Below, in pieces: positions 1 through 64,000 of a stretch of DNA of 64,000 bases. The stretch spans positions 1,488,001-1,552,000 of the forward strand of contig NZ_AP025171.1 in assembly GCF_003402535.2 (NCBI RefSeq), in the 5' to 3' direction. Numbering within the stretch: the first letter of the stretch is position 1; each line of letters opens with the position of its first letter. The notes below the pieces were generated by a model. The model was not told the origin of the DNA and did no database searches. It was given only the letters and a program-made list of their open reading frames with translations. This stretch comes from Cupriavidus sp. P-10 (GTDB lineage: Bacteria > Pseudomonadota > Gammaproteobacteria > Burkholderiales > Burkholderiaceae). The translations under genes were made by a program, and so were the position numbers.

Positions 1-738
1 GGTGCGGATGTGGTCGCCAAGTCGGCGCCTGACGGGTACACCCTGCTAGCCACGCTGACCAACCTGGTGCAGGCGCCGGTGCTGTTCGGCAAGTCTCCCT
101 ACAACGCCGAGAAAGACTTCGTTCCCATCGCGGAACTCGCGACCCTGAACCTGGTGTGGGTGGTGCAGAAAGACCTGCCGGTGCGGGATATCAAGGGCCT
201 CATCGAGTACGCGAAGAAGCAGGGTCGGCCGCTGCCCTACGGCACCTATGCCGTGGGCGGCACCGGACATCTGCTGATGGAAACCTTCGGCCGCGAGCAC
301 AAGCTGCCGCTGGTACACGTGCCCTATAAGGGCGAGGCGCCGCTGGTCAATGACCTGCTCGGCGGGCAGGTACAGGTCGGGGTGATCGGGCCGGGCAATG
401 CCAGGCAGCACACTGGCAGGCTGCGCGCCATTGCTGTCAGCGGCGTCAGTCGTCCTCCGCAATTGCCTGACGTGCCGACGTTCAAGGAGCAAGGCTTTGG
501 CGGCATGGAGCGCCAGGGCTGGTTCGGCCTGTTCGCGCCCGCCGGCACGTCTGCGGCCATCGTCGAGAAGGTCAGTGCCGACGTGAACCGGCTGATGGTC
601 CCCGCCACGCGGGCGCGCGTAGCGGAAACCGGTTACGTTCTCACCGGTGGCACGCCGGCGGCGTTCGCCAGCACGGTGAAGGCCGACGACAAGTTCTGGC
701 GGGAAGCGATCAGGGCGTCGAACATCAGCCTTGAGTGA
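1..738 (+). CDS. Bug/TctC-family solute receptor, 5'-truncated by window edge
   Basis: The frame is already open at base 1, so the gene starts before the window; about 245 codons remain of the usual 320 or so. The product is the periplasmic substrate receptor of the tripartite tricarboxylate transporter family, which binds carboxylates. Visible family marks are AKSAPDGYTLL at the left end, HVPYKGEAPLVNDLLGGQV in the middle and a C-terminal region with the usual EQGF...GLFAPAGT pattern. The signal peptide and the first binding loop are missing because of the edge. No membrane partners (TctA/TctB) are seen downstream, which is normal for Bug genes. The ligand cannot be predicted from this fragment. 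Confidence 0.9.
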   Translation, partial: GADVVAKSAPDGYTLLATLTNLVQAPVLFGKSPYNAEKDFVPIAELATLNLVWVVQKDLPVRDIKGLIEYAKKQGRPLPYGTYAVGGTGHLLMETFGREHKLPLVHVPYKGEAPLVNDLLGGQVQVGVIGPGNARQHTGRLRAIAVSGVSRPPQLPDVPTFKEQGFGGMERQGWFGLFAPAGTSAAIVEKVSADVNRLMVPATRARVAETGYVLTGGTPAAFASTVKADDKFWREAIRASNISLE

Positions 739-770
739 GTTGCACGCCGCGCCTGCGGTGCGAGTGAAGC

Positions 771-2771
771 CTACCCGTACTTGCCGCCGGGCAGCGCCAT
801 CTCGATCGCGCTGATCAGTTCCTGCAAGCGCAGCGGCTTTGCGCAGACCGCATCGAAGCCGGATTCTATCGCCAGCCGCCGGTCTTGCTGGCGCGTGAAG
901 GCGGTCAGGGCGATGGCCGGCACGCGGGCGCGGGATGCGACCACCTCCTGCGCGCGCACTTCGCGGACCAGTTCATTGCCGTCCCGCCCGGGCAAGCCGA
1001 TATCGCTGATGATCAGGTCCGGCATGGCGTTGGCCAGCTGGGCCAGCGCGTCGTCGCCGTCGCGGGCGGTGCGGACATGGGCGCCGAAGCCGGCCAGGAT
1101 GGTGCTCAGGGCCGCCGCCGCATCGCTGTCGTCTTCCACCAGCACGATATCCAGGCCGTCCAGCCGCGTCGGTGTCTCCGGTGCACCATGGCTGGCGCCG
1201 CCAGTGGCTTCGTCATCGTCCGGCTCGGCGGTGGGCGCCAGTAGCGGAATGGTGATCTCGAACGTGGCGCCGCGGCCTGTTCCTTCGCTGCAGGCCTGGA
1301 CTGTGCCACCGTGCATCTCGGCAATGCGCTTGACGATGGCCAGCCCGAGGCCCAGGCCGCCATGCCCGCGCCGGTTCGCGCCTTCGCTCTGGGTGAAGCG
1401 GTCGAACAGGAAGGGCAGGAACTCCGGATCGATGCCACGGCCGGCGTCGACCACGGACAAGCTCAACGTGTCCGCATCGGACTTCGCGCTCACGCGGACG
1501 GTGGCGCCTTCAGGCGAGGACTTGATCGCGTTGGAGATAAGGTTCCACAGGATCTGCTGGAAGCGTGCCGGATCGATCCATGCGGCCGGCACCAGGTCAG
1601 GCGCAATGTCCGCCTCCAGCGACAGCTGCTTCTCGCCTGCCATCAGCTGCATGCTGTCGAGTGCGGCGCGGATGACGGTGGCCGGGTTGGCCATCTCGCG
1701 CTCCAGCTTCATCTTGCCGACGTTGAGCAGCGACACGTCGACCAGGTCGGCCACCAGCCGCTGCTGGATGGCGACATTGCGTTCGACCGCGGCCAGCCCG
1801 CGGCGCCCTTCCTCGTTGCTCACGTGGCGGCCCAGCACGTGGGTCCAGACCGAGATCACATTGAGCGGGTTGCGCAGTTCGTGCGACAGGATGGCGATGA
1901 ACTCGTCCTTCATGCGGTTCAGGCGTTCGACGCCGGCACGCGCTGCCTGTTCGCGTTCGATCAGCTGCTCCTGCTGGTGTTCGAGGCGGATCCGTTCGGT
2001 CGCGTCCGTCACGACCGCGACCCGGTCGCCCGATGGCGTGGCGGAGGAAATGCTCCAGTCGAGGTGGACCGGCGCGCCCTCCGCGTCAAGCAGCGGGAAC
2101 GATCCCTGCCATCCCTGGTGCGCGGCAACCGTGGCCTCGGCCGCGCGCGGGGCGAATTCCGGGGGCGCCAGCGCGGTCACCGGCTGCCCGACCAGGTCCG
2201 TGGCCGGCCGCCGCAGCAGTGTCAGCATGGCGGGATTGACGTCAACCAGTTGCCCGTTCGCATCCAGCACGCAGATGCCGCTGGCGGCCTGCTGGTAGAT
2301 CGCGCGCAGGCGCGCCTCGCTCTCGCGCAACGAGCGCTCCGCCGCGCTGGCGCGCGCCAGCGCCGAGACCGTGGCAATCAGCACCTCCGGCTCGGCGGGA
2401 TGGACCAGGTACGCCGTGGCCCCGGCATTGAGCCCGCGCGCCTTGTCGTAGTCCTGGACGTAAGTAGCGGACAGGTGGACCACCGGCAGCGTCGCGGTAT
2501 CGGGGTCGGCGCGCAACCGCTCGCACACCTGGATTCCGTCGATATCGGGCAGGTTGATATCGAGCACGACGACCGAAATGCCGGGGGTCATCGCCAGGCG
2601 CAGCGCGTCCAGCCCGCATTCGGCCTCGGTGATGCGGAACCCGGCGCCATTGAGCACGCGCACGGTCGAATAGCGGGTCACCGGGTTGTCGTCGACGACC
2701 AGTATGTGGGGCGGCAAGGGCAACGATAAGGGCTGCGCTGTCCGAGGTGTGGATTGGGGATCCATGGTCAT
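771..2771 (-). CDS. Hybrid sensor histidine kinase, REC-PAS-HisKA-HATPase-REC
   Basis: The 666-residue product has a receiver domain at about 23-143 (phosphoacceptor Asp71 in VLDINLPD), a PAS domain at about 155-260, a HisKA helix with His297 in ILSHELRNPLN, an HATPase with NAIKSS, DAGRGI and GLGLGLA boxes, and a second receiver at about 535-655 (IISDIGLPG, CAKPL). It is cytoplasmic with no membrane segment. The first receiver has VHP where the conserved switch Lys (KP) is expected, so it may not switch normally. The start ATG overlaps the stop of the upstream kinase by 4 nt (ATGA). It is the last gene of the RsbRST operon and is the likely phosphorelay output of that module; no DNA-binding output domain is present. 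Confidence 0.9.
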   Translation of the reverse strand: MTMDPQSTPRTAQPLSLPLPPHILVVDDNPVTRYSTVRVLNGAGFRITEAECGLDALRLAMTPGISVVVLDINLPDIDGIQVCERLRADPDTATLPVVHLSATYVQDYDKARGLNAGATAYLVHPAEPEVLIATVSALARASAAERSLRESEARLRAIYQQAASGICVLDANGQLVDVNPAMLTLLRRPATDLVGQPVTALAPPEFAPRAAEATVAAHQGWQGSFPLLDAEGAPVHLDWSISSATPSGDRVAVVTDATERIRLEHQQEQLIEREQAARAGVERLNRMKDEFIAILSHELRNPLNVISVWTHVLGRHVSNEEGRRGLAAVERNVAIQQRLVADLVDVSLLNVGKMKLEREMANPATVIRAALDSMQLMAGEKQLSLEADIAPDLVPAAWIDPARFQQILWNLISNAIKSSPEGATVRVSAKSDADTLSLSVVDAGRGIDPEFLPFLFDRFTQSEGANRRGHGGLGLGLAIVKRIAEMHGGTVQACSEGTGRGATFEITIPLLAPTAEPDDDEATGGASHGAPETPTRLDGLDIVLVEDDSDAAAALSTILAGFGAHVRTARDGDDALAQLANAMPDLIISDIGLPGRDGNELVREVRAQEVVASRARVPAIALTAFTRQQDRRLAIESGFDAVCAKPLRLQELISAIEMALPGGKYG

Positions 2772-3679
2772 GCGTTCGCCTCGCCCGCCTCCGCCGGCGG
2801 TGCAGGATAGGTGAGCGGCAGCGTGACGTAGAAACGGGAGCCTACATCGACCTCACTCTCGAAGCCGACCCGCCCGCCCAGCAGTTCGGCCAGCCGCTTG
2901 CTGAGCGCCAGCCCCAGTCCCGAGCCGCGCAGGCGGCGCTGCAGCGGGGAATCGATCTGCACGAAATCCTGGAACACCGCGCCATGCATCGCCGCGGGAA
3001 TGCCGATACCGGTGTCCTTGACCGAGAACATGACTTCGTCCTCGCCGACCCGCGTTGCCGAAACGCGGACTTCTCCGCGCGGCGTGAATTTGAGCGAGTT
3101 GGAGATGAAGTTGCGCAGGATCTGCGACAACTTGCGGTCGTCGCTGTAGAGGGTCGGCACCTCGTGCGGTTCTTCGAAGATCAGCGACACCTCGGGGTTC
3201 GTCAGCACCGGCTTGAACATGCCGCGCAGCGTATCGAACAGCGCGACCATGTCGAACCAGGCCGGCGACACGTCCACCCTGCCCGCTTCGAGCTTGGCCA
3301 GGTCGAGCAGGTCGTTGACCATGTCGGCGAACTCGGCAGCGGTCTCGCGCACGAACAATACCTGCCGCTCCTGCTCGGCGGTGAGGGGGCCGTCCACACG
3401 ATCGATCAGCAGGCGGGTGATGCTCTGGATCGCGACGATGGGTGTGCGGAACTCATGACTCATGTAGGCCAGGAACCGGCTTTTCAGCTCCGTTGCCTGG
3501 CGCAGCTGCTCCGCCTGCATGTCCAGCTCCGCATACAGCGCCACCACGCCGCGGTTGGTTTCCTCCAGTTCGGCGCGCAGGCCGTCGCATTCGCGGATCC
3601 TGGCTTCCAGCGCCTCGCGCAGTTCGTCCGGGCTCAGCGGGGTGCCGGGCGGCAGGCGGGAGTAGTCGCGGCTGGCCAT
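2768..3679 (-). CDS. Sensor histidine kinase of stressosome operon
   Basis: The 303-residue product has a long predicted coiled coil at about 20-68, a HisKA motif with His75 in MSHEFRTP, and an HATPase domain with NSLKF, DTGIGIP and GSGLGLALSKR. There are no membrane segments, so it is soluble. I chose the ATG at 3679, which lies 2 nt after the stop of the phosphatase gene; a longer frame upstream is only overlap with that gene. Kinases with this coiled-coil/HisKA layout are commonly found downstream of RsbRST modules, and the coiled coil is the likely input surface. Its 3' end overlaps the hybrid kinase gene by 4 nt, so the two kinases are probably translated together. Confidence 0.9.
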   Translation of the reverse strand: MASRDYSRLPPGTPLSPDELREALEARIRECDGLRAELEETNRGVVALYAELDMQAEQLRQATELKSRFLAYMSHEFRTPIVAIQSITRLLIDRVDGPLTAEQERQVLFVRETAAEFADMVNDLLDLAKLEAGRVDVSPAWFDMVALFDTLRGMFKPVLTNPEVSLIFEEPHEVPTLYSDDRKLSQILRNFISNSLKFTPRGEVRVSATRVGEDEVMFSVKDTGIGIPAAMHGAVFQDFVQIDSPLQRRLRGSGLGLALSKRLAELLGGRVGFESEVDVGSRFYVTLPLTYPAPPAEAGEANA

Positions 3680-3681
3680 GC

Positions 3682-4734
3682 TCAACCCTCGGCGCGGCGA
3701 ATCACGAGCACGGTCGCATCGTCCCGGCCCCGGCTGAACTTCCACACGATAAACGCCGCGATCAGTGTGGGATCGTGCCGCAACAGGCTGGCATCGTCCA
3801 GTTGCCAGCGCGATTGCACGCCATCAGAGAACAGGATGACCAGGGCATGGGCCGGCCATTCCATCACCTGCTCCTGGACGGTGTGCACCTGGATGCCGGC
3901 GGTGCCGTGCTGCGGCAGCAGCGTGCGGTCCGCGGTGCCGGTGATCACGCGGCCCATCACATTGCCGGCGCCGGCGAAGTGGATCTGGTTGGCCCGCAGG
4001 TCCAGCCGCGCCGCGCTGACGGCCGCGCCGCGGGTGGTGCGCAGTGCCGCGTGGGCGCGTTCGAGGATCTGGGACGGGCTGCTGTCGGGTTTTTCGGCAA
4101 AGGCCGCCAGCGCCGCCTGGGCTGCATCCGCGGCCAGTGGGCCATGGCCGAGGCCATCGGCCAGCATCACCTCGGCGCCGCCGTCGTGCTGCGCCACGCC
4201 CCAGCCGTCGCCGCTGACCTGTTCGCCGGGTGCCGCCAGGCATACCGCTCCGACCAGGCAGCCGTGCACCTGCGCCTCGCGTACCGGCCGCCCGCCAGGT
4301 TCCCGGTCCCGGTAGAACCGCGCCAGGATGACGCTGCCCTGGCCCAGGCAGCTGACGATATCGAAGTCGTCGGCCATGCGCTGCACCGCGCCCAGCCCCT
4401 GCCCGGCGCTGCCTGCGCTGGAATAGCCATCGCGCAGGCAGGCTTGCAGGTCGCGCATGCCGGGCCCGTTGTCCACCGAGATGAGCTCGATCAGCATGCC
4501 ATCGCCGACCGCCCGCCCGCCAATGAACAGCCGGCCGCCCACGGCATGGCGCACCAGGTTGTTGCAGAGTTCGTTCGCCACCACGGCGATCCGGCCTGCC
4601 AGCGAACTGTCGAAGGCCAGCCGCGTGCACAGGTCGGCCGCGAGCCGGCGGGCCTGGCCGACCCGGCTGGCGTCGTCCATGGGCACGACGGCGGCAGGAC
4701 CCTGGCCGCTACTTCCACCGAGTGACACTGACAC
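3682..4734 (-). CDS. Serine phosphatase (RsbX/SpoIIE type) with N-terminal anti-sigma-type ATPase domain
   Basis: The protein (about 350 residues) joins an RsbW/RsbT-like HATPase domain (about 20-140; NELCNNLVRHA, DNGPGM, GQGLGAV) to a PP2C/SpoIIE phosphatase domain (about 160-350). The phosphatase metal-binding Asp residues are visible in LADGLGHGP, FSDGVQSRW and GRDDATVLV. In stressosome systems RsbX removes phosphate from RsbR and RsbS and resets the module. The start is uncertain: GTG at 4734 or 4728, both behind a GAGGGA ribosome site and overlapping rsbT by 20-26 nt, or ATG at 4680. I took 4734 because it keeps the first strand of the ATPase domain. The fused ATPase domain is extra compared with Bacillus RsbX. 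Confidence 0.85.
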   Translation of the reverse strand: MSVSLGGSSGQGPAAVVPMDDASRVGQARRLAADLCTRLAFDSSLAGRIAVVANELCNNLVRHAVGGRLFIGGRAVGDGMLIELISVDNGPGMRDLQACLRDGYSSAGSAGQGLGAVQRMADDFDIVSCLGQGSVILARFYRDREPGGRPVREAQVHGCLVGAVCLAAPGEQVSGDGWGVAQHDGGAEVMLADGLGHGPLAADAAQAALAAFAEKPDSSPSQILERAHAALRTTRGAAVSAARLDLRANQIHFAGAGNVMGRVITGTADRTLLPQHGTAGIQVHTVQEQVMEWPAHALVILFSDGVQSRWQLDDASLLRHDPTLIAAFIVWKFSRGRDDATVLVIRRAEG

Positions 4735-5122
4735 AGGTTCCCTCCCCGACTTGGGTACGGATGGAGAAATCGTTGACCAGCCGGCGGCTTCCGGACAGGC
4801 CCATGCCCAGGCCATGGCCAGTGGTCCAGCCATCGGTCAGCGCCAGGGCAACGTCCGGGATGCCCGGGCCCTTGTCCTCGAAATGCAACCGCAATCCCCG
4901 GCGCTGACCCTCGTCGATGAATTCCCAGCGCATTTCGCCGCCGTGGCCGTGCACCACCGCATTGCGGGCCAGTTCACTGGCCGCCGTAATCATCTTAGTC
5001 TGCTCGACCAGCGAAAACTGCAGCTGGGCGGTCAGGGAACGCACGACCGAGCGTGCCTGCACGACATCGCGCTCGTCGCGCAGGGGGATCGATCCGGCGG
5101 CGTCAAGCGCGGATTGCGTCAC
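4709..5122 (-). CDS. rsbT: RsbT-like switch kinase (GHKL ATPase)
   Basis: The 137-residue product is a single HATPase domain of the RsbT/RsbW family. The N box is ASELARN (Glu50, Asn54), the G1 box DKGPGIP (Asp83) and the G2 box GLGMGLSGSRR. In the known RsbRST module, RsbT phosphorylates a Ser of RsbS and Thr residues of RsbR, is then released, and activates a downstream partner. The start ATG overlaps the rsbS stop by 4 nt (ATGA), which fits the fixed rsbR-rsbS-rsbT order. In Bacillus the released RsbT activates the phosphatase RsbU; no RsbU or sigma-B is seen here, so the target is probably the phosphatase or one of the kinases encoded next to it. Confidence 0.92.
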   Translation of the reverse strand: MTQSALDAAGSIPLRDERDVVQARSVVRSLTAQLQFSLVEQTKMITAASELARNAVVHGHGGEMRWEFIDEGQRRGLRLHFEDKGPGIPDVALALTDGWTTGHGLGMGLSGSRRLVNDFSIRTQVGEGTCVSVTRWK

Positions 5123-5487
5123 CTGTGACCACTCCGCTGCGCCTGGTCCAGCAGTGCCATCCCGCGCTCGACGTTCAGTGCGGTCTTGACGCCCGTCAGC
5201 GGCAGGCCAAGCTCGACCAGCGTGATCGCCACGGCCGGGCGGATGCCGACCACGACCGTGTCCGCGCCCAGGATGCGCGCGATATCGGAAATGCCGACCA
5301 GCATGCGGCCGATAAAGGAATCGACGATTTCCAGCGCCGAGACGTCGATCAGCACGCCGCGCGCCGTGTTCCGCTCGATGCTGCCCGCCAGGTCTTCCTG
5401 GAGCCGCAACGCCGTCTGGTCTTCCATGTCGATCTGGATCGTGACCAGCAGGTAGGGCCCCATCCGCAGGATCGGAATGCGCTCCAT
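5119..5487 (-). CDS. rsbS: RsbS-like STAS-domain stressosome scaffold
   Basis: The 122-residue protein is one STAS domain. The phosphorylated Ser of RsbS is matched by Ser57 in the segment EIVDSFIGRML, and the strand VVGIRPAVAITL is typical. RsbS and RsbR build the large cytoplasmic stressosome that sequesters RsbT until RsbS is phosphorylated. The gene lies between rsbR (16 nt upstream) and rsbT (4-nt overlap), the order seen in other RsbRST modules. The length is normal for the family. Confidence 0.93.
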   Translation of the reverse strand: MERIPILRMGPYLLVTIQIDMEDQTALRLQEDLAGSIERNTARGVLIDVSALEIVDSFIGRMLVGISDIARILGADTVVVGIRPAVAITLVELGLPLTGVKTALNVERGMALLDQAQRSGHR

Positions 5488-5503
5488 GCCTGGTGCCTCC
5501 GGA

Positions 5504-6355
5504 TCAGGCAGGATGACGGGACACCGTGTGCCCCGTCATCCGCATTGCGGCAGCCAGCGCGTCGGCCAGCGATGCCTTGGTCACGATGCCCTGCAGGTCG
5601 ATGCCCAGATGCACGATGGTCTGCGCGATCTGTGGACGGATCCCGCTGATAATGCTTTCCGCACCCATCAGGCGGATCGCCGTCACTGTCTTCATCAGGT
5701 GCTGGGCCACCAGCGTGTCGACCGTCGGCACGCCGGTAATGTCGATGATGGCCAGTGCCGAGCCGGTCTCGACGATGCGCTGCAGCAAGGTCTCCAGGAC
5801 CATTTGCGCGCGGTTGCTGTCGAGCGTGCCGATCAGCGGGACCGCCAGCACCCCGTCCCACAGCTTGATGACCGGCGTCGACAGTTCGAGCAGTTCCACC
5901 TGCTGGCGCCGGATGATGTCTTCGCGGGTGCGCTGGTAGGTGGACATGGTCCACTGGGCCATGCGGTCGATGATGGCGGACGCGGCCCAGATCACGTCGA
6001 TCTGGGCTTCCAGGTTGCTGCGGTCGCGCTGCAGCGCCCCGAAGATCGGCCGTTTGAGCGACAGCACGAAGCCGCTGGTAATGTCCGCGGTTTCGCCTTG
6101 CGCGGCGCGCGAACCCGACAAGTGGGCGAGCGCCTCGCGCAGTTCGGCAAACGGCGGCTGGTCGAACGCGCCCGCATCGCCATCAGCGTGCAAGGCGGCC
6201 TGCAGGCCTTGCAGGATGGCGCGCTGCTCGGAGGCAAGACCGCCGGTGAAGCCCCGGCCGCCGGACAAGGCCTGGTATTCCGTGGCCCAGCTTTCGATCA
6301 ATTTGTCCGGCTCGGCTTGCAACAGGTCGGCAAGGCGTTGGTTTTCTGGACGCAT
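5504..6355 (-). CDS. rsbR: RsbR-like stressosome sensor (RsbRD_N + STAS)
   Basis: The product (283 residues from ATG 6355) has an N-terminal helical sensor region at about 1-150, starting with LADLLQAEPDKLIESW as in the RsbRD_N family, and a C-terminal STAS domain at about 155-275. Both phosphorylatable Thr positions of Bacillus RsbRA appear conserved: Thr214 in TVDTLVAQ and Thr246 in PQIAQTI. It is the first gene of the operon and the likely stress sensor. A TTG start at 6397 would add 14 residues, but neither start has a good Shine-Dalgarno sequence. The N-terminal fold is globin-like in relatives but heme binding cannot be judged here. Confidence 0.92.
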   Translation of the reverse strand: MRPENQRLADLLQAEPDKLIESWATEYQALSGGRGFTGGLASEQRAILQGLQAALHADGDAGAFDQPPFAELREALAHLSGSRAAQGETADITSGFVLSLKRPIFGALQRDRSNLEAQIDVIWAASAIIDRMAQWTMSTYQRTREDIIRRQQVELLELSTPVIKLWDGVLAVPLIGTLDSNRAQMVLETLLQRIVETGSALAIIDITGVPTVDTLVAQHLMKTVTAIRLMGAESIISGIRPQIAQTIVHLGIDLQGIVTKASLADALAAAMRMTGHTVSRHPA

Positions 6356-6537
6356 GTGAATGGCGGAGGTTGTAAGCGATGCACAGGGAACAAGCAACGC
6401 AAGTGTTTGTGCATTCTAGGAGAGATTGATAGCTCACCCCACGTTACAACGCGCCCTGCGGAACAAAGACGGGCGCCGCGATGTGCGCTGCGCTGCACGG
6501 TGGTGGCACCCGTCCAGGCCGGCCGTACCTCCGATAT

Positions 6538-8619
<2,082 letters not shown>

Positions 8620-8692
8620 GCAAGCTCCTTGATTGTTCGGGAAAGCGTTCGGGGAAAGCGCTTGTAAAAAAAATTGGCTGGCCAGGCACGCC

Positions 8693-10045
8693 TCAGTCAC
8701 GCAGCCCGGCCACGTCATCGGTGCGGTCCGTTGCGCTGCGGCGCGAGCGCGGGTCGGCGATACGCAGCGCCAGCACGAAGGCGGCCAGCTTGACCGCGAT
8801 GGCAACGACGAAGACCAGCGGAAAATGCACCGACTGCGCCAGCAGCCCGCCGATCACCGGCCCGAGGGCCATCATGGCGAAGGTGGCCGTATCGGAAACC
8901 GCGAGCAGCATCGGCCGGTCCTTGCGTGCGCCGAACTCCATCACCAGGTTGTCCGCCGAGATAAAGAAGCCGCCGAAGCCCGCCCCCAGGCCGCAGAACG
9001 CCAGCAGGAAGCCCGGCAGCGTGGCGCACGCCAGCAGCCACGCCGTGGCGGCGATCCAGGTGGCGATGCTGGCCAGGAACACCACGCGGTAGCCAACGCG
9101 GTCGGCGACACGGCCCCAGGCGAGGTTGCTGCCCGTCTGCGCCAGCAGGTAGGCCAGGCTCAGGTACCCGAGCGTGGAGCCATCCAGCCCGAGCAGCCGG
9201 CCGGCGTAGATCGCGTAGAACGGCATCGCCATCATGCCCAGCGCCACCAGTGCCCGCGCCACGAAGAAGCGCACGAAATCCCGGTCGGCGGCCAGCAGCG
9301 CCGGCAACTCGCGCACGCGCCGGCCAAAGCCCGCGCGCACGCGCACGTCATGCAGCGCCGGCTCGCGCATGCCGGCCAGCGCCGAGATCCCGAGGCTCGT
9401 CAGCACGAAGGCCGCCAGGAACGTGGCGGCATAGCCATTGCCGAACACGTCGTTGCCGACCAGGTAGCGCCCGCCCATCCACGCCACCGTCGCCGCGGTC
9501 AGGCCGCCGAAGAAATTGCGCAGCGCCGTCAGCCGACCGCGCCGCGCCAGCGGGATGATCTTGGAGGTCAGGTAGTTGAAGCTCACGTTCTGCACGCCGT
9601 TGAGCAGACCGAACAGCAGCAGGAACGCCGCCGCGGCCGCCAGCGCGCCGCGCCCGCTCAGCAGCAGCGCAGACAGCGCCAGCCCCAGGATCTGCCCGCG
9701 CACCAGCCAGCCCACCAGGTAGATCAGCGGCATCACGCGCTGGCGATGCTCGATCAGCGTCGCGCCCCAGATCGACGAAGCCGCCATGCCGGCATATTGG
9801 GCCGCGAGCACGAGCCCGACGGTGAGTTTGGAGCCGGACAACAGGTACAGGTAGGCGGGCACGAAGGTGGGTGCGGTCACCAGCCGGAAACCGGTCATGC
9901 CAAGCATGCCGTGGATCAGGAACGCCTTCGCGTTGCGCGGCAAGTGGCGGTCGACATGGTCGCGGAAATGCTGTTCGGCCCGTTGCTGCTCCGCCTCCGC
10001 GGCTGCGCCCGGCAGCGCGCCGCTCATGCCGGCCTGCGTTGTCAC
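8693..10045 (-). CDS. MFS transporter
   Basis: The 450-residue product has about twelve hydrophobic segments and the usual MFS half-repeat layout. The start is a GTG at 10045 behind GGGAG; a hydrophilic N-terminal stretch of about 40 residues precedes the first helix. The sequence has no family signature that I recognise for a given substrate. It follows the hydratase/dehydrogenase gene's upstream end in the same orientation with a gap of about 70 nt, so the two may be co-transcribed. Expression would start in the long gap at 10046-10578. Confidence 0.85.
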   Translation of the reverse strand: MTTQAGMSGALPGAAAEAEQQRAEQHFRDHVDRHLPRNAKAFLIHGMLGMTGFRLVTAPTFVPAYLYLLSGSKLTVGLVLAAQYAGMAASSIWGATLIEHRQRVMPLIYLVGWLVRGQILGLALSALLLSGRGALAAAAAFLLLFGLLNGVQNVSFNYLTSKIIPLARRGRLTALRNFFGGLTAATVAWMGGRYLVGNDVFGNGYAATFLAAFVLTSLGISALAGMREPALHDVRVRAGFGRRVRELPALLAADRDFVRFFVARALVALGMMAMPFYAIYAGRLLGLDGSTLGYLSLAYLLAQTGSNLAWGRVADRVGYRVVFLASIATWIAATAWLLACATLPGFLLAFCGLGAGFGGFFISADNLVMEFGARKDRPMLLAVSDTATFAMMALGPVIGGLLAQSVHFPLVFVVAIAVKLAAFVLALRIADPRSRRSATDRTDDVAGLRD

Positions 10046-10578
10046 GTTGTCTCCCGCTATCAGTCCGGCCCGGTGCGGTGCCGGATGTTTTTAGTATTGT
10101 TGGTATGGCTGCGAAGAATCGTAGCACAAGCGTTCGTTTTTCGAGCGTGGGGATTCTTGGCGATTTCGAAATTCCGGCATCGGGGCGAAAAGCTGGCACC
10201 GACGGCGCTGAGGCAAGCCCGGCCAGGCAGGTGGGAATGCGGCACGAGCCCCACGATTCTGGCCATACATATCATGAAAATTCCGCATATTCACGCAAGT
10301 TTGCTGCGCCGCATTAGCGCTGCGATGCCTTTGCCGTGGCGGCTTCCCGTCCCATCCTGGCCCTTCCCTCCGGTTCCGGATGGCGCCGTCCTGCCGTGCG
10401 GTTTAGGTTTTGGAGTATTGACGATGCCAGAAGCGACTTGTATAAAAGTTCCTGCCGCTGCGCAGAGTCTGCTGTTTTTAGAAAAATGAGACTGCTGGCG
10501 CAGTGCCCCTGATCCCGCCGGCCGCCAGGCGACAGCGCAGGACAACGGGCTCCACAGGTGCACAACAAGGAGACGAGC
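10046..10578. other. Divergent intergenic region between MFS and acyl-CoA dehydrogenase genes
   Basis: This 533-nt gap holds no gene I can support. It is richer in A and T than its surroundings (for example around 10086-10150 and 10395-10495) and must carry the promoters of both flanking divergent genes. A good sigma-70 promoter facing right is listed separately at 10418-10446. No clear promoter was found for the leftward gene. Confidence 0.6.
10418..10446 (+). promoter_or_regulatory. Sigma-70-type promoter for the acyl-CoA dehydrogenase/ABC operon
   Basis: TTGACG (5 of 6) at 10418-10423 and TATAAA (5 of 6) at 10441-10446 are separated by exactly 17 nt. Transcription would start near 10453, giving an untranslated leader of about 125 nt before the TTG start at 10579. 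Confidence 0.65.
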
Positions 10579-11763
10579 TTGGACGCACTGGAAACGTTCC
10601 GGCAGCAGGCACACGCCTGGCTGGAGGCCAATTGCCCCCCTGAAATGCGCCTGCCGATGCAGGACGAGGAAGACATCTGCTGGGGCGGCCGCAACTTCCG
10701 CTATCAGTCAGAAGCGCAGCGGCTGTGGCTGCAGCGGATGGCCGGACAGGGCTGGACCGTACCGGAATGGCCACGCGAGTATGGCGGCGCCGGATTGAGC
10801 GCCGCCGAGGCCCGGGTGCTGCGCGCCGAGATGCAGCGGCTGAACTGCCGCGTGCCGCTGCAGAGCTTCGGCACCTCCATGCTCGGCCCCGCACTGCTGA
10901 AATATGGCACCGAGGCACAAAAGCAGGAACATCTCCCCAGGATTGCACGCGGCGAGAGCCGCTGGTGCCAGGGCTATTCGGAACCCAATGCCGGCTCCGA
11001 CCTGGCCGCGCTGCAGACGCGCGCCGACGAGCGCGATGACCATTTTGTGGTCAACGGCCAGAAGATCTGGACGTCGTATGCCGACAAGGCCGACTGGATC
11101 TTCTGCCTGGTGCGCACCGACTTCGCGGCGCAGAAGCATACCGGCATCAGCTTCCTGCTGTTCGACATGGCGTCGCCGGGTGTCTCGACCCGCCCCATCG
11201 TGCTGATCTCCGGCAAATCACCCTTCTGCGAGACCTTCTTCGACAACGTAAAGGTGCCGCGCCACCAGCTTGTCGGCGAGCTCAACGGCGGCTGGGCCAT
11301 CGCCAAGTACCTGCTGACGCATGAGCGCGAGATGATCAGCGCGATCGGCAGCCGCGGCTTCCGCCAGCCGCTGGGGCGCCATGCCGCCAGGGTCATCGGC
11401 GTGGACGAGCGCCATCGGCTCGATGACCCGATGCTGCGCGCGCAGATCGCCCGCTTCGAAATAGACGAAGCCGCGTTCGCCGCCGCCGGCGAGCGCGCCC
11501 GTGACCTGGCCCGGCAAGGCGAAGGCATGGCCGCGTTCTCGTCCGTGCTGAAGTACTACGGCGCGGAACTGAACAAGCGGCGCTATGAGCTGCTGATGTC
11601 GGTCGGCGGCACCGATGCCCTCGAATGGGAAGGCCCGCGCAGCCAGGAAGGCGCGCTGGCCAGGGCATGGCTGCGCACCAAGGCGAACTCGATCGAGGGC
11701 GGCACCAGCGAGGTCCAGCTCAATATCGTCGCCAAGCGCCTGCTCGGTCTGCCCGGCGCCTGA
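10579..11763 (+). CDS. Acyl-CoA dehydrogenase, large subunit type
   Basis: This FAD enzyme makes the 2,3-double bond in an acyl-CoA. The 394-residue product shows the family motifs CQGYSEPNAGSDLA, VNGQKIWTS and the C-terminal IEGGTSEVQLNIVAKR. I chose TTG at 10579 because AAGGAG lies 6 nt before it; a GTG at 10558 in the same frame has no ribosome site. It is followed by a second, shorter acyl-CoA dehydrogenase, an arrangement seen in two-subunit enzymes such as PimC/PimD and the steroid FadE pairs, so the two probably form a heteromer. It is the first gene of a likely operon with a peptide-type ABC transporter. Confidence 0.9.
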   Translation: MDALETFRQQAHAWLEANCPPEMRLPMQDEEDICWGGRNFRYQSEAQRLWLQRMAGQGWTVPEWPREYGGAGLSAAEARVLRAEMQRLNCRVPLQSFGTSMLGPALLKYGTEAQKQEHLPRIARGESRWCQGYSEPNAGSDLAALQTRADERDDHFVVNGQKIWTSYADKADWIFCLVRTDFAAQKHTGISFLLFDMASPGVSTRPIVLISGKSPFCETFFDNVKVPRHQLVGELNGGWAIAKYLLTHEREMISAIGSRGFRQPLGRHAARVIGVDERHRLDDPMLRAQIARFEIDEAAFAAAGERARDLARQGEGMAAFSSVLKYYGAELNKRRYELLMSVGGTDALEWEGPRSQEGALARAWLRTKANSIEGGTSEVQLNIVAKRLLGLPGA

Positions 11764-11796
11764 GTTGCTGCCTGAGTTGCCGCCTGAGTTGCTGCG
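11761..11796 (+). repeat. Three tandem 12-bp repeats starting at a stop codon
   Basis: The unit TGAGTTGCTGCC is repeated three times with single-base changes. The first TGA is the stop codon of the upstream dehydrogenase, and the period of 12 puts two more TGA codons in the same frame. Confidence 0.8.
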
Positions 11797-11832
11797 CAAT
11801 CCTCCAAGACCCCACCTCTGCCAAACGCCGCC

Positions 11833-12972
11833 ATGCCCATCGTATTGACCGACACGCAGGAGATGCTGCGCGACAGCGCCATGACGTTCCTGCAGGAGAA
11901 CGCCCCGATCTCCGCGCTGCGCACGCTGCGCGACACCCGCGACCCCGTCGGCTTCTCGCGCGAGCTGTGGCAGCGCTGCGCCGCGCTGGGCTTTGCCGGG
12001 GTGATGATCGACGAGGCCTACGGCGGCAGCGGCCTCGGCGCGGTCGAGGCCGGCGTGATCGCGGAAGCGATCGGCACCACGCTGGCGCCGCTGCCCTTCC
12101 TGTCCACTGCCGTGCTTGGCGCTGCGCTGGTCGGCCTGTACGGCAGCGACAGCCAGCGCAGCGCGTTGCTGCCGGAGATCGCCGCGGGCCGGCACCTGAT
12201 GGCGCTGGCGCTGGACGAAGCCGCCCGGCACCGGCCCGAGCGCATCGCCATGCAGGCGCGGCGCGACGCCGACGGCTATGTGCTCGATGGCACCAAGGTC
12301 TTCGTGGTCGACGGCCATGTGGCCGATACGCTGGTGGTCGCGGCACGCACGGGTGCAGCCGGCGCGAGCGACGGCATCTCGCTGTTCCTGGTACCGCGCG
12401 ACCACGCTGGCGTACAGGTAGAGCGCTGCGTGCTGGCTGACGCCACCAACGCCGCGCGCATCACCTTCGGCACCGCCAGGGTGCCGGCCGATGCGCTGCT
12501 TGGCAGCGTGGGTGCCGGGGCGCAAATGCTGGAGCGCGTGCTCGACATCGCCCGCGCGGTGCTGTCGTCCGAACTGCTCGGCATCGCCGATGCCAGCTTC
12601 GCGCGCACGCTGGCCTACCTGAAGGAACGCAAGCAGTTCGGCAGGGCCATCGGTGAATTCCAGGCACTGCAGCACCGCGCCGCGCATCTCTTCGCCGAGA
12701 TCGAGCTCGCGCGCGCTGCCGTGCTGCGCTGCCAGCAGCGGCTCGACGAAGGCCGCGCTGACGGCCCCGAGCCGCTGGTCTGCGTGGCCAAGGCCAAGGC
12801 CGGCGATACCGCCACGCTGGCGGTGCAGGAAGGCGTGCAGATGCAAGGCGGCATCGGCATGACCGACGAATTCGATATCGGCTTCTTCATGAAGCGCGCC
12901 CGCACCGCGCACGAATGGCTGGGCGACGCCAACTGGCAGCTCGACCGCTGGGCCACATTGCGCGGCTATTGA
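11833..12972 (+). CDS. Acyl-CoA dehydrogenase, small subunit type
   Basis: The 379-residue product is a second acyl-CoA dehydrogenase, more divergent than its neighbour. The N-terminal helical domain (VGFSRELWQRCAALGFAG), the beta domain (DGTKVFVVDG) and the C-terminal motif MQGGIGMTDEFDIGFFMKRA are visible; the last is typical of the PimD-like partner subunits. It starts at ATG 11833, 69 nt after the stop of the first subunit. The pair is probably a heteromeric enzyme acting on a bulky or dicarboxylic acyl-CoA, by analogy with PimC/PimD; the substrate itself is not evident. Confidence 0.88.
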   Translation: MPIVLTDTQEMLRDSAMTFLQENAPISALRTLRDTRDPVGFSRELWQRCAALGFAGVMIDEAYGGSGLGAVEAGVIAEAIGTTLAPLPFLSTAVLGAALVGLYGSDSQRSALLPEIAAGRHLMALALDEAARHRPERIAMQARRDADGYVLDGTKVFVVDGHVADTLVVAARTGAAGASDGISLFLVPRDHAGVQVERCVLADATNAARITFGTARVPADALLGSVGAGAQMLERVLDIARAVLSSELLGIADASFARTLAYLKERKQFGRAIGEFQALQHRAAHLFAEIELARAAVLRCQQRLDEGRADGPEPLVCVAKAKAGDTATLAVQEGVQMQGGIGMTDEFDIGFFMKRARTAHEWLGDANWQLDRWATLRGY

Positions 12973-13122
12973 GCGGATATTGAGCGGCTGGATCCGAGCC
13001 ACTGACACAGGCGGCCCCAAGGCGGGGCCCTGCAGGACATCACGCAACACCGAGGCGGCAACGGGCGCCCCCGCCGCGGCGTCACGCGCCCGCGCCGGCC
13101 CGACCGCCAGCAAGGAGGCAGC

Positions 13123-13218
13123 ATGTCGGCAAGTCCCTGGACACCCGCATTCCCGCCAACGAAGGCATCTGCCGGCGCCACGCCGCAATGCCGGCACACG
13201 CACGGAGGCCGGCCATGA
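13123..13218 (+). CDS. Small 31-codon ORF translationally coupled to ABC permease
   Basis: An ATG at 13123 follows a perfect AAGGAGG at 13112-13118 (4-nt spacing). The frame runs 31 codons, reading MSASPWTPAFPP... and ending ...QCRHTHGGRP, and its TGA overlaps the permease ATG in an ATGA. The strong ribosome site and the 4-nt overlap are typical of a coupled leader ORF. The peptide has no signal sequence or membrane segment and I recognise no family. It may serve only to load ribosomes onto the permease gene, or may be a gene remnant. Conservation in relatives would decide. Confidence 0.45.
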   Translation: MSASPWTPAFPPTKASAGATPQCRHTHGGRP

Positions 13219-14171
13219 GCGCCTATCTACTGCGCCGCCTGCTGGCGCTGCTGCCGACGCTGGTCTTCGCCAGCATCATCGTGTTTGCCATCGTGCGGCT
13301 GGTGCCAGGCGACGTGGTCGACCTGATGCTGAGCCAGAACGACATCAGCGCCGATACCCGCACCCGCGAAGACCTGGTCCGCACGCTCGGGCTGGACCGC
13401 CCGATGTGGGAGCAGTACCTGCACTGGGTCGGCAATATCGTGCTGCATGGCGACCTGGGCCAGTCGCTGTGGCAAGGCGAGCCGGTGCTGAAGATGGTGA
13501 TGGCGCGCATCCCCGCTACCTTCTCGCTGGGCGTGCTGGCCCTGGGCGTGGCACTGACGGTGGCGCTGCCGATCGGCGTGCTGTCCGCGATCCGGCAGGA
13601 CACCGCGGCGGACTATGTGGCGCGTTCCTTTTCTATCCTGATGCTGGCGGTGCCAAGCTTCTGGCTCGGCACGATGGTGATGGTATTCCCTTCGGTCTGG
13701 TGGGGCTGGTCGCCGGAAGTGCGCTACGTCCCCTTCCTGGAAGACCCGGTGCAGCATGTCAGGCAGATGCTGGTGCCGGCCGTCGTGCTGGGCATGGCGC
13801 TGTCGGCCATCACCATGCGCATGACGCGGACCATGATGCTGGAGGTGCTGCGCCAGGACTATATCCGCACGGCCTGGGCCAAGGGACTGAACGAGCCGCT
13901 GGTGATCCTGCGGCATGCGCTGCGCAATGCGCTGATCCCGGTGGTGACGCTGATCGGCCTTCAGGCGCCGCTGCTGATCGGCGGCGCCGTGGTGATCGAG
14001 CAGATCTTCGTCGTGCCGGGCATGGGGCTGCTGCTGCTCGATGCCGTGCACCAGCGCGACTATCCGCTGATCACGGGCGTCTTCCTCGTGGTCGGCGTCG
14101 CGGTGATGCTGATCAACCTGCTCGTCGACCTGAGCTACGGCCTGTTCGACCCCAAAGTGAGGCACCGCTGA
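13215..14171 (+). CDS. ABC transporter permease, DppB/OppB type
   Basis: The 318-residue protein is an inner-membrane subunit of a peptide/nickel/opine-type importer. The N-terminus MSAYLLRRLLALLPTLV is the classic first helix of this family, followed by a periplasmic loop with LGLDRPMWEQYLHW. The cytoplasmic EAA-type loop around RTAWAKGLNEPLVI docks onto the ATPases. The ATG at 13215 has GGAGG 8 nt upstream and overlaps the stop of the small leader ORF. The next permease gene overlaps its stop by 1 nt. Confidence 0.93.
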   Translation: MSAYLLRRLLALLPTLVFASIIVFAIVRLVPGDVVDLMLSQNDISADTRTREDLVRTLGLDRPMWEQYLHWVGNIVLHGDLGQSLWQGEPVLKMVMARIPATFSLGVLALGVALTVALPIGVLSAIRQDTAADYVARSFSILMLAVPSFWLGTMVMVFPSVWWGWSPEVRYVPFLEDPVQHVRQMLVPAVVLGMALSAITMRMTRTMMLEVLRQDYIRTAWAKGLNEPLVILRHALRNALIPVVTLIGLQAPLLIGGAVVIEQIFVVPGMGLLLLDAVHQRDYPLITGVFLVVGVAVMLINLLVDLSYGLFDPKVRHR

Positions 14172-15109
14172 TGGCACCCCCGACCGTCGATCCGCAAGCC
14201 GCTTCCGCCACCCTGCCTGCCACGCTGCCCGGTGCCCTGCCCCGCGCCGCCCGGCAACGGCAGCCCCGCTTCGCCCTGCTGCGCCGGCTGTTCCGCGACA
14301 AGCCGCTGGGTGCGGCCGGCGCGGTGATCTGCGCGGTGTTCCTGTTCTGCGGCGTGTTCGCAGACCTGCTGGCGCCGTATGGCATGAACGAGATCAACAT
14401 GATGGCGCGGCTGCAGCCGCCCTCGTGGGCGCATCCGTTCGGCACCGACAACCTTGGCCGCGACATGTTCTCGCGCTGCCTGTATGGGGCCCGGCTGTCG
14501 GTGGTGATCGGACTGTCGGCGGCGACGCTGGCCACGGCGATTTCCCTGCTGCTGGGCATCCTGACCGGCTACCTCGGCGGCAAGATCGACCTGTTCGTGC
14601 AGCGTATGGTCGATGCCTGGATGAGCTTTCCCGACCTGGTGATCCTGATCGTGGTGGTGTCGGTGCTGGGCCCGGGCAGCTGGCAGATTGTCTGCACGCT
14701 CGGCCTGCTGCTGGGCATCGGCGGCTCGCGCATCGTGCGCAGCGCGGTGGTGTCGGTGCGCGAGAACATGTACGTGCATGCGGCGCAGTCGATGGGCGCG
14801 TCGACCAGCCGCATCCTGTGGCGCCATATCCTGCCCAATGTGCTGCCGCCGGTGATCGTGCTGTTCACCACGCGAGTGGGCACCGCGATCCTGGCGGAGT
14901 CGGGGCTGTCCTTCCTCGGCCTCGGCGTGCCGCCGCCGGCCCCGACCTGGGGTGGGATGCTCTCGGGCGATGGCCGCACCTTCATGTTCCAGGGCCCGTG
15001 GCTGGCACTGGCGCCGGGCGTCTGCCTGACGGTCGTGGTCTATGCAATCAACGTGTATGGCGATGCATTGCGCGACCTGCTCGACCCGCGCATGCGGGGC
15101 AGCCGCTGA
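14171..15109 (+). CDS. ABC transporter permease, DppC/OppC type
   Basis: The 312-residue product is the second permease. After an Ala/Pro-rich N-terminal tail of about 40 residues come the OppC-type first helix and the hallmark motif HPFGTDNLGRDMFSR, then the docking loop near VHAAQSMGASTSRI. The start ATG shares one base with the upstream stop (TGATG), so translation is coupled. The end of the protein, DALRDLLDPRMRG, is the usual DppC ending. Confidence 0.94.
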   Translation: MAPPTVDPQAASATLPATLPGALPRAARQRQPRFALLRRLFRDKPLGAAGAVICAVFLFCGVFADLLAPYGMNEINMMARLQPPSWAHPFGTDNLGRDMFSRCLYGARLSVVIGLSAATLATAISLLLGILTGYLGGKIDLFVQRMVDAWMSFPDLVILIVVVSVLGPGSWQIVCTLGLLLGIGGSRIVRSAVVSVRENMYVHAAQSMGASTSRILWRHILPNVLPPVIVLFTTRVGTAILAESGLSFLGLGVPPPAPTWGGMLSGDGRTFMFQGPWLALAPGVCLTVVVYAINVYGDALRDLLDPRMRGSR

Positions 15110-15175
15110 GAACAGCAAATTGACGAGCGGCCGGCATAACGAGCCGGCACATCATGATCCCCAAAGGAGCAGACG

Positions 15176-16906
15176 ATGGTGCGCAGCGTGAAGACGGACG
15201 GCGGAATGGCGAGGCGGGCTTCCCTGGCGGTGGCGATGGCGGCGACGGCAATGGCCGCGGCCTTGGCCTGCGGCACGGCGGCCGCGCAGGCGGAAGCGCC
15301 GAAATATGGCGGCACCATCGAAGTCGGCTCGGTCTACCCCACCATCTCCGCATTGTCGTGGGACCTGGGCGACTGGAACTGGAAGCAGAACTACGACACC
15401 GGCCAGGTCTATGAGCAGCTCTTCGCCGCCGACCTGTCCAAGTCCCGGCGCAACGGTGGCAAGTACGCGTTCCAGGCCGACGCCTGGCTGCCCGAAGATG
15501 CCATCCGTGGCGAACTCGCCGAGAGCTGGAAATGGACCGACCCGCTCACGCTCGAAGTCAAGCTGCGCAAGAACGTGCGCTTCCCGGCCAAGCCGGGCGT
15601 GATGGAAGAGCGCGAACTGACCGCCGAGGACGTGGTGTTCAGCTACAGCCGCCAGAGCGCCAGCGCCAAGAAAATCCCCACCTACTTCGACCACCTGAGC
15701 AAGGTCGAAGCCGTGGACAAGCATACGGTGGTGTTCCGCTTCAAGGAGTTCAATGCGGAATGGGACTACCGCTTTGGCTGGGGCTATTACTCCGGCATCA
15801 TGCCCAGGGAGGTCGCCACCGCCGGCGCCGCGAACTGGAAGAACGTCACCGGCTCCGGCCCGTTCACGCTGAGCCAGTTCGTGCAGGGCAATTCCAGCAC
15901 GTATGCGAAGAATGCGCAGTACTGGGACACCGAGAAGATCGGCGGCAAGGACTACAAGCTGCCCTTCGCCGACAAGGTGGTGCTGCGCACCGTCAAGGAC
16001 GAGGCCACCCGCAACACCATGCTGCGCACCGGCAAGCTCGACGTGCTGGAAATGGTGCGCTGGACCGCCGTCGATGAACTGAAGAAGAGCGCGCCGCAGC
16101 TCAAGTGGTCCCGCTGGCTGTCCTACACCGGGCAATACCTGGCGCTGCGCGTCGACGCCAAGCCGTTCAACGATATCCGCGTGCGCCGCGCGCTGAACAT
16201 GGCGGTGAACAAGCAGGAAATCGTCAAGCAGTACTACGGCGGCAATGCCGAGCTGTTCGCCTATCCGCAGCACCCGGATTACACCGGCTATTTCGAGCCG
16301 CTCAGCGCCATGCCGGAATCGGTCAAGGAGTTGTTCACCTATAACCCGGAAAAAGCGAAGAAGCTGCTGGCCGAGGCCGGCTACCCGAAGGGCTTCAAGT
16401 TCAAGGTGCAGGTCTGCGCCTGCGCCCAGGACCATATGGAAATGCTGCCGCTGATCGCCGCGTACCTGGAGCAGGTCGGCGTGCGCATCGAGATCCAGCC
16501 GATGGAGTACGGAGCCTTCCTGTCGGCAATGACCACCAAGACCAATGCGCCGGGCTACATGATGAGCAACGGCCATACCAACCCGACCACGACGATCCGC
16601 AAGAGCTTTGTCGCGGGACAGGTGTGGAACGCCTCGCAGTGGAACGACCCCAGGTTCGATGCCCGCGTCAACCAGGCCTTCCAGATGCGCGACCTGGGCA
16701 AGCGTCAGGAAGCGCTGCGTGGAATGACCCGCGACATCCTGGCAGAAGCCCCTTATATCTGGCTGCCCACGCCCTACCTGTTCACCGCGTGGTGGCCGTG
16801 GGTCAAGAACTACGACGGCGAGTTGCGCGCCGGCGCCGTGCGTAACGGGCCCATCTATGCACGGGCCTGGATCGACCAGGAGATGAAGAAGAAGCTCGGG
16901 TTCTGA
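15176..16906 (+). CDS. ABC transporter substrate-binding protein, DppA/OppA type (SBP_bac_5)
   Basis: The 576-residue periplasmic receptor has an N-terminal signal region (about 1-38, with an Ala-rich core ending in AAAQA). Family marks include GELAESWKWTDPLTLEVKLR, RRALNMAVNKQEIV and the C-terminal YIWLPTPY segment. ATG 15176 is preceded by AAAGGAG at 7 nt. The ligand of such receptors can be peptides, opines, sugars or nickel. The neighbours in this operon are acyl-CoA dehydrogenases, which suggests a carboxylate-bearing or acylated substrate, but this is inference. Confidence 0.92.
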   Translation: MVRSVKTDGGMARRASLAVAMAATAMAAALACGTAAAQAEAPKYGGTIEVGSVYPTISALSWDLGDWNWKQNYDTGQVYEQLFAADLSKSRRNGGKYAFQADAWLPEDAIRGELAESWKWTDPLTLEVKLRKNVRFPAKPGVMEERELTAEDVVFSYSRQSASAKKIPTYFDHLSKVEAVDKHTVVFRFKEFNAEWDYRFGWGYYSGIMPREVATAGAANWKNVTGSGPFTLSQFVQGNSSTYAKNAQYWDTEKIGGKDYKLPFADKVVLRTVKDEATRNTMLRTGKLDVLEMVRWTAVDELKKSAPQLKWSRWLSYTGQYLALRVDAKPFNDIRVRRALNMAVNKQEIVKQYYGGNAELFAYPQHPDYTGYFEPLSAMPESVKELFTYNPEKAKKLLAEAGYPKGFKFKVQVCACAQDHMEMLPLIAAYLEQVGVRIEIQPMEYGAFLSAMTTKTNAPGYMMSNGHTNPTTTIRKSFVAGQVWNASQWNDPRFDARVNQAFQMRDLGKRQEALRGMTRDILAEAPYIWLPTPYLFTAWWPWVKNYDGELRAGAVRNGPIYARAWIDQEMKKKLGF

Positions 16907-16960
16907 CCTGCGCAACGCCAACCCGCACCGTCAACCCGCACCGTCCAACGGAATGCAACC

Positions 16961-17924
16961 ATGACAGAGCCAATCCTGCAGGTGAAGAACCTGACCACGC
17001 GCTTCCACACCGACCGCGGCGTGGTCACCGCGGTGGACCGCGTCTCGTTCGACGTGGCCGCGGGCGAGACGCTGGCGATCGTCGGCGAGTCGGGTTCGGG
17101 CAAGAGCGTGACCGCGCTGTCGATCCTTGGCCTGATCCCGCAGCCGCCCGGCGTCATCGAGTCCGGCGAGATCCGCTTCGAAGGACAGGACCTGCTCAGG
17201 CTCAGGCCGGCGGCGATGCGCGCCATCCGCGGCAACCGCATCGCGATGGTGTTCCAGGAACCCATGTCGTCGATGAACCCGGCGCTGACCGTGGGCAAGC
17301 AGATCGCCGAGCCGATCCGCGTGCACCGGGGCCGCGCCTGGCGCGACGCCTACGAAGAGGCCGCGGAGCTGCTGGCGCAGGTGCAGATCCCGGAGCCGCG
17401 CAGCCGCGTGCATGCCTATCCGCATCAGTTTTCCGGCGGCATGCGCCAGCGCGCGATGATCGCGATGGCGCTGGCCTGCAAGCCGAAGCTGATCATCGCC
17501 GACGAACCGACCACCGCGCTCGATGTCACCGTGCAGGCGCAGATCCTGGACCTGCTGAAGGGGCTGGCGCAGCAGGCCGGCACGGCGCTGATCCTGATCA
17601 CGCACGACCTTGGCGTGGTGGCGCGCTATGCCGACCGCGTCGCGGTGATGTACGGCGGGCGGCTGGTGGAGACAGCGTCGGCGGACGAGCTGTACCGCCA
17701 TCCCGCGCATCCCTACACGCGCGGCCTGATGGCCTGCGTGCCGCGCCTGGACGGCGACACCAGCCAGCCGCTGGTGCCAATCGACGGCCAGCCGCCCGAT
17801 TTGACCGCGCTGGGCCCGGGCTGCGCCTTCCTGCCACGCTGCCGGCTGGCGCAGGAGCAGTGCCGGCAGGCGCCGCCAGAACTGCGCGCAGTTTCCGACC
17901 ACCACCTCAAGGCCTGCTTCCTCC

Positions 17925-17938
<14 letters not shown>
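16961..17938 (+). CDS. ABC transporter ATPase, DppD/OppD type
   Basis: The 325-residue ATPase shows a Walker A GESGSGKS, the Q loop in [11 protein letters not shown], the signature FSGGMRQR, the Walker [14 protein letters not shown], and the C-terminal OppD extension with the Cys-containing region [14 protein letters not shown]. It powers the importer together with the next ATPase. Two direct 13-bp repeats (16921-16946) lie just before it in the short gap after the receptor gene. The last 14 nt overlap the next gene. Confidence 0.95.
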
Positions 17939-19034
<1,096 letters not shown>

Positions 19035-19053
19035 AAGGCAGCGCGCGGCAAAC

Positions 19054-19071
19054 CCGGCGCGACGGCGCCGG
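19054..19071. terminator. Hairpin between convergent genes
   Basis: CCGGCGC and GCGCCGG form a perfect 7-bp stem with a GACG loop between the ends of the ABC operon and the facing TetR gene. There is no T run on either side, so terminator function is only suggested by position. Confidence 0.4.
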
Positions 19072-19082
19072 ATCAGCGCGGT

Positions 19083-20327
19083 TCAGCGCAGCAGGCCCAT
19101 CATCATGGGGCGCACGAACAGCTCGGCGGCATTGTCCGAGGTGGCATCGCGGACCCAGCGGCGCAGTTCGACTGCGGCGTTGATCATGCCGTGCACCTGC
19201 AGCGCGGCGATCGACTGGTCCAGCGGCCGGATCGAGCCGTCCTGCATGCCCTGCACCAGCAGGCGGACAAAGCGCGTGGACAGCCGCGCCATGTCCTGCA
19301 TCTTGGCGACGCGCATCTCTTCCGGCAGCGCGCCATAGATGGTCAGCCGCAGCAGCGGCCCCTGGCTGGAGAACTGGTAATGCACCAGCGCGCGCGACAC
19401 CGCGCACAGCTTGTCCCAGCCGGTGCCGGGCATCTCGTCGACCAGCGTCTGGGTATCGCGGATCACCGCCGACATGCGGTCAAAGCAGGCGGAAATCAGG
19501 TCGTCCTTGTTCTCGTTGTGGTGGTAGAACGCGCCCTTGGTCAGGTTCAGCCGGGCCGAGATGCGATCCGCCGAGGCGCCGCGGTAGCCCTGCTCGTTCA
19601 GCAGTTCGGTGGCGGCGCGCAGGAACGCCTGCTGCGTCGTTTCCGGCTGGCCCAGTGTCGGCAGCAGCGCGGCAATATCCAGTTCCGGCTGCCACGCGGT
19701 GCCCGGCGCGGCAATGCCGTTGAGCACGATGTCCGCCAGCGTCTGCGCGACCTTGGGGTAGTCCGCCGGCTCGTAGCGTTCGATCCAGCTCATCGCGCCG
19801 CTGGTCAGCGACAGCAGCAGGTGGGCCCGCGCGCTCAGCGCGCTGCGGTGTGCCGGGTCCTGTGCCGGGTCGGCGGGCGTGGCATCGCGCAGCAGCCCGC
19901 GGATCTGCCGGAACATGTCGTTGTAGGCGGAGAACGCCACGTCGGCATGGCTGGCCGGCAGCGCGCGGATTTCGCGGAAGCTCATCAGCTCCGGCCGCTC
20001 GCCTGCCGCGGTTCGCGCCAGCCGTGCGACAAACAACGCGATAAAGGCGGCAACGCGCTCGCCGGCGCTGCCGTGCTGCGACGCCGCGCCGGCCAGGCCG
20101 CGCATTTCCTCGATCGTGCGCATCAGGCAGGCCAGCACCAGGTCTTCTTTCTTGCGGAAGTAGTACGTGATGCTGTTGGTGTTCAGCCCCACCAGCTGGC
20201 CGACGTCAGAGAGGGTCGTGCCGCGCACCCCCTTGCGGTTGAAGAGCGCCGCGGCGGCATCGAGGATGCCCTCGCGCTTTTCGACATAACGGCGGGTCTG
20301 CCTGGCTTCCGACTGGTCCGTGAGCAT
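19083..20327 (-). CDS. Double TetR-family regulator (two TetR units in one chain)
   Basis: At 414 residues the protein is twice the normal TetR length. The first unit (about 1-205) has a helix-turn-helix in ILDAAAALFNRKGVRGTTL...ITYYFRKKEDL. The second (about 220-414) repeats it with FLRAATELLNEQGYRGASA...GAFYHHNENKDDL, each followed by its own helical ligand-binding region. One chain could therefore mimic the dimer of ordinary TetR proteins. It faces the ABC/acyl-CoA dehydrogenase operon from its 3' side and may control it or the nearby GntR-linked cluster. ATG 20327 is the natural start. Confidence 0.9.
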   Translation of the reverse strand: MLTDQSEARQTRRYVEKREGILDAAAALFNRKGVRGTTLSDVGQLVGLNTNSITYYFRKKEDLVLACLMRTIEEMRGLAGAASQHGSAGERVAAFIALFVARLARTAAGERPELMSFREIRALPASHADVAFSAYNDMFRQIRGLLRDATPADPAQDPAHRSALSARAHLLLSLTSGAMSWIERYEPADYPKVAQTLADIVLNGIAAPGTAWQPELDIAALLPTLGQPETTQQAFLRAATELLNEQGYRGASADRISARLNLTKGAFYHHNENKDDLISACFDRMSAVIRDTQTLVDEMPGTGWDKLCAVSRALVHYQFSSQGPLLRLTIYGALPEEMRVAKMQDMARLSTRFVRLLVQGMQDGSIRPLDQSIAALQVHGMINAAVELRRWVRDATSDNAAELFVRPMMMGLLR

Positions 20328-20469
20328 GAGCGGTCCGGTTGCCCGAATCGGGCGAACCGGTTTTTCGAAGATACGTTGCTTTGGATTATAGGTTGGGGGT
20401 TTCTGCAGCGGATATCAGGATGATCCCCGCTTTTCCGCACATACCGTATTGTTGAAGCGCCCGGGACGA

Positions 20470-21249
20470 CTACGACGCCGTCTTCGCCCTCGTCCTGGCC
20501 GTGCGCTGCACCGGCGCCAGCATGGCCGCGGCAGGCTCGATGCTGTCCGCATTGACCAGCACGCCCGCCGACACGATGTAGGCCGCCGCGCTCTCGATAT
20601 CCCCGCGCAGCGCCGCGCAGGCCGCGTCGCTGTCGTGCCCGTGCAGCGCCTCGACCAGCATGTCGTGATGCCTGACCGCGACGCGCTCTTCCACGCGGCG
20701 CGATCCGGAGCGCAGGTCGTGGTTCAGGATCGGCCCGATGCGCAGCCATTGCGACTCGATCATCTGCAGCAGGATCGGCATTTGCGCCGCCGCGTAGACG
20801 GCAAAGTGGAACGCCTGGTTGGCGGCGATGACCGCGGCGCCGTCGGGCCGGGGCTTCGACATCTCGGCCGCGAACCGGCCGCGCAGCGACTCGACCTCCG
20901 CCAGTTCGGCATCGGTGATGCGTTCGGCCGCGGTGGCCGTCGCCAACCCCTCCAGCTGGATCCGGATCTTGGTGATTTCCTCGAACTGGCTGACGCTCAT
21001 GCGCGGCACGCGCAGCGCGCGGTTGGGCGTCAGTTCCAGCGCCTGCTCGGCGACCAGGCGGTGGACCGCCTCGCGCACCGGCATCACGCTCACGCCCAGC
21101 GCGGCAGCGATATTGCGCAGCGAAATCTGCTCCCCCGGCATCATCTGGCCGGTGATCAGCAGTTCCCGCAACTGGGTGTAGACGTCACGGCTCAGCGTCT
21201 GGCGGGTCAGCGGCGTTACGAGTTCGTTCAGGGGCATGCGGTGAAGCAT
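20470..21249 (-). CDS. GntR-family regulator, FadR/FCD subfamily
   Basis: The 259-residue product has an N-terminal winged helix (LSRDVYTQLRELLITGQMMPG, then ISLRNIAAALGVSVMPVREA) and a C-terminal all-helical FCD ligand domain with metal-type His residues in ANQAFHFAVY and VRHHDML. Such regulators respond to carboxylic acids or CoA esters and often repress an adjacent operon. The gene is divergent from the SDR/BKACE/MFS operon with a palindrome in between. An alternative start at ATG 21237 would drop four residues; neither has a clear ribosome site. Confidence 0.9.
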   Translation of the reverse strand: MLHRMPLNELVTPLTRQTLSRDVYTQLRELLITGQMMPGEQISLRNIAAALGVSVMPVREAVHRLVAEQALELTPNRALRVPRMSVSQFEEITKIRIQLEGLATATAAERITDAELAEVESLRGRFAAEMSKPRPDGAAVIAANQAFHFAVYAAAQMPILLQMIESQWLRIGPILNHDLRSGSRRVEERVAVRHHDMLVEALHGHDSDAACAALRGDIESAAAYIVSAGVLVNADSIEPAAAMLAPVQRTARTRAKTAS

Positions 21250-21278
21250 ATCACATAGGGTTATCCGCTATATGAGAT

Positions 21279-21290
21279 CTGTGATCACAG
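21279..21290. promoter_or_regulatory. Candidate GntR operator
   Basis: CTGTGATCACAG is a perfect 12-bp palindrome in the divergent region between the GntR gene and the SDR gene. A further ATCACA at 21250-21255 is inverted relative to it. Position and symmetry suit a FadR-type operator. Confidence 0.5.
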
Positions 21291-21367
21291 TTTTAATCTT
21301 GCTTCCGAAGGCAGGCGAACGCCTGTCGCGAGAACTTTCAAGCACGGGAAGCAAGGAGACCGGAAAC

Positions 21368-22150
21368 ATGTGGAAGGATGAATCGCTGGCGGGCAAACGC
21401 GTATTGGTGACCGCCGGCGCCGACGGGATCGGCCTGGAGATCACACGGGCTTTCGTGGAAGCCGGTGCCCGCGTTGCGGTATGCGACGTCTCGGGCGCGA
21501 GCCTGGAGCGGATTGCGGCGGAGTTGCCCGGCGTGCTGGCGCTCAAGGCCGATGTATCCCGCGAGGACGATGTCGACGCGCTGTTCCAGGCGCTCGATGC
21601 GGGACTGGGCGGCCTCGATGTGCTGGTCAACAACGCCGGCGTGGCCGGCCCGACCGGCGGCGTCGAAACGCTGTCACTGGCCGACTGGGAACGCTGCCTC
21701 GCGGTCAACATCACCGGCCAGTTCCTGTGCACCCGCGCCGCGGTGCCGCGCCTGCGCCAGGGACGCGCGCCGGCCATCGTCAACCTGTCATCGGCGGCCG
21801 GCCATCTCGGCATGCCGGGCCGCTCGGCCTACTCCGCGTCGAAATGGGCCGTGGTGGGTTTCACCAAGTCGCTGGCGCTGGAGCTGGGCGCGGATGGTAT
21901 CCGGGTCAACACGGTGCTGCCCGGCGCGGTCGACGGCCCGCGTATCCGCGCGGTCATTGCCGCCAAGGCGGAGTCGCTCGGCAAGCCGCTCGACGAAGTC
22001 ACGCGCAACTACACGTCGCAGGCGGCGCTGGGCCGCATGGTGACGATGCGCGATATCGCCAGCATGGTGCGCTTTGCCTGCAGCGACCAGGCAGCCAACG
22101 TTCACGGCCAGGAACTGGTCGTCGACGGCCTGACCCAGGCGCTCAGCTAA
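21368..22150 (+). CDS. SDR-family oxidoreductase
   Basis: The 260-residue product is a classical short-chain dehydrogenase. It shows the cofactor loop VTAGADGIGLE (an unusual TAGADGIG in place of TGAGSGIG), the NNAG motif, the catalytic Ser in NLSSAAG and YSASK (Tyr and Lys). An Asp at the end of the second strand (VCDVSG) favours NAD. I placed the start at ATG 21368, behind AAGGAG; upstream codons look non-coding. The next gene encodes a beta-keto acid cleavage enzyme, so the SDR probably makes the beta-keto acid by oxidising a beta-hydroxy acid. Confidence 0.9.
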   Translation: MWKDESLAGKRVLVTAGADGIGLEITRAFVEAGARVAVCDVSGASLERIAAELPGVLALKADVSREDDVDALFQALDAGLGGLDVLVNNAGVAGPTGGVETLSLADWERCLAVNITGQFLCTRAAVPRLRQGRAPAIVNLSSAAGHLGMPGRSAYSASKWAVVGFTKSLALELGADGIRVNTVLPGAVDGPRIRAVIAAKAESLGKPLDEVTRNYTSQAALGRMVTMRDIASMVRFACSDQAANVHGQELVVDGLTQALS

Positions 22151-22213
22151 GGCGCCCTGCCCCCGCACGCGCCGCCCGCATCCCCCAAACAACGCCAGAC
22201 CAAAGGAACCACC

Positions 22214-23146
22214 ATGGCCAAGCGAGCCAAAGCCATCATCACCTGCGCGCCGACCGGCGCCATCCACACCCCGAGCATGTCGCCGCACCTGCCGGTGACC
22301 GCGGACGAGATCGCACAGGCGGCCATCGACGCCGCGCGCGCCGGCGCCGCCATCCTGCACCTGCATGCGCGCGACCCCAAGGACGGGCGCCCGTCGCAGG
22401 ACCCCGAGCTGTTCCGCCCCTTCCTCGCCAAAATCAGCGCCGAGACCAACGCGGTGATCAACATCACCACCGGCGGCAGCCCGCACATGACGGTGGAAGA
22501 ACGCATGCTGCCGGCCACGACCTTCAAGCCCGAACTGGCCTCGCTCAACATGGGCTCGATGAACTTCGGCCTGTTCCCGATGCTGGAGCGCTTCAAGGAC
22601 TTGCGCCACGACTGGGAGCGCGAACACCTGGAGAACAGCCGCAACCTGATCTTCAAGAACACCTATCAGGACATCGAGAACATCCTGCGAATCGGCAATG
22701 CCAACGGCACGCGCTTCGAGTTCGAGTGTTATGACATCAGCCACCTGTACAATCTGCGGCACTTCCTTGACCGCGGCCTGGTCAAGGGCCCCGTGTTTAT
22801 CCAGTCCGTATTCGGCATCCTGGGCGGCATCGGCCCCGATCCCGAAGACCTGATGCACATGCGCCGCACCGCACAGCGCCTGTTCGGCGACCAGTTCCGC
22901 TGGTCGATCCTCGGTGCCGGACGCGGCCAGATCCCGCTGGCGACGATCGGCGCGGCGATGGGGGCCAACGTGCGCGTCGGCCTGGAAGATTCCCTGTGGA
23001 TCGGCCCGGGCCAGCTGGCGGCATCGAGCGCCGAGCAGGTCACGCGCATCCGCACCGTGCTGGAAGCGCTGAACATCGACGTGGCCACGCCGGACGAAGC
23101 CCGCGACATCCTCGACCTCAAGGGCGCGGCAGGCACCGCGTTCTGA
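22214..23146 (+). CDS. Beta-keto acid cleavage enzyme (BKACE, DUF849; Kce-like)
   Basis: The 310-residue product belongs to the BKACE family, whose founding member cleaves 3-keto-5-aminohexanoate with acetyl-CoA. Family marks are ITCAPTGAIHTP near the start, the zinc-binding HLHARDP, INITTGGSP, and the end-region GLEDSLW. BKACEs condense a beta-keto acid with acetyl-CoA and release acetoacetate and a new acyl-CoA. The substrate varies between subgroups and cannot be read from these motifs alone. With the upstream SDR and the downstream MFS carrier it forms a small catabolic operon under the divergent GntR regulator. Confidence 0.92.
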   Translation: MAKRAKAIITCAPTGAIHTPSMSPHLPVTADEIAQAAIDAARAGAAILHLHARDPKDGRPSQDPELFRPFLAKISAETNAVINITTGGSPHMTVEERMLPATTFKPELASLNMGSMNFGLFPMLERFKDLRHDWEREHLENSRNLIFKNTYQDIENILRIGNANGTRFEFECYDISHLYNLRHFLDRGLVKGPVFIQSVFGILGGIGPDPEDLMHMRRTAQRLFGDQFRWSILGAGRGQIPLATIGAAMGANVRVGLEDSLWIGPGQLAASSAEQVTRIRTVLEALNIDVATPDEARDILDLKGAAGTAF

Positions 23147-23292
23147 ACGCCGGCGGGGCCGCAGCGGGCCGGCTCCCCGCCACCATCGACACCCGCCACC
23201 TACTGGCGGGCACCGAACACATCAACCAGGCAGGACGGCAGCCGCGCGGCCCGCGAGGCGCAGCGCCGTATCCGCCAATGGAGACCACGCTC

Positions 23293-24600
23293 ATGCAGAC
23301 CGTACCCGCTCCCGGCGCGCCATCGCTGGCCGCGCCGACAGACCGCCCGCTGACCGGGCTGCTGTTCCGCAAGCTCATGCCCTTGCTGGTGCTGTCGTAC
23401 GTGATCAGCTTTCTTGATCGCACCAACATTGCCCTGGCCAAGACCCATATCGCCGTCGACCTGAACATCTCGGCGGCCGCGTACGGCCTCGGCGCAGGCC
23501 TGTTCTTCCTGAGCTACGCCCTGCTCGAAGTCCCGAGCAACCTGATCATGCATCGGGTCGGGGCGCGCTTCTGGATCACCCGCATCATGGTGACCTGGGG
23601 CTTGTTGTCCGCAGCAATGGCCTTTGTCCAAGGCGAGACGTCGTTCTACATCATGCGGGTGCTCCTTGGCGCGGCCGAGGCGGGCCTGTTCCCCGGCGTG
23701 ATGCTGTACCTGACCTACTGGTTTGGCCGCGAGGACCGCGCGCGGGCAGTCGGCTATTTCCTGCTTGGCGTCTGCATCGCCAACATCGTCAGCGGCCCGC
23801 TCGGCGGCGCACTGCTGGGCATGGACGGCATGTGGGGCTTCAAGGGCTGGCAATGGATGTTCGTGCTCGAAGGCCTGCCGGCCGTGTTCCTGGCCGCGGT
23901 AGTGTGGAAGAAGCTGCCCGATGGCCCGGAAAGCGCGCCGTGGCTGACGCCGGCGCAGGCGCAGCAAGTCCGCCGCCAACTGGCCGCCGAAGCCGCAGAT
24001 GGCAGCGCGGGCGCTGGTGGCCACTCGTTCCTGGGCGCCATCCGCGATCCGCAGGTCTGGCTGGCGATCTTCATCTACTTCTGCCACCAGATCGCGATCT
24101 ATACGGTGATCTTCTTCCTGCCGGGCATTATCGGCACGTACGGCAAGCTCACGCCGCTGGAGATCGGGCTGCTCAACTCCCTGCCGTGGATTGCCGCCGC
24201 TATCGGTGCGGCCTTGCTGCCGCGCCACGCCAACACCCCGCAGCGCGGACGCCGCCTGCTGTGCCTGGGCCTGGTCGTGATGGCGGCCGGCCTGCTGATT
24301 GCCGCGTTCTCGGGCCCGGTGCTGGCACTGGTCGGCTTCTCGATGACGGCGCTGATGTTCTTCGTGGTGCAGTCGATCGTGTTCCTGTTCCCGTCGTCGC
24401 GGCTCACCGGCGTGGCGCTGGCGGGCGGGCTGGCACTGATCAATACCTGCGGCCTGGTCGGCGGCTTTATCGGGCCGTCGACGATGGGCCTGATCGAGCA
24501 GGCGACCGGCAGCACGCGCAATGGCCTGGTGATCATGGCCGTGCTGCTGCTGGTAGCCTGCGCGGTGGCGCCGCGCCTGCGCCAGGGGCAGGAACGCTGA
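23293..24600 (+). CDS. MFS transporter, anion:cation symporter (ACS) type
   Basis: The product (about 435 residues) is a 12-helix carrier with ACS-family marks: VISFLDRTNIALAK after helix 1, LSYALLEVPSNLIMHRVGAR, and GAAEAGLFPGVMLYLTYWF. ACS carriers import organic anions such as tartrate, phthalate or hexuronates. I prefer ATG 23293, which has GGAG 9 nt upstream, to ATG 23278 without one. The position after the SDR and BKACE genes suggests it imports the beta-hydroxy acid used by them. It converges with the kinase gene 20 nt away. Confidence 0.9.
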   Translation: MQTVPAPGAPSLAAPTDRPLTGLLFRKLMPLLVLSYVISFLDRTNIALAKTHIAVDLNISAAAYGLGAGLFFLSYALLEVPSNLIMHRVGARFWITRIMVTWGLLSAAMAFVQGETSFYIMRVLLGAAEAGLFPGVMLYLTYWFGREDRARAVGYFLLGVCIANIVSGPLGGALLGMDGMWGFKGWQWMFVLEGLPAVFLAAVVWKKLPDGPESAPWLTPAQAQQVRRQLAAEAADGSAGAGGHSFLGAIRDPQVWLAIFIYFCHQIAIYTVIFFLPGIIGTYGKLTPLEIGLLNSLPWIAAAIGAALLPRHANTPQRGRRLLCLGLVVMAAGLLIAAFSGPVLALVGFSMTALMFFVVQSIVFLFPSSRLTGVALAGGLALINTCGLVGGFIGPSTMGLIEQATGSTRNGLVIMAVLLLVACAVAPRLRQGQER

Positions 24601-24620
24601 GTCTTCAGCGCGCGGGCCCG

Positions 24621-27600
24621 TCAGGGCTCGTGCGTTGCTGCAGATCCTGCGCCTGCCGGGTGAAACACCGGCAGCCGGAACATGAATTCGCTGCCGCCAC
24701 TGCGGCGGCGCCTGGCCACCAGCGTACCGCCGTGCGCCTCGACGATCGAGCGGCAGATCGCGAGCCCCATCCCCATGCCGTCGACCTTGGTGGTGAAAAA
24801 GGCGTCGAAGACCCGCGGCAGCACGTCTTCGCCAATGCCGGTCCCGTGATCCTGCACGCTGACCACCACGTCGTCCTGCTCGCGGCAGGAAGCCACCAGC
24901 AGCTCGCGCTGTTCGACCGGTGTGCCGGCCATGGCGTCGAGCGCGTTGGTGACCAGGTTGAGCACCACTTGCTGGAGCTGCACGCGGTCCGCTTCGACCT
25001 GCGCGGCGCCTGCCGCCAGCCGGGTCACCGCCCTGACGTTGTGCGCGTCCAGCTCGGGCCGCACCATGACCAGCACCTCGCGCAGTACCTCGTCCGGCGA
25101 CAGCGCCGCGAGCACCGCGGGAGTCTGCCGCGCCAGTGCGCGCAGTGCGCGCACGATGTCGGCGGCGCGCAGCGCGTGCTGGCGGATAAAGGCAAAGCCC
25201 TCCAGCGCCTCGCCGAGTTCCGGCTGCGGCCGCTTCAGCCAGCGCACGCTGGCATCGACGGTCGCGACAATGGCCGTCAGCGGCTGGTTGACTTCATGGC
25301 CGATCGACGCTGCCAGCGTTCCCATCACGGTGAGGTGCGAGGTGCGGGCCAGTTCGGCGCGCGCATCGCGCAGGCTGATCTCGGCGGCCACGCGGCGGTT
25401 GTTCTCGCCGATCAGCTGCTCATACAGCCGCGCCGTTTCCAGCGAGAGCGCGACCTGCGGCGCCAGCATTTCCAGTTCGGCGACGTGGTTGGCGCCAAAC
25501 ACGCCGGGGGCGTTGTTGTTCTCCAGGTAGACCGCGCCGATCAGGCTGTCGCCGCGCACCAGCGGCAGGCACAGTACCGAGCGCACCCCGGTGGCAATGG
25601 CTGCCTTGGTGCGGATCGACGGGGCGTCGACCATGGCGTCGGCGAGCACCAGCGTCTGGCGCGTACGCAGCACGCTGTTGAGCACCCCCAGCGGCAGCGC
25701 ATGCTCGGTGGGTGGCGCCGAACCAAGTGCCACCGTCACCTTGCCGTCGAGCACGCGGCCCGAGGCCTCGATCATCGGCTCGCCGTCCCGCATCAGCACC
25801 AGCAGGCCGTAGCGGGCACCCGCGTGCAGGATTACGGTGCTCAGCAGGCTTTCGACCAGGCGATCCATCACGATCTCGCTGGACAAGGCACGCGCCGCCT
25901 GCCTGCCAAGTTCCCAGCCGACGGCTGGCGGCGCGTACAGCGTGTCGCCGGCCCCTGTCGCGTCGAGCTGCGGATATTGCGCGGCCAGCAGCGTTGCCTT
26001 GTGATCGGCGCCCCAGCGCTGGTAGCACGCGCGCGCCAGCCGCAGGTGCTGCCGGGCCCCCGTATGCAGGCCGTGCCCTGCGCACAGCATGCCGGCCAGT
26101 TCGTGCGCCAGCGCCTGCTCATGCACGAAGCCCGCCGCGGCGGCCGCCTCCGCCGACTGCTCGTAGCAGGCCAGCGCGCGCAGCGGATCGCCATCCGCCT
26201 GTGCCAGCGCGGCATCGACCAGCAACAGCTTGCTGCGGAACGTCAGCGGATTGAGTGCGGCCCAGCGCGCGAAGCAGGCGCGGTGTGCCGCGATGCCGGC
26301 GGCGGCCTGCGGTGCCTGCGCGTGCGCCAGCGCAATGCTGAGGAACAGGCGGCAGTCGGCCACGTTGATATGCGCGGGCGCGGACCAGATCAGCGTCTCG
26401 GCGTGGCGCAGGCTGTGCACCGCCTGCGCCCACTGCCCGAGGAACGCCGCGGCCATGCCGTCGTACAGGTAGATCCAGAAGCGCGTCGGCAGCGAGTTGC
26501 TGCGTGCCAGCCGCTGCGCGGCGGTCCCGCAGTGCGCGACTTCCTCCTGCCACCCGCCCTCGCCGCCCGCCTTGCCGTCCCCGCTGCCGTCCCCGCTGCC
26601 GCCCCCCCTGCCGCTCTCCCCACGTTCATCGCCCACGCGCAGCCGCTGCACGAAATGCAGCTGCGAATGCAGGATCAGCTCGATGTCCCGGTACTGGACC
26701 TGGCGCGTCAGGGCCAGGCCGCGCGCGATTTCTTCCGCCACCAGGCACAACTGCTCGCCCATGACCAGCAGGTCGGAGGCGATATGGTTGCAGGCATAGC
26801 AGGCCATGCCGATATCGCCGGAAGCCCGGCCCAGCGTCACGGCTTGCTGCGCATGGCCAAGGGCATAGGACAGCGGACGCGTCCAGGCGCTGACCTGGTC
26901 CACCGCGACCAGCGTTGCGATGCGTCCCGCTTCATAGCCGTGGTGGTCGATCAGCGCCATCGCCGCCTGCCCGTAGGCGAGCCCGTCCTCATACGCCTCG
27001 TACAGGCTGGCGATAAACACGCCATACCATGACAGCCCGTACGGAGACTCCGGCGTGGCGCCGTGATTGAGCGTCAGCTCGACCATCTTTGCCACATGCA
27101 GGAAGCTGATGCCATCGCGCACGAACAGCGAAGAAATCAGCGTCGACAGCAGCCCCATCACGGCGTGGATGCGCGGGTCTTCGGTGGCGGGCAGCGCCGC
27201 CAGGCTGGCGATCGGGCGCGTGCCCAGCACGGCGCGCACGGCGTCACAGGCGTCGCGCATGCGCTGCGCCGACGGCGCGCGCTCCAGGTGCACATCGAGC
27301 AGCGCCAGCCCGGACAAGGCGGCGTTGATCGCGCCTTCGTAGTCCGAGCGCACGGTCTGCAGGCTCGCCCGGAGACGGTACACAGCGGCCTGGTCCAGCG
27401 CGTTTTGCGCGCGCGCCAACAGCGCGTCGATCCCGTCCGAGGCCGCTTCCACCCGGGCCTGTGCCAGCAGGCATTCGCAACGCAGCAGGTTAACGGCATA
27501 AGCCAGCGCATAGTGCGTTTCCCACCAACCTGGCAGCATCAGCGCCTGAGCCGTGTCCGTGTAGTGCAGCGCCTGGCCGATGGCGCCCGAGCGCCAGGCG

Positions 27601-28970
27601 CGCCGCCCCGCCACCAGCAGCACCTCGACGAAGGCTTCGCGCTGCGGTACCGGCAACGCATGATTGGCGCGGACGGCCACGCGCTCGATCTGGTTGCAGA
27701 TCTCGAACGCATGGTCCGCCAGATCGCCTCGCCAGTGTTCGATCATGATCTGCGCGATGCGCGCGTGCTCGGCCGGGCGCGCATGCGGCTCGATCATCGA
27801 GTACGCGGATTCCAGCACGCGGTCATGCTGGAACGCGTAGCCGCTCGGCACCTGCACCAGCAAGCCGGCCTCGACGAACGGCTGCAGCTGGCTGGCCAGC
27901 TGTGCGGCACTGATACTGGCCACGCGGGCCAGCAGGCCGGCATCGCCGCGCAGCCCGACGCAGGCCAGCTGCTGCAGCAGTTCGGTGCCGGCGCGGGGCA
28001 GCCTGGCAAAGCGGCGGATCATCAGGTCGACGACGTTGCCGGTGTAGTGCTGGTCGTCGACCTCGTCCGCGCGCCAGTCCCAGCCGGCGCCGCCGGCACG
28101 GCGGGTCAGCACGCCGTCGTCGACCAGTGTGCGCAACAACTGGTAGGAAAAGAACGGGTTGCCCGCGGTCCTGTCGTGCACGGCGTGCGCCAGCGCAGCG
28201 ATGCGCGTGGGCGGCTCATCGAGCGCTGCGCCGACCAGTTTGGCCAGGTCATCGGGTGCCAGCGGCCTGACGGCGATGCGCGTGACCGCCAGCGCGCCGC
28301 TGCGGTTGGCATGCAGCAGCCACGAGAAGCGCTGCTCGACGTCCTGGCCGTGGTCCCGGTACGCGGCGACCAGCAGGATGCCGCCGGGACGCTGCACGGT
28401 GAAGGCCTCCAGCAGCGCGATGGTAAAGGCATCGGCCCATTGCAGGTCATCGAGGAACAAGACCAGCGGCATGCCCGGTGCGGCAAAGGCGGCAAAGGTC
28501 GCCAGCAGCGCAGCCTGCGCGCGGGCCTGCGCCTGCTGCGCGGGCACGTTGGCCAGCGGCGTGGTGCGGCCCAGCACATGCTCGACCTCGGGCACGAGTT
28601 CGGCCACCGCCTTGCCCTGCCCCGCCAGCGCGCCGAGCCAGCGCTCGCGCATCGGCGCCAGCGTGGCCGGCGGCGCGTCCAGCAAGCCGAGCGTGAGCGC
28701 GTGGATAGCCTGCGCCACTGGCGCGTACGGTATATCGAGCTGGAGCTGGTCGCTCTTGCCGGCGGCAATGCGGGCGCCGGTCTGCGCGGCGGCCTGGCGC
28801 GAGAATTCGCTGGCCAGCAAGGACTTGCCGGTGCCGGCGGCGCCGGCGATCAGCACCAGCTCGGATTTGCCGCCCTGGCACACGCGGCCCAGCGCGTCGG
28901 TCAGCAGCGCCATCTCGCGGGCGCGCCCGACCAGGCGCACTGGCGCTTGCAGCGCTGGCTTGTCCGTCAC
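24621..28970 (-). CDS. Large cytoplasmic sensor histidine kinase with AAA ATPase, TPR-like and GAF regions
   Basis: The 1449-residue protein begins with an AAA_16-type ATPase (Walker A GAAGTGKS at 43-50, Walker B LVLFLDDLQWAD near 170), followed by a long helical repeat region (about 400-980), a GAF domain (about 1010-1190), a HisKA helix with His1225 in ASIGHEVNQPLTAI and an HATPase (NLVTNALDAM, DHGTGIG, GMGMGLAI). It resembles the trifunctional kinase/ATPase/histidine kinase family but lacks the N-terminal Ser/Thr kinase domain. A Gly/Ser/Asp-rich linker is encoded near 26540-26640. The GTG start overlaps the stop of the response regulator by 4 nt (GTGA). Confidence 0.92.
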   Translation of the reverse strand: MTDKPALQAPVRLVGRAREMALLTDALGRVCQGGKSELVLIAGAAGTGKSLLASEFSRQAAAQTGARIAAGKSDQLQLDIPYAPVAQAIHALTLGLLDAPPATLAPMRERWLGALAGQGKAVAELVPEVEHVLGRTTPLANVPAQQAQARAQAALLATFAAFAAPGMPLVLFLDDLQWADAFTIALLEAFTVQRPGGILLVAAYRDHGQDVEQRFSWLLHANRSGALAVTRIAVRPLAPDDLAKLVGAALDEPPTRIAALAHAVHDRTAGNPFFSYQLLRTLVDDGVLTRRAGGAGWDWRADEVDDQHYTGNVVDLMIRRFARLPRAGTELLQQLACVGLRGDAGLLARVASISAAQLASQLQPFVEAGLLVQVPSGYAFQHDRVLESAYSMIEPHARPAEHARIAQIMIEHWRGDLADHAFEICNQIERVAVRANHALPVPQREAFVEVLLVAGRRAWRSGAIGQALHYTDTAQALMLPGWWETHYALAYAVNLLRCECLLAQARVEAASDGIDALLARAQNALDQAAVYRLRASLQTVRSDYEGAINAALSGLALLDVHLERAPSAQRMRDACDAVRAVLGTRPIASLAALPATEDPRIHAVMGLLSTLISSLFVRDGISFLHVAKMVELTLNHGATPESPYGLSWYGVFIASLYEAYEDGLAYGQAAMALIDHHGYEAGRIATLVAVDQVSAWTRPLSYALGHAQQAVTLGRASGDIGMACYACNHIASDLLVMGEQLCLVAEEIARGLALTRQVQYRDIELILHSQLHFVQRLRVGDERGESGRGGGSGDGSGDGKAGGEGGWQEEVAHCGTAAQRLARSNSLPTRFWIYLYDGMAAAFLGQWAQAVHSLRHAETLIWSAPAHINVADCRLFLSIALAHAQAPQAAAGIAAHRACFARWAALNPLTFRSKLLLVDAALAQADGDPLRALACYEQSAEAAAAAGFVHEQALAHELAGMLCAGHGLHTGARQHLRLARACYQRWGADHKATLLAAQYPQLDATGAGDTLYAPPAVGWELGRQAARALSSEIVMDRLVESLLSTVILHAGARYGLLVLMRDGEPMIEASGRVLDGKVTVALGSAPPTEHALPLGVLNSVLRTRQTLVLADAMVDAPSIRTKAAIATGVRSVLCLPLVRGDSLIGAVYLENNNAPGVFGANHVAELEMLAPQVALSLETARLYEQLIGENNRRVAAEISLRDARAELARTSHLTVMGTLAASIGHEVNQPLTAIVATVDASVRWLKRPQPELGEALEGFAFIRQHALRAADIVRALRALARQTPAVLAALSPDEVLREVLVMVRPELDAHNVRAVTRLAAGAAQVEADRVQLQQVVLNLVTNALDAMAGTPVEQRELLVASCREQDDVVVSVQDHGTGIGEDVLPRVFDAFFTTKVDGMGMGLAICRSIVEAHGGTLVARRRRSGGSEFMFRLPVFHPAGAGSAATHEP
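26573..26596. repeat. 12-bp direct repeats in kinase linker
   Basis: TGCCGTCCCCGC occurs twice in tandem with a degenerate third copy after it. On the coding strand this gives the Gly/Asp/Ser-rich linker of the large kinase. The multiple-of-three unit lets copy number change without frameshift. Confidence 0.7.
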
Positions 28971-29626
28971 TGCCCGACCTGGCAGAGGCCGAGTTGCTGT
29001 GCCATCAGCACCAGCTCGGCAAAGGTGCGCGCCTTCATCTTGCGCATGGCGTGGCCACGATGGATCTTGACCGTCACCTCGCTGATGCCGATCTCCGCCG
29101 CGATCTGCTTGTTCAGCAGGCCCGACACCGCCAGGCCTATGACCTCGGCCTCACGCGGCGAAAGGGCCTCGTAGTTGATGCGCAAGGCGTCAGCCTTGCG
29201 CGCGCCTTCGCGGCGCAGGCGGTCCTTGGCCAGCGCGGCGCCCACGGCGTCGAGCAGGTCCTGGTCGCGGTACGGCTTGGGAATGAAGTCCACGGCGCCC
29301 GCCTTCATCGCGGCCACGCTCATGGCGATGTCGCCATAGCCCGTCATGAAGATGATGGGCAGCGGCACGCCCATTTGCGCCAGCCGGCCCTGCAGGTCCA
29401 GGCCGCTGGGGCCGCGCAGCCTGACATCGAGTAGCAGGCAGCATGGCGTATCCGGCAAGCGAAAGGCGAGCAGTTCGGCGGCGGACGCGAACAGCACCGC
29501 GTCCAGGCCGACCGAGCGGAACAGGTTGCCCAGCGCATGGCGCACGCCGGCATCGTCGTCGACGACCAGTACGGTCGCGTCATCGCAGGCACTGTCGTCG
29601 GCAGGCTCCAGGCTTTGGGATGTCAC
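28967..29626 (-). CDS. FixJ/NarL-type response regulator
   Basis: The 219-residue product has a receiver domain with the acidic pocket VVDDDAG, phosphoacceptor Asp67 in LLLDVRLRGPSG, Thr in FMTGYG and Lys in IPKPY, joined to a LuxR-type helix-turn-helix (LSPREAEVIGL...NKQIAAEIGISEVTVKIHR). I chose GTG 29626, which has GGAG 9 nt upstream; the longer frame to 29737 lacks such a signal. It is the cognate regulator of the large kinase that follows with a 4-nt overlap. It probably activates the divergent hydrolase operon across the repeat-containing gap. Confidence 0.92.
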   Translation of the reverse strand: MTSQSLEPADDSACDDATVLVVDDDAGVRHALGNLFRSVGLDAVLFASAAELLAFRLPDTPCCLLLDVRLRGPSGLDLQGRLAQMGVPLPIIFMTGYGDIAMSVAAMKAGAVDFIPKPYRDQDLLDAVGAALAKDRLRREGARKADALRINYEALSPREAEVIGLAVSGLLNKQIAAEIGISEVTVKIHRGHAMRKMKARTFAELVLMAQQLGLCQVGQ

Positions 29627-30092
29627 GGGTCTGATCTCCAGTGCATGCGTGCGTGGTCGCACGAGCAGCGGATTATAACCAGCAGACCGCCATCGGCAAC
29701 GACCGACATTCCAGCAAGGGGGAGATGTACAGGTCACTCATACCATTGTGTTAGTCCGACGCGCGCCGGTGCCGAACCGTGCGCCCGATTCCGGTGCAAC
29801 CTGCCGGTGCAAGCCGGTGCAAGCCGGTGCAAGCCGGTGCAAGCCGGTGCAAGCCGGTGCAAGCCGGTGCAATCGGCCGGTGCAATCGTGCCCGGGCCGA
29901 CTAATACCATCATGCAATGGCGATCCCTGCGCTTGCCGTCTAGTCTTCTATCCGGGCTGCGCTGCCGTGCCGTCCGCCGGTCGAAGTCCTGACCCCGCAA
30001 AACAGCGGCCACCCCGGCGGCACGCAAGCCGGCTCCCCCGGCACCCGCGAGGTGCCTTCATCCTGCTTCCCGATTCCAGGAGGGATTGATCG
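29627..30092. other. Divergent promoter region with tandem repeats
   Basis: This 466-nt gap separates the FixJ-like regulator and the hydrolase operon. It contains the 10-bp repeat array at 29804-29870, flanked by the direct repeats ATACCATTGTG (29740-29750) and ATACCATCATG (29904-29914). TTAGTC (29751-29756) and GACTAA (29899-29904) are inverted with respect to each other at the same two places. These paired motifs are candidate binding sites for the response regulator. No gene is seen. Confidence 0.6.
29804..29870. repeat. 10-bp tandem repeat array (AAGCCGGTGC)n
   Basis: Six perfect copies of AAGCCGGTGC fill 29811-29870, preceded by a partial copy CCGGTGC at 29804 and followed by degenerate relatives (AATCGGCCGGTGCAATCG). 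The unit is close to one turn of the DNA helix, so copy-number change would alter the distance between flanking promoter elements without changing their face. Confidence 0.95.
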
Positions 30093-30914
30093 ATGAAAAC
30101 CATCACCACCCAAGACGGTACCCGCATCTTCTACAAGGACTGGGGCGCGGGCCAGCCGGTCGTGTTTTCGCATGGCTGGCCACTGAATGCCGATGCATGG
30201 GACGCGCAGATGCTGTTCTTCGAGCGCCAGGGCTTCCGCGTGATCGCCCATGACCGCCGCGGGCACGGCCGCTCGGACCAGCCCGCGCAGGGCAACGACA
30301 TGGACACCTACGCGGACGACCTCGCCGCGCTGATCGAGGCGCTGGACCTGCGCGATGCGGTGCTGGTCGGCCACTCCACCGGTGGCGGCGAGGTGACGCA
30401 CTACCTCGGCCGCCACGGCACCGGGCGCGTGGCGAAGGCAGTGCTGATCGGCGCGGTGCCGCCGCTGATGCTCAAGACCGACGCCAACCCGGGCGGCCTG
30501 CCGCTGGACGTGTTCGACGGCATCCGCAAAGGCGTGGCCGATAACCGCTCGCAGTTCTACCAGGACCTGGCGCTGCCGTTCTTCGGCTTCAACCGTCCGG
30601 GCGCCAAGGTCTCGCAGGGCACCATCGATGCCTTCTGGGCGCAGGGCATGGCCGGCGGCATTGTCGGGCAGTACGCCTGCATCCGCGAATTCTCTGAAGT
30701 CGACTACACCGAAGACCTGAAGAAGATCGACGTGCCCACGCTGATCCTGCATGGCGACGACGACCAGATCGTGCCGATCGACGCCTCGGCCAGGCGCGCC
30801 GCCGAACTGGTCAAGGGTGCGACGCTCAAGGTCTACCCCGGCGCGTCGCACGGCATGTGCGTGGTCAATGCCGACCAGGTCAATGCCGACCTGCTCGCCT
30901 TCGTGAAGGGCTGA
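30093..30914 (+). CDS. Alpha/beta hydrolase, non-heme chloroperoxidase/esterase type
   Basis: The 273-residue protein has the alpha/beta hydrolase core with oxyanion-loop [15 protein letters not shown], the nucleophile Ser in GHSTGGGE, the acid Asp in HGDDDQIVP and the final His in GASHGM. This set matches the cofactor-free chloroperoxidase/arylesterase branch (perhydrolases). There is no signal peptide, so it is cytoplasmic. ATG 30093 follows AGGAGGG. It leads an operon with an amidohydrolase, DoxX, an MFS exporter and a receiver protein, divergent from the AAA-kinase/FixJ pair. Confidence 0.92.
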
Positions 30915-30920
30915 GCAACG

Positions 30921-32870
30921 ATGTCGTTGAGAACGGTTACCCGCCGGCAATTCATTGGCACCGCGGCCGCGCTTGGCGCGGCCGCATCTCAGGATATCTT
31001 CGGCATGCAGCCCGGCACCGCACCCAGCCTCATCCTCGTCAACGGCAAGTTCACCACGCTCGACAAGTCCAACCCGCAGGCGGACGCCGTGGCCGTCCGC
31101 GACGGGCGCTTCGTGGCCGTCGGCACGCGCCAGGACGTGATGAAGCTGGCCGGCGCGCAGACGCAGGTGGTGGACCTGAACGGCCGGCGGGCCATCCCCG
31201 GGCTGATCGACAGCCACATGCACATCATCCGCGGCGGCCTGAACTACAACATGGAGCTGCGCTGGGACGGCGTGCGCTCGCTGGCTGACGCCATGCGCAT
31301 GCTGAAGGACCAGGTCGCGCGCACGCCGGCACCGCAGTGGGTGCGCGTGGTCGGCGGCTTTACCGAGCACCAGTTCGCCGAGAAGCGGCTGCCGACCATC
31401 GACGAACTGAACGCGGTGGCGCCCGATACCCCGGTGTTCATCCTGCACCTGTACGACCGCGCCATCCTCAACGGCGCGGCGCTGCGCGCGGTAGGCTATA
31501 CCAAAGACACGCCCAACCCGCCGGGCGGCGAGATCGTGCGCGATGCGCGCGGCAACCCCATCGGGCTGCTGCTGGCCAAGCCGAACGCCACCATCCTGTA
31601 TGCGACGCTGGCCAAGGGCCCCAAGCTGCCGCCCGAGTACCAGAAGAACTCGACGCGCCATTTCATGCGCGAGGTCAACCGGCTCGGCGTGACCGGCGTG
31701 ATCGATGCGGGCGGCGGATACCAGAACTATCCCGAGGACTACAGCATCATCGAGGAGCTGCACAAGGACGGGCAGCTGACGGTGCGGCTGGCGTACAACC
31801 TGTTCACGCAGAAGCCCAGGGAAGAACTGAACGACTTCAAGACCTGGACCGCCAAGGTCAAGCCGGGCCAGGGCGACGACCTCTACCGCCACAACGGCGC
31901 GGGCGAGATGCTGGTCTACACCGCGGCCGACTTCGAGGACTTCCGCGTCGAGCGCCCCGACATGGCGCCGTCGATGGAAGCTGACCTGGAGCCCGTGATC
32001 CGCCTGCTGGCGGAGAAGCGCTGGCCGTGGCGGCTGCATGCCACCTATGACCAGACCATCTCCCGCGCGCTCGATGTCTATGAGAAGGTGGCCAAGGACA
32101 TTCCCTTCGACGGCCTGAACTGGTTCTTCGACCACGCCGAGACCATCTCCGACCGCAATATCGACCGCATCGCCGCGCTCGGCGGCGGCATCGCCGTGCA
32201 GCACCGCATGGCCTACCAGGGCGAGTACTTTGTCGAGCGCTACGGCGCACGCGCCGCCGAGGCCACGCCGCCGGTGAAGAAGATGCTGGAAAAAGGCGTC
32301 AAGGTCGGCGCCGGCACCGATGCCACGCGCGTGGCCTCGTACAACCCGTGGGTTTCGCTGTACTGGCTCACCACCGGCAAGACCGTGGGCGGCATGGCGA
32401 TGTACCCGCAGGCCAACCTGCTCGACCGCGAGACCGCGCTGCGGCTGTGGACCGAGGCGAACACGTGGTTCTCCTCGGAAGTCGGCAAGAAGGGCCAGAT
32501 CAAGGCCGGCCAGCTCGCCGACCTGGCGGTGCTGTCCTCTGACTACTTCAGCGTGCCCGGCGACGAGATCCAGGACATCACCTCGGTGCTGACCATCCTC
32601 GGCGGCAAGGTGGTCTATGGCGATTCGGACTTCAGCAAGCTGTCGCCCGCGCTGCCTCCCGCCATGCCGGACTGGTCGCCGGTGCGGCACGTCGGCGGCT
32701 ACCAGCCGCGGCCGGAAGCGCGCAAGCTGGCGCTGAACACGGCGTGCGGGTGCGCGAGTTCGTGCGGTGTCCACGGCCACGCGCATGCCAAAGCCTGGAC
32801 CTCGGGCGTGCCGACCTCGGACGAGAGCACGTTCTGGGGCGCGCTGGGCTGTTCCTGCTGGGCGTTCTGA
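30921..32870 (+). CDS. Exported amidohydrolase (YtcJ-like) with Cys/His-rich C-terminal tail
   Basis: The 649-residue product carries a Tat-type signal (TRRQFIGTAAALGAAAS). The metal-binding amidohydrolase core shows GLIDSHMHI, HATYDQT, FFDHAE and GAGTDATR, the YtcJ pattern. The last 50 residues are unusual, with the clusters CGCASSCGVHGHAHA and CSCWAF, giving six Cys and three His. This tail lies outside the catalytic fold and could bind a metal or form disulfides in the periplasm. The gene follows the hydrolase by 6 nt. The natural substrate is unknown; relatives act on cyclic amides or N-acyl compounds. Confidence 0.92.
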   Translation: MSLRTVTRRQFIGTAAALGAAASQDIFGMQPGTAPSLILVNGKFTTLDKSNPQADAVAVRDGRFVAVGTRQDVMKLAGAQTQVVDLNGRRAIPGLIDSHMHIIRGGLNYNMELRWDGVRSLADAMRMLKDQVARTPAPQWVRVVGGFTEHQFAEKRLPTIDELNAVAPDTPVFILHLYDRAILNGAALRAVGYTKDTPNPPGGEIVRDARGNPIGLLLAKPNATILYATLAKGPKLPPEYQKNSTRHFMREVNRLGVTGVIDAGGGYQNYPEDYSIIEELHKDGQLTVRLAYNLFTQKPREELNDFKTWTAKVKPGQGDDLYRHNGAGEMLVYTAADFEDFRVERPDMAPSMEADLEPVIRLLAEKRWPWRLHATYDQTISRALDVYEKVAKDIPFDGLNWFFDHAETISDRNIDRIAALGGGIAVQHRMAYQGEYFVERYGARAAEATPPVKKMLEKGVKVGAGTDATRVASYNPWVSLYWLTTGKTVGGMAMYPQANLLDRETALRLWTEANTWFSSEVGKKGQIKAGQLADLAVLSSDYFSVPGDEIQDITSVLTILGGKVVYGDSDFSKLSPALPPAMPDWSPVRHVGGYQPRPEARKLALNTACGCASSCGVHGHAHAKAWTSGVPTSDESTFWGALGCSCWAF

Positions 32871-32903
32871 CCTGCTGCCGACCGCAGCCAACCGAGACCG
32901 GCC

Positions 32904-33362
32904 ATGCCTGAACCGATGACTTCCCTTCCCCTGGTGCCAGCCAGTGCCGCCGGGCTGCCGCGCTGGATGCGCTGGCTGCGCTGGCTGCGCTGGGTAGGCC
33001 TGCTGCTGCTGTGCGCGGCCTACCTGCAGGGCGGCCTGTTCAAGCTGGCCGACTTTCCCGGCGCGGTGGCCGAGATGCGGCACTTCGGGCTGAACCCGCC
33101 GGTGCCGCTGGCAATCGCCACCATCGTGCTCGAGCTGGGCGCGTGCGCCATGATCCTGCTGGGCTGGCGGCGCTGGCTGGGCGCGCTGGCGCTGGCGGCG
33201 TTCACGGCCGGCGCGACCTTCATCGCAAACCGCTTCTGGGAAGCGCCGCCAGAAGCCCGCTTCATGATGACCAACGCGTTCTTCGAACACCTGGGCCTGG
33301 CCGGCGGCTTCCTGCTGGTGGCCTGGCACGACCTGCGCGAGCGCGCAACCCGGCACGGCTGA
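32904..33362 (+). CDS. DoxX-family membrane protein
   Basis: The 152-residue protein has four hydrophobic segments and the DoxX-type pattern (LQGGLFKLADFPG, then VLELGACAMILLG). The N-terminus contains a WLRWLRW repeat from a short DNA repeat near 32965-32990. DoxX proteins sit in the inner membrane and are often tied to redox or sulfur chemistry. The gene is 33 nt after the amidohydrolase and 5 nt before the MFS gene, so all are likely co-transcribed. Confidence 0.88.
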   Translation: MPEPMTSLPLVPASAAGLPRWMRWLRWLRWVGLLLLCAAYLQGGLFKLADFPGAVAEMRHFGLNPPVPLAIATIVLELGACAMILLGWRRWLGALALAAFTAGATFIANRFWEAPPEARFMMTNAFFEHLGLAGGFLLVAWHDLRERATRHG

Positions 33363-33367
33363 CCAAG

Positions 33368-34999
33368 ATGGCAGAGCAAGCAACGCACTCCCCTTCCCGC
33401 CCCGCCGATGGCGGCACCTTCGCGCCGCTGGCGCAGGCCACGTTTGCCGTGCTGTGGGCGGCGACCATCCTCGGCAACGTCGGCAGCTTTATGCGCGACG
33501 TGGCCAGCGCCTGGCTGGTCACCGACCTGTCGTCGTCGCCGGCCGCGGTCGCGACGATCCAGGCCGCGGCAACGCTGCCGGTGTTCCTGCTGGCGATCCC
33601 GGCCGGCGTGCTGTCCGACATCCTCGACCGGCGCCGCTTCCTGATCGCGATCCAGGTCGGGCTGGCGCTGGTCAGCGGCACGCTGATGATGCTGGCCTGG
33701 CGCAATGCGCTGACGATCGAGATCCTGATCGCCATGGCGTTCCTTGGCGGCATCGGTGCGGCGCTGATGGGGCCGACCTGGCAGTCGATCGTGCCCGAAC
33801 TGGTGCCGCAGCAGGAACTCAAGCGCGCGGTTGCGCTCAATGCGCTGGGTGTCAACATCGCCCGCGCGATCGGCCCGGCCGCGGGCGGCCTGCTGCTGGC
33901 GGCGTTCGGCGCGGCCGTTACCTATGGCATGGACCTGCTCAGCTATGTCTTCGTGGTCGCCGCGCTGCTGTGGTGGAAACGCCCGGCACGCGCCGCCGAC
34001 CCGCTGCGCGAGCATTTCCTCGGTGCGTTCCGCGCCGGGCTGCGCTTTACCCGCGCCCACAGCAAGCTGCATGTCGTGCTGGCGCGGGCCGCAGTGCACT
34101 TTGCCTTTGGCAGCAGCATCTGGGCGCTGTTGCCGCTGGTGGCCAGGCAACTGCTGAAAGGCGGCGCCAGCCTCTATGGCGTGCTGCTGGGCGCGGTCGG
34201 GCTGGGCGCGATCCTCGGTGCACTGGTCATGCCGCGGCTGCAGCGGCGCCTGGACGCGGACGGGCTGATGTTGCTCTCTGCCTGCGCGACCGCGGTGGTG
34301 ATGGCCGGGCTATGCGTGGCGCCGCCGGTCTGGATCGCGCTGTTGCTGCTGCTGTTCCTGGGTGCGGCATGGATCATCGCGCTGACGACTTTGGGCGGCG
34401 TGGCGCAGGCGATCCTGCCCAACTGGGTGCGCGGGCGCGCGCTGGCGGTCTACCAGATGGTGTTCAACGGCGCGATGGCGGCGGGCAGCCTGGTGTGGGG
34501 CCTTGTCGCGCAGGCACTGGGGACGCCCGGCGGGCTGCTGGTGGCCGCGGCAGGCATGCTGGTGGCAGCGCTGCTGCTGCACCGGCTGCGCCTGCCCCGC
34601 GGCGAAGATGACCTGGGACCGGCACGGCACTGGCCCGAACCCGAAGGCGCCGCGGCTATCGCGCATGACCGCGGCCCGGTCATGATCCTGATCGAATACT
34701 GCGTGCGTGCGCCCGACCGCGACGCCTTCCTGCGCGCGGTGCACCAGCTTTCCGAAGAACGGCTGCGCGACGGGGCCTTCGACTGGGGCGTGATGGAAGA
34801 CCCGGCCGACCCGGAGTTGCTGACGGAGTGGTTCCTGGTCGAATCATGGGCCGAGCATTTGCGCCAGCACGAGCGCGTGCCCCACGCCGATGCCGACCTG
34901 CAGCGCGAGGTGACGCGCTTCCATGTCGGCGACAAGCCGCCGCGCGTGCGGCACCTGCTGGGCGTCGGATTGCCGCCGGCTCCTGCGGCGCGCCACTGA
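33368..34999 (+). CDS. MFS exporter (EntS/MFS_3 type) with C-terminal cytosolic domain
   Basis: The 543-residue protein has an MFS domain (about 20-415) of the enterobactin-exporter type, with GNVGSFMRDVASAWLV, DILDRRRFL and GPTWQSIVPELV. After the last helix a soluble domain of about 110 residues starts near MILIEYCVRAPDRDAF and resembles the ABM-like ferredoxin fold seen fused to this MFS branch. ATG 33368 lies 5 nt after the DoxX stop. It probably exports a product or toxic form of the compound handled by the hydrolases. Confidence 0.88.
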   Translation: MAEQATHSPSRPADGGTFAPLAQATFAVLWAATILGNVGSFMRDVASAWLVTDLSSSPAAVATIQAAATLPVFLLAIPAGVLSDILDRRRFLIAIQVGLALVSGTLMMLAWRNALTIEILIAMAFLGGIGAALMGPTWQSIVPELVPQQELKRAVALNALGVNIARAIGPAAGGLLLAAFGAAVTYGMDLLSYVFVVAALLWWKRPARAADPLREHFLGAFRAGLRFTRAHSKLHVVLARAAVHFAFGSSIWALLPLVARQLLKGGASLYGVLLGAVGLGAILGALVMPRLQRRLDADGLMLLSACATAVVMAGLCVAPPVWIALLLLLFLGAAWIIALTTLGGVAQAILPNWVRGRALAVYQMVFNGAMAAGSLVWGLVAQALGTPGGLLVAAAGMLVAALLLHRLRLPRGEDDLGPARHWPEPEGAAAIAHDRGPVMILIEYCVRAPDRDAFLRAVHQLSEERLRDGAFDWGVMEDPADPELLTEWFLVESWAEHLRQHERVPHADADLQREVTRFHVGDKPPRVRHLLGVGLPPAPAARH

Positions 35000-35042
35000 T
35001 TCCCATGCTCTTGTTGTCACGCGCCTGCCTCAGGGAATCCGT

Positions 35043-35456
35043 GTGAATGCCATCCCGGTCATTGCCATCGTCGACGACGACGCTGCCGTGCGGCATGCAA
35101 TGGGCGGGCTGGTGCGCGCCTTCGACATGGCGGTGGAGTTGTACGCGGGTGGGCCGGCGCTGCTGCAGTCGTCATCGATCGACTGCATCGACTGCGTGAT
35201 CACGGATGTGCAGATGCCCGGCATGAATGGCTTCGCACTGTGCGAAGCGCTGCGTGGGCGCGGGTTGCGCATGCCGGTCATCTTCATGACGGCGTACGAC
35301 CTGCAGGACCTTGCGCGGCGCGCGCAGGCCGTGGGGGCGGCCTGCTTCCTCAGCAAGCCGTTTGACGATACCGAGGTACTCCGGTGCATCGAGCGTGCGC
35401 TGGCGATGCACCGGGGATCATTACGCCCCGGGCCGGATCAGGCCAGCGCCGGATAG
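35043..35456 (+). CDS. Stand-alone receiver-domain protein
   Basis: The 137-residue protein is a FixJ-like receiver only: acidic pocket IVDDDAA, phosphoacceptor Asp in VITDVQMPGMNG, Thr in FMTAYD and Lys in LSKPFD. No output domain follows. GTG 35043 has GGGAA at proper spacing. Ending the operon that faces the AAA-kinase/FixJ pair, it may act as a phosphate sink or modulator for that kinase. Its 3' end overlaps the facing old-yellow-enzyme gene by 19 nt. Confidence 0.88.
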   Translation: MNAIPVIAIVDDDAAVRHAMGGLVRAFDMAVELYAGGPALLQSSSIDCIDCVITDVQMPGMNGFALCEALRGRGLRMPVIFMTAYDLQDLARRAQAVGAACFLSKPFDDTEVLRCIERALAMHRGSLRPGPDQASAG

Positions 35457-36547
35457 TCGACGTAGCCATGCGGGCCGCTTCCGCCATAGAGCGAAGCGTC
35501 CTCGAACGGCTTGTTCAGCGGCTGGTTCTCGCGGAAGCGGCGCGGCAGGTCGGGGTTGGTGATCATCTTGCGGCCGAACGACACCATGTCGGCGCGGCCG
35601 CTGCGGATGGCCTCCTCGGCCATCTCCTTCGAATAGCCGTTGTTGACCATCCACACGCCGCTGTACAGGCGGTGCAGCGCTTCGTAGTCGAACGGCACGT
35701 TGTCGCGCGGGCCGCCGGTGTGGCCTTCCACGACGTGGATATACACCGGGTGCAGCTTTTCCAGTTCGCGCACGACATGCTCGAACAGCGGCTGCGGGTT
35801 GCTTTCCAGCGCGTCGTTGACCGGCGACACCGGCGCCAGGCGCACGCCGACGCGTTCGGCACCGATCTCCGCGATCACCGCGGCCATGACTTCGAGCAGG
35901 AAGCGCGCGCGGTTTTCGATGCTGCCGCCATAGGCGTCGGTGCGCTTGTTGGTGCCGTCGCGCAGGAAGGCGTCGAGCAGGTAGCCGTGGGCGCCATGGA
36001 CTTCCACGCCGTCGAAGCCGGCACGGACGGCGTTGGCCGCGGCGGTGCGGAAGTCATCGACGATGCCGGCGATCTCGCTCGCCTCCAGCGCGCGGGGCAA
36101 CGAGCATTCGACGTAGCCCTGGCCATTGATAAAGGTCTTGGCATTGGCCGCGATGGCCGACGGTGCCACCGGCGCCTGGTTGTCCGGCTGGAAATGCGTG
36201 TGCGACATGCGTCCGGTGTGCCAGATCTGCAGGAAGATCCTGCCGCCCTTCGCGTGCACCGCGTCGGTCACCTGCTTCCACGCTGCAATCTGCTCGGGCG
36301 TGTAGACGCCCGGCGTATTGGTGTAGCCCTGGGCCGTGGTCGAGACCTGCGTGGCCTCGGCGATGATCAGGCCCACGCTGGCGCGCTGGCTGTAGTACTC
36401 GACCACCATGTCGGTCGGCACCAGGTCGTCGTCGGCGCGGCTGCGCGTGAGCGGTGCCATGGCCATGCGGTTGGCGAGTTCGAGCTTGCCCAGCCTGGCC
36501 GGCTGGAACAGCGCATCTGCGAGAAAGGCTTCGTTCTGTGCACCCAT
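35438..36547 (-). CDS. Old yellow enzyme, NADH:flavin oxidoreductase (NemA-like)
   Basis: The 369-residue FMN enzyme reduces activated C=C bonds or nitro compounds. It shows the OYE motifs FQPARLGKLELANRMAMAPLTRSRA, IWHTGRMSH, the His-containing GVEVHGAHGYLLDAF, and AYGGSIENRARF. ATG 36547 lies 7 nt after the stop of the TetR gene; an upstream in-frame extension overlaps that gene and is not needed. The pairing with a TetR regulator carrying a conserved Cys is like the nemRA operon, which answers electrophiles. Confidence 0.93.
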   Translation of the reverse strand: MGAQNEAFLADALFQPARLGKLELANRMAMAPLTRSRADDDLVPTDMVVEYYSQRASVGLIIAEATQVSTTAQGYTNTPGVYTPEQIAAWKQVTDAVHAKGGRIFLQIWHTGRMSHTHFQPDNQAPVAPSAIAANAKTFINGQGYVECSLPRALEASEIAGIVDDFRTAAANAVRAGFDGVEVHGAHGYLLDAFLRDGTNKRTDAYGGSIENRARFLLEVMAAVIAEIGAERVGVRLAPVSPVNDALESNPQPLFEHVVRELEKLHPVYIHVVEGHTGGPRDNVPFDYEALHRLYSGVWMVNNGYSKEMAEEAIRSGRADMVSFGRKMITNPDLPRRFRENQPLNKPFEDASLYGGSGPHGYVDYPALA

Positions 36548-36554
36548 GAATCGC

Positions 36555-37199
36555 TTACTCCGAGGTTGGTGAATGGCCGGCCGCAGCAGCATCAGCAGCA
36601 GCGGCCGGCTGGAACAGGTGGTTGAACATCAGGTCGACGCTGCGGCGCAGCGGCTCGACCGAGCGTTCGAGCTTCATGCGCAGCAAGGCGCCTTCCCAGG
36701 TATCCCAGGCCAGGCCGGACAGTTCGGCGGCCGCGATATCCGTGCGGATGGCGCCGTCCGCCTGGGCTTCGGCAATCATCCCGGCCAGGCGCTCGCGCCA
36801 GGCCAGTTGCGCGGCCTGCAGCGCGGCACGGCAGGTCTCGCTCGACGAGGCGATCTCCGCCGCGAAGTTGCCGACCAGGCAGCCGGCCCGCTCCGTCCTG
36901 GATTCATGGTGGGCAACCATCTGGTCGAACACATAGCGGATTGCCGCCATCGGCTGCGGGGGTGCCGCTTCCATCATGGCTTCCCACGACCGCTGCAGGT
37001 ACGCCGCGTACTGCGCGATGATCGCCGCGGCGAACGCTTCCTTGCTGTCGAAATGGTTGTAGAACGACCCTTTCGGCACGCCGGCATGGTCGGTGATCTG
37101 CTGGATGCCGGTGGCGTTGTAGCCATGGCGCGAAAACAGTTCGCGCCCCGCCTTGGTCAGGCGGTTCGGGATGTCGGTCTTGTCTGCGGTGCGGGCCAT
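36555..37199 (-). CDS. TetR regulator, NemR/AcuR-like
   Basis: The 214-residue product has a typical N-terminal HTH (LTKAGRELFSRHGYNATGIQQITDHAGVPKGSFYNHF is interrupted only by loop residues) and a helical effector domain. A Cys in the segment ERAGCLVGNFAAE is at the place of the redox-sensing Cys of NemR. The gene is followed 7 nt later by the old yellow enzyme, so the repressor is probably inactivated by the electrophiles that the enzyme removes. A GAC/GTC inverted repeat lies 15 nt upstream. Confidence 0.9.
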   Translation of the reverse strand: MARTADKTDIPNRLTKAGRELFSRHGYNATGIQQITDHAGVPKGSFYNHFDSKEAFAAAIIAQYAAYLQRSWEAMMEAAPPQPMAAIRYVFDQMVAHHESRTERAGCLVGNFAAEIASSSETCRAALQAAQLAWRERLAGMIAEAQADGAIRTDIAAAELSGLAWDTWEGALLRMKLERSVEPLRRSVDLMFNHLFQPAAAADAAAAGHSPTSE

Positions 37200-37210
37200 G
37201 GGATGAATAA

Positions 37211-37230
37211 TATGACCAGTCGTCTTAAAA
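37211..37230 (-). promoter_or_regulatory. Candidate TetR operator
   Basis: TATGACCAGTCGTCTTAAAA lies just before the TetR start and contains GAC-5 nt-GTC inverted arms (37214-37224). Position suits autorepression. The site is imperfect, so confidence is limited. Confidence 0.4.
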
Positions 37231-37383
37231 AGTCAAACACCAGAAAAGCGGCGAATTCGCCACCCAAAATGCAGTCTGTCTGGTGAAGATGCTGTTCCCT
37301 CTACCTTGGTTCGGCAGGCCGCACTTCATAGAATGAAGTTGCCTCTTGGAAAAAGCGGCCCGGATCCCGCCGCAGCAACCGCC

Positions 37384-38136
37384 ATGCAAGCTGTCGCTTA
37401 TCCCTACCAGCCGGTGCCGGAACGGGGCACCACGCGCTGCTTCGTGCTGGCCCTGCTGATGCACCTGTTGCTGGGTGCCCTGCTCTACTACGGCGTGCGC
37501 TGGCGCAACGCAGTGCCCGAGGGTGTGACAGCCGAATTGTGGGAAGCCGTGCCCGAAATCGTCATGCCCCCGCCCGCGGTCAAGCCGGCGCCGACGCCAA
37601 AGCCGGTCGAGGAAGACGCCGATATCTCCCTGCAGGAAAAGCAGCGCAAGGCCGAACGTGCCGCCCGCGACGACGCCCAGCAGGCACGCCAGCGTGAAAA
37701 TCAGGCCCGCGCCGATGCGGCCCGCAAGGAGGCACAACGCAAGGCACAGGAAGAACAACGCCAGGCCGACAGCACGCGGCGCCAGGGCGAACTCGCGCGC
37801 CTGCAGGCCCAGGCAGGCCACGCCAACGCGGGAACGGGTTCGGGCACGTCCGCACGGCCTTCGTCCGGCTATGCCGAGCGGGTCCGGCAGCGGGTCAAGC
37901 CAAACATCATCTTCAACGAGGATGTCCCCGGCAATCCGGCGGCGGTGGTGGCGGTGCATATGGCGCCGGACGGGTCGGTGCTGTCGACGCGGCTGGCCAA
38001 GTCAAGCGGCAACGCCGGCTGGGACAACGCCGTGCTGCGCGCCGTTGCGCGCTCGGACCCGCTGCCGCGCGACGAGAACGGTGTCGCGCCCTCTAACATC
38101 AACATCACGTTCTGGCCCAAGGACCAGGGCGGCTAG
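37384..38136 (+). CDS. TolA/TonB-like envelope protein
   Basis: The product (about 250 residues) has one N-terminal membrane anchor (CFVLALLMHLLLGALLYYGV), a Pro/Lys segment (MPPPAVKPAPTPKPVEE), a Lys/Ala/Gln/Arg-rich coiled coil (about 85-145) and a C-terminal TolA/TonB-type domain (YAERVRQRVKPNIIFNED, then AVVAVHMAPDGSV). It would span the periplasm and pass force from the inner to the outer membrane. It stands alone, without tolQRB/pal or exbBD, and just before a tRNA cluster. ATG 37384 is my choice; ATGs at 37306 and 37333 are possible and none has a strong ribosome site. Confidence 0.82.
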   Translation: MQAVAYPYQPVPERGTTRCFVLALLMHLLLGALLYYGVRWRNAVPEGVTAELWEAVPEIVMPPPAVKPAPTPKPVEEDADISLQEKQRKAERAARDDAQQARQRENQARADAARKEAQRKAQEEQRQADSTRRQGELARLQAQAGHANAGTGSGTSARPSSGYAERVRQRVKPNIIFNEDVPGNPAAVVAVHMAPDGSVLSTRLAKSSGNAGWDNAVLRAVARSDPLPRDENGVAPSNINITFWPKDQGG

Positions 38137-38189
38137 CCGCGGCGCCGTGCGCAACGAAAGGGAAAAACAGAAGGGGAAACAAGAGGGGG

Positions 38190-38264
<75 letters not shown>

Positions 38265-38294
38265 ATACACGCTCCGGCGAAAACCGGAAGGATT

Positions 38295-38370
38295 TGGAGC
38301 GGGAGACGAGTCTCGAACTCGCGACCTCAACCTTGGCAAGGTTGCGCTCTACCAACTGAGCTACTCCCGC
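38295..38370 (-). tRNA. tRNA-Gly (GCC)
   Basis: The reverse strand gives acceptor GCGGGAG/CTCCCGC, anticodon stem CAACC/GGTTG with loop TTGCCAA (anticodon GCC), T-arm GTTCGAGA and an encoded CCA end. Confidence 0.97.
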
Positions 38371-38376
38371 GTACTT

Positions 38377-38452
38377 TGGCTCCCCGACCTGGGCTCGAAC
38401 CAGGGACCTGCGGATTAACAGTCCGTCGCTCTACCGACTGAGCTATCGGGGA
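38377..38452 (-). tRNA. tRNA-Asn (GTT)
   Basis: The reverse strand gives acceptor TCCCCGA/TCGGGGA, anticodon loop TGTTAAT (anticodon GTT), T-arm GTTCGAGC and an encoded CCA end. It is transcribed first in the Asn-Gly-Thr cluster, with only 6 and 30 nt between genes, so one transcript is likely. Confidence 0.97.
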
Positions 38453-38479
38453 ATTCATCGCGTTTTCAGCGAAGCGCGG

Positions 38480-38508
38480 ATTCTACAACAACTTTGACGC
38501 ATTGTGTA
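38480..38508 (-). promoter_or_regulatory. Promoter of the tRNA cluster
   Basis: Read on the minus strand, TACACA (38508-38503) and TAGAAT (38485-38480) are 17 nt apart. The sequence after the -10 box is GC-rich (CCGCGCTTCGC), like the discriminators of stringently controlled tRNA promoters. Transcription would begin about 20 nt before tRNA-Asn. Confidence 0.55.
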
Positions 38509-38525
38509 AGGGGGTAGCGAAAACT

Positions 38526-38783
38526 ATGCGATGGACACAGCGATTGCGCATCCGGCAACTGCACGTCCTTGTCGAACTGCACCGCATCCGGAACCTGAGC
38601 CGGACCGCAGCGAACCTCGACATGACCCAGTCCGCCCTGTCGAAGTGGCTGGCTGAACTGGAGGACGACCTCGGCGTCCCATTGTTCGAACGGGAGCCCA
38701 AGGGCATCAGGCCGACCGCGTGGTCGCCTGACGGTTCGCCCGCCAGGCGGACGCATTCCATGAATGCCCGGCGCGGTCCGTAA
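38526..38783 (+). pseudogene. Truncated LysR-family regulator (HTH only)
   Basis: The first 65 codons encode a clear LysR DNA-binding domain: LRIRQLHVLVELHRIRNLSR, then DMTQSALSKWLAELEDDLG and PLFEREPKGIRPT. The reading frame then loses all similarity and stops after 85 residues, against about 300 in intact family members. No effector-binding domain is found in the following sequence on either strand. It is most likely a gene remnant next to the tRNA cluster. A short functional DNA-binding protein is less likely but not excluded. Confidence 0.65.
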
Positions 38784-38908
38784 GCCTCGTCGTCAGCGCG
38801 CGTGAGAAGGCCGATGTTGCCCCTGCCGGCATGAAAGAACGCAGTCCGGTTTTTCGACGAAGTCGCCGCCGCACCGCAAGCCGAAGCCGAAGCCCCCAGC
38901 CCGTCGGC

Positions 38909-38926
38909 TGTGCATAATGTGCACAA
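38909..38926. promoter_or_regulatory. Palindromic operator upstream of acyl-CoA ligase operon
   Basis: TGTGCATAATGTGCACAA is identical over 18 nt to the palindrome between the IclR gene and the Atu-like operon at 52979-52996. The arms TGTGCA/TGCACA flank TAATG, and CATAAT inside it resembles a -10 box. It lies 83 nt before the ligase start. Confidence 0.7.
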
Positions 38927-39008
38927 CTGACGCCGGCGCCCTTGTCCCCGCGGACCCGATACGCTTGAATCGGGTCACCCTTCCGGCAGAGGAAGGATGG
39001 AGACAAAG

Positions 39009-41171
39009 ATGCCTATTCCCAACACGGCGCGGCCACCGGTACGCGCCGATCGCACCGCACTGGCGCAGCTGCTTGAGCCCGCCTCGATCGCCATCATCGG
39101 CGCCTCGCGCGATACCAGCCGCATCGGCGGCGTGGCGCTGGACCACCTGCAGCGCCTCGGCTACCAGGGGCAGGTTTATCCGGTCAATCCGCGCTATGCG
39201 GAGATCGCCGGGCTGGCCTGCTATCCCGATGTAGAGTCCCTGCCGGCGGTGCCGGACGTGGCGGTGCTGGCGCTTGGCGCCGACGAAGTGCTCCCGCAGC
39301 TGCAGCGCTGCCATGTCCGCGGCATCCGGGCCGCCATCCTCTATGCGTCGGGTTTTGCCGAGGCCGGAGAGGCCGGTGTCGCGCGCCAGGCCGCGCTGGC
39401 CGCCTTCGCGCGCGAAAGCGGCATGGCCATCGCCGGGCCCAACTGCATGGGGCTGGCCAACCTGACCACGCGCGCCATCACCGCCTTTGCCACCACCTTC
39501 CGCGCCTACCCGCCGCAGGACGGCCCCGGCGCCGTCAGCCTGCTGACGCAGAGCGGCAATGTCTGCGCCATCGTCTATGCCACCGGCCGGCAGATGGACG
39601 TGGGCTTCCACCAGTTCATCAATACCGGCAACGAAGCCTGCCTGGACTACGCCGACTACCTCGACTACCTGGCCGACGACGCCCGGACCGGCGCCGTGGT
39701 CGGCTACGTGGAGGGCCTGCGCAGCGGCCCGCGCTTTATCGACGCCGCGGCGCGGCTGCGCGCGGCGGACAAGCCACTGGTCGTGCTCAAGGCCGGCGAA
39801 AGCGAGGCCGGTTCGGCGGCCACGCAGTCGCACACGGCCGTGCTGGCCGGCAACCAGGCCATCTACCGCGCCGCCTTCGCCCAGGTCGGCGCGATGCAGG
39901 CGACCGATCCCACCCACCTGACCGACCTGGCCTACCTGTCGGGCTTCCGCCAGCGCAGCGCGGGCCGCCGCGTGGTGGTGGCGTCGGTGTCGGGTGCGAT
40001 GGGTGCGCTGTCCGCCGACCTGCTCAGTGCCGCCGGACTGGACGTGCCGTGCCTGGCCGAGCCGGTGCAGCAGCGCCTGCAGGCCGCCGTACCGGAGATC
40101 GGCTCGGCGGCGAATCCGGTCGACCTGACCGGCCAGCTGTTCAACCGCAGCGGCCTTGCCTATGCCGTGCTCGACAACCTGGCGGCGGTCGACGGCGTCG
40201 ACGTGATCTTCCTGTACGCGACCGCCTACCTGCTCGACCGCGTGGCGGACGAACTGATCGACGTGGCGGGCAAGACCGGCCGGCTGATCGTCGTCGCCAC
40301 CACCGGCGAGCCGGCCAGCCGCGCCCGGCTGGCCGCGGCCGGCGTGGCGCTGTTCCCGGATGTGGCGCGTGCGGCCAAGGCCCTGGGCACGTACGTCGGT
40401 TGGCTGGGCACGCGGGCCCCGACCGCGCATTGGATGGCGTTGCGTGCGCAGGCCGCCGGCCACGCGCCGGCCAGCGACGCGCCCGGCGCCGCCATGGACG
40501 AGTACCAGGCCAAGCACTGGCTGGCCGGCTTCGGCGTGCCGACAGGCTTGGAAGCGGTCGCAGCCACTCCCGCCGATGCCGCGCGCGCCGCCGAGAGCCT
40601 CGGCTTCCCGGTGGCGGTCAAGGTGCTCAGCCCCGACATCGCCCACAAGACCGAAGTCGGCGGCGTGCAACTGGGACTGCGCGACGCGCAGCAGGTGCAG
40701 GACGCCGCCGCCGAAGTGGTCGCCGCCGCGGCGCACGCCAGGCCGCAGGCACGCCAGCGCGGCGTGCTGGTGCAGCAGATGGCCAGCGGCGTCTGCGAGC
40801 TGATCGTCGGCGTGACGCGCGACCCGGTGTTCGGCCCGGCCATGACGGTCGGCCTGGGCGGGATCTTTACCGAAGTCTTCCACGACGTCGCGCACCGCTT
40901 GCTGCCGGTAGACCGCGCCATGGCCCGCGAGATGCTTGCCAGCCTGCGCGGCTACCGGCTGATGACCGGCTTCCGCGGCAAGCCCCCAGCCGATATCGAC
41001 GCGGCCGCGGACGCCATCGCCGCGCTTTCCGACGCCGCAATGGCGCTCGGCGACTCGCTCGCTGAACTGGAAGTGAACCCCCTGCTGGTGCGCGAGGCTG
41101 GCCGCGGCGCGGTCGCGCTTGACGCGCTGGTGCTGACGCAGCAACCGAACCACGACGGAGAGCGGCAATGA
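39009..41171 (+). CDS. Acyl-CoA synthetase, ADP-forming (acetate--CoA ligase family)
   Basis: The product (about 720 residues) fuses a CoA-binding domain (IAIIGASRDTSRIGG near the start), succinyl-CoA-ligase-like domains (GPNCMGLAN, LLTQSGN, the phospho-His in SHTAVLAGN) and a C-terminal ATP-grasp domain (DEYQAKHWLAGFGVP, VAVKVLSPDIAHKTEVGGV). It joins CoA to a carboxylic acid using ATP, giving ADP. I prefer ATG 39009 with GGAG 6 nt upstream over ATG 38997. As the first gene of an operon with a receptor, a reductase and an acyl-CoA dehydrogenase, it should activate the imported acid. Its stop overlaps the next start (ATGA). Confidence 0.92.
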   Translation: MPIPNTARPPVRADRTALAQLLEPASIAIIGASRDTSRIGGVALDHLQRLGYQGQVYPVNPRYAEIAGLACYPDVESLPAVPDVAVLALGADEVLPQLQRCHVRGIRAAILYASGFAEAGEAGVARQAALAAFARESGMAIAGPNCMGLANLTTRAITAFATTFRAYPPQDGPGAVSLLTQSGNVCAIVYATGRQMDVGFHQFINTGNEACLDYADYLDYLADDARTGAVVGYVEGLRSGPRFIDAAARLRAADKPLVVLKAGESEAGSAATQSHTAVLAGNQAIYRAAFAQVGAMQATDPTHLTDLAYLSGFRQRSAGRRVVVASVSGAMGALSADLLSAAGLDVPCLAEPVQQRLQAAVPEIGSAANPVDLTGQLFNRSGLAYAVLDNLAAVDGVDVIFLYATAYLLDRVADELIDVAGKTGRLIVVATTGEPASRARLAAAGVALFPDVARAAKALGTYVGWLGTRAPTAHWMALRAQAAGHAPASDAPGAAMDEYQAKHWLAGFGVPTGLEAVAATPADAARAAESLGFPVAVKVLSPDIAHKTEVGGVQLGLRDAQQVQDAAAEVVAAAAHARPQARQRGVLVQQMASGVCELIVGVTRDPVFGPAMTVGLGGIFTEVFHDVAHRLLPVDRAMAREMLASLRGYRLMTGFRGKPPADIDAAADAIAALSDAAMALGDSLAELEVNPLLVREAGRGAVALDALVLTQQPNHDGERQ

Positions 41172-42184
41172 GAGACGACACCATCGACACCCGCCGCCGC
41201 GACACGCTGGGGCTGCTGGGCCTGGGCGCGCTGGCGCCGCTGGGCACGCTGGGCACGCTGGGTATGCTGACCTCCGGCGCCGCGCGGGCGGCTGATTTCC
41301 CCGCGCGGCCGGTCACGCTGATCGTGCCGTTCGCGGCCGGCGGCGCCACCGATACGCTGGTGCGCACGCTGGCCGACAGCGCCGGCAAGACGCTGGGCCA
41401 GCCGGTCGTCGTGGAGAACAAGCCCGGCGCAGCCGGCGTGCTGGGCGCCAACGTGGTCGCGCGCGCCAAACCCGACGGCTACACCCTGACGGTGATCCCG
41501 GAGCCGGTGTTCCGGCTGCCGCACCTGCAAAAGACGCAATACGACCCGCTGCGCGATTTCACCTATGTGATCCACCTGACCGGTTACACGCTGGGCGTGG
41601 CGGCGCGCGCCGACGCGCCGTGGAAATCGTGGCAGGAAATGATTGACGATGCGCGGCGCCGTCCGGGCAAGATCAGCTACGGCAGCACCGGCACCAACGG
41701 CACCATGCACGTGACCATGGAAGAGATCGGGCAGAAGCTCGGCGTCCAGTTCAACCATGTGCCCTACAAAGGCGAGTCCGAGATCATCGCCGCGCTGATG
41801 GGCGGGCATATCGACCTGGGCGTCACGGCCGGCGGCATCGGCCCCTATGTCGACAGCGCCAGGGCGCGCTGGCTGGTGCTCTGGACGGCCGAACACTCGC
41901 GCCGCTGGCCGCGCGTGCCGACGCTGCGCGATGTCGGCATCGACATCGTGTCCACCTCGCCCTTCGGCATCGCCGGCCCGCGCGACATGGACGCGCAGGC
42001 CGTGCAGCTGCTGCACGACGCCTTCCGCAAGGCGCTCAACGAGCCGGCGATGCAGAAGCTGCTGGAGCGGCTCGACCAGGAGAACGCCTACCTGAACAGC
42101 GCCGACTACGCCGCCTTCGCGCGCCAGCGCTATGAAAGCCAGGGCAAGCTGGTCAAGCGCCTGGGCCTGACTGCCAACCCCTGA
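41168..42184 (+). CDS. Bug/TctC-family solute receptor
   Basis: The 338-residue periplasmic receptor has a twin-Arg-containing signal region (TRRRDTLGLLGLG, then an LGTLGTLG repeat, ending AARAA). Bug family marks are FPARPVTLIVPFAAGGATDTL, VENKPGAAGVLGANVVARAKPDGYTL and HVPYKGESEIIAALMGGHI. It overlaps the acyl-CoA ligase gene by 4 nt. The tight coupling suggests that it collects the acid which the ligase then activates. Confidence 0.93.
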   Translation: MRDDTIDTRRRDTLGLLGLGALAPLGTLGTLGMLTSGAARAADFPARPVTLIVPFAAGGATDTLVRTLADSAGKTLGQPVVVENKPGAAGVLGANVVARAKPDGYTLTVIPEPVFRLPHLQKTQYDPLRDFTYVIHLTGYTLGVAARADAPWKSWQEMIDDARRRPGKISYGSTGTNGTMHVTMEEIGQKLGVQFNHVPYKGESEIIAALMGGHIDLGVTAGGIGPYVDSARARWLVLWTAEHSRRWPRVPTLRDVGIDIVSTSPFGIAGPRDMDAQAVQLLHDAFRKALNEPAMQKLLERLDQENAYLNSADYAAFARQRYESQGKLVKRLGLTANP

Positions 42185-42204
42185 CGCCTGATTTCGGAGC
42201 CCGC

Positions 42205-43089
42205 ATGCAATATCGATCCGTCTTCCACACCGGCCTGTTCGCCGGCCGTACCGTGCTGGTCACTGGCGCCGGCAGCGGCATTGGCCGCTGCACCGCGCAT
42301 GAACTGGCCAGCCTGGGCGCGCGCGTGGCGCTGGCCGGCCGCAAGCTGGAAAAGCTGGAACAGGTCCGCGAGGAAATCATCGACGCCGAGCCAGACGCCG
42401 CAGACCGGCTGACGCTGCACAGCTGCGACATCCGCGACGAGGCGCAGGTGCGCGAGACCGTGGCCGCGGTGCTGGCGGCTCACGGCAGCATCGATGGCAT
42501 CTTCAACAACGCCGGGGGGCAGTTCCCGTCGCCACTGCGCGACATCAGCCTGAAGGGCTGGGAAGCGGTGGTGCGCAACAACCTGACCGGCGGCTTCCTG
42601 GTGGCGCGCGAATGCTTCACGCAATGGATGGAAGCCAACGGTGGCGCCATCGTCAACATCATCGCCGACATGTGGAACGGCATGCCGGGCATGGGCCATT
42701 CCGGCGCGGCGCGTGCCGGCATGCTGTCGTTCACCGAGACGGCGGCGTGCGAATGGGCCGCCGCAGGCGTGCGCGTCAACGCCGTGGCGCCGGGCTGGAT
42801 CGCCTCCAGCGGCTTTGACACCTATCCATCCGAATTCCAGGCCAAGATCCGCCAGCTGGCCCGCAAGGTGCCGTTGCAGCGCCTGGGCACCGAGGCCGAG
42901 GTTTCCGCGGCGGTGGTGTTCCTGCTGTCTCCGGCGGCGGCCTTCATTACCGGCTCGACCCTGCGCGTCGACGGCGGCGTGCCCAATGCCAAGCACACCT
43001 GGCCGCAGCCACAGCACCAGCGCTCGCAGCCATACAACGGCTTCCCGCTCTACACGCTGCCGCAATGCCTGACGCCGTCCAACGAGTAA
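42205..43089 (+). CDS. SDR, peroxisomal trans-2-enoyl-CoA reductase (PECR)-like
   Basis: The 294-residue protein has the SDR cofactor loop VTGAGSGIGRC and NNAGGQFPSP. The usual YxxxK is replaced by GHSGAARAGM, that is His for Tyr and Arg for Lys. From memory, human PECR has the same HSGAARAG segment and the same QFLSP and SIVNII surroundings, so this is a bacterial relative of PECR rather than a broken SDR. PECR-type enzymes use NADPH to reduce 2-enoyl-CoA. Here it could reduce or oxidise a CoA intermediate of the operon. It has 20 nt before it and 9 nt after it in the same operon. Confidence 0.88.
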   Translation: MQYRSVFHTGLFAGRTVLVTGAGSGIGRCTAHELASLGARVALAGRKLEKLEQVREEIIDAEPDAADRLTLHSCDIRDEAQVRETVAAVLAAHGSIDGIFNNAGGQFPSPLRDISLKGWEAVVRNNLTGGFLVARECFTQWMEANGGAIVNIIADMWNGMPGMGHSGAARAGMLSFTETAACEWAAAGVRVNAVAPGWIASSGFDTYPSEFQAKIRQLARKVPLQRLGTEAEVSAAVVFLLSPAAAFITGSTLRVDGGVPNAKHTWPQPQHQRSQPYNGFPLYTLPQCLTPSNE

Positions 43090-43098
43090 GCGAACACC

Positions 43099-44250
43099 AT
43101 GACCCTGCAACCGCCCAACCCGCGCTACTACAGCGCGGACCATGAAGCGTTCCGCGCCAGCGTGCGGCGCTTCTTCGAAAAGGAAGTCGCGCCCAACGCC
43201 GAGGCCTGGGACGAAGCCGGCAGCTTCCCGCGCGAGCTGTACCGCAAGGCGGCGCAAGCCGGCCTGCTGGCGCCCGGTTTTCCCGAGGAGTACGGCGGCG
43301 CGCCATGCGACGCCTTCTACCGCATGATCCTATTCGAGGAGCGCGCCTGGGGCGGCTCGGGCGGGATCGCCTCGGGGCTGTTCTCGCACACCATCGGCGC
43401 GCCGCCGATCGCCGCGGTGGGCAGCGAGGCGCTGAAGGCGCGCGTGCTGCCGCAGATCCTGTCGGGCGAGAAGATCTCTGCGCTGGCGATCACCGAGCCC
43501 GACGCCGGCTCCGACGTGGCCCGGCTGTCGACCAGCGCGCGCCGCGAAGGCGATCACTACGTCGTCAACGGTACCAAGCTCTATATCACCTCCGGCATGC
43601 GCGCCGACTACTTCACCGTGGCCGTGCGCACCGGCGGCCCGGGCACAAGCGGTGTCTCGCTGCTGCTGATCGAGGGGGACACGCCGGGCCTGAGCCGCAC
43701 GCCGCTGAAGAAAATGGGCTGGTGGGCGTCCGACACCGCGCAACTGTTCTTCGAGGACTGCCGCGTGCCGGTGGCAAACCTGGTCGGCGAGGAAGGCAGG
43801 GGCTTTGCCGCGATCACCCGCAACTTCAACCACGAGCGCCTGGCGCTGGCGGCGGCGGCCTGCGGCTATGCCCAGGTGTGCTTCCACGACGCGCTGGCGT
43901 GGGCACGCGAGCGCCATACCTTCGGCAAGCGGCTGGCCGACCACCAGGTGGTGCGCCACCAGCTGGTCGACATGGCTACGCGCATCGAATCCACGCGCAC
44001 CCTGCTCGACGACCTGGCCGCGCGCCTGGACGACGGCGCCGCACCGGTGGCGCAGATCGCGATGGCCAAGAACATGGCCACGCGGACCTTCCAGTTCTGC
44101 GCGGACCGCGCGGTGCAATTGCTGGGGGGGATGGGCTATATGCGCGGCAGCCGCGTAGAGCGGCTGTATCGCGAAGTCAAGGTGATGATGATCGGCGGCG
44201 GCGCCGAGGAAATCATGAAGGACCTGGCGGCAAAGCAACTGGGGCTGTAA
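43099..44250 (+). CDS. Acyl-CoA dehydrogenase
   Basis: The 383-residue flavoprotein shows ITEPDAGSDVA, VNGTKLYITSGMRAD, RTFGKRLADHQ (as HTFGKRLADHQ) and the C-terminal QLLGGMGYMRGSRVERLYREVKV segment of short/branched-chain acyl-CoA dehydrogenases. It is the last gene of the ligase operon, followed by a strong hairpin terminator shared with the facing operon. A second acyl-CoA dehydrogenase is encoded in that facing operon, so the pathway has two separate dehydrogenation steps or two substrates. Confidence 0.92.
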   Translation: MTLQPPNPRYYSADHEAFRASVRRFFEKEVAPNAEAWDEAGSFPRELYRKAAQAGLLAPGFPEEYGGAPCDAFYRMILFEERAWGGSGGIASGLFSHTIGAPPIAAVGSEALKARVLPQILSGEKISALAITEPDAGSDVARLSTSARREGDHYVVNGTKLYITSGMRADYFTVAVRTGGPGTSGVSLLLIEGDTPGLSRTPLKKMGWWASDTAQLFFEDCRVPVANLVGEEGRGFAAITRNFNHERLALAAAACGYAQVCFHDALAWARERHTFGKRLADHQVVRHQLVDMATRIESTRTLLDDLAARLDDGAAPVAQIAMAKNMATRTFQFCADRAVQLLGGMGYMRGSRVERLYREVKVMMIGGGAEEIMKDLAAKQLGL

Positions 44251-44256
44251 GCGCCA

Positions 44257-44287
44257 AGCGCCCGCGGCTTCCGCTGCGGGCGCTTTC
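44257..44287. terminator. Bidirectional terminator between convergent operons
   Basis: AGCGCCCGC and GCGGGCGCT form a perfect 9-bp stem with a 10-nt loop, followed by TTTCCCC on the plus strand. It sits between the stop codons of the two facing operons. Confidence 0.75.
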
Positions 44288-44303
44288 CCCGGGCAAGTCC
44301 TGC

Positions 44304-45302
44304 TTATTCCAGCTTCACACCGCTCTTCCTCACCACCTCGCCCCAGCGCACCGCTTCCGTCCTGATAAAGGCCTGGAACTGATCGGGCTTGCCGCCGACC
44401 GGATCGATGCCATAGTCGATCAGCCGCGCGCGCACGTCGGGCTGGTGCAGCACGGCGTCCATGTCGGCCGACAGCTTCGCCAGCACCGCCGGCGGCGTCT
44501 TCGCCGGCGCCAGCAGGCCGATCCAGCTGCCCGCCGTCACCGCCGGGAAGCCGGCTTCGGCCATGGTCGGCACCTCCGGCGCGGCCGGCCAGCGCGTCGG
44601 GCTGGTGATCGCCAGCGCGCGCACCTTGCCTGCCTTCACCTGCGGCATCATGGTCTGCACCGAATCGAAGATCACCGCAACCTGCCCTGAGAACAGGTCG
44701 GGCAACGCCGGCGAGATGCCCTTGTATGGCACGTGCGTCATCTTCATGCCGACCGCCTGCGCGAACAACTCGCCCGCCAGGTGCGCGCCGGAGCCGGTGC
44801 CACTAGACGCAAAGGTCATCTTGTCCGGGTTCGCCTTGCCCCAGCCCACCAGCTCCCTGACGCTGGTCGGCGGCAGTTGCGCGCTGCCGACCAGCAGCAG
44901 CGGGATCCGGCCGATCATGCTGACGCCGGTCAGGTCCTTGACCGGGTCATAGCTCATCCTGGCGTACAGGCTCGGGTTGATGGCGTGGGCGGCGACCACG
45001 ACCAGCAGCGAGTAGCCGTCCGGCGCGGATCTGGCGACGTTCTCCGAGCCGATCATGCCGTTGGCGCCGCCACGGTTTTCCACCACCACCGGCTGGCCGA
45101 TGCGCTCGGACAGCTTCTGCATGACCAGCCGCGTCACGGCGTCGGACACGCCGCCGGGCGTATACGGCACCACCACGCGGACCGGCCGGTTCGGATAGGC
45201 GTCGCCCTGCGCCAGTGCCGGAATGGCGCCGGCAAGGCTGCCGGCGAGCAGGCTCAGCGTCAGCAGGCGGCGTACGTGCGCGTTGCGCTTGGATCGGGTC
45301 AT
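44304..45302 (-). CDS. Bug/TctC-family solute receptor
   Basis: The 332-residue receptor has a signal peptide (RRLLTLSLLAGSLAGAIPALAQG) and Bug motifs YPNRPVRVVVPYTPGG, VENRGGANGMIGSENVARSAPDGY and HVPYKGISPALPDL. ATG 45302 follows AAGGAGGAG. It ends the Atu-like operon, 30 nt after atuA, and mirrors the second Bug gene in the facing operon. Both may bind substrates of the same branched-acid pathway. Confidence 0.93.
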   Translation of the reverse strand: MTRSKRNAHVRRLLTLSLLAGSLAGAIPALAQGDAYPNRPVRVVVPYTPGGVSDAVTRLVMQKLSERIGQPVVVENRGGANGMIGSENVARSAPDGYSLLVVVAAHAINPSLYARMSYDPVKDLTGVSMIGRIPLLLVGSAQLPPTSVRELVGWGKANPDKMTFASSGTGSGAHLAGELFAQAVGMKMTHVPYKGISPALPDLFSGQVAVIFDSVQTMMPQVKAGKVRALAITSPTRWPAAPEVPTMAEAGFPAVTAGSWIGLLAPAKTPPAVLAKLSADMDAVLHQPDVRARLIDYGIDPVGGKPDQFQAFIRTEAVRWGEVVRKSGVKLE

Positions 45303-45332
45303 GTGTCTCCTCCTTGTCAGGGGTGGCCGGGT

Positions 45333-47143
45333 CTATGCCCAGCTGCGCGGTACGGAAAGCGGGAAATCGAGCAGCATCTGCGCGTAGCTCTTGCCCAGCG
45401 GGTCGGAGCGCAGGCTGGCCACGCCGCCGCCGCCCAGCGCGCCATGCATCAGGAAGTTCAGCGCATGCAGGCCGGGCACGTCGAAGCGCTCGACCTCGCC
45501 CTCCACCAGGTGGGCAAAGTACGCGCGCACGGCCTGCGGCGTCAGTTGTTCACGCAGCAACGCCAGGTATTCCGGCTTGCGCGCAATCACGCCGATGTTC
45601 TCGTCGTCGCCCTTGTCGCCGCTGCGGGCGTAGGCCAGCGCGACCAGCGGCAGTCGCACGCGCGGCTCGTCGGGTACCGGCGACAGTGCCGGGCCGCTAA
45701 CCACGGCGGGCGCCTCCGGTGCGGCGCTGGTTGCAGCATCGGGCAGCATGATCACGCCCCCCTCGAATTCCACCCGCATCGGCACGTCCGCCTTGGGCAC
45801 GAGGAACGAAAACACTTTCACCACCGGCTGGATATCGACACGCCCGGCAAAGGACGAGCGCGTGCCGGCCGCCATCGACGTTCCCGCCGACGAGCATTCG
45901 CGCTGCAGGAAGCTCAGGCCCCGCGCCAGCGGGTGGCGCGCGCCGATGCGCAGCACCACCTCGCGCGTTGGCAGCTCCCGCGCATGGGCGCCGTATTGCG
46001 ATTCACAGCCCAGCAACTCCACCACAGTCTCGGTGTAGTCAGGCATGCCGCGTTCGGCCAGCATGGCGCGGGTGCGCGCCAGCAGCGCGTCGGCGGTGCG
46101 GCGGGCCTTGGCCGGGGCGTCGATGCCGCGGATTGCCATCATCAGGCTGATCTGGAAGCCGTCCTGCCAGGTGGCGTTGCCCTTGTAGTGGGTGCCGGGC
46201 GCCCGGCCGCGTGCGCCATCCACGCGCACGCGGCCGGGTTCGACCAGCTTGGTGCGGACCATGCGGAAGTCGCAGGTCACGTCCGGCATCAGGTAGTTGG
46301 CGGGGTCGCCCACCTCGTACAGCACCTGCTCGGCGACCGCGGCGGGGTCGACCAGCCCGCCGGTGCCTTCCGGCTTGCTCAGCATGAAGCTGCCGTCGTG
46401 CGCGCAGTCGATCACCGGGTAACCCATCCGATCCCAGCCGGGCACGCGCTCCCAGTCGGTAAACAATCCGCCGGTGGCCTGCGCGCCGCATTCGATCACA
46501 TGGCCCGCGAGCGTGCCGGCGGCAAGGCGGTCCCAGTCGGTCCAGTCCCAGCCGAATTCGTGCGCCAGCACCCCGACCACCACGGCGCTGTCGACGCAAC
46601 GGCCGGCGATGACGATGTCGGCGCCCAGCGCCAGCGCGCGGGCAATGCACTGCGCGCCGGTGTAGGCGTTGGCCGACCACGGTTCGGTGGTCGGCACGGC
46701 GTCGCCGGCCAGGTCGGTCAGCCCGTCGGCGCACCATTGCGCAAAGCGGGGCTGCACGTCGTCGCCGGTGACCACGGCGATGCGCGGCTTCAGGCCCTGC
46801 TGCGCGGCGATCTTGAGCAGCGCGTCGCGGCAGGCTTCCGGGTTGAGCCCGCCGGCGTTGGCAACTACCCGGACGCCGCGCTGCAGGATCCCGGCAAGGT
46901 TGGGCCCCATCGCCGCCTGCACGAAATCGGTGGCGTAGCCCAGCGCCGGGTCCCTGGCGCGGGCGCGCGCCAGGATCGACATGGTGGTCTCGGCCAGGTA
47001 GTCGTAGACCAGGTACTGCAGGCCTGGAACGGCCAGCAGTTGCGGCGTGGCGATAGCGGAATCGCCCCAGAAGCCGGACGCGCCACCGATGCGCACGGTC
47101 TTGCCGGTGCGTGCCTCCGCGGCTTCGGTATTTGTCAGTTCGC

Positions 47144-47147
<4 letters not shown>
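45333..47147 (-). CDS. atuA: AtuA-family protein (acyclic terpene utilisation)
   Basis: The 604-residue product has the AtuA core (RIGGASGFWGDS at the start, YDYLAETTMSILARAR, IVIAGRCVDSA) and the C-terminal AtuA-like alpha/beta domain (VALAYARSGDKGDDENIGVIAR). In Pseudomonas, AtuA belongs to the citronellol/geraniol pathway; its exact reaction is unclear. The start ATG overlaps the stop of the carboxylase alpha gene by 4 nt. Its presence, with both carboxylase subunits, is the main reason to call this operon Atu-like rather than leucine (Liu) pathway. Confidence 0.9.
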
Positions 47148-49159
<2,012 letters not shown>

Positions 49160-49201
49160 GGGGGAATCCTGTGAATTTCCGGGAATTGGCTGGCGGAGTT
49201 G

Positions 49202-50047
49202 TCAGCTCGCCGATTGGGCGCCGCGCACGGCATCGGCATCGAAGCGCACCGTCCAGTTCGCGTCGCGCTTCTCGCGGAAGGCCGCGACGCCTTCTGCACC
49301 CTCGCTGCGCATGCACTGGGCGAACAGCCGCGAGGCTTCGTCCAGCAGCGGCCCCGCCGGCTCCTGGCCGCAGCGGCTGACCAGCGTCTTGAACACGCGG
49401 TTGGCATTGGGCCCGCAGCGGCCGATGCGCGTCAGCCATTCGGCGACCAGCGCGTCCAGCTCGGCGCTGTCGGCGGCCAGCTGGTCGACCAGCCCGATCG
49501 CCACCGCGGCCTCGCCGCTGATGCGTTCGCCGGTGAGGCCCAGGCGGCGCGTGGCGGCCGCGCCGATGCGCTGCACCACGAACGGCGCGATCTGCGCGGC
49601 GATGATGCCCAGCGTGGTTTCAGACAGCGCGAAGCGCGCGTCCCGCGTGGCCAGCACGATGTCGGCGGCGCACGCCAGGCCCATGCCGCCGCCCATCGCG
49701 GCGCCGTCCACGGCGGCGATGACCGGCACCGGCAGCGCGCTCAGCCGCTGCATGAAATAGCCGAACTGGCGGTTGCGGGTGGCGACCGGATCTTCCCGGC
49801 TGGCATCGGCATCGAGCCGCGCCTGGAAGTTGCCGACGTTGCCGCCGGCGCTGAACATGCCGCCGGCGCCGCGCAGCACCAGCGCGCGCACCTCTGGGTC
49901 GGCTTCGGCCTGCTCGACCGCACCGGCCAGCGCGGCGACGACCTCGGGCGCCAGCGCATTGCGCGTGGCCGGGATATTGAGGGTGGCGAACAGCACGCCG
50001 CCGGCGCGGCGCACGATCACGGGTTCGGTTTGCGTTGGCACGGTCAT
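49202..50047 (-). CDS. Enoyl-CoA hydratase, AtuE/LiuC-like
   Basis: The 281-residue crotonase has the oxyanion-hole segments VLRGAGGMFSAGGNVGNF and AVDGAAMGGGMGLACAADI, and SETTLGIIAAQIAPFV at the second catalytic region, a pattern shared by methylglutaconyl- and isohexenylglutaconyl-CoA hydratases. In an Atu-type pathway it hydrates the carboxylated product. ATG 50047 follows AGGAA at 6 nt. The gap to the upstream dehydrogenase is 15 nt. Confidence 0.88.
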   Translation of the reverse strand: MTVPTQTEPVIVRRAGGVLFATLNIPATRNALAPEVVAALAGAVEQAEADPEVRALVLRGAGGMFSAGGNVGNFQARLDADASREDPVATRNRQFGYFMQRLSALPVPVIAAVDGAAMGGGMGLACAADIVLATRDARFALSETTLGIIAAQIAPFVVQRIGAAATRRLGLTGERISGEAAVAIGLVDQLAADSAELDALVAEWLTRIGRCGPNANRVFKTLVSRCGQEPAGPLLDEASRLFAQCMRSEGAEGVAAFREKRDANWTVRFDADAVRGAQSAS

Positions 50048-50062
50048 GGCGGTTCCTGCCTG

Positions 50063-51232
50063 TCAGCCGCGGGACTCGCGCGACATCAGGCCCATCTGCT
50101 TGGCGATGACCTGCAGCATCACTTCGTCCGCGCCGCCGCCGATCGAGCCCAGGCGGAAATCCCGGTACGCACGCGACGCATGGTTGTCCCAGGTGTAGCC
50201 CATGCCGCCCTGGAACTGCATGCACCAGTCGGCCACCTCGCGCGACAGCCGCCCGGCCTTGAGCTTGGCCATCGACGCCAGCTCGACCACGTCGCCGCCT
50301 GCGATATAGGTCTGGGTGGCCAGGTAGACCAGCGCGCGCAGCGCCTCCATCTCGGTCTTCAGTTCGGCCAGCTTGAACTGGATGAACTGGTTGTCCAGCA
50401 GCGGCTTGCCGAAGGCGACGCGCTGGCGCAGGTACTCGGCGGTTTCCTCGATCAGCGCGGTGCAGGCCAGCCGGCGCGCCGCGCCGTTCAGCCGCTCTTC
50501 CTGGAACTGCTTCATCTGGTAGATGAAGCCCATGCCCTCCTCGCCAATGCGGTTGCGTACCGGCACGCGCACTTCGTCGAAGAAGATCTGCGCGGTGTCC
50601 GAGCACCACATGCCGAACTTCCTGATCTTCTGCACTTCCACGCCGCGCACGCGCTTGCCGTCTTCCCTGAGCGGCACCACGATCAGCGATTTGTTCTTGT
50701 GGACCGGACCGTCGGAGGTGTTGCACAGCAGGCAGATCCAGTCCGACTGGGTGCCGTTGGTGATCCACATCTTGGAGCCTGAGATGACATAGTCGTCGCC
50801 GTTGCGCACGGCGCGCGTCTTGAGCGAGGCCACGTCGGAGCCGGCGCCCGCCTCGGACACGCCGATGGAGCACACCATGTCGCCGGTGATGGCAGGTGCC
50901 AGGTAGTTGCGCTTGAGTTCTTCCGAGCCGAACGCGGTCAGCGCCGGCGTGGCCATGTCGGTCTGCACGCCCACGCCCATGCCGACGCCTTGTGCGCGCG
51001 CATAGCCGAGCGCCTCGGCGGCGGCGACGGCGTAGGAGAAGTCGAGCCCCATGCCGCCGTACTCCACCGGCTTGGTGATGCCGAGGAAGCCGAGGCCGCC
51101 CATCTTCTTGAACAGCTCGTGCGCCGGGAACACCTCGGCGGCTTCCCATTCATCGACGAAGGGATCGATCTCCGCCGAAACGAAGCGGCGGATGCTGTCC
51201 ATGATGTTGCGGTGGTCTTCGGTGTAAAGCAT
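50063..51232 (-). CDS. atuD: Acyl-CoA dehydrogenase, citronellyl-CoA dehydrogenase (AtuD)-like
   Basis: The 389-residue flavoprotein shows VSEAGAGSDVASLKT, ISGSKMWITNGTQSDWI, FQEERLNGAARR and the C-terminal MQFQGGMGYTWDN. The segment GVGVQTDMATPAL is, from memory, typical of AtuD, which dehydrogenates citronellyl-CoA to geranyl-CoA. ATG 51232 follows GGAG at 7 nt. It lies between the carboxylase beta subunit and the hydratase, as expected for the Atu order of events. Confidence 0.85.
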   Translation of the reverse strand: MLYTEDHRNIMDSIRRFVSAEIDPFVDEWEAAEVFPAHELFKKMGGLGFLGITKPVEYGGMGLDFSYAVAAAEALGYARAQGVGMGVGVQTDMATPALTAFGSEELKRNYLAPAITGDMVCSIGVSEAGAGSDVASLKTRAVRNGDDYVISGSKMWITNGTQSDWICLLCNTSDGPVHKNKSLIVVPLREDGKRVRGVEVQKIRKFGMWCSDTAQIFFDEVRVPVRNRIGEEGMGFIYQMKQFQEERLNGAARRLACTALIEETAEYLRQRVAFGKPLLDNQFIQFKLAELKTEMEALRALVYLATQTYIAGGDVVELASMAKLKAGRLSREVADWCMQFQGGMGYTWDNHASRAYRDFRLGSIGGGADEVMLQVIAKQMGLMSRESRG

Positions 51233-51283
51233 GCTGGTCTCCTGGATTTCGTTGCGTTCTGTTTGTCTGTGGGGCGGCGGCGC

Positions 51284-52903
51284 TCAGAAGCGCCCGACGC
51301 CGAACTGGATGGCATGCGGCTGGCGCAGCGCCGCCTCGCGCGCGGTGGCCAGCACAAAGGCCAGCACGGCGCGCGTGTCGCGCGGATCAATCACGCCGTC
51401 GTCCAGCAGCAGCCCGCTGGTGACGAAGGCGCTCGCCTGGCGCTCGAAGTTGGCGACGATCTCGGCGGTCTGGCCGGCCAGTTGCGCCTCGTCGACCGGC
51501 TTGCCCTTGCGCGCCGCCTGCTGGCGCGCCACGATCTCCAGCGTCATGGCGGCCTGTTCGCCGCCCATCACCGCCGTGCGCGCGTTCGGCCACGAGAAGC
51601 AGAAGCGCGGCCTGAAGCCCCGCCCGCACATGCCGAAGTTGCCCGCGCCGAACGAGGCGCCACAGTACAGCGTAATCTGCGGCACTTTGGAGTTGGACAG
51701 CGCCTGGATCATCTTGGAGCCGTGCTTGATCATGCCGGCCTCTTCCGAGGCGCGCCCGACGATAAAGCCAGTGGTGTTCTGCAGGAAGACGATCGGCGTG
51801 CCGGACTGGTTGCACAGCTGGATGAACTGCGCGGCCTTGGTCGCCCCGGCCGGGTCGATCGGACCGTTGTTGGTGATGAAGCCGACGGTATGGCCTTCGA
51901 TGCGGGCATGGCCGCACACGGTGCCCGGGCCGTAGTCGGGCTTGAACGGCAGCCACGCCGAATCGTCAACGATGCGCGCGATCACCTCGCGCATGTCGAC
52001 CGGGCGCTTCATGTCCAGTGTCATGACGCCGTCCAGTTCCGACGCGTCGAGCCGCGGCGCACGGGCCGGCTGCGCCGGCTGGGGCTCCACCTTGGGCCAG
52101 TCCAGGCTGGCGACGATGTCGCGGGCGGTGGCGATGGCGTGTTCGTCATCCTCCGCCAGGTACTCGGCCAGCCCGGTGGCGGTGGCGTGCAGGTCGGCGC
52201 CGCCCAGTTCCTCGTCGGTGGCGATCTCGCCGGTGGCGGCCTTCAGCAGCGGCGGGCCGGCCAGGAAGGCGCGGGCGCGGTTGCGCACCATCACCACGTA
52301 GTCGGACAGGCCGGGCATGTAGGCACCGCCGGCCGTGGACGAGCCGTGTACCACCGTGATCACCGGCAGGCCGGCCGCGGACAGCCGCGCCAGGTTGTAG
52401 AAGATGGCGCCGCCGCGCACGAACTTGTCGACGCGGTACTTGCGCAGGTTTGCGCCGGCCGATTCCACCAGGTGGATAAAGGGCAGCCGGTTTTCCAGCG
52501 CGATTTCCTGGCAGCGCACCAGCTTCATGTTGCCGGCCTCGGTCATGGCGCCGGCATCGATGCCGGAATCCGTGGCGAGCACCATGCAGCGCACGCCGCA
52601 CACGAAGCCGATGCCGGCCACCAGCGAGCCGCCGGGAATCGACGTCTGCGGGTCGGGATCGTCCATGCCGAAGCCCGCCAGCGTGGACAGCGGCAGGAAA
52701 GGCGCGCCCGGGTCGAGCAGGCGGCCGACGCGCTCGCGCGGCAGCAGCGCGCCGCGCTTGGCGAAGGTGGGCCGGGAGCGCTCGGAAGCGGCGACGGCAC
52801 GCTGCTCCAGCCCGTGCAGGCGGTCGATCAGGGCCTGCATGCCGGCGCGCTGGCTGGCGAAGGCGTCGGAGGACGTGTCAATGCGGGATTCGATGGGGAT
52901 CAT
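51284..52903 (-). CDS. atuC: Acyl-CoA carboxylase beta subunit (carboxyltransferase)
   Basis: The 539-residue carboxyltransferase has RGALLPRERVGRLLDPG, VHGSSTAGGAYMPGLSDY, QNTTGFIVG and FGAGNFGMCGRGFRPRF. It transfers CO2 from biotin to a 3-methyl-branched enoyl-CoA. I chose ATG 52903, since upstream codons to 52945 look non-coding. As first gene of the operon it is 73 nt from the palindromic operator. It fits AtuC (geranyl-CoA) or LiuB (methylcrotonyl-CoA); neighbours favour AtuC. Confidence 0.88.
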   Translation of the reverse strand: MIPIESRIDTSSDAFASQRAGMQALIDRLHGLEQRAVAASERSRPTFAKRGALLPRERVGRLLDPGAPFLPLSTLAGFGMDDPDPQTSIPGGSLVAGIGFVCGVRCMVLATDSGIDAGAMTEAGNMKLVRCQEIALENRLPFIHLVESAGANLRKYRVDKFVRGGAIFYNLARLSAAGLPVITVVHGSSTAGGAYMPGLSDYVVMVRNRARAFLAGPPLLKAATGEIATDEELGGADLHATATGLAEYLAEDDEHAIATARDIVASLDWPKVEPQPAQPARAPRLDASELDGVMTLDMKRPVDMREVIARIVDDSAWLPFKPDYGPGTVCGHARIEGHTVGFITNNGPIDPAGATKAAQFIQLCNQSGTPIVFLQNTTGFIVGRASEEAGMIKHGSKMIQALSNSKVPQITLYCGASFGAGNFGMCGRGFRPRFCFSWPNARTAVMGGEQAAMTLEIVARQQAARKGKPVDEAQLAGQTAEIVANFERQASAFVTSGLLLDDGVIDPRDTRAVLAFVLATAREAALRQPHAIQFGVGRF

Positions 52904-52975
52904 GGCTGGTGCCTGTGGTTCCGTGATGGATGGATTGCAAACCACGGCGCCCCGCGCGACAACCGCAATCGCTCA

Positions 52976-52998
52976 GATTGTGCATAATGTGCACAATC
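52976..52998. promoter_or_regulatory. IclR operator in divergent promoter
   Basis: GATTGTGCA-TAATG-TGCACAATC is a perfect inverted repeat with 9-nt arms and a 5-nt spacer, midway between the divergent IclR gene and the Atu-like operon. Eighteen of its bases recur at 38909-38926 upstream of the ligase operon. Confidence 0.75.
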
Positions 52999-53045
52999 TT
53001 CCTATCCTGGGAGTGTCTTCCGACGCTCCGCCGACGCATCCAGCC

Positions 53046-53792
53046 ATGCCCACCAAATCCTCCGCCCCCGGCGGCGTCCAGAGCCTGGCGCGTGCCTTCA
53101 CCCTCTTGCAATTGCTGGCTGAACACCATGACGCCGGCCTGGCGCTGCCCGACCTGGCCGCGCTGGCCGGCATCGACCGCACCACCGCGCATCGCATGGC
53201 GCGCTTCCTGGAAGCCGGCGCATATATCGAGCGCGAGTCGGCCGGCAAGCGCTATCACCTCGGCACCGCCGCAATGGCGCTCGGGCTGCGCGCCATGAAC
53301 CGGCCGCCGCCGAACAGCGCCCTCGTCAGCAAGATGAAGGCGCTGGCCCGCCTGACTGGCGACGCGGTCTTCCTGATCGTGCGCATTGGCGACCACGGCC
53401 ATTGCCTGCATACGGAGGAAGGCAGCCATCGCATCAAGAGCTTCCACATGCTGACCGGCACCTCGCGCCTGCTGGGCCAGGGCACCGGCAGCATGGCGCT
53501 GCTGGCCAAGATGGACAACGAGGCCGTCCGCGCCCACTACGAGCGCCACCGCGCCGAGTACGAAGCCGGCGGCCTGAGCCTGCTCAAGCTGATGCGCGGC
53601 GTCGAACGCAGCCGCAAGCTGGGCTATGCGCTGGCCGGCGCAGAAGGCGTGGCCGGCGTGGGCTACGCCTTGCCGCTGGCAATGGGCGCGGATGCGGCCA
53701 TCAGCATCGTCTCGACTGCGTCGCGGATGTCGGCGGCGCGCCGGCATGAAATGGGCGGGATCATCGTGGCGATGTTCGCGCAGCAAGGGTGA
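53046..53792 (+). CDS. IclR-family regulator
   Basis: The 248-residue product has an N-terminal winged helix (GVQSLARAFTLLQLLAEH, DLAALAGIDRTTAHRMARFL) and a C-terminal IclR effector domain (GDAVFLIVRIGDHGHCLH, GYALAGAEGVAGVGYALPL). It is divergent from the Atu-like operon, with a 23-bp palindrome between them, and the same palindrome core is found upstream of the facing ligase operon. It therefore probably controls both, with an acyl-CoA or free acid as ligand. ATG 53046 is the first start after the operator. Confidence 0.92.
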   Translation: MPTKSSAPGGVQSLARAFTLLQLLAEHHDAGLALPDLAALAGIDRTTAHRMARFLEAGAYIERESAGKRYHLGTAAMALGLRAMNRPPPNSALVSKMKALARLTGDAVFLIVRIGDHGHCLHTEEGSHRIKSFHMLTGTSRLLGQGTGSMALLAKMDNEAVRAHYERHRAEYEAGGLSLLKLMRGVERSRKLGYALAGAEGVAGVGYALPLAMGADAAISIVSTASRMSAARRHEMGGIIVAMFAQQG

Positions 53793-53870
53793 CGCGGCGG
53801 CGGACGCGCAAACCGCGGCTCTGCACGACCTGGTGGCGCACTGAGCGGCCGCGCAGCTCGGTTTTGAAAC

Positions 53871-53900
53871 GCGTCTCTGTCAGGGGCCGCACAGAGACGC
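53871..53900. repeat. 10-bp perfect inverted repeat
   Basis: GCGTCTCTGT and ACAGAGACGC are separated by CAGGGGCCGC. There is no T run after it, so it is either an RNA hairpin in the transcript or a protein-binding site. Confidence 0.75.
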
Positions 53901-54063
53901 ACCGGCTCTATGGCGTTCAATGGTGACGCAAACAGAGATACGCAAGAACGCGCCCGCTGCCCTGGCATCGGCCGGGCGAGCCGCCTTCATGGGAAGGCGG
54001 AATCAGTCCTGGTGCCAGAACAATAAATTCCCCCGCCGGCCAGAGGGAGGGTCGGCATTCCGG

Positions 54064-54099
54064 GCCACGCCCCGATGTCGGAGCGTGGCTCCTTTTTTT
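54064..54099 (+). terminator. Strong rho-independent terminator
   Basis: GCCACGC (54064-54070) pairs with GCGTGGC (54083-54089), with a second short CCGA/TCGG stem inside, followed by TCC and seven T residues. It is 270 nt after the IclR stop, so it may end a long 3' region or a separate small RNA. Confidence 0.85.
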
Positions 54100-54217
54100 C
54101 CGGCGCCAGCCATTCCGCACCCCGCCACCGAGGCGCATATGGAATGCCGGTTTTATTCGTTGGATTTCGCCTGCCGCGCGCGTACGGTCATGGGTTCCCA
54201 CGTTTCCAGCGAGTGCC

Positions 54218-55198
54218 ATGACCGCTTCACGACGCCAGTTCCTGCGCCACGGCGCCGCCGCCACGGCGGCCCTTGCCTCCGGCCCGATCCTTACCTTCAC
54301 CACACTCGCCAGCGGCAACGCGCAGGCGCAGGGGCGCCCCGTGCTGAAAGCCGGCGACCAGAAAGGCGGGCTGCGCGCGCTGCTCGAATCCGCCAACGCG
54401 CTCGAAGGGCTGGCCTATGACATCCAATGGACCGAGTTCCCCGCCGCGGCGCCGCTGGCGGAGGCGTTGAACGCCGGCGCCGTCGACAGCGGCCCGATCG
54501 GCGACGGTCCGGCAATCTTTGCGCTGGCAGCCGGCACCCGGATCAAGCTGATCGGCGCCAACCGCTCCGATCCGTTCGGCACCGCGATCCTGGTGCGGCC
54601 CGATTCGCCGCTGCGGCAGGCGGCCGATCTCAAGGGCAAGAGCATCGGCACCAACCGCGGCTCGATCGGGCACCTGGTCACGCTGAAGGCGCTGGAGTCG
54701 GCCGGGCTCAGGCCGGAGGACGCGAATATCCGCTTCCTGCCGCCCGCGGATACCAAGCTCGCCTTGAGCAACGGTTCGGTCGATGCCTGGGCGACGTGGG
54801 AGCCGTACACCGCGATGGCCGAGACCAGCGGCCACGCGCGCGTGCTGGTCAGCGGGCGCGGGCTGTGGTCCGGCCTCAGCTACCTTGCCGCCACCGATGC
54901 GGCGCTGGCGACCAAGCGCGCCGTGCTGCAGGACTTCCTGGCCCGCGTGGTGCGCGCGCAGCGGTGGTCGTACCAGCACGTGCCCGAGTTCTCGGCGACG
55001 CTCGCGCGCATTATCGGCATCACGCCGCAGGCGGCGCGGCTGCAGTTCGAGCGGCGCCACACGCAATGGCGCAACATTGACGCCGAACTGATCGCCGAAC
55101 AGCAGCGCACCGCGGACTTCTACCAGAAAGCGGGCCTGCTCAAGCAACGGCTCGACGTACGGCAGACCTTCGACACCGGCTTTCCGATCGCCTCCTGA
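54218..55198 (+). CDS. Orphan ABC substrate-binding protein, NitT/TauT (SsuA) type
   Basis: The 326-residue receptor has a Tat-type signal (SRRQFLRHGAAATAALASG) and the SsuA/TauA pattern: GDQKGGLRALLESA, SGPIGDGPAIFALAAG, DLKGKSIGTNRGS and DAWATWEPYTAMAE. Such receptors bind sulfonates, taurine, nitrate or aromatic acids. No permease or ATPase is encoded nearby, so it must work with a distant transporter or be a remnant of a lost cluster. ATG 54218 is supported by the signal sequence. Confidence 0.9.
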   Translation: MTASRRQFLRHGAAATAALASGPILTFTTLASGNAQAQGRPVLKAGDQKGGLRALLESANALEGLAYDIQWTEFPAAAPLAEALNAGAVDSGPIGDGPAIFALAAGTRIKLIGANRSDPFGTAILVRPDSPLRQAADLKGKSIGTNRGSIGHLVTLKALESAGLRPEDANIRFLPPADTKLALSNGSVDAWATWEPYTAMAETSGHARVLVSGRGLWSGLSYLAATDAALATKRAVLQDFLARVVRAQRWSYQHVPEFSATLARIIGITPQAARLQFERRHTQWRNIDAELIAEQQRTADFYQKAGLLKQRLDVRQTFDTGFPIAS

Positions 55199-55209
55199 AC
55201 CGCACGCCC

Positions 55210-55231
55210 GCACGCACGCACGCACGCGTGC
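55210..55231. repeat. Short GCAC tandem repeat
   Basis: Four GCAC units are followed by GCGTGC, so the right end can pair back on the array. It lies between the convergent receptor and LysR genes and may act as a weak termination hairpin. Confidence 0.6.
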
Positions 55232-55239
55232 AAGCAGCA

Positions 55240-56202
55240 TCACGCCCGCTTGCGGCGGTTGTTGCCTGGCATTGCCGCCGGTACCGGCGCGGCCAGCGCT
55301 TCGCGCTTGTCCACCAGGAAATCCACCAGCGCGCGCACCTTCGCCGGCATTTGCTCGCGCGAAGGCGCGTACAGGTAGAAGCCGGGAAACGGCTTGCTCC
55401 ACGCCTGCAGCACGCGCACCAGCGTGCCATCCCGCAAATGCTCGCGCAAGGCGAGCTCCATGTGCTGGATCAGGCCGACGCCCTGCAACGCCGCCCGGAT
55501 CATGCCGTCGTCGTCGTTGGTGATCACGCTGCCCTGGGGCTCCACCACGAAGTCGTGGTCCTTGATCGTCGGTGACGTGAACTCCCAGCGAAAGATCGCG
55601 CCGCTCGAGGCATGGCGGTAGCACAGGCAGTTGTGGCGGATCAGGTCGGCCGGCTCGCCCGGCTTGCCATGCCGCGCGAAGTAGTCCGGTGTCGCGGCCA
55701 CCGCCATTTCCAGCATGGGCGTGATCGGCACCGCCACCATGTGCCCGGCCAGGCTCTCCCCCAGCCGGATGCCCGCGTCGCAGCCGTCCGCGATGATGTT
55801 GGACAGCCCATCATCCATCACCAGTTCGAGCCGCAGCTGCGGATAGCGCGCCATGAACTCGCCCAGGTGCGGCTCGACCAGTGCCTTTGCGGCGATCCGT
55901 GACGTGTTCACGCGCAGCAGGCCGGTGGGCTCATCGCGCACCTCATGCAGGTTGCGCACCGCGCTGTCGATGGTGAGCAGCGCCGGGCGCAGTGCGTCGA
56001 ACAGACGCTGGCCGGCTTCCGTCAGCGACATGTCGCGCGTGGTCCGGTAGAGCAGCCTGACATCGAGTTGCCGCTCCAGCGCTTTCAGGTTCTGTGACAA
56101 CGCGGCGCGCGACACCCCCATTTCGGCCGCTGCCCTGGTAAAGCTGCGGTGATGGGCGATGTGGGCGAACCAGGCAAGGGATGGCAGCTGGGAAGGGTCC
56201 AT
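55240..56202 (-). CDS. LysR-family regulator
   Basis: The 320-residue product has a LysR DNA-binding domain (LAWFAHIAHHRSFTRAAAEMG, SRAALSQNLKALERQLDVRLLYRTTR) and the effector domain (GLLRVNTSRIAAKALVEPHL, DAGIRLGESLAGHM). The subtype is that of regulators beside redox or hydrolase genes. It is divergent from two tandem hydrolase genes, with a T-N11-A site between them, so it most likely controls those. Confidence 0.92.
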   Translation of the reverse strand: MDPSQLPSLAWFAHIAHHRSFTRAAAEMGVSRAALSQNLKALERQLDVRLLYRTTRDMSLTEAGQRLFDALRPALLTIDSAVRNLHEVRDEPTGLLRVNTSRIAAKALVEPHLGEFMARYPQLRLELVMDDGLSNIIADGCDAGIRLGESLAGHMVAVPITPMLEMAVAATPDYFARHGKPGEPADLIRHNCLCYRHASSGAIFRWEFTSPTIKDHDFVVEPQGSVITNDDDGMIRAALQGVGLIQHMELALREHLRDGTLVRVLQAWSKPFPGFYLYAPSREQMPAKVRALVDFLVDKREALAAPVPAAMPGNNRRKRA

Positions 56203-56225
56203 GGCAGGGATCCATGATTAATTGT

Positions 56226-56238
56226 TAAGCTGTGCTTA
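56226..56238. promoter_or_regulatory. LysR-type T-N11-A box
   Basis: TAAGC-TGT-GCTTA is a perfect inverted repeat that starts with T and ends with A at the LysR spacing. It is 24 nt before the LysR start and 140 nt before the first hydrolase gene. Confidence 0.6.
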
Positions 56239-56377
56239 CCACTATAGTCCAAATTATGCGCTTGTTTAGCGCCAATCCGGGTTCTACATTCAGTCGTACG
56301 CGGCCGCCGCGCTCCGGACCCCAAAGGTTCCGGAATGCCGGAGGGCCTGGCCTCTCCCCCCTGTCAAGGCACACCGA

Positions 56378-57298
56378 ATGAAGACCGTCAAGATCAAGCA
56401 TCAAACCTGGGACATCGCCGCCGATATCCATTTCCCGCCCGGATTCGACGAAAGCAGGCAATACCCGGCCATCATCAGCGCGCACCCGATCGGCAGCTGC
56501 AAGGAGCAGACCGCGGGCAACGTCTACGGCGCCGCGCTGGCGCGCGAAGGCTTTGTCGTGATCGCCTTCGATGCAAGCTACCAGGGCGCCAGCGGCGGCG
56601 AGCCGCGCTTCATCGAAGACCCGACGCGCCGCGTCGAAGACTTCCGCGTGGTGGTTGATTACCTGGTCACGCTGCCCTACGTCGATGCAGGTCGCATCGG
56701 TGTGCTCGGCATCTGCGGTGGCGGCGGCTACGCCATCAACGTCGCCATGACCGAGCGCCGCATCAAGGCCGTGACGTCGATCACCGGCGTCAATTTTGGC
56801 CGCCTGATGCGCGAGGGATTCAGCGGCTACGACCCCATCGCGGCACTGGAAGCCATGGCCACGCAGCGCACCGCCGAAGTCCGCGGCGCCCAGCCGCGCG
56901 TCGACAACTTTCTGCCGGCCTCGGTCGAAGCAGGCAAGCAGCATGGCATCACCGACATCGACGTGCTGGAAGCGACCGAGTACTACAAGACCCCGCGCGG
57001 CCAGCAGCCGCATGGCGCCACCAGTGCGCGCTATTCGCGCAATGCGGCGGCGGTCGGCTGGGACGCGTTCCACCTTGCCGAAGTGCTGCTCACCCAGCCG
57101 TTGCTGGTGGTGGTCGGCGACAAGGTCGGCGGCTTCGGCGCGTACCGGGATGGCTGCGAAATCATCGGCCGTGCCGCATCGAAACAGAAGGAACTGGCAG
57201 TCGTGGCCGGCTGGTCGCACTACGACCTCTACGACAAGCCCGAGCCGGTGCGCCAGGCGCTGGCCAGGGTGGTGCCCTTCTTCAAGGAAAACCTCTGA
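56378..57298 (+). CDS. Alpha/beta hydrolase with Cys nucleophile (dienelactone hydrolase/YcjY-like)
   Basis: The 306-residue protein has an alpha/beta fold with AHPIGSCKEQTAGN, FDASYQGASGG and the nucleophile elbow GICGGG, in which Cys takes the place of Ser, as in dienelactone hydrolases. The final His is in GWSHYDLYD. It is cytoplasmic. It is followed 57 nt later by a paralogue of similar length and motifs. The divergent LysR gene is the likely regulator. The substrate is unknown. Confidence 0.88.
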   Translation: MKTVKIKHQTWDIAADIHFPPGFDESRQYPAIISAHPIGSCKEQTAGNVYGAALAREGFVVIAFDASYQGASGGEPRFIEDPTRRVEDFRVVVDYLVTLPYVDAGRIGVLGICGGGGYAINVAMTERRIKAVTSITGVNFGRLMREGFSGYDPIAALEAMATQRTAEVRGAQPRVDNFLPASVEAGKQHGITDIDVLEATEYYKTPRGQQPHGATSARYSRNAAAVGWDAFHLAEVLLTQPLLVVVGDKVGGFGAYRDGCEIIGRAASKQKELAVVAGWSHYDLYDKPEPVRQALARVVPFFKENL

Positions 57299-57355
57299 GA
57301 CATGACGTGCGCGGCAAAGCCTGCCGCCATCGCAGCGCAAGCGCAGGAACCCGAC

Positions 57356-58270
57356 ATGGAAAAGATCCGCTTCAAGAACCGCAACGGCGCCGACATCACC
57401 ATGGCCGCCATCATCCACTTCCCCACCGGCTTTGACAGCAGCAGGCAATACCCCGCCGTGGTCGTCACGCACCCGGGCGGCGGCGTCAAGGAACAGACCG
57501 CCGGCCTCTATGCCAGCAAGCTGGCCGAGCAGGGCTTCGTCAGCATCGCCTTCGATGCCTCCTACCAGGGCGAAAGCACCGGCGAGCCGCGCCAGCTGGA
57601 AGACCCCCATGTGCGCACGCAGGACATCAGCGCGGTGATCGACCACCTGACCACGCTGCCGTACGTCGACCGCGAGCGGATCGGCGCGATGGGCATCTGC
57701 GCGGGCGCCGGCTATACCGCCAACGCGGCCATCAACGATCGCCGCATCAAGGCGGTCGGCACGGTCAGCGCGGTCAATATCGGCTCGATGTTCCGCAATG
57801 GCTGGGACAACAACGTCAAGTCAGCCGACGCCATCTCGCTGCTGGAGCACGGCTCGCAGGCCCGCACCACCGAGGCCGGCGGCGCCGGCACCGTCACCAT
57901 TCCGCTGGCGCCGCTGCGCAAGGAAGATGCGCCCAACCAGGAACTGGAAGAAGCCTGGGAGTACTACCACACCCCGCGGGCCCGGCACCCGACCGCGCCG
58001 GGCTTCGCCACCGCGCGCAGCCTGAACCAGATCATCACCTACGATGCCTACAGCATGGCCGATGTCTTCCTGACGCAGCCGCTGCAGATCGTGGCCGGCA
58101 GCGAGGCAGGCAGCAAGTGGATGAGCGACGGCCTGTTCCACCGCGCGGCGAGCCAGGACAAGCATTTCCACGTGGTCGAGGGCGCCAGCCACATGTCCCT
58201 CTATGACGTGCCGAAGTACGTCGACGAAGCCATCTCGAAGCTCGCGCCGTTCTTCCGGTCGCATCTGTAA
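57356..58270 (+). CDS. Alpha/beta hydrolase with Cys nucleophile, paralogue of preceding gene
   Basis: The 304-residue product repeats the layout of its neighbour: THPGGGVKEQTAGLY, FDASYQGESTGEPR, elbow GICAGAG with Cys as nucleophile, and His in GASHMSLYD. ATG 57356 has AGGAA 6 nt upstream; the frame is open further left but without such a site. The pair arose by tandem duplication and has diverged well, so the two may form a heteromer or act on related esters. Confidence 0.88.
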   Translation: MEKIRFKNRNGADITMAAIIHFPTGFDSSRQYPAVVVTHPGGGVKEQTAGLYASKLAEQGFVSIAFDASYQGESTGEPRQLEDPHVRTQDISAVIDHLTTLPYVDRERIGAMGICAGAGYTANAAINDRRIKAVGTVSAVNIGSMFRNGWDNNVKSADAISLLEHGSQARTTEAGGAGTVTIPLAPLRKEDAPNQELEEAWEYYHTPRARHPTAPGFATARSLNQIITYDAYSMADVFLTQPLQIVAGSEAGSKWMSDGLFHRAASQDKHFHVVEGASHMSLYDVPKYVDEAISKLAPFFRSHL

Positions 58271-58305
58271 GCGGGCCGCGCCGCCCGCCTAACCCGGGGG
58301 CTGCA

Positions 58306-58327
58306 GTGCGCCAGTTGTGTGGCGCAC
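58306..58327. repeat. 8-bp inverted repeat (GTGCGCCA/TGGCGCAC)
   Basis: Perfect arms of 8 bp are separated by GTTGTG. No T run follows, so it could be an operator for the downstream aldehyde dehydrogenase or a hairpin at the end of the hydrolase transcript. Confidence 0.7.
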
Positions 58328-58490
58328 CGTAGCCCCTCTCTTCAGCTTTCCCGGATTCGAGTCGATTGCGGCAAGCCTGCGCGGCAGGATCGCGCTCGTC
58401 CCGCGTTCGTGGCAAAGCCTTCCCAAAGTACGGCACAGATGCGTGAACGTGCTTGCCGCGCGGGCCATCCGTCGATGAAATGGCCCGCTA

Positions 58491-58550
58491 TCCCCTTATC
58501 GCCCCTTATGGCCCCGCTCTTATGGCCCTTATGGACCTTATCGCCCTTTT
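58491..58550. repeat. Degenerate CTTAT(C/G)GCC repeats
   Basis: The block contains five copies of CTTAT within 60 nt, mostly followed by G or C rich GCC-type spacers. It is 66-125 nt before the aldehyde dehydrogenase start. Confidence 0.6.
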
Positions 58551-58615
58551 CGTCCATATGGCGCGCCGATGCGGATCCAGCCATTGCCCCCTCACCGCCA
58601 GACAAGGAACCAAGA

Positions 58616-60115
58616 ATGGCCACTGACACCCCTACCGCAAATCTCCCGGACACCGGCCTCTCCCGCGCCCGCGCGTGGATCGACGCCGGCCCCAAGCGCC
58701 TGCTGATCGGCGGCCGCTGGGTGGAGGCAGCTTCCGGCAAGACTTTCGACGTCATCAATCCCGCGACCGAGGCGGTGCTGTGCCGGGTGGCCGAGGCGGA
58801 CAGCGCCGATGTCGACGCCGCCGTGGCCGCGGCGCGGCAGGCCTTCGACAAGTCCCCTTGGGTCGGCCTGTCGCCGCACGCGCGCACACGCGCGCTGCTG
58901 CGCATCGCCGACCAGGTCGAGCGCCATGCCGACGAACTGGCCGCGATCGAGACCCTCGACAACGGCATGCCCTTGTGGTTCAGCACCGCCGTGGCCAATA
59001 ACGCCGCCGATATCTTCCGCTACTACGCGGGCTGGTGTTCCAAGGTGCTGGGCAGCACGATCCCTTCCGACGCCCAGACCTTCATCTATACGCTGCGCGA
59101 GCCGCTGGGCGTGTGCGGGCAGATCATCCCGTGGAACGTGCCGATCCTGATGGCGTCGATCAAGCTCGCCAACGCGCTGTGCTGCGGCAATACCCTGGTC
59201 CTCAAGCCCGCGGAACTGGCCTGCCTGTCGTCGCTGCGGCTGGCCGAACTGGCACTGGAAGCCGACCTGCCGCCGGGCGTCATCAACGTGCTGCCGGGTT
59301 TCGGCACCACCGCCGGCGCTGCGCTGGCGCTGCACCCGGACGTGGACAAGATTGCCTTCACCGGCTCCACCGCGATCGGCAAGCAGATCGTGCGCGACTC
59401 GACCTCGAACCTGAAGAAGGTGACGCTGGAACTCGGCGGCAAGTCGCCCAACGTGATCTTCGCCGATGCCGACCTGGACAAGGCGGTGCAGGCCGCGGTC
59501 AAGACGTTCTGCGGCAATTCCGGCCAGGTCTGCTCCGCCGGCACCCGGCTTTTCGTCCACGAGAGCGTGCATGACGAAGTTGCCGAGCGCGTCACCCGGC
59601 TGGCCGCCACCTACACGGTCGGCGATCCGCTTGCGCCAGACACGAAGCTGGGGCCGCTGATCTCGGCCCGCCAGCGCGACCGGGTGCGCTCCTGCATCGA
59701 TGCCGGCCAGTCCGACGGCGCGGCACTGCGCCTGGGCGGCAAGCCGTGGCAAGGCAGCGGCTACTTCGTCGAGCCGACGGTGTTCGACGGCGTGCGCAAC
59801 GGCATGCGCATCGCGCAGGAAGAGATTTTCGGGCCGGTGCTGTCGATCATCCCGTTCCGCGACGAAGACGATGCCGTGTTCCAGGGCAACGACACCACCT
59901 ACGGCTTGTCCGCCGCGGTCTGGACGCGCGACGTTGCCCGCGCCCACAAGGTCGTACGTGCACTGAAGGCCGGCCGCGTATGGATCAACACCTACGGCGA
60001 GTCCGATCCCGTCATGCCGTTCGGCGGCTACAAGCAGTCCGGCTGGGGCCGCGAGTTCGGCCAGGAATCGATCGACGCCTACACCCAGGTCAAGGCCGTG
60101 ATGCTGCGGATGTAA
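58616..60115 (+). CDS. NAD(P)-dependent aldehyde dehydrogenase
   Basis: The 499-residue enzyme oxidises an aldehyde to the acid. The fold marks are [19 protein letters not shown] (cofactor pocket), the catalytic Glu in [10 protein letters not shown], the catalytic Cys in [13 protein letters not shown] and the [12 protein letters not shown] [11 protein letters not shown]. The end [15 protein letters not shown] is typical of the betaine/phenylacetaldehyde dehydrogenase branch. ATG 58616 follows AAGGAA. No pathway partner is evident next to it. Confidence 0.92.
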
Positions 60116-60129
60116 GCGTCAGCAACGAC

Positions 60130-60243
60130 ATGACCATCGCCCGCGAGGAAATCTTCGGCCCGGTCGCCGCGGTCATGCCGTTCGACACCGCGGAGGATGC
60201 GCTGCGCATCGCCAATGACACGCTGGTGCGTCGGGGCACCTGA
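60130..60243 (+). pseudogene. Relic of a second aldehyde dehydrogenase
   Basis: Fourteen bases after the aldehyde dehydrogenase stop, an open frame encodes [17 protein letters not shown] and then [14 protein letters not shown] before ending at TGA. This is the segment of aldehyde dehydrogenases around residues 380-420, but differs in sequence from the gene just before it (which has [17 protein letters not shown]). Nothing else of the second enzyme is left. It is best explained as the scar of a deletion in a former second gene. Confidence 0.75.
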
Positions 60244-60279
60244 AACGCCAGCGTTAGCGCTCAGGGCCGGTATGCACAA

Positions 60280-60301
60280 GCCGGCGCGCAAGCGCGCCGG
60301 C
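60280..60301 (-). terminator. GC-rich hairpin after acyl-CoA dehydrogenase gene
   Basis: GCCGGCGCG and CGCGCCGGC form a 9-bp stem with a CAAG loop. Read on the minus strand it lies 30 nt after the dehydrogenase stop and is followed by TTGTG, a weak T run. Confidence 0.5.
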
Positions 60302-60332
60302 CCGAAGCGGCATCGGCGGCCGCCCTGCCCGC

Positions 60333-61499
60333 TCAGAACGAGCGCGGCAGGCCCAGGATGTGTTCCGCGACGTACGAATAGATCAGGTTGGTCGAGATCG
60401 GCGCAACCTGGTACAGGCGCGTCTCGCGGAACTTGCGTTCGACGTCGTATTCGCAGGCAAAGCCAAAGCCGCCGTGGAACTGCAGGCAGGCGTTGCCGGC
60501 TTCCCAGCTGGCCTTGGCCGCCAGGTACTTGGCCATGTTGGCCTGGGCGCCCATCGGCTCGTGCTTGTCGAACAGTTCGCAGGCCTTCCAGCGCATCAGG
60601 TTGGCGGCTTCCAGTTCGATGAAGGACTCGGCGATGGGGAACTGCACGCCCTGGTTCTGGCCGATCGGGCGGCCGAAGACTTCGCGCTCGCTGACGTACT
60701 TGGTGACGCGGTCCATGAACCAGTAGCCGTCCCCGATGCACTCGGCGGCGATCAGCGTGCGCTCGGCGTTGAGGCCGTCGAGGATGTACTTGAAGCCCTT
60801 GCCTTCCTCGCCGATCAGGTTTTCCTCGGGGATTTCCAGGTCTTCGAAGAACAGCTCGTTGGTCTCATGGTTGACCATGTTCGGGATCGGCCGCACGGTC
60901 AGGCCCTTCTTCTGCGCTTCGTGCAGGTCCACCATGAAGATGGACATGCCTTCGCTTTTCTTCTTCACGTCGGCCAGCGCGGTGGTGCGCGCCAGCAGGA
61001 TCATGAAGTCGCTGTGCTGTACGCGGCTGATCCACACCTTCTGGCCGTTGACGACATAGCGGCCGTCCTTCTTGACCGCCGAGGTCTTGATCTTGGTGGT
61101 GTCGGTGCCGGTGGTGGGCTCGGTCACGCCCATCGACTGCAGGCGCCATTCGCCGGAGGCGATCTTCGGCAGGTATTTGTCCTTCTGCGCCTTGGAGCCG
61201 TGGCGCAGCAGCGTGCCCATGTTGTACATCTGGCCGTGGCAGGCACCGGAATTGCCGCCGCTGCGGTTGATTTCTTCCATGATGACCGAGGCTTCGGTCA
61301 GGCCCAGGCCCGAGCCGCCGTATTCCTGCGGGATCAGCGCCGCCAGCCAGCCGGCCGCGGTCAGTGCGTTGACGAAGGCCTCGGGGTAGGCGCGCTGCTC
61401 GTCGACTTTGCGGAAGTACTCATCCGGGAATTCGGCGCAAAGCGCGCGCACGGCGTCGCGGATTTCTTGGTAGTTGTTCGATTGGGTCTGTTCGATCAT
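60333..61499 (-). CDS. Acyl-CoA dehydrogenase
   Basis: The 388-residue flavoprotein has VTEPTTGTDTTKIKTSA (a variant of the EPDAGSD motif), VNGQKVWISRVQHSDF and the C-terminal LQFHGGFGFACEYDVERKFRE. ATG 61499 is the start; the open frame reaching 61787 has no coding character. It is divergent from an (R)-hydratase and a CoA-transferase gene, with which it may share a pathway. The variant motifs are seen in dehydrogenases of unusual acids; the substrate is not clear. Confidence 0.9.
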   Translation of the reverse strand: MIEQTQSNNYQEIRDAVRALCAEFPDEYFRKVDEQRAYPEAFVNALTAAGWLAALIPQEYGGSGLGLTEASVIMEEINRSGGNSGACHGQMYNMGTLLRHGSKAQKDKYLPKIASGEWRLQSMGVTEPTTGTDTTKIKTSAVKKDGRYVVNGQKVWISRVQHSDFMILLARTTALADVKKKSEGMSIFMVDLHEAQKKGLTVRPIPNMVNHETNELFFEDLEIPEENLIGEEGKGFKYILDGLNAERTLIAAECIGDGYWFMDRVTKYVSEREVFGRPIGQNQGVQFPIAESFIELEAANLMRWKACELFDKHEPMGAQANMAKYLAAKASWEAGNACLQFHGGFGFACEYDVERKFRETRLYQVAPISTNLIYSYVAEHILGLPRSF

Positions 61500-61798
61500 G
61501 GCGCGTCGTTGGCGTAGGTACGGACGAAATTGCGGACGGAGTTTGCGGCGCTTCGGTCCCACGGATGGCTCATGGGGACGACCGAGGCTGTCTTGGCCGC
61601 AATAGTCGCTGCGATCGCCGCCTCGGGCAATCAGCCATTGCGAAAGCGCGCCTTCCACTGCGCTTAAGGCCGGCATCCCGGGCCCGAGGTGCCGTTTTCG
61701 CAAACGCCGAAGCCGACCATTGGCATTGTCAAATAGCGCAAAACCCACTTTGGCGACATTCTCACGGCTATCTCCTGATGAAGACATAGGACCCGCAC

Positions 61799-62692
61799 AT
61801 GGCAGTGAGCTACCAGCACCTCAAGCAGCGCCCGTTCGCCCCCGTACGCCAGCGCTATACCGAGCGCGACACCATGCTGTATGCGCTCAGCCTGGGGCTG
61901 GGCAACGATCCGCTGGACGCGGCCGCCCTGCCCTTCGTGTTCGAGGGCGCCGCCGGTGGGTTGCGCACGCTGCCGTCGCAGGCCGTGGTGCTGGGCTATC
62001 CCGGCTTCTGGGCGCGCGAGGCCGATACCGGCATCGACTGGGTCAAGCTGCTGCACGGCGAGCAACGCATGCGCCTGCACCGTACGCTGCCGGCCAGCGC
62101 CGACATCGTCGGCCATAACCGCATCACGCACCTGACCGACAAGGGTGAAGGCAAGGGCGCGATCATGGTGACCGAGCGCCGGCTCGAAACGGCAGACGGC
62201 GAACTGCTGGCGACGGTGCAGCAGGTCAGCTTCCTGCGCGGCGACGGCGGCTACAGCCAGCGCGACGGCGGCCAGCCCAGCGACGATCCGCTGCCCGCTC
62301 TGCGCCCCACCCCGGAGGACCGCGCGCCGGACTTCACCGACATCCAGGCGATCCGCCCCGAAGCCGCGCTGCTGTATCGCCTGATGGGCGACTTCAACCC
62401 GCTGCATGCCGACCCGGCAGTCGCCAAGGCAGCCGGTTTCGAGCGTCCGATCCTGCACGGCCTGGCCAGCTACGGGCTGGTCGCGCATGCACTGGTGCGC
62501 CAGTGCGCGGACCACGATCCGTCCCGCCTGCGCGCGCTGGATATCCGCTTCACCGCGCCAGTGTTTCCGGGCGAGACGCTGGTCACCGAGATCTGGCGCA
62601 CGCCGGACCATCCCAACCACTTCCAGGTGCGTGCCCGCGTGGCCGAGCGCGACAAGGTAGTGCTCAGCCACGGCTGGGCCGAGATCGCCTGA
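61799..62692 (+). CDS. (R)-specific enoyl-CoA hydratase, MFE-2 hydratase-2 (MaoC) type
   Basis: The 297-residue protein is a two-hotdog hydratase as in the hydratase-2 part of eukaryotic MFE-2. The N-terminal half has the RDTMLYALSLGLG segment and LHGEQRMRLHRTLP; the C-terminal half has the hydratase-2 motif LMGDFNPLHADP with catalytic Asp198 and His203 (spacing D-x4-H as in MFE-2). It makes (R)-3-hydroxyacyl-CoA from 2-enoyl-CoA. It precedes a CoA-transferase gene by 14 nt. Confidence 0.9.
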   Translation: MAVSYQHLKQRPFAPVRQRYTERDTMLYALSLGLGNDPLDAAALPFVFEGAAGGLRTLPSQAVVLGYPGFWAREADTGIDWVKLLHGEQRMRLHRTLPASADIVGHNRITHLTDKGEGKGAIMVTERRLETADGELLATVQQVSFLRGDGGYSQRDGGQPSDDPLPALRPTPEDRAPDFTDIQAIRPEAALLYRLMGDFNPLHADPAVAKAAGFERPILHGLASYGLVAHALVRQCADHDPSRLRALDIRFTAPVFPGETLVTEIWRTPDHPNHFQVRARVAERDKVVLSHGWAEIA

Positions 62693-62706
62693 GTTCGCAG
62701 CGCCCT

Positions 62707-64000
62707 ATGCACCCTATGCATCCCGCAACCGTGGACAACAACAACCTGGCCGCCGCGCTGCAGGCACTGCTGCACCCCGGCGACCATATCTGGTGGGGCC
62801 AGGCCACCGCCGAGCCGCTGACGCTGACGCGCGCGCTGGTCGGGCAGCGTCACGCGCTCGCTAAAGGTGGCAGGCTCAGCGTGTTTGTCGGCATCGGCCA
62901 GTCCGACACGCTGCAGCCGGCGCAGGCCGACGTGATCGACTTCGTCGGCTACGCCGCCAGCGGCCCGCACCGTGCGCTGGCCAGGGCCGGCGTGCTGGAC
63001 ATCGTGCCCAGCCACTATTCGCACCTGCCCGGCCTGATCCGCGACGGCGCGCTGCGCGCCGACGTAGTGCTGGTACAGGTGTCGCCGCCCGACGAGGAAG
63101 GCCGCTACAGCATGGGCCTGGTGCATGAGTACATTCCCGCGGCGCTCGACCGGGCCCGCGTGATTGTCGCCGAGGTGAACCCGGAAGTGCCATGGACCTA
63201 TGGCAGCCGCCACCTCACCGCGGACGAGTTCGACCTGCTGGTCGATGCCGCGCATGCGCCGATCAGCCTTGACCGCAGCGCTCCCGGCCCGGCGGAACAG
63301 GCGATCGCCCGCCATATCGCGGGCTGGGTCGAGGATGGCGCAACGCTGCAGATGGGCATCGGCAACCTGCCCGAGGCCGTGGTGGCCGCGCTGCACGACC
63401 GCCGCGACCTCGGCCTGCACAGCGGCGCGGTCGGCGACGGCATTGCCGCGCTGGCCGAGGCCGGTGTGCTGACCAATGCGCGCAAGAGCATCGATACCGG
63501 CATTGGCATCGGCGGCATCCTGATGGGCAGCGAGCGCCTGCGCCGCTGGGCCCACCGCAACCCGACGCTCCAGCTGCGCGAGACCAGCTACACGCATCAT
63601 CCCGAGGTGCTGGCCAGCATCGACAAGTTCACGGCGATCAATTCGGCGATCGAGGTTGACCTGACCGGCCAGGTGAATGCCGAAGTGGCGGCTGGCGTTT
63701 ATGTCGGCGCGGTTGGCGGCGCGGTGGACTTCCTGCGCGGCGCCGCGCGCAGCCGCGGTGGCCTGCCCATCGTCGCCCTGCCCGCGACCGCCAAGGGCGC
63801 GAGCCGCATCGTGGCGCAACTGTCGGGCCCGGTCAGCACGCCGCGCTCGGATGCCGGCCTGATCGTCACCGAATACGGCGTCGCCGACCTGCGCGGCCAG
63901 ACCCTGTCGCAGCGCGTGCGCCGCATGCTGGACATCGCCGCGCCGGAACACCGGGAAGACCTGGAGCGCCAGGCCCACGCCCTGCTGCGCCAGTGCGGCG
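62707..64000 (+). CDS. Acetyl-CoA hydrolase/4-hydroxybutyrate CoA-transferase family protein, 3'-truncated by window edge
   Basis: The frame from ATG 62707 (or 62716) stays open to the last base, giving at least 431 residues. Family marks are VSPPDEEGRYSMGL, MGIGNLPEAVVAAL, LHSGAVGDGIA and the segment NSAIEVDLTGQVNAE, which holds the catalytic Glu that forms the Glu-CoA thioester. Near the right end TEYGVADLRGQT is also typical. It would move CoA from a donor to a carboxylic acid that then enters the pathway of the upstream hydratase. The family includes 4-hydroxybutyrate and RipA-type itaconate CoA-transferases. Confidence 0.92.
   Translation, partial: MHPMHPATVDNNNLAAALQALLHPGDHIWWGQATAEPLTLTRALVGQRHALAKGGRLSVFVGIGQSDTLQPAQADVIDFVGYAASGPHRALARAGVLDIVPSHYSHLPGLIRDGALRADVVLVQVSPPDEEGRYSMGLVHEYIPAALDRARVIVAEVNPEVPWTYGSRHLTADEFDLLVDAAHAPISLDRSAPGPAEQAIARHIAGWVEDGATLQMGIGNLPEAVVAALHDRRDLGLHSGAVGDGIAALAEAGVLTNARKSIDTGIGIGGILMGSERLRRWAHRNPTLQLRETSYTHHPEVLASIDKFTAINSAIEVDLTGQVNAEVAAGVYVGAVGGAVDFLRGAARSRGGLPIVALPATAKGASRIVAQLSGPVSTPRSDAGLIVTEYGVADLRGQTLSQRVRRMLDIAAPEHREDLERQAHALLRQCG

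Follow-up and report, generated by a model that had tools for sequence, protein, structure and literature searches.

Two operons face each other in the window (the whole stretch of 64,000 nucleotides of Cupriavidus sp. P-10 DNA that was analyzed), and a gene for an IclR-family regulator adjoins one of them (Table 1). This arrangement raises the question of whether one regulator controls both operons as a single pathway, as the initial annotation considered probable, and which compound such a pathway would degrade. Comparison with related genomes strongly supports joint control because the operator is kept at both promoters, even where the operons lie apart, orthologs of the ligase gene turned up only in genomes with IclR, the genes are merged elsewhere and both operons encode Atu-type enzymes. 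Based on these comparisons, it is very probable that the one IclR drives both operons as the activator of an Atu-type pathway.

Table 1. Genes and predicted regulatory elements of the two operons, in window positions
Feature	Position	Strand	Remarks
Predicted IclR operator, ligase operon	38909..38925	+	TGTGCA-TAATG-TGCACA; centre 38917; kept before lig in 16/16 Cupriavidus orthologs
Predicted lig promoter	38942..38970	+	-35 TTGTCC (38942-38947), 17 nt, -10 TTGAAT (38965-38970); conserved
lig	38997..41171	+	ADP-forming acyl-CoA ligase, 724 aa from first ATG; best PDB match 8wzu
bug1	41168..42184	+	TctC/Bug periplasmic receptor; PF03401; 30% identity to bug2
sdr	42205..43089	+	Short-chain dehydrogenase, citronellol-catabolism type; best PDB match 6lln
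acd1	43099..44250	+	Acyl-CoA dehydrogenase; 36% identity to acd2
GC-rich hairpin	44256..44285	.	Possible shared terminator between the convergent operons
bug2	44304..45302	-	TctC/Bug periplasmic receptor (domain search)
atuA	45333..47147	-	AtuA domain and ferredoxin-like domain, probable C-C lyase; PF07287, 440.7 bits
bc	47144..49159	-	Biotin carboxylase and biotin carrier domain, alpha subunit, AtuF-like (domain search)
ech	49202..50047	-	Hydratase, AtuE-like (PDB matches)
acd2	50063..51232	-	Acyl-CoA dehydrogenase; AtuD role suggested by its place
ct	51284..52903	-	Geranyl-CoA-carboxylase-type carboxyltransferase beta subunit, AtuC-like; Gly164
Predicted ct promoter	52934..52962	-	-35 TTGTCG (52962-52957), 17 nt, -10 TGCAAT (52939-52934)
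Predicted IclR operator between iclR and ct	52975..52999	.	Centre 52987; kept at 19/19 Cupriavidus ct loci
iclR	53046..53792	+	IclR-family regulator, 248 aa, recognition helix IDRTTAHRM (domain search)

Encoded Enzymes and Probable Substrate

The operon on the minus strand (52903-44304) begins with the carboxyltransferase gene ct, the first behind the palindrome at 52979. The initial annotation omitted this gene from its list, which named the Bug receptors, ligase, dehydrogenases, carboxylase, hydratase and AtuA. The "PECR-like reductase" of that list is better matched by 6lln, "Putative dehydrogenase involved in catabolism of citronellol" (358 bits vs. 224 for PECR), and we infer that Sdr is AtuB/AtuG-like. 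The best PDB match of Ct is a geranyl-CoA-carboxylase enzyme. As described in excerpts of one study, the beta subunit of geranyl-CoA carboxylase has Gly162 (PaGCC numbering) in place of MCC Phe191 and lacks a three-residue insertion ahead of this diagnostic residue (PMC4673880). Gly164 of Ct aligns with the diagnostic glycine and is invariant in 8 of 8 aligned sequences, while the two other CT genes of the genome encode Phe there; the stretch before Gly164 is one residue longer than that of PaGCC and two shorter than that of MCC. For Ech, the match to 4k3w (203 bits) is followed by isohexenylglutaconyl-CoA hydratase 4zu2 (186 bits), the next scoring 115. The PDB matches of Bc do not separate GCC from MCC.

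The initial annotation had proposed a branched-acid regulon, and the acid can now be narrowed to what is most likely the geranyl or citronellyl type. It is possible, if somewhat doubtful, that the substrate is instead another beta-methyl-branched acid, such as a longer isoprenoid or branched alkanoate. The diagnostic glycine shows only that the pocket is open beyond methylcrotonyl-CoA, a scan of the ten genes found no alcohol or aldehyde dehydrogenase family besides the SDR, and excerpts on the Pseudomonas Atu pathway name neither Bug receptors nor an ADP-forming ligase (PMC4097962). Against this stand the best PDB matches of Ct and Sdr and the second best of Ech, all of which are geranyl-CoA or citronellol enzymes.

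The acetate-splitting step of the pathway has been credited to AtuA or to LiuE, depending on the paper. The AtuA fold resembles subunit A of citramalate lyase (9erq/9evf; 17-18% identity), whose structure was solved with ADP and pyruvate. No paper joining AtuA with citramalate lyase was found in searches of the open-licence literature.

The plus-strand operon (38997-44250) begins with lig, whose best PDB match is an ADP-forming 4-hydroxybutyrate--CoA ligase (328 bits). The second ATG (39009) is the likelier start because G024 lacks the first, which in G033 and G020 is out of frame. Directly upstream of the ligase promoter is a decayed LysR fragment. The operons do face each other, as first described, tail to tail with 53 bp between them, but the single shared terminator is only possible: the hairpin (z -2.6 on the plus strand, -0.7 on the minus strand) has a short T run and was absent from the list of a terminator scan.

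The Shared Palindrome

The 18-mer TGTGCATAATGTGCACAA occurs twice on the plus strand of the window by exact search (38909-38926 and 52979-52996), confirming both copies reported upstream of the ligase operon and between iclR and the Atu-like operon. Allowing up to 3 mismatches, shuffles predict 0.01 matches in the window, and a scan of the 9.08-Mb genome found the two window sites only, with 0 matches to the reversed pattern; from mononucleotide composition, 1.6e-5 exact copies would be expected genome-wide. Many unrelated copies genome-wide, which the initial annotation had named as evidence against the regulon, did not occur. The initial annotation took a chance match to be very unlikely. 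Exact repetition of 18 nt says little by itself, however, because the window holds 23 repeated 18-mers (10 from one tandem array), and it is conservation among relatives on which the argument rests.

The exact identity of the two copies appears to be partly luck; the spacer of the ligase-side operator differs in 5 of 6 linked relatives. The conserved unit is the palindrome TGTGCA-N5-TGCACA rather than the 18-mer. The "perfect 23-bp inverted repeat" placed at 52976-52998 is indeed an inverted repeat, but it is 25 bp long (52975-52999) and pairs at 11 of 12 positions around a central A, with a mismatch at +/-2. In the ligase-side copy, 7 of the 8 innermost positions pair and the mismatch lies at +/-9.

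A degenerate search of the genome (up to 2 mismatches) returned the two window sites and two copies of TGTGCCTAATAGGCACA on contig C4, none else. The latter were judged unrelated to the regulon; a nearby reading frame that looked ParB-like by eye had no Pfam match. A third site with exact arms, TGTGCAAGGAGTGCACA, lies at C2:358825 between another IclR-family gene and a divergent alpha/beta hydrolase gene.

Promoter Geometry and the Mode of Regulation

Both predicted promoters match sigma-70 hexamers only moderately and were absent from the list of a consensus promoter scan. Their spacing to the operator is fixed: in Cupriavidus, all 19 ct promoters and all 16 lig promoters have TTG after a gap of 16 nt from the operator end. 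Across 54 distinct promoters, the T and G of TTG and an A at position 61 are invariant, while flanking columns mostly hold less than 0.8 bit. Outside the genus the -35 begins with TTG in 11 of 26 and TGG in 13 of 26 promoters. It is extremely improbable that the 18-nt match arose by chance or through a recent duplication and has no function. The many repeated 18-mers and the LysR fragment noted above would fit such an origin, but the palindrome keeps its spacing in all orthologs tested while the flanking bases diverge; rarity in the genome, conservation and fixed spacing together rule out a chance palindrome.

At both promoters, the operator is centred near the predicted -60, a position typical of activators such as MhpR, PobR and PcaU, and this geometry points to activation. 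It is unlikely, though the family offers precedents, that IclR instead acts as a repressor, like Pseudomonas AtuR, and that the inducer frees the promoters. At 11 loci where an ATG start was read, the operator starts 54-84 bp before iclR, so autorepression is at least plausible. Such constant spacing to the -35 and -10, however, is not required of a repressor. According to excerpts of one paper, the family includes repressors, activators and dual regulators, whose operators commonly lie near the gene of the regulator itself and near one or two operons (PMC8222616). The same placement, seen in sequence only, holds for the palindrome, which adjoins iclR and both operons. The protein carries both domains of the family, scoring 39.1 bits for the IclR HTH (PF09339, cut-off 22) and 27.4 bits for the C-terminal effector domain (PF01614, cut-off 24).

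Conservation of the Proposed Regulon

Within Cupriavidus, the operators at all 19 ct loci and all 16 lig orthologs are counts inflated by the relatedness of the genomes. Eight of the 16 genomes have lig away from iclR, four of them at a distance of 0.8-1.8 Mb on the same contig and four on other contigs (G043 being placed in neither class), and in nine genomes without linkage the lig-side operators are weaker, with 10-11 of 12 arm bases. A site with at most 1 mismatch is present in 19 of 22 IclR-positive and 0 of 38 IclR-negative genomes; 2-mismatch matches occur in three of the latter (G023, G035, G044). The 2-mismatch matches in G005 and G007, both IclR-positive, were rejected as operators, as they fall within apparent coding sequence (by eye) on a 3-kb locus with no window-gene homolog. 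Orthologs of lig (threshold 1e-220, 18 candidates per genome scored) were found in 16 of the 22 genomes with IclR and none of the 38 without. Neither lig (at this threshold, among those candidates) nor sdr (at 1e-70) turned up in five IclR-positive genomes (G003, G005, G007, G016, G017), so partnership with the ligase operon is not obligatory. In G020, iclR and a lig with its operator remain, but the genes from ct to atuA have been lost and iclR lacks a neighbouring site.

These distributions also bear on whether a different IclR-family protein, such as that at C2:358825, binds the ligase-side palindrome, in which case the operons would not form one regulon. The exact-arm site lies beside that gene, and GGTGCACCTGGTGCACA, the MhpR operator of E. 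coli as given in an excerpt, shares 11 of 12 arm bases and the 5-nt centre length (PMC8222616). Such an assignment is nonetheless very unlikely, given that lig orthologs, as scored above, turned up only in genomes with the window's IclR type, that the lig and ct operators of Cupriavidus share a Y-A-W-T-R centre unlike AGGAG, that C at arm position 1 appears at both operators in each of six genomes, and that the C2 protein is just 22% identical to the window IclR (E 0.77).

Control of both operons by the window IclR also fits G038, where iclR-lig-ct-acd2-ech-bc-atuA-bug2 lie on one strand and the helix LSRATAQR accompanies TGCCCA-N5-TGGGCA, vs. DRTT with TGTGCA. Distances between Lig proteins correlate with those between IclR proteins (r 0.88, 15 genomes, 0 of 2000 permutations), which fits co-inheritance, although the species tree alone may explain it.

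Outside Cupriavidus, all 24 ct genes that share their locus with an IclR gene are preceded by the site, compared with 2 of the 16 ct genes on loci lacking one. In Variovorax sp. J22R187 (L118), the operator stands at an unchanged spacing ahead of both ct and bug1-acd1; in Variovorax sp. YR216 (L116), iclR and ct each have their own; and in L124, ct-acd2-bug1-sdr-acd1-ech form a single run. The strict operator-plus-promoter pattern matched 3 of 150 family genomes, all IclR-positive Cupriavidus, and none of the 136 from other genera, which makes the regulatory unit uncommon in the family.

Proposed Regulation and Pathway

In the model that we infer, covering DNA binding by IclR, activation rather than repression, the inducer, the substrate and the order of the steps, an IclR dimer or pair of dimers would occupy TGTGCA-N5-TGCACA near -60 of two promoters, one serving ct-acd2-ech-bc-atuA-bug2 and the other lig-bug1-sdr-acd1. 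Once the inducer is bound, which is probably either the acid after uptake or the corresponding CoA ester, IclR would recruit RNA polymerase to the two promoters. The operator next to iclR falls in that gene's control region and may permit autoregulation. The Bug receptors would capture the acid and the ADP-forming ligase would convert it to the CoA ester, which one or both acyl-CoA dehydrogenases would desaturate. The carboxylase (Ct and Bc) would then carboxylate the gamma-methyl branch, the hydratase would add water and AtuA would release acetate, after which beta-oxidation and the MCC-type carboxylases of the genome could complete the degradation.

More tentatively, the locus may exemplify a wider pattern in some of the Burkholderiales, in which an IclR activator replaces AtuR as the master switch of geranyl-CoA-carboxylase pathways, a fixed -60 operator unites separated operons and AtuA is the true, perhaps nucleotide-assisted, 3-hydroxy-3-alkylglutaryl-CoA lyase of the pathway.

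Comparison with Known Systems

In searches of the open-licence literature, no paper was found tying an IclR protein to an Atu-type pathway, or on IclR with atuA or on geranyl-CoA carboxylase in Cupriavidus. For a terpenoid-acid pathway known mainly from Pseudomonas under a repressor, the locus provides a regulator, an operator and a promoter geometry concrete enough to be tested. It also illustrates how a regulon may stay coordinated once its operons separate, and the IclR/operator pair, with the naturally re-specified G038 version, could be put to use as a sensor.

The closest known system is atuABCDEFGH/AtuR of Pseudomonas, with counterparts here of both carboxylase subunits, the hydratase, AtuA, the citronellol-type SDR and an acyl-CoA dehydrogenase. 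AtuR belongs to the TetR class, whereas the regulator adjoining the operon here is an IclR. A title in one reference list names AtuR a repressor (PMC4847356). The ligase here is ADP-forming by family, in contrast to AtuH, an AMP-forming acyl-CoA synthetase according to an excerpt (PMC4097962), and two Bug receptors and two operons are found here.

The MhpR operator of E. coli mhp is likewise centred near -60, and its arms and centre resemble those described above. The window IclR has little similarity to the IclR protein of this genome that has an MhpR-like site and, unlike the MhpR type, is predicted to control a pathway with a CoA-ester carboxylase together with a second operon that is often unlinked. 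Terpenoid catabolism is shared with DitR, described in an excerpt as an IclR-type regulator of abietane diterpenoid genes (PMC12628601), although that system, likened here by description, is a ring-hydroxylating dioxygenase pathway with no carboxylase. Lastly, compared with citramalate lyase, the substrate of AtuA would be a CoA-bound 3-hydroxy-3-alkylglutarate, and the fold match opens the disputed release of acetate to a direct test.

Organization of the Two Operons

The regulator gene of the window (iclR) belongs to the IclR family. The coding ends of the two operons are separated by 53 bp, with a hairpin between them. The start of the ligase gene lig is ambiguous. The ATG at 39009 is likelier to be the start than that at 38997, because the latter is absent in one Cupriavidus genome (G024) and out of frame in two others (G033 and G020).

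Features of the window and their positions
Feature	Position	Strand	Description
Forward operon		+	ADP-forming ligase (lig), Bug receptor (bug1), SDR (sdr), acyl-CoA dehydrogenase (acd1), in this order
Reverse operon		-	Carboxyltransferase (ct), acyl-CoA dehydrogenase (acd2), hydratase (ech), biotin carboxylase (bc), AtuA (atuA), Bug receptor (bug2), in this order
Exact 18-mer, first copy	38909-38926	+	
Exact 18-mer, second copy	52979-52996	+	
Inverted repeat	52975-52999		Between iclR and ct
Hairpin	44256-44285		Between the operon ends
Region of lig start	38985-39011		
AtuA	45336-47147		Ferredoxin-like domain at the C-terminal end; main part with a fold like citramalate lyase subunit A
LysR helix-turn-helix remnant	38526-38738		Truncated (PF00126, 66 bits); between tRNA cluster and ligase promoter
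Tandem array	29803-29872		10-bp unit (CCGGTGCAAG register), ~7 repeats

Operator Copies in the P-10 Genome

The initial annotation had proposed that an exact 18-mer occurs at two places in the window, and both copies were found. A scan of the genome (9.08 Mb, 5 contigs) at up to three mismatches returned these two copies and no further place, and the reversed control likewise gave 0. The inverted repeat, which had been described as perfect, is imperfect because 11 of its 12 positions pair. When the arms alone were searched (TGTGCA-N5-TGCACA, at most one mismatch), 17 places were found in the genome vs. 6 in the control. The arms are exact at three of them, namely both window sites and one beside a divergent IclR-family gene. 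This third palindrome, TGTGCAAGGAGTGCACA (C2:358825; L004 1501-1517), lies between that gene and an alpha/beta hydrolase gene, a pair that by eye resembles mhpC/mhpR. Separately, a perfect palindrome, TGTGCCTAATAGGCACA, occurs twice about 800 bp apart on another contig (C4:422620 and 423419; L159, L160). The reading frame near these copies had no Pfam match, and they are possibly partition sites of that replicon.

Conservation Within Cupriavidus

An IclR relative (E of 1e-60 or better) is encoded in 22 of 60 genomes. A site within one mismatch of TGTGCATAATGTGCACA is present in 19 of these 22 vs. none of the 38 IclR-negative genomes, three of which contain a match at two mismatches. Among the remaining IclR-positive genomes, G015 has a site with two mismatches, G020 has one with two mismatches away from iclR, and G038 has none. 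A ct ortholog adjoins iclR in 18 of 20 fetched loci, and the palindrome is found at all 19 ct loci, window included (11-12 of 12 arm bases). The two exceptions are G038, with a diverged paralogous cluster, and G020, which lacks ct to atuA. In G020 (L044, L171), iclR and an operator-bearing lig persist despite this loss.

Searching for the ligase yielded 19 matches, distributed over 18 genomes. Orthologs of at least 84% identity were counted in 16 genomes; G038 (62%) and the IclR-negative G009 (53%) were excluded, and neither has the site. For G043, where lig is in two fragments, the fragment closer to the gene start was taken. The palindrome precedes lig in 16/16 ortholog genomes (10-12 of 12 arm bases), with 97-103 nt from the first operator base to an in-frame ATG in all 15 measured. 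Linkage of lig to the ct operon was observed in seven of the 16, including the window, and separation from iclR in eight, either by 0.8-1.8 Mb on the same contig (G020, G033, G034, G050) or on a different contig of a draft (G015, G024, G040, G059). G043 was too fragmented to be counted either way. All eight unlinked loci were fetched; lig-bug1-sdr-acd1 is intact in six, and lig alone of these genes is present in G050 and G020.

The exact repetition of the 18-mer in the window is partly coincidence, because in linked relatives the ligase-side centre varies (CATTG in four, CAATG and TAATG in one each) and the ct-side centre, read in the iclR direction, is TAATG. The conserved element is the palindrome. 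The first arm position is C at both operators in six genomes (G015, G024, G034, G043, G050, G059) and T at both in the nine others having both; the joint C probably reflects one evolutionary event per site.

Relatives Beyond Cupriavidus

Scanning GTDB genomes with the ct alignment produced 50 loci, 8 from Cupriavidus and 42 from others, including Variovorax, Limnohabitans, Paraburkholderia, an Alcaligenaceae MAG, Alloalcanivorax/Alcanivorax, Pandoraea and more. Two of the 42 had no upstream DNA and were omitted. An IclR gene (38-48% identical) is on the locus in 24 of the remaining 40, and each of these 24 has the palindrome, with 11-12 of its 12 arm bases kept. It is also found in 2 of the 16 loci lacking the gene, which include two (L119, L139) with upstream DNA too short to reveal an IclR gene. 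The Fisher test of this association gives 5e-9, uncorrected for relatedness. Alcanivorax-type and Pandoraea loci have neither the gene nor the palindrome, and a strict operator-plus-promoter pattern was found in 0 of 136 family genomes outside Cupriavidus.

Gene arrangements in relatives support the view that the two operons serve one pathway. G038 has iclR-lig-ct-acd2-ech-bc-atuA-bug2 on a single strand, in a paralogous version of the pathway (L158) with the IclR helix LSRATAQR and a palindrome of the form TGCCCA-N5-TGGGCA, whereas DRTT is present in every other IclR protein among those listed. A Burkholderiaceae MAG (L124) has ct-acd2-bug1-sdr-acd1-ech in a continuous run. A separate operator copy with identical spacing precedes bug1-acd1 in Variovorax sp. 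J22R187 (L118), and in Variovorax sp. YR216 (L116) there is one operator each at iclR and ct.

Promoter Geometry

Numbered from the first operator base, TTG begins at position 34 in all 19 ct and all 16 lig promoters of Cupriavidus. The -10-like hexamer of ct is TGCAAT or TGGAAT at positions 57-62 (19/19), and that of lig is TTGAAT after a spacer of 17 nt (seven promoters) or 18 nt (nine). Among 26 non-Cupriavidus ct promoters, the -35 element is TTG in 11 and TGG in 13, and TGCAAT, TGAAAT or TTCAAT occupies positions 57-62 in 24. Of the two misses, that at L139 is an artefact, as the locus begins just 3 bases upstream of the operator. Assuming a transcription start some 7 nt past the -10 hexamer, the operator centre would lie near the predicted -60 of both operons, a position that favours an activator.

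Comparison With Known Systems

In the acyclic terpene utilization (Atu) pathway of Pseudomonas, the regulator is AtuR, a member of the TetR class, whereas the window pathway has an IclR instead. The operator centre of MhpR is located near -58. According to PMC8222616, the MhpR operator is GGTGCACCTGGTGCACA, and 11 of 12 arm bases are common to it and the window operator. AtuR is called a repressor in a title cited in PMC4847356, and IclR-type regulators of terpenoid catabolism are known from DitR, as described in PMC12628601. We judge the window to encode an Atu-type pathway with a different regulator, an ADP-forming ligase, and genes split over two operons.
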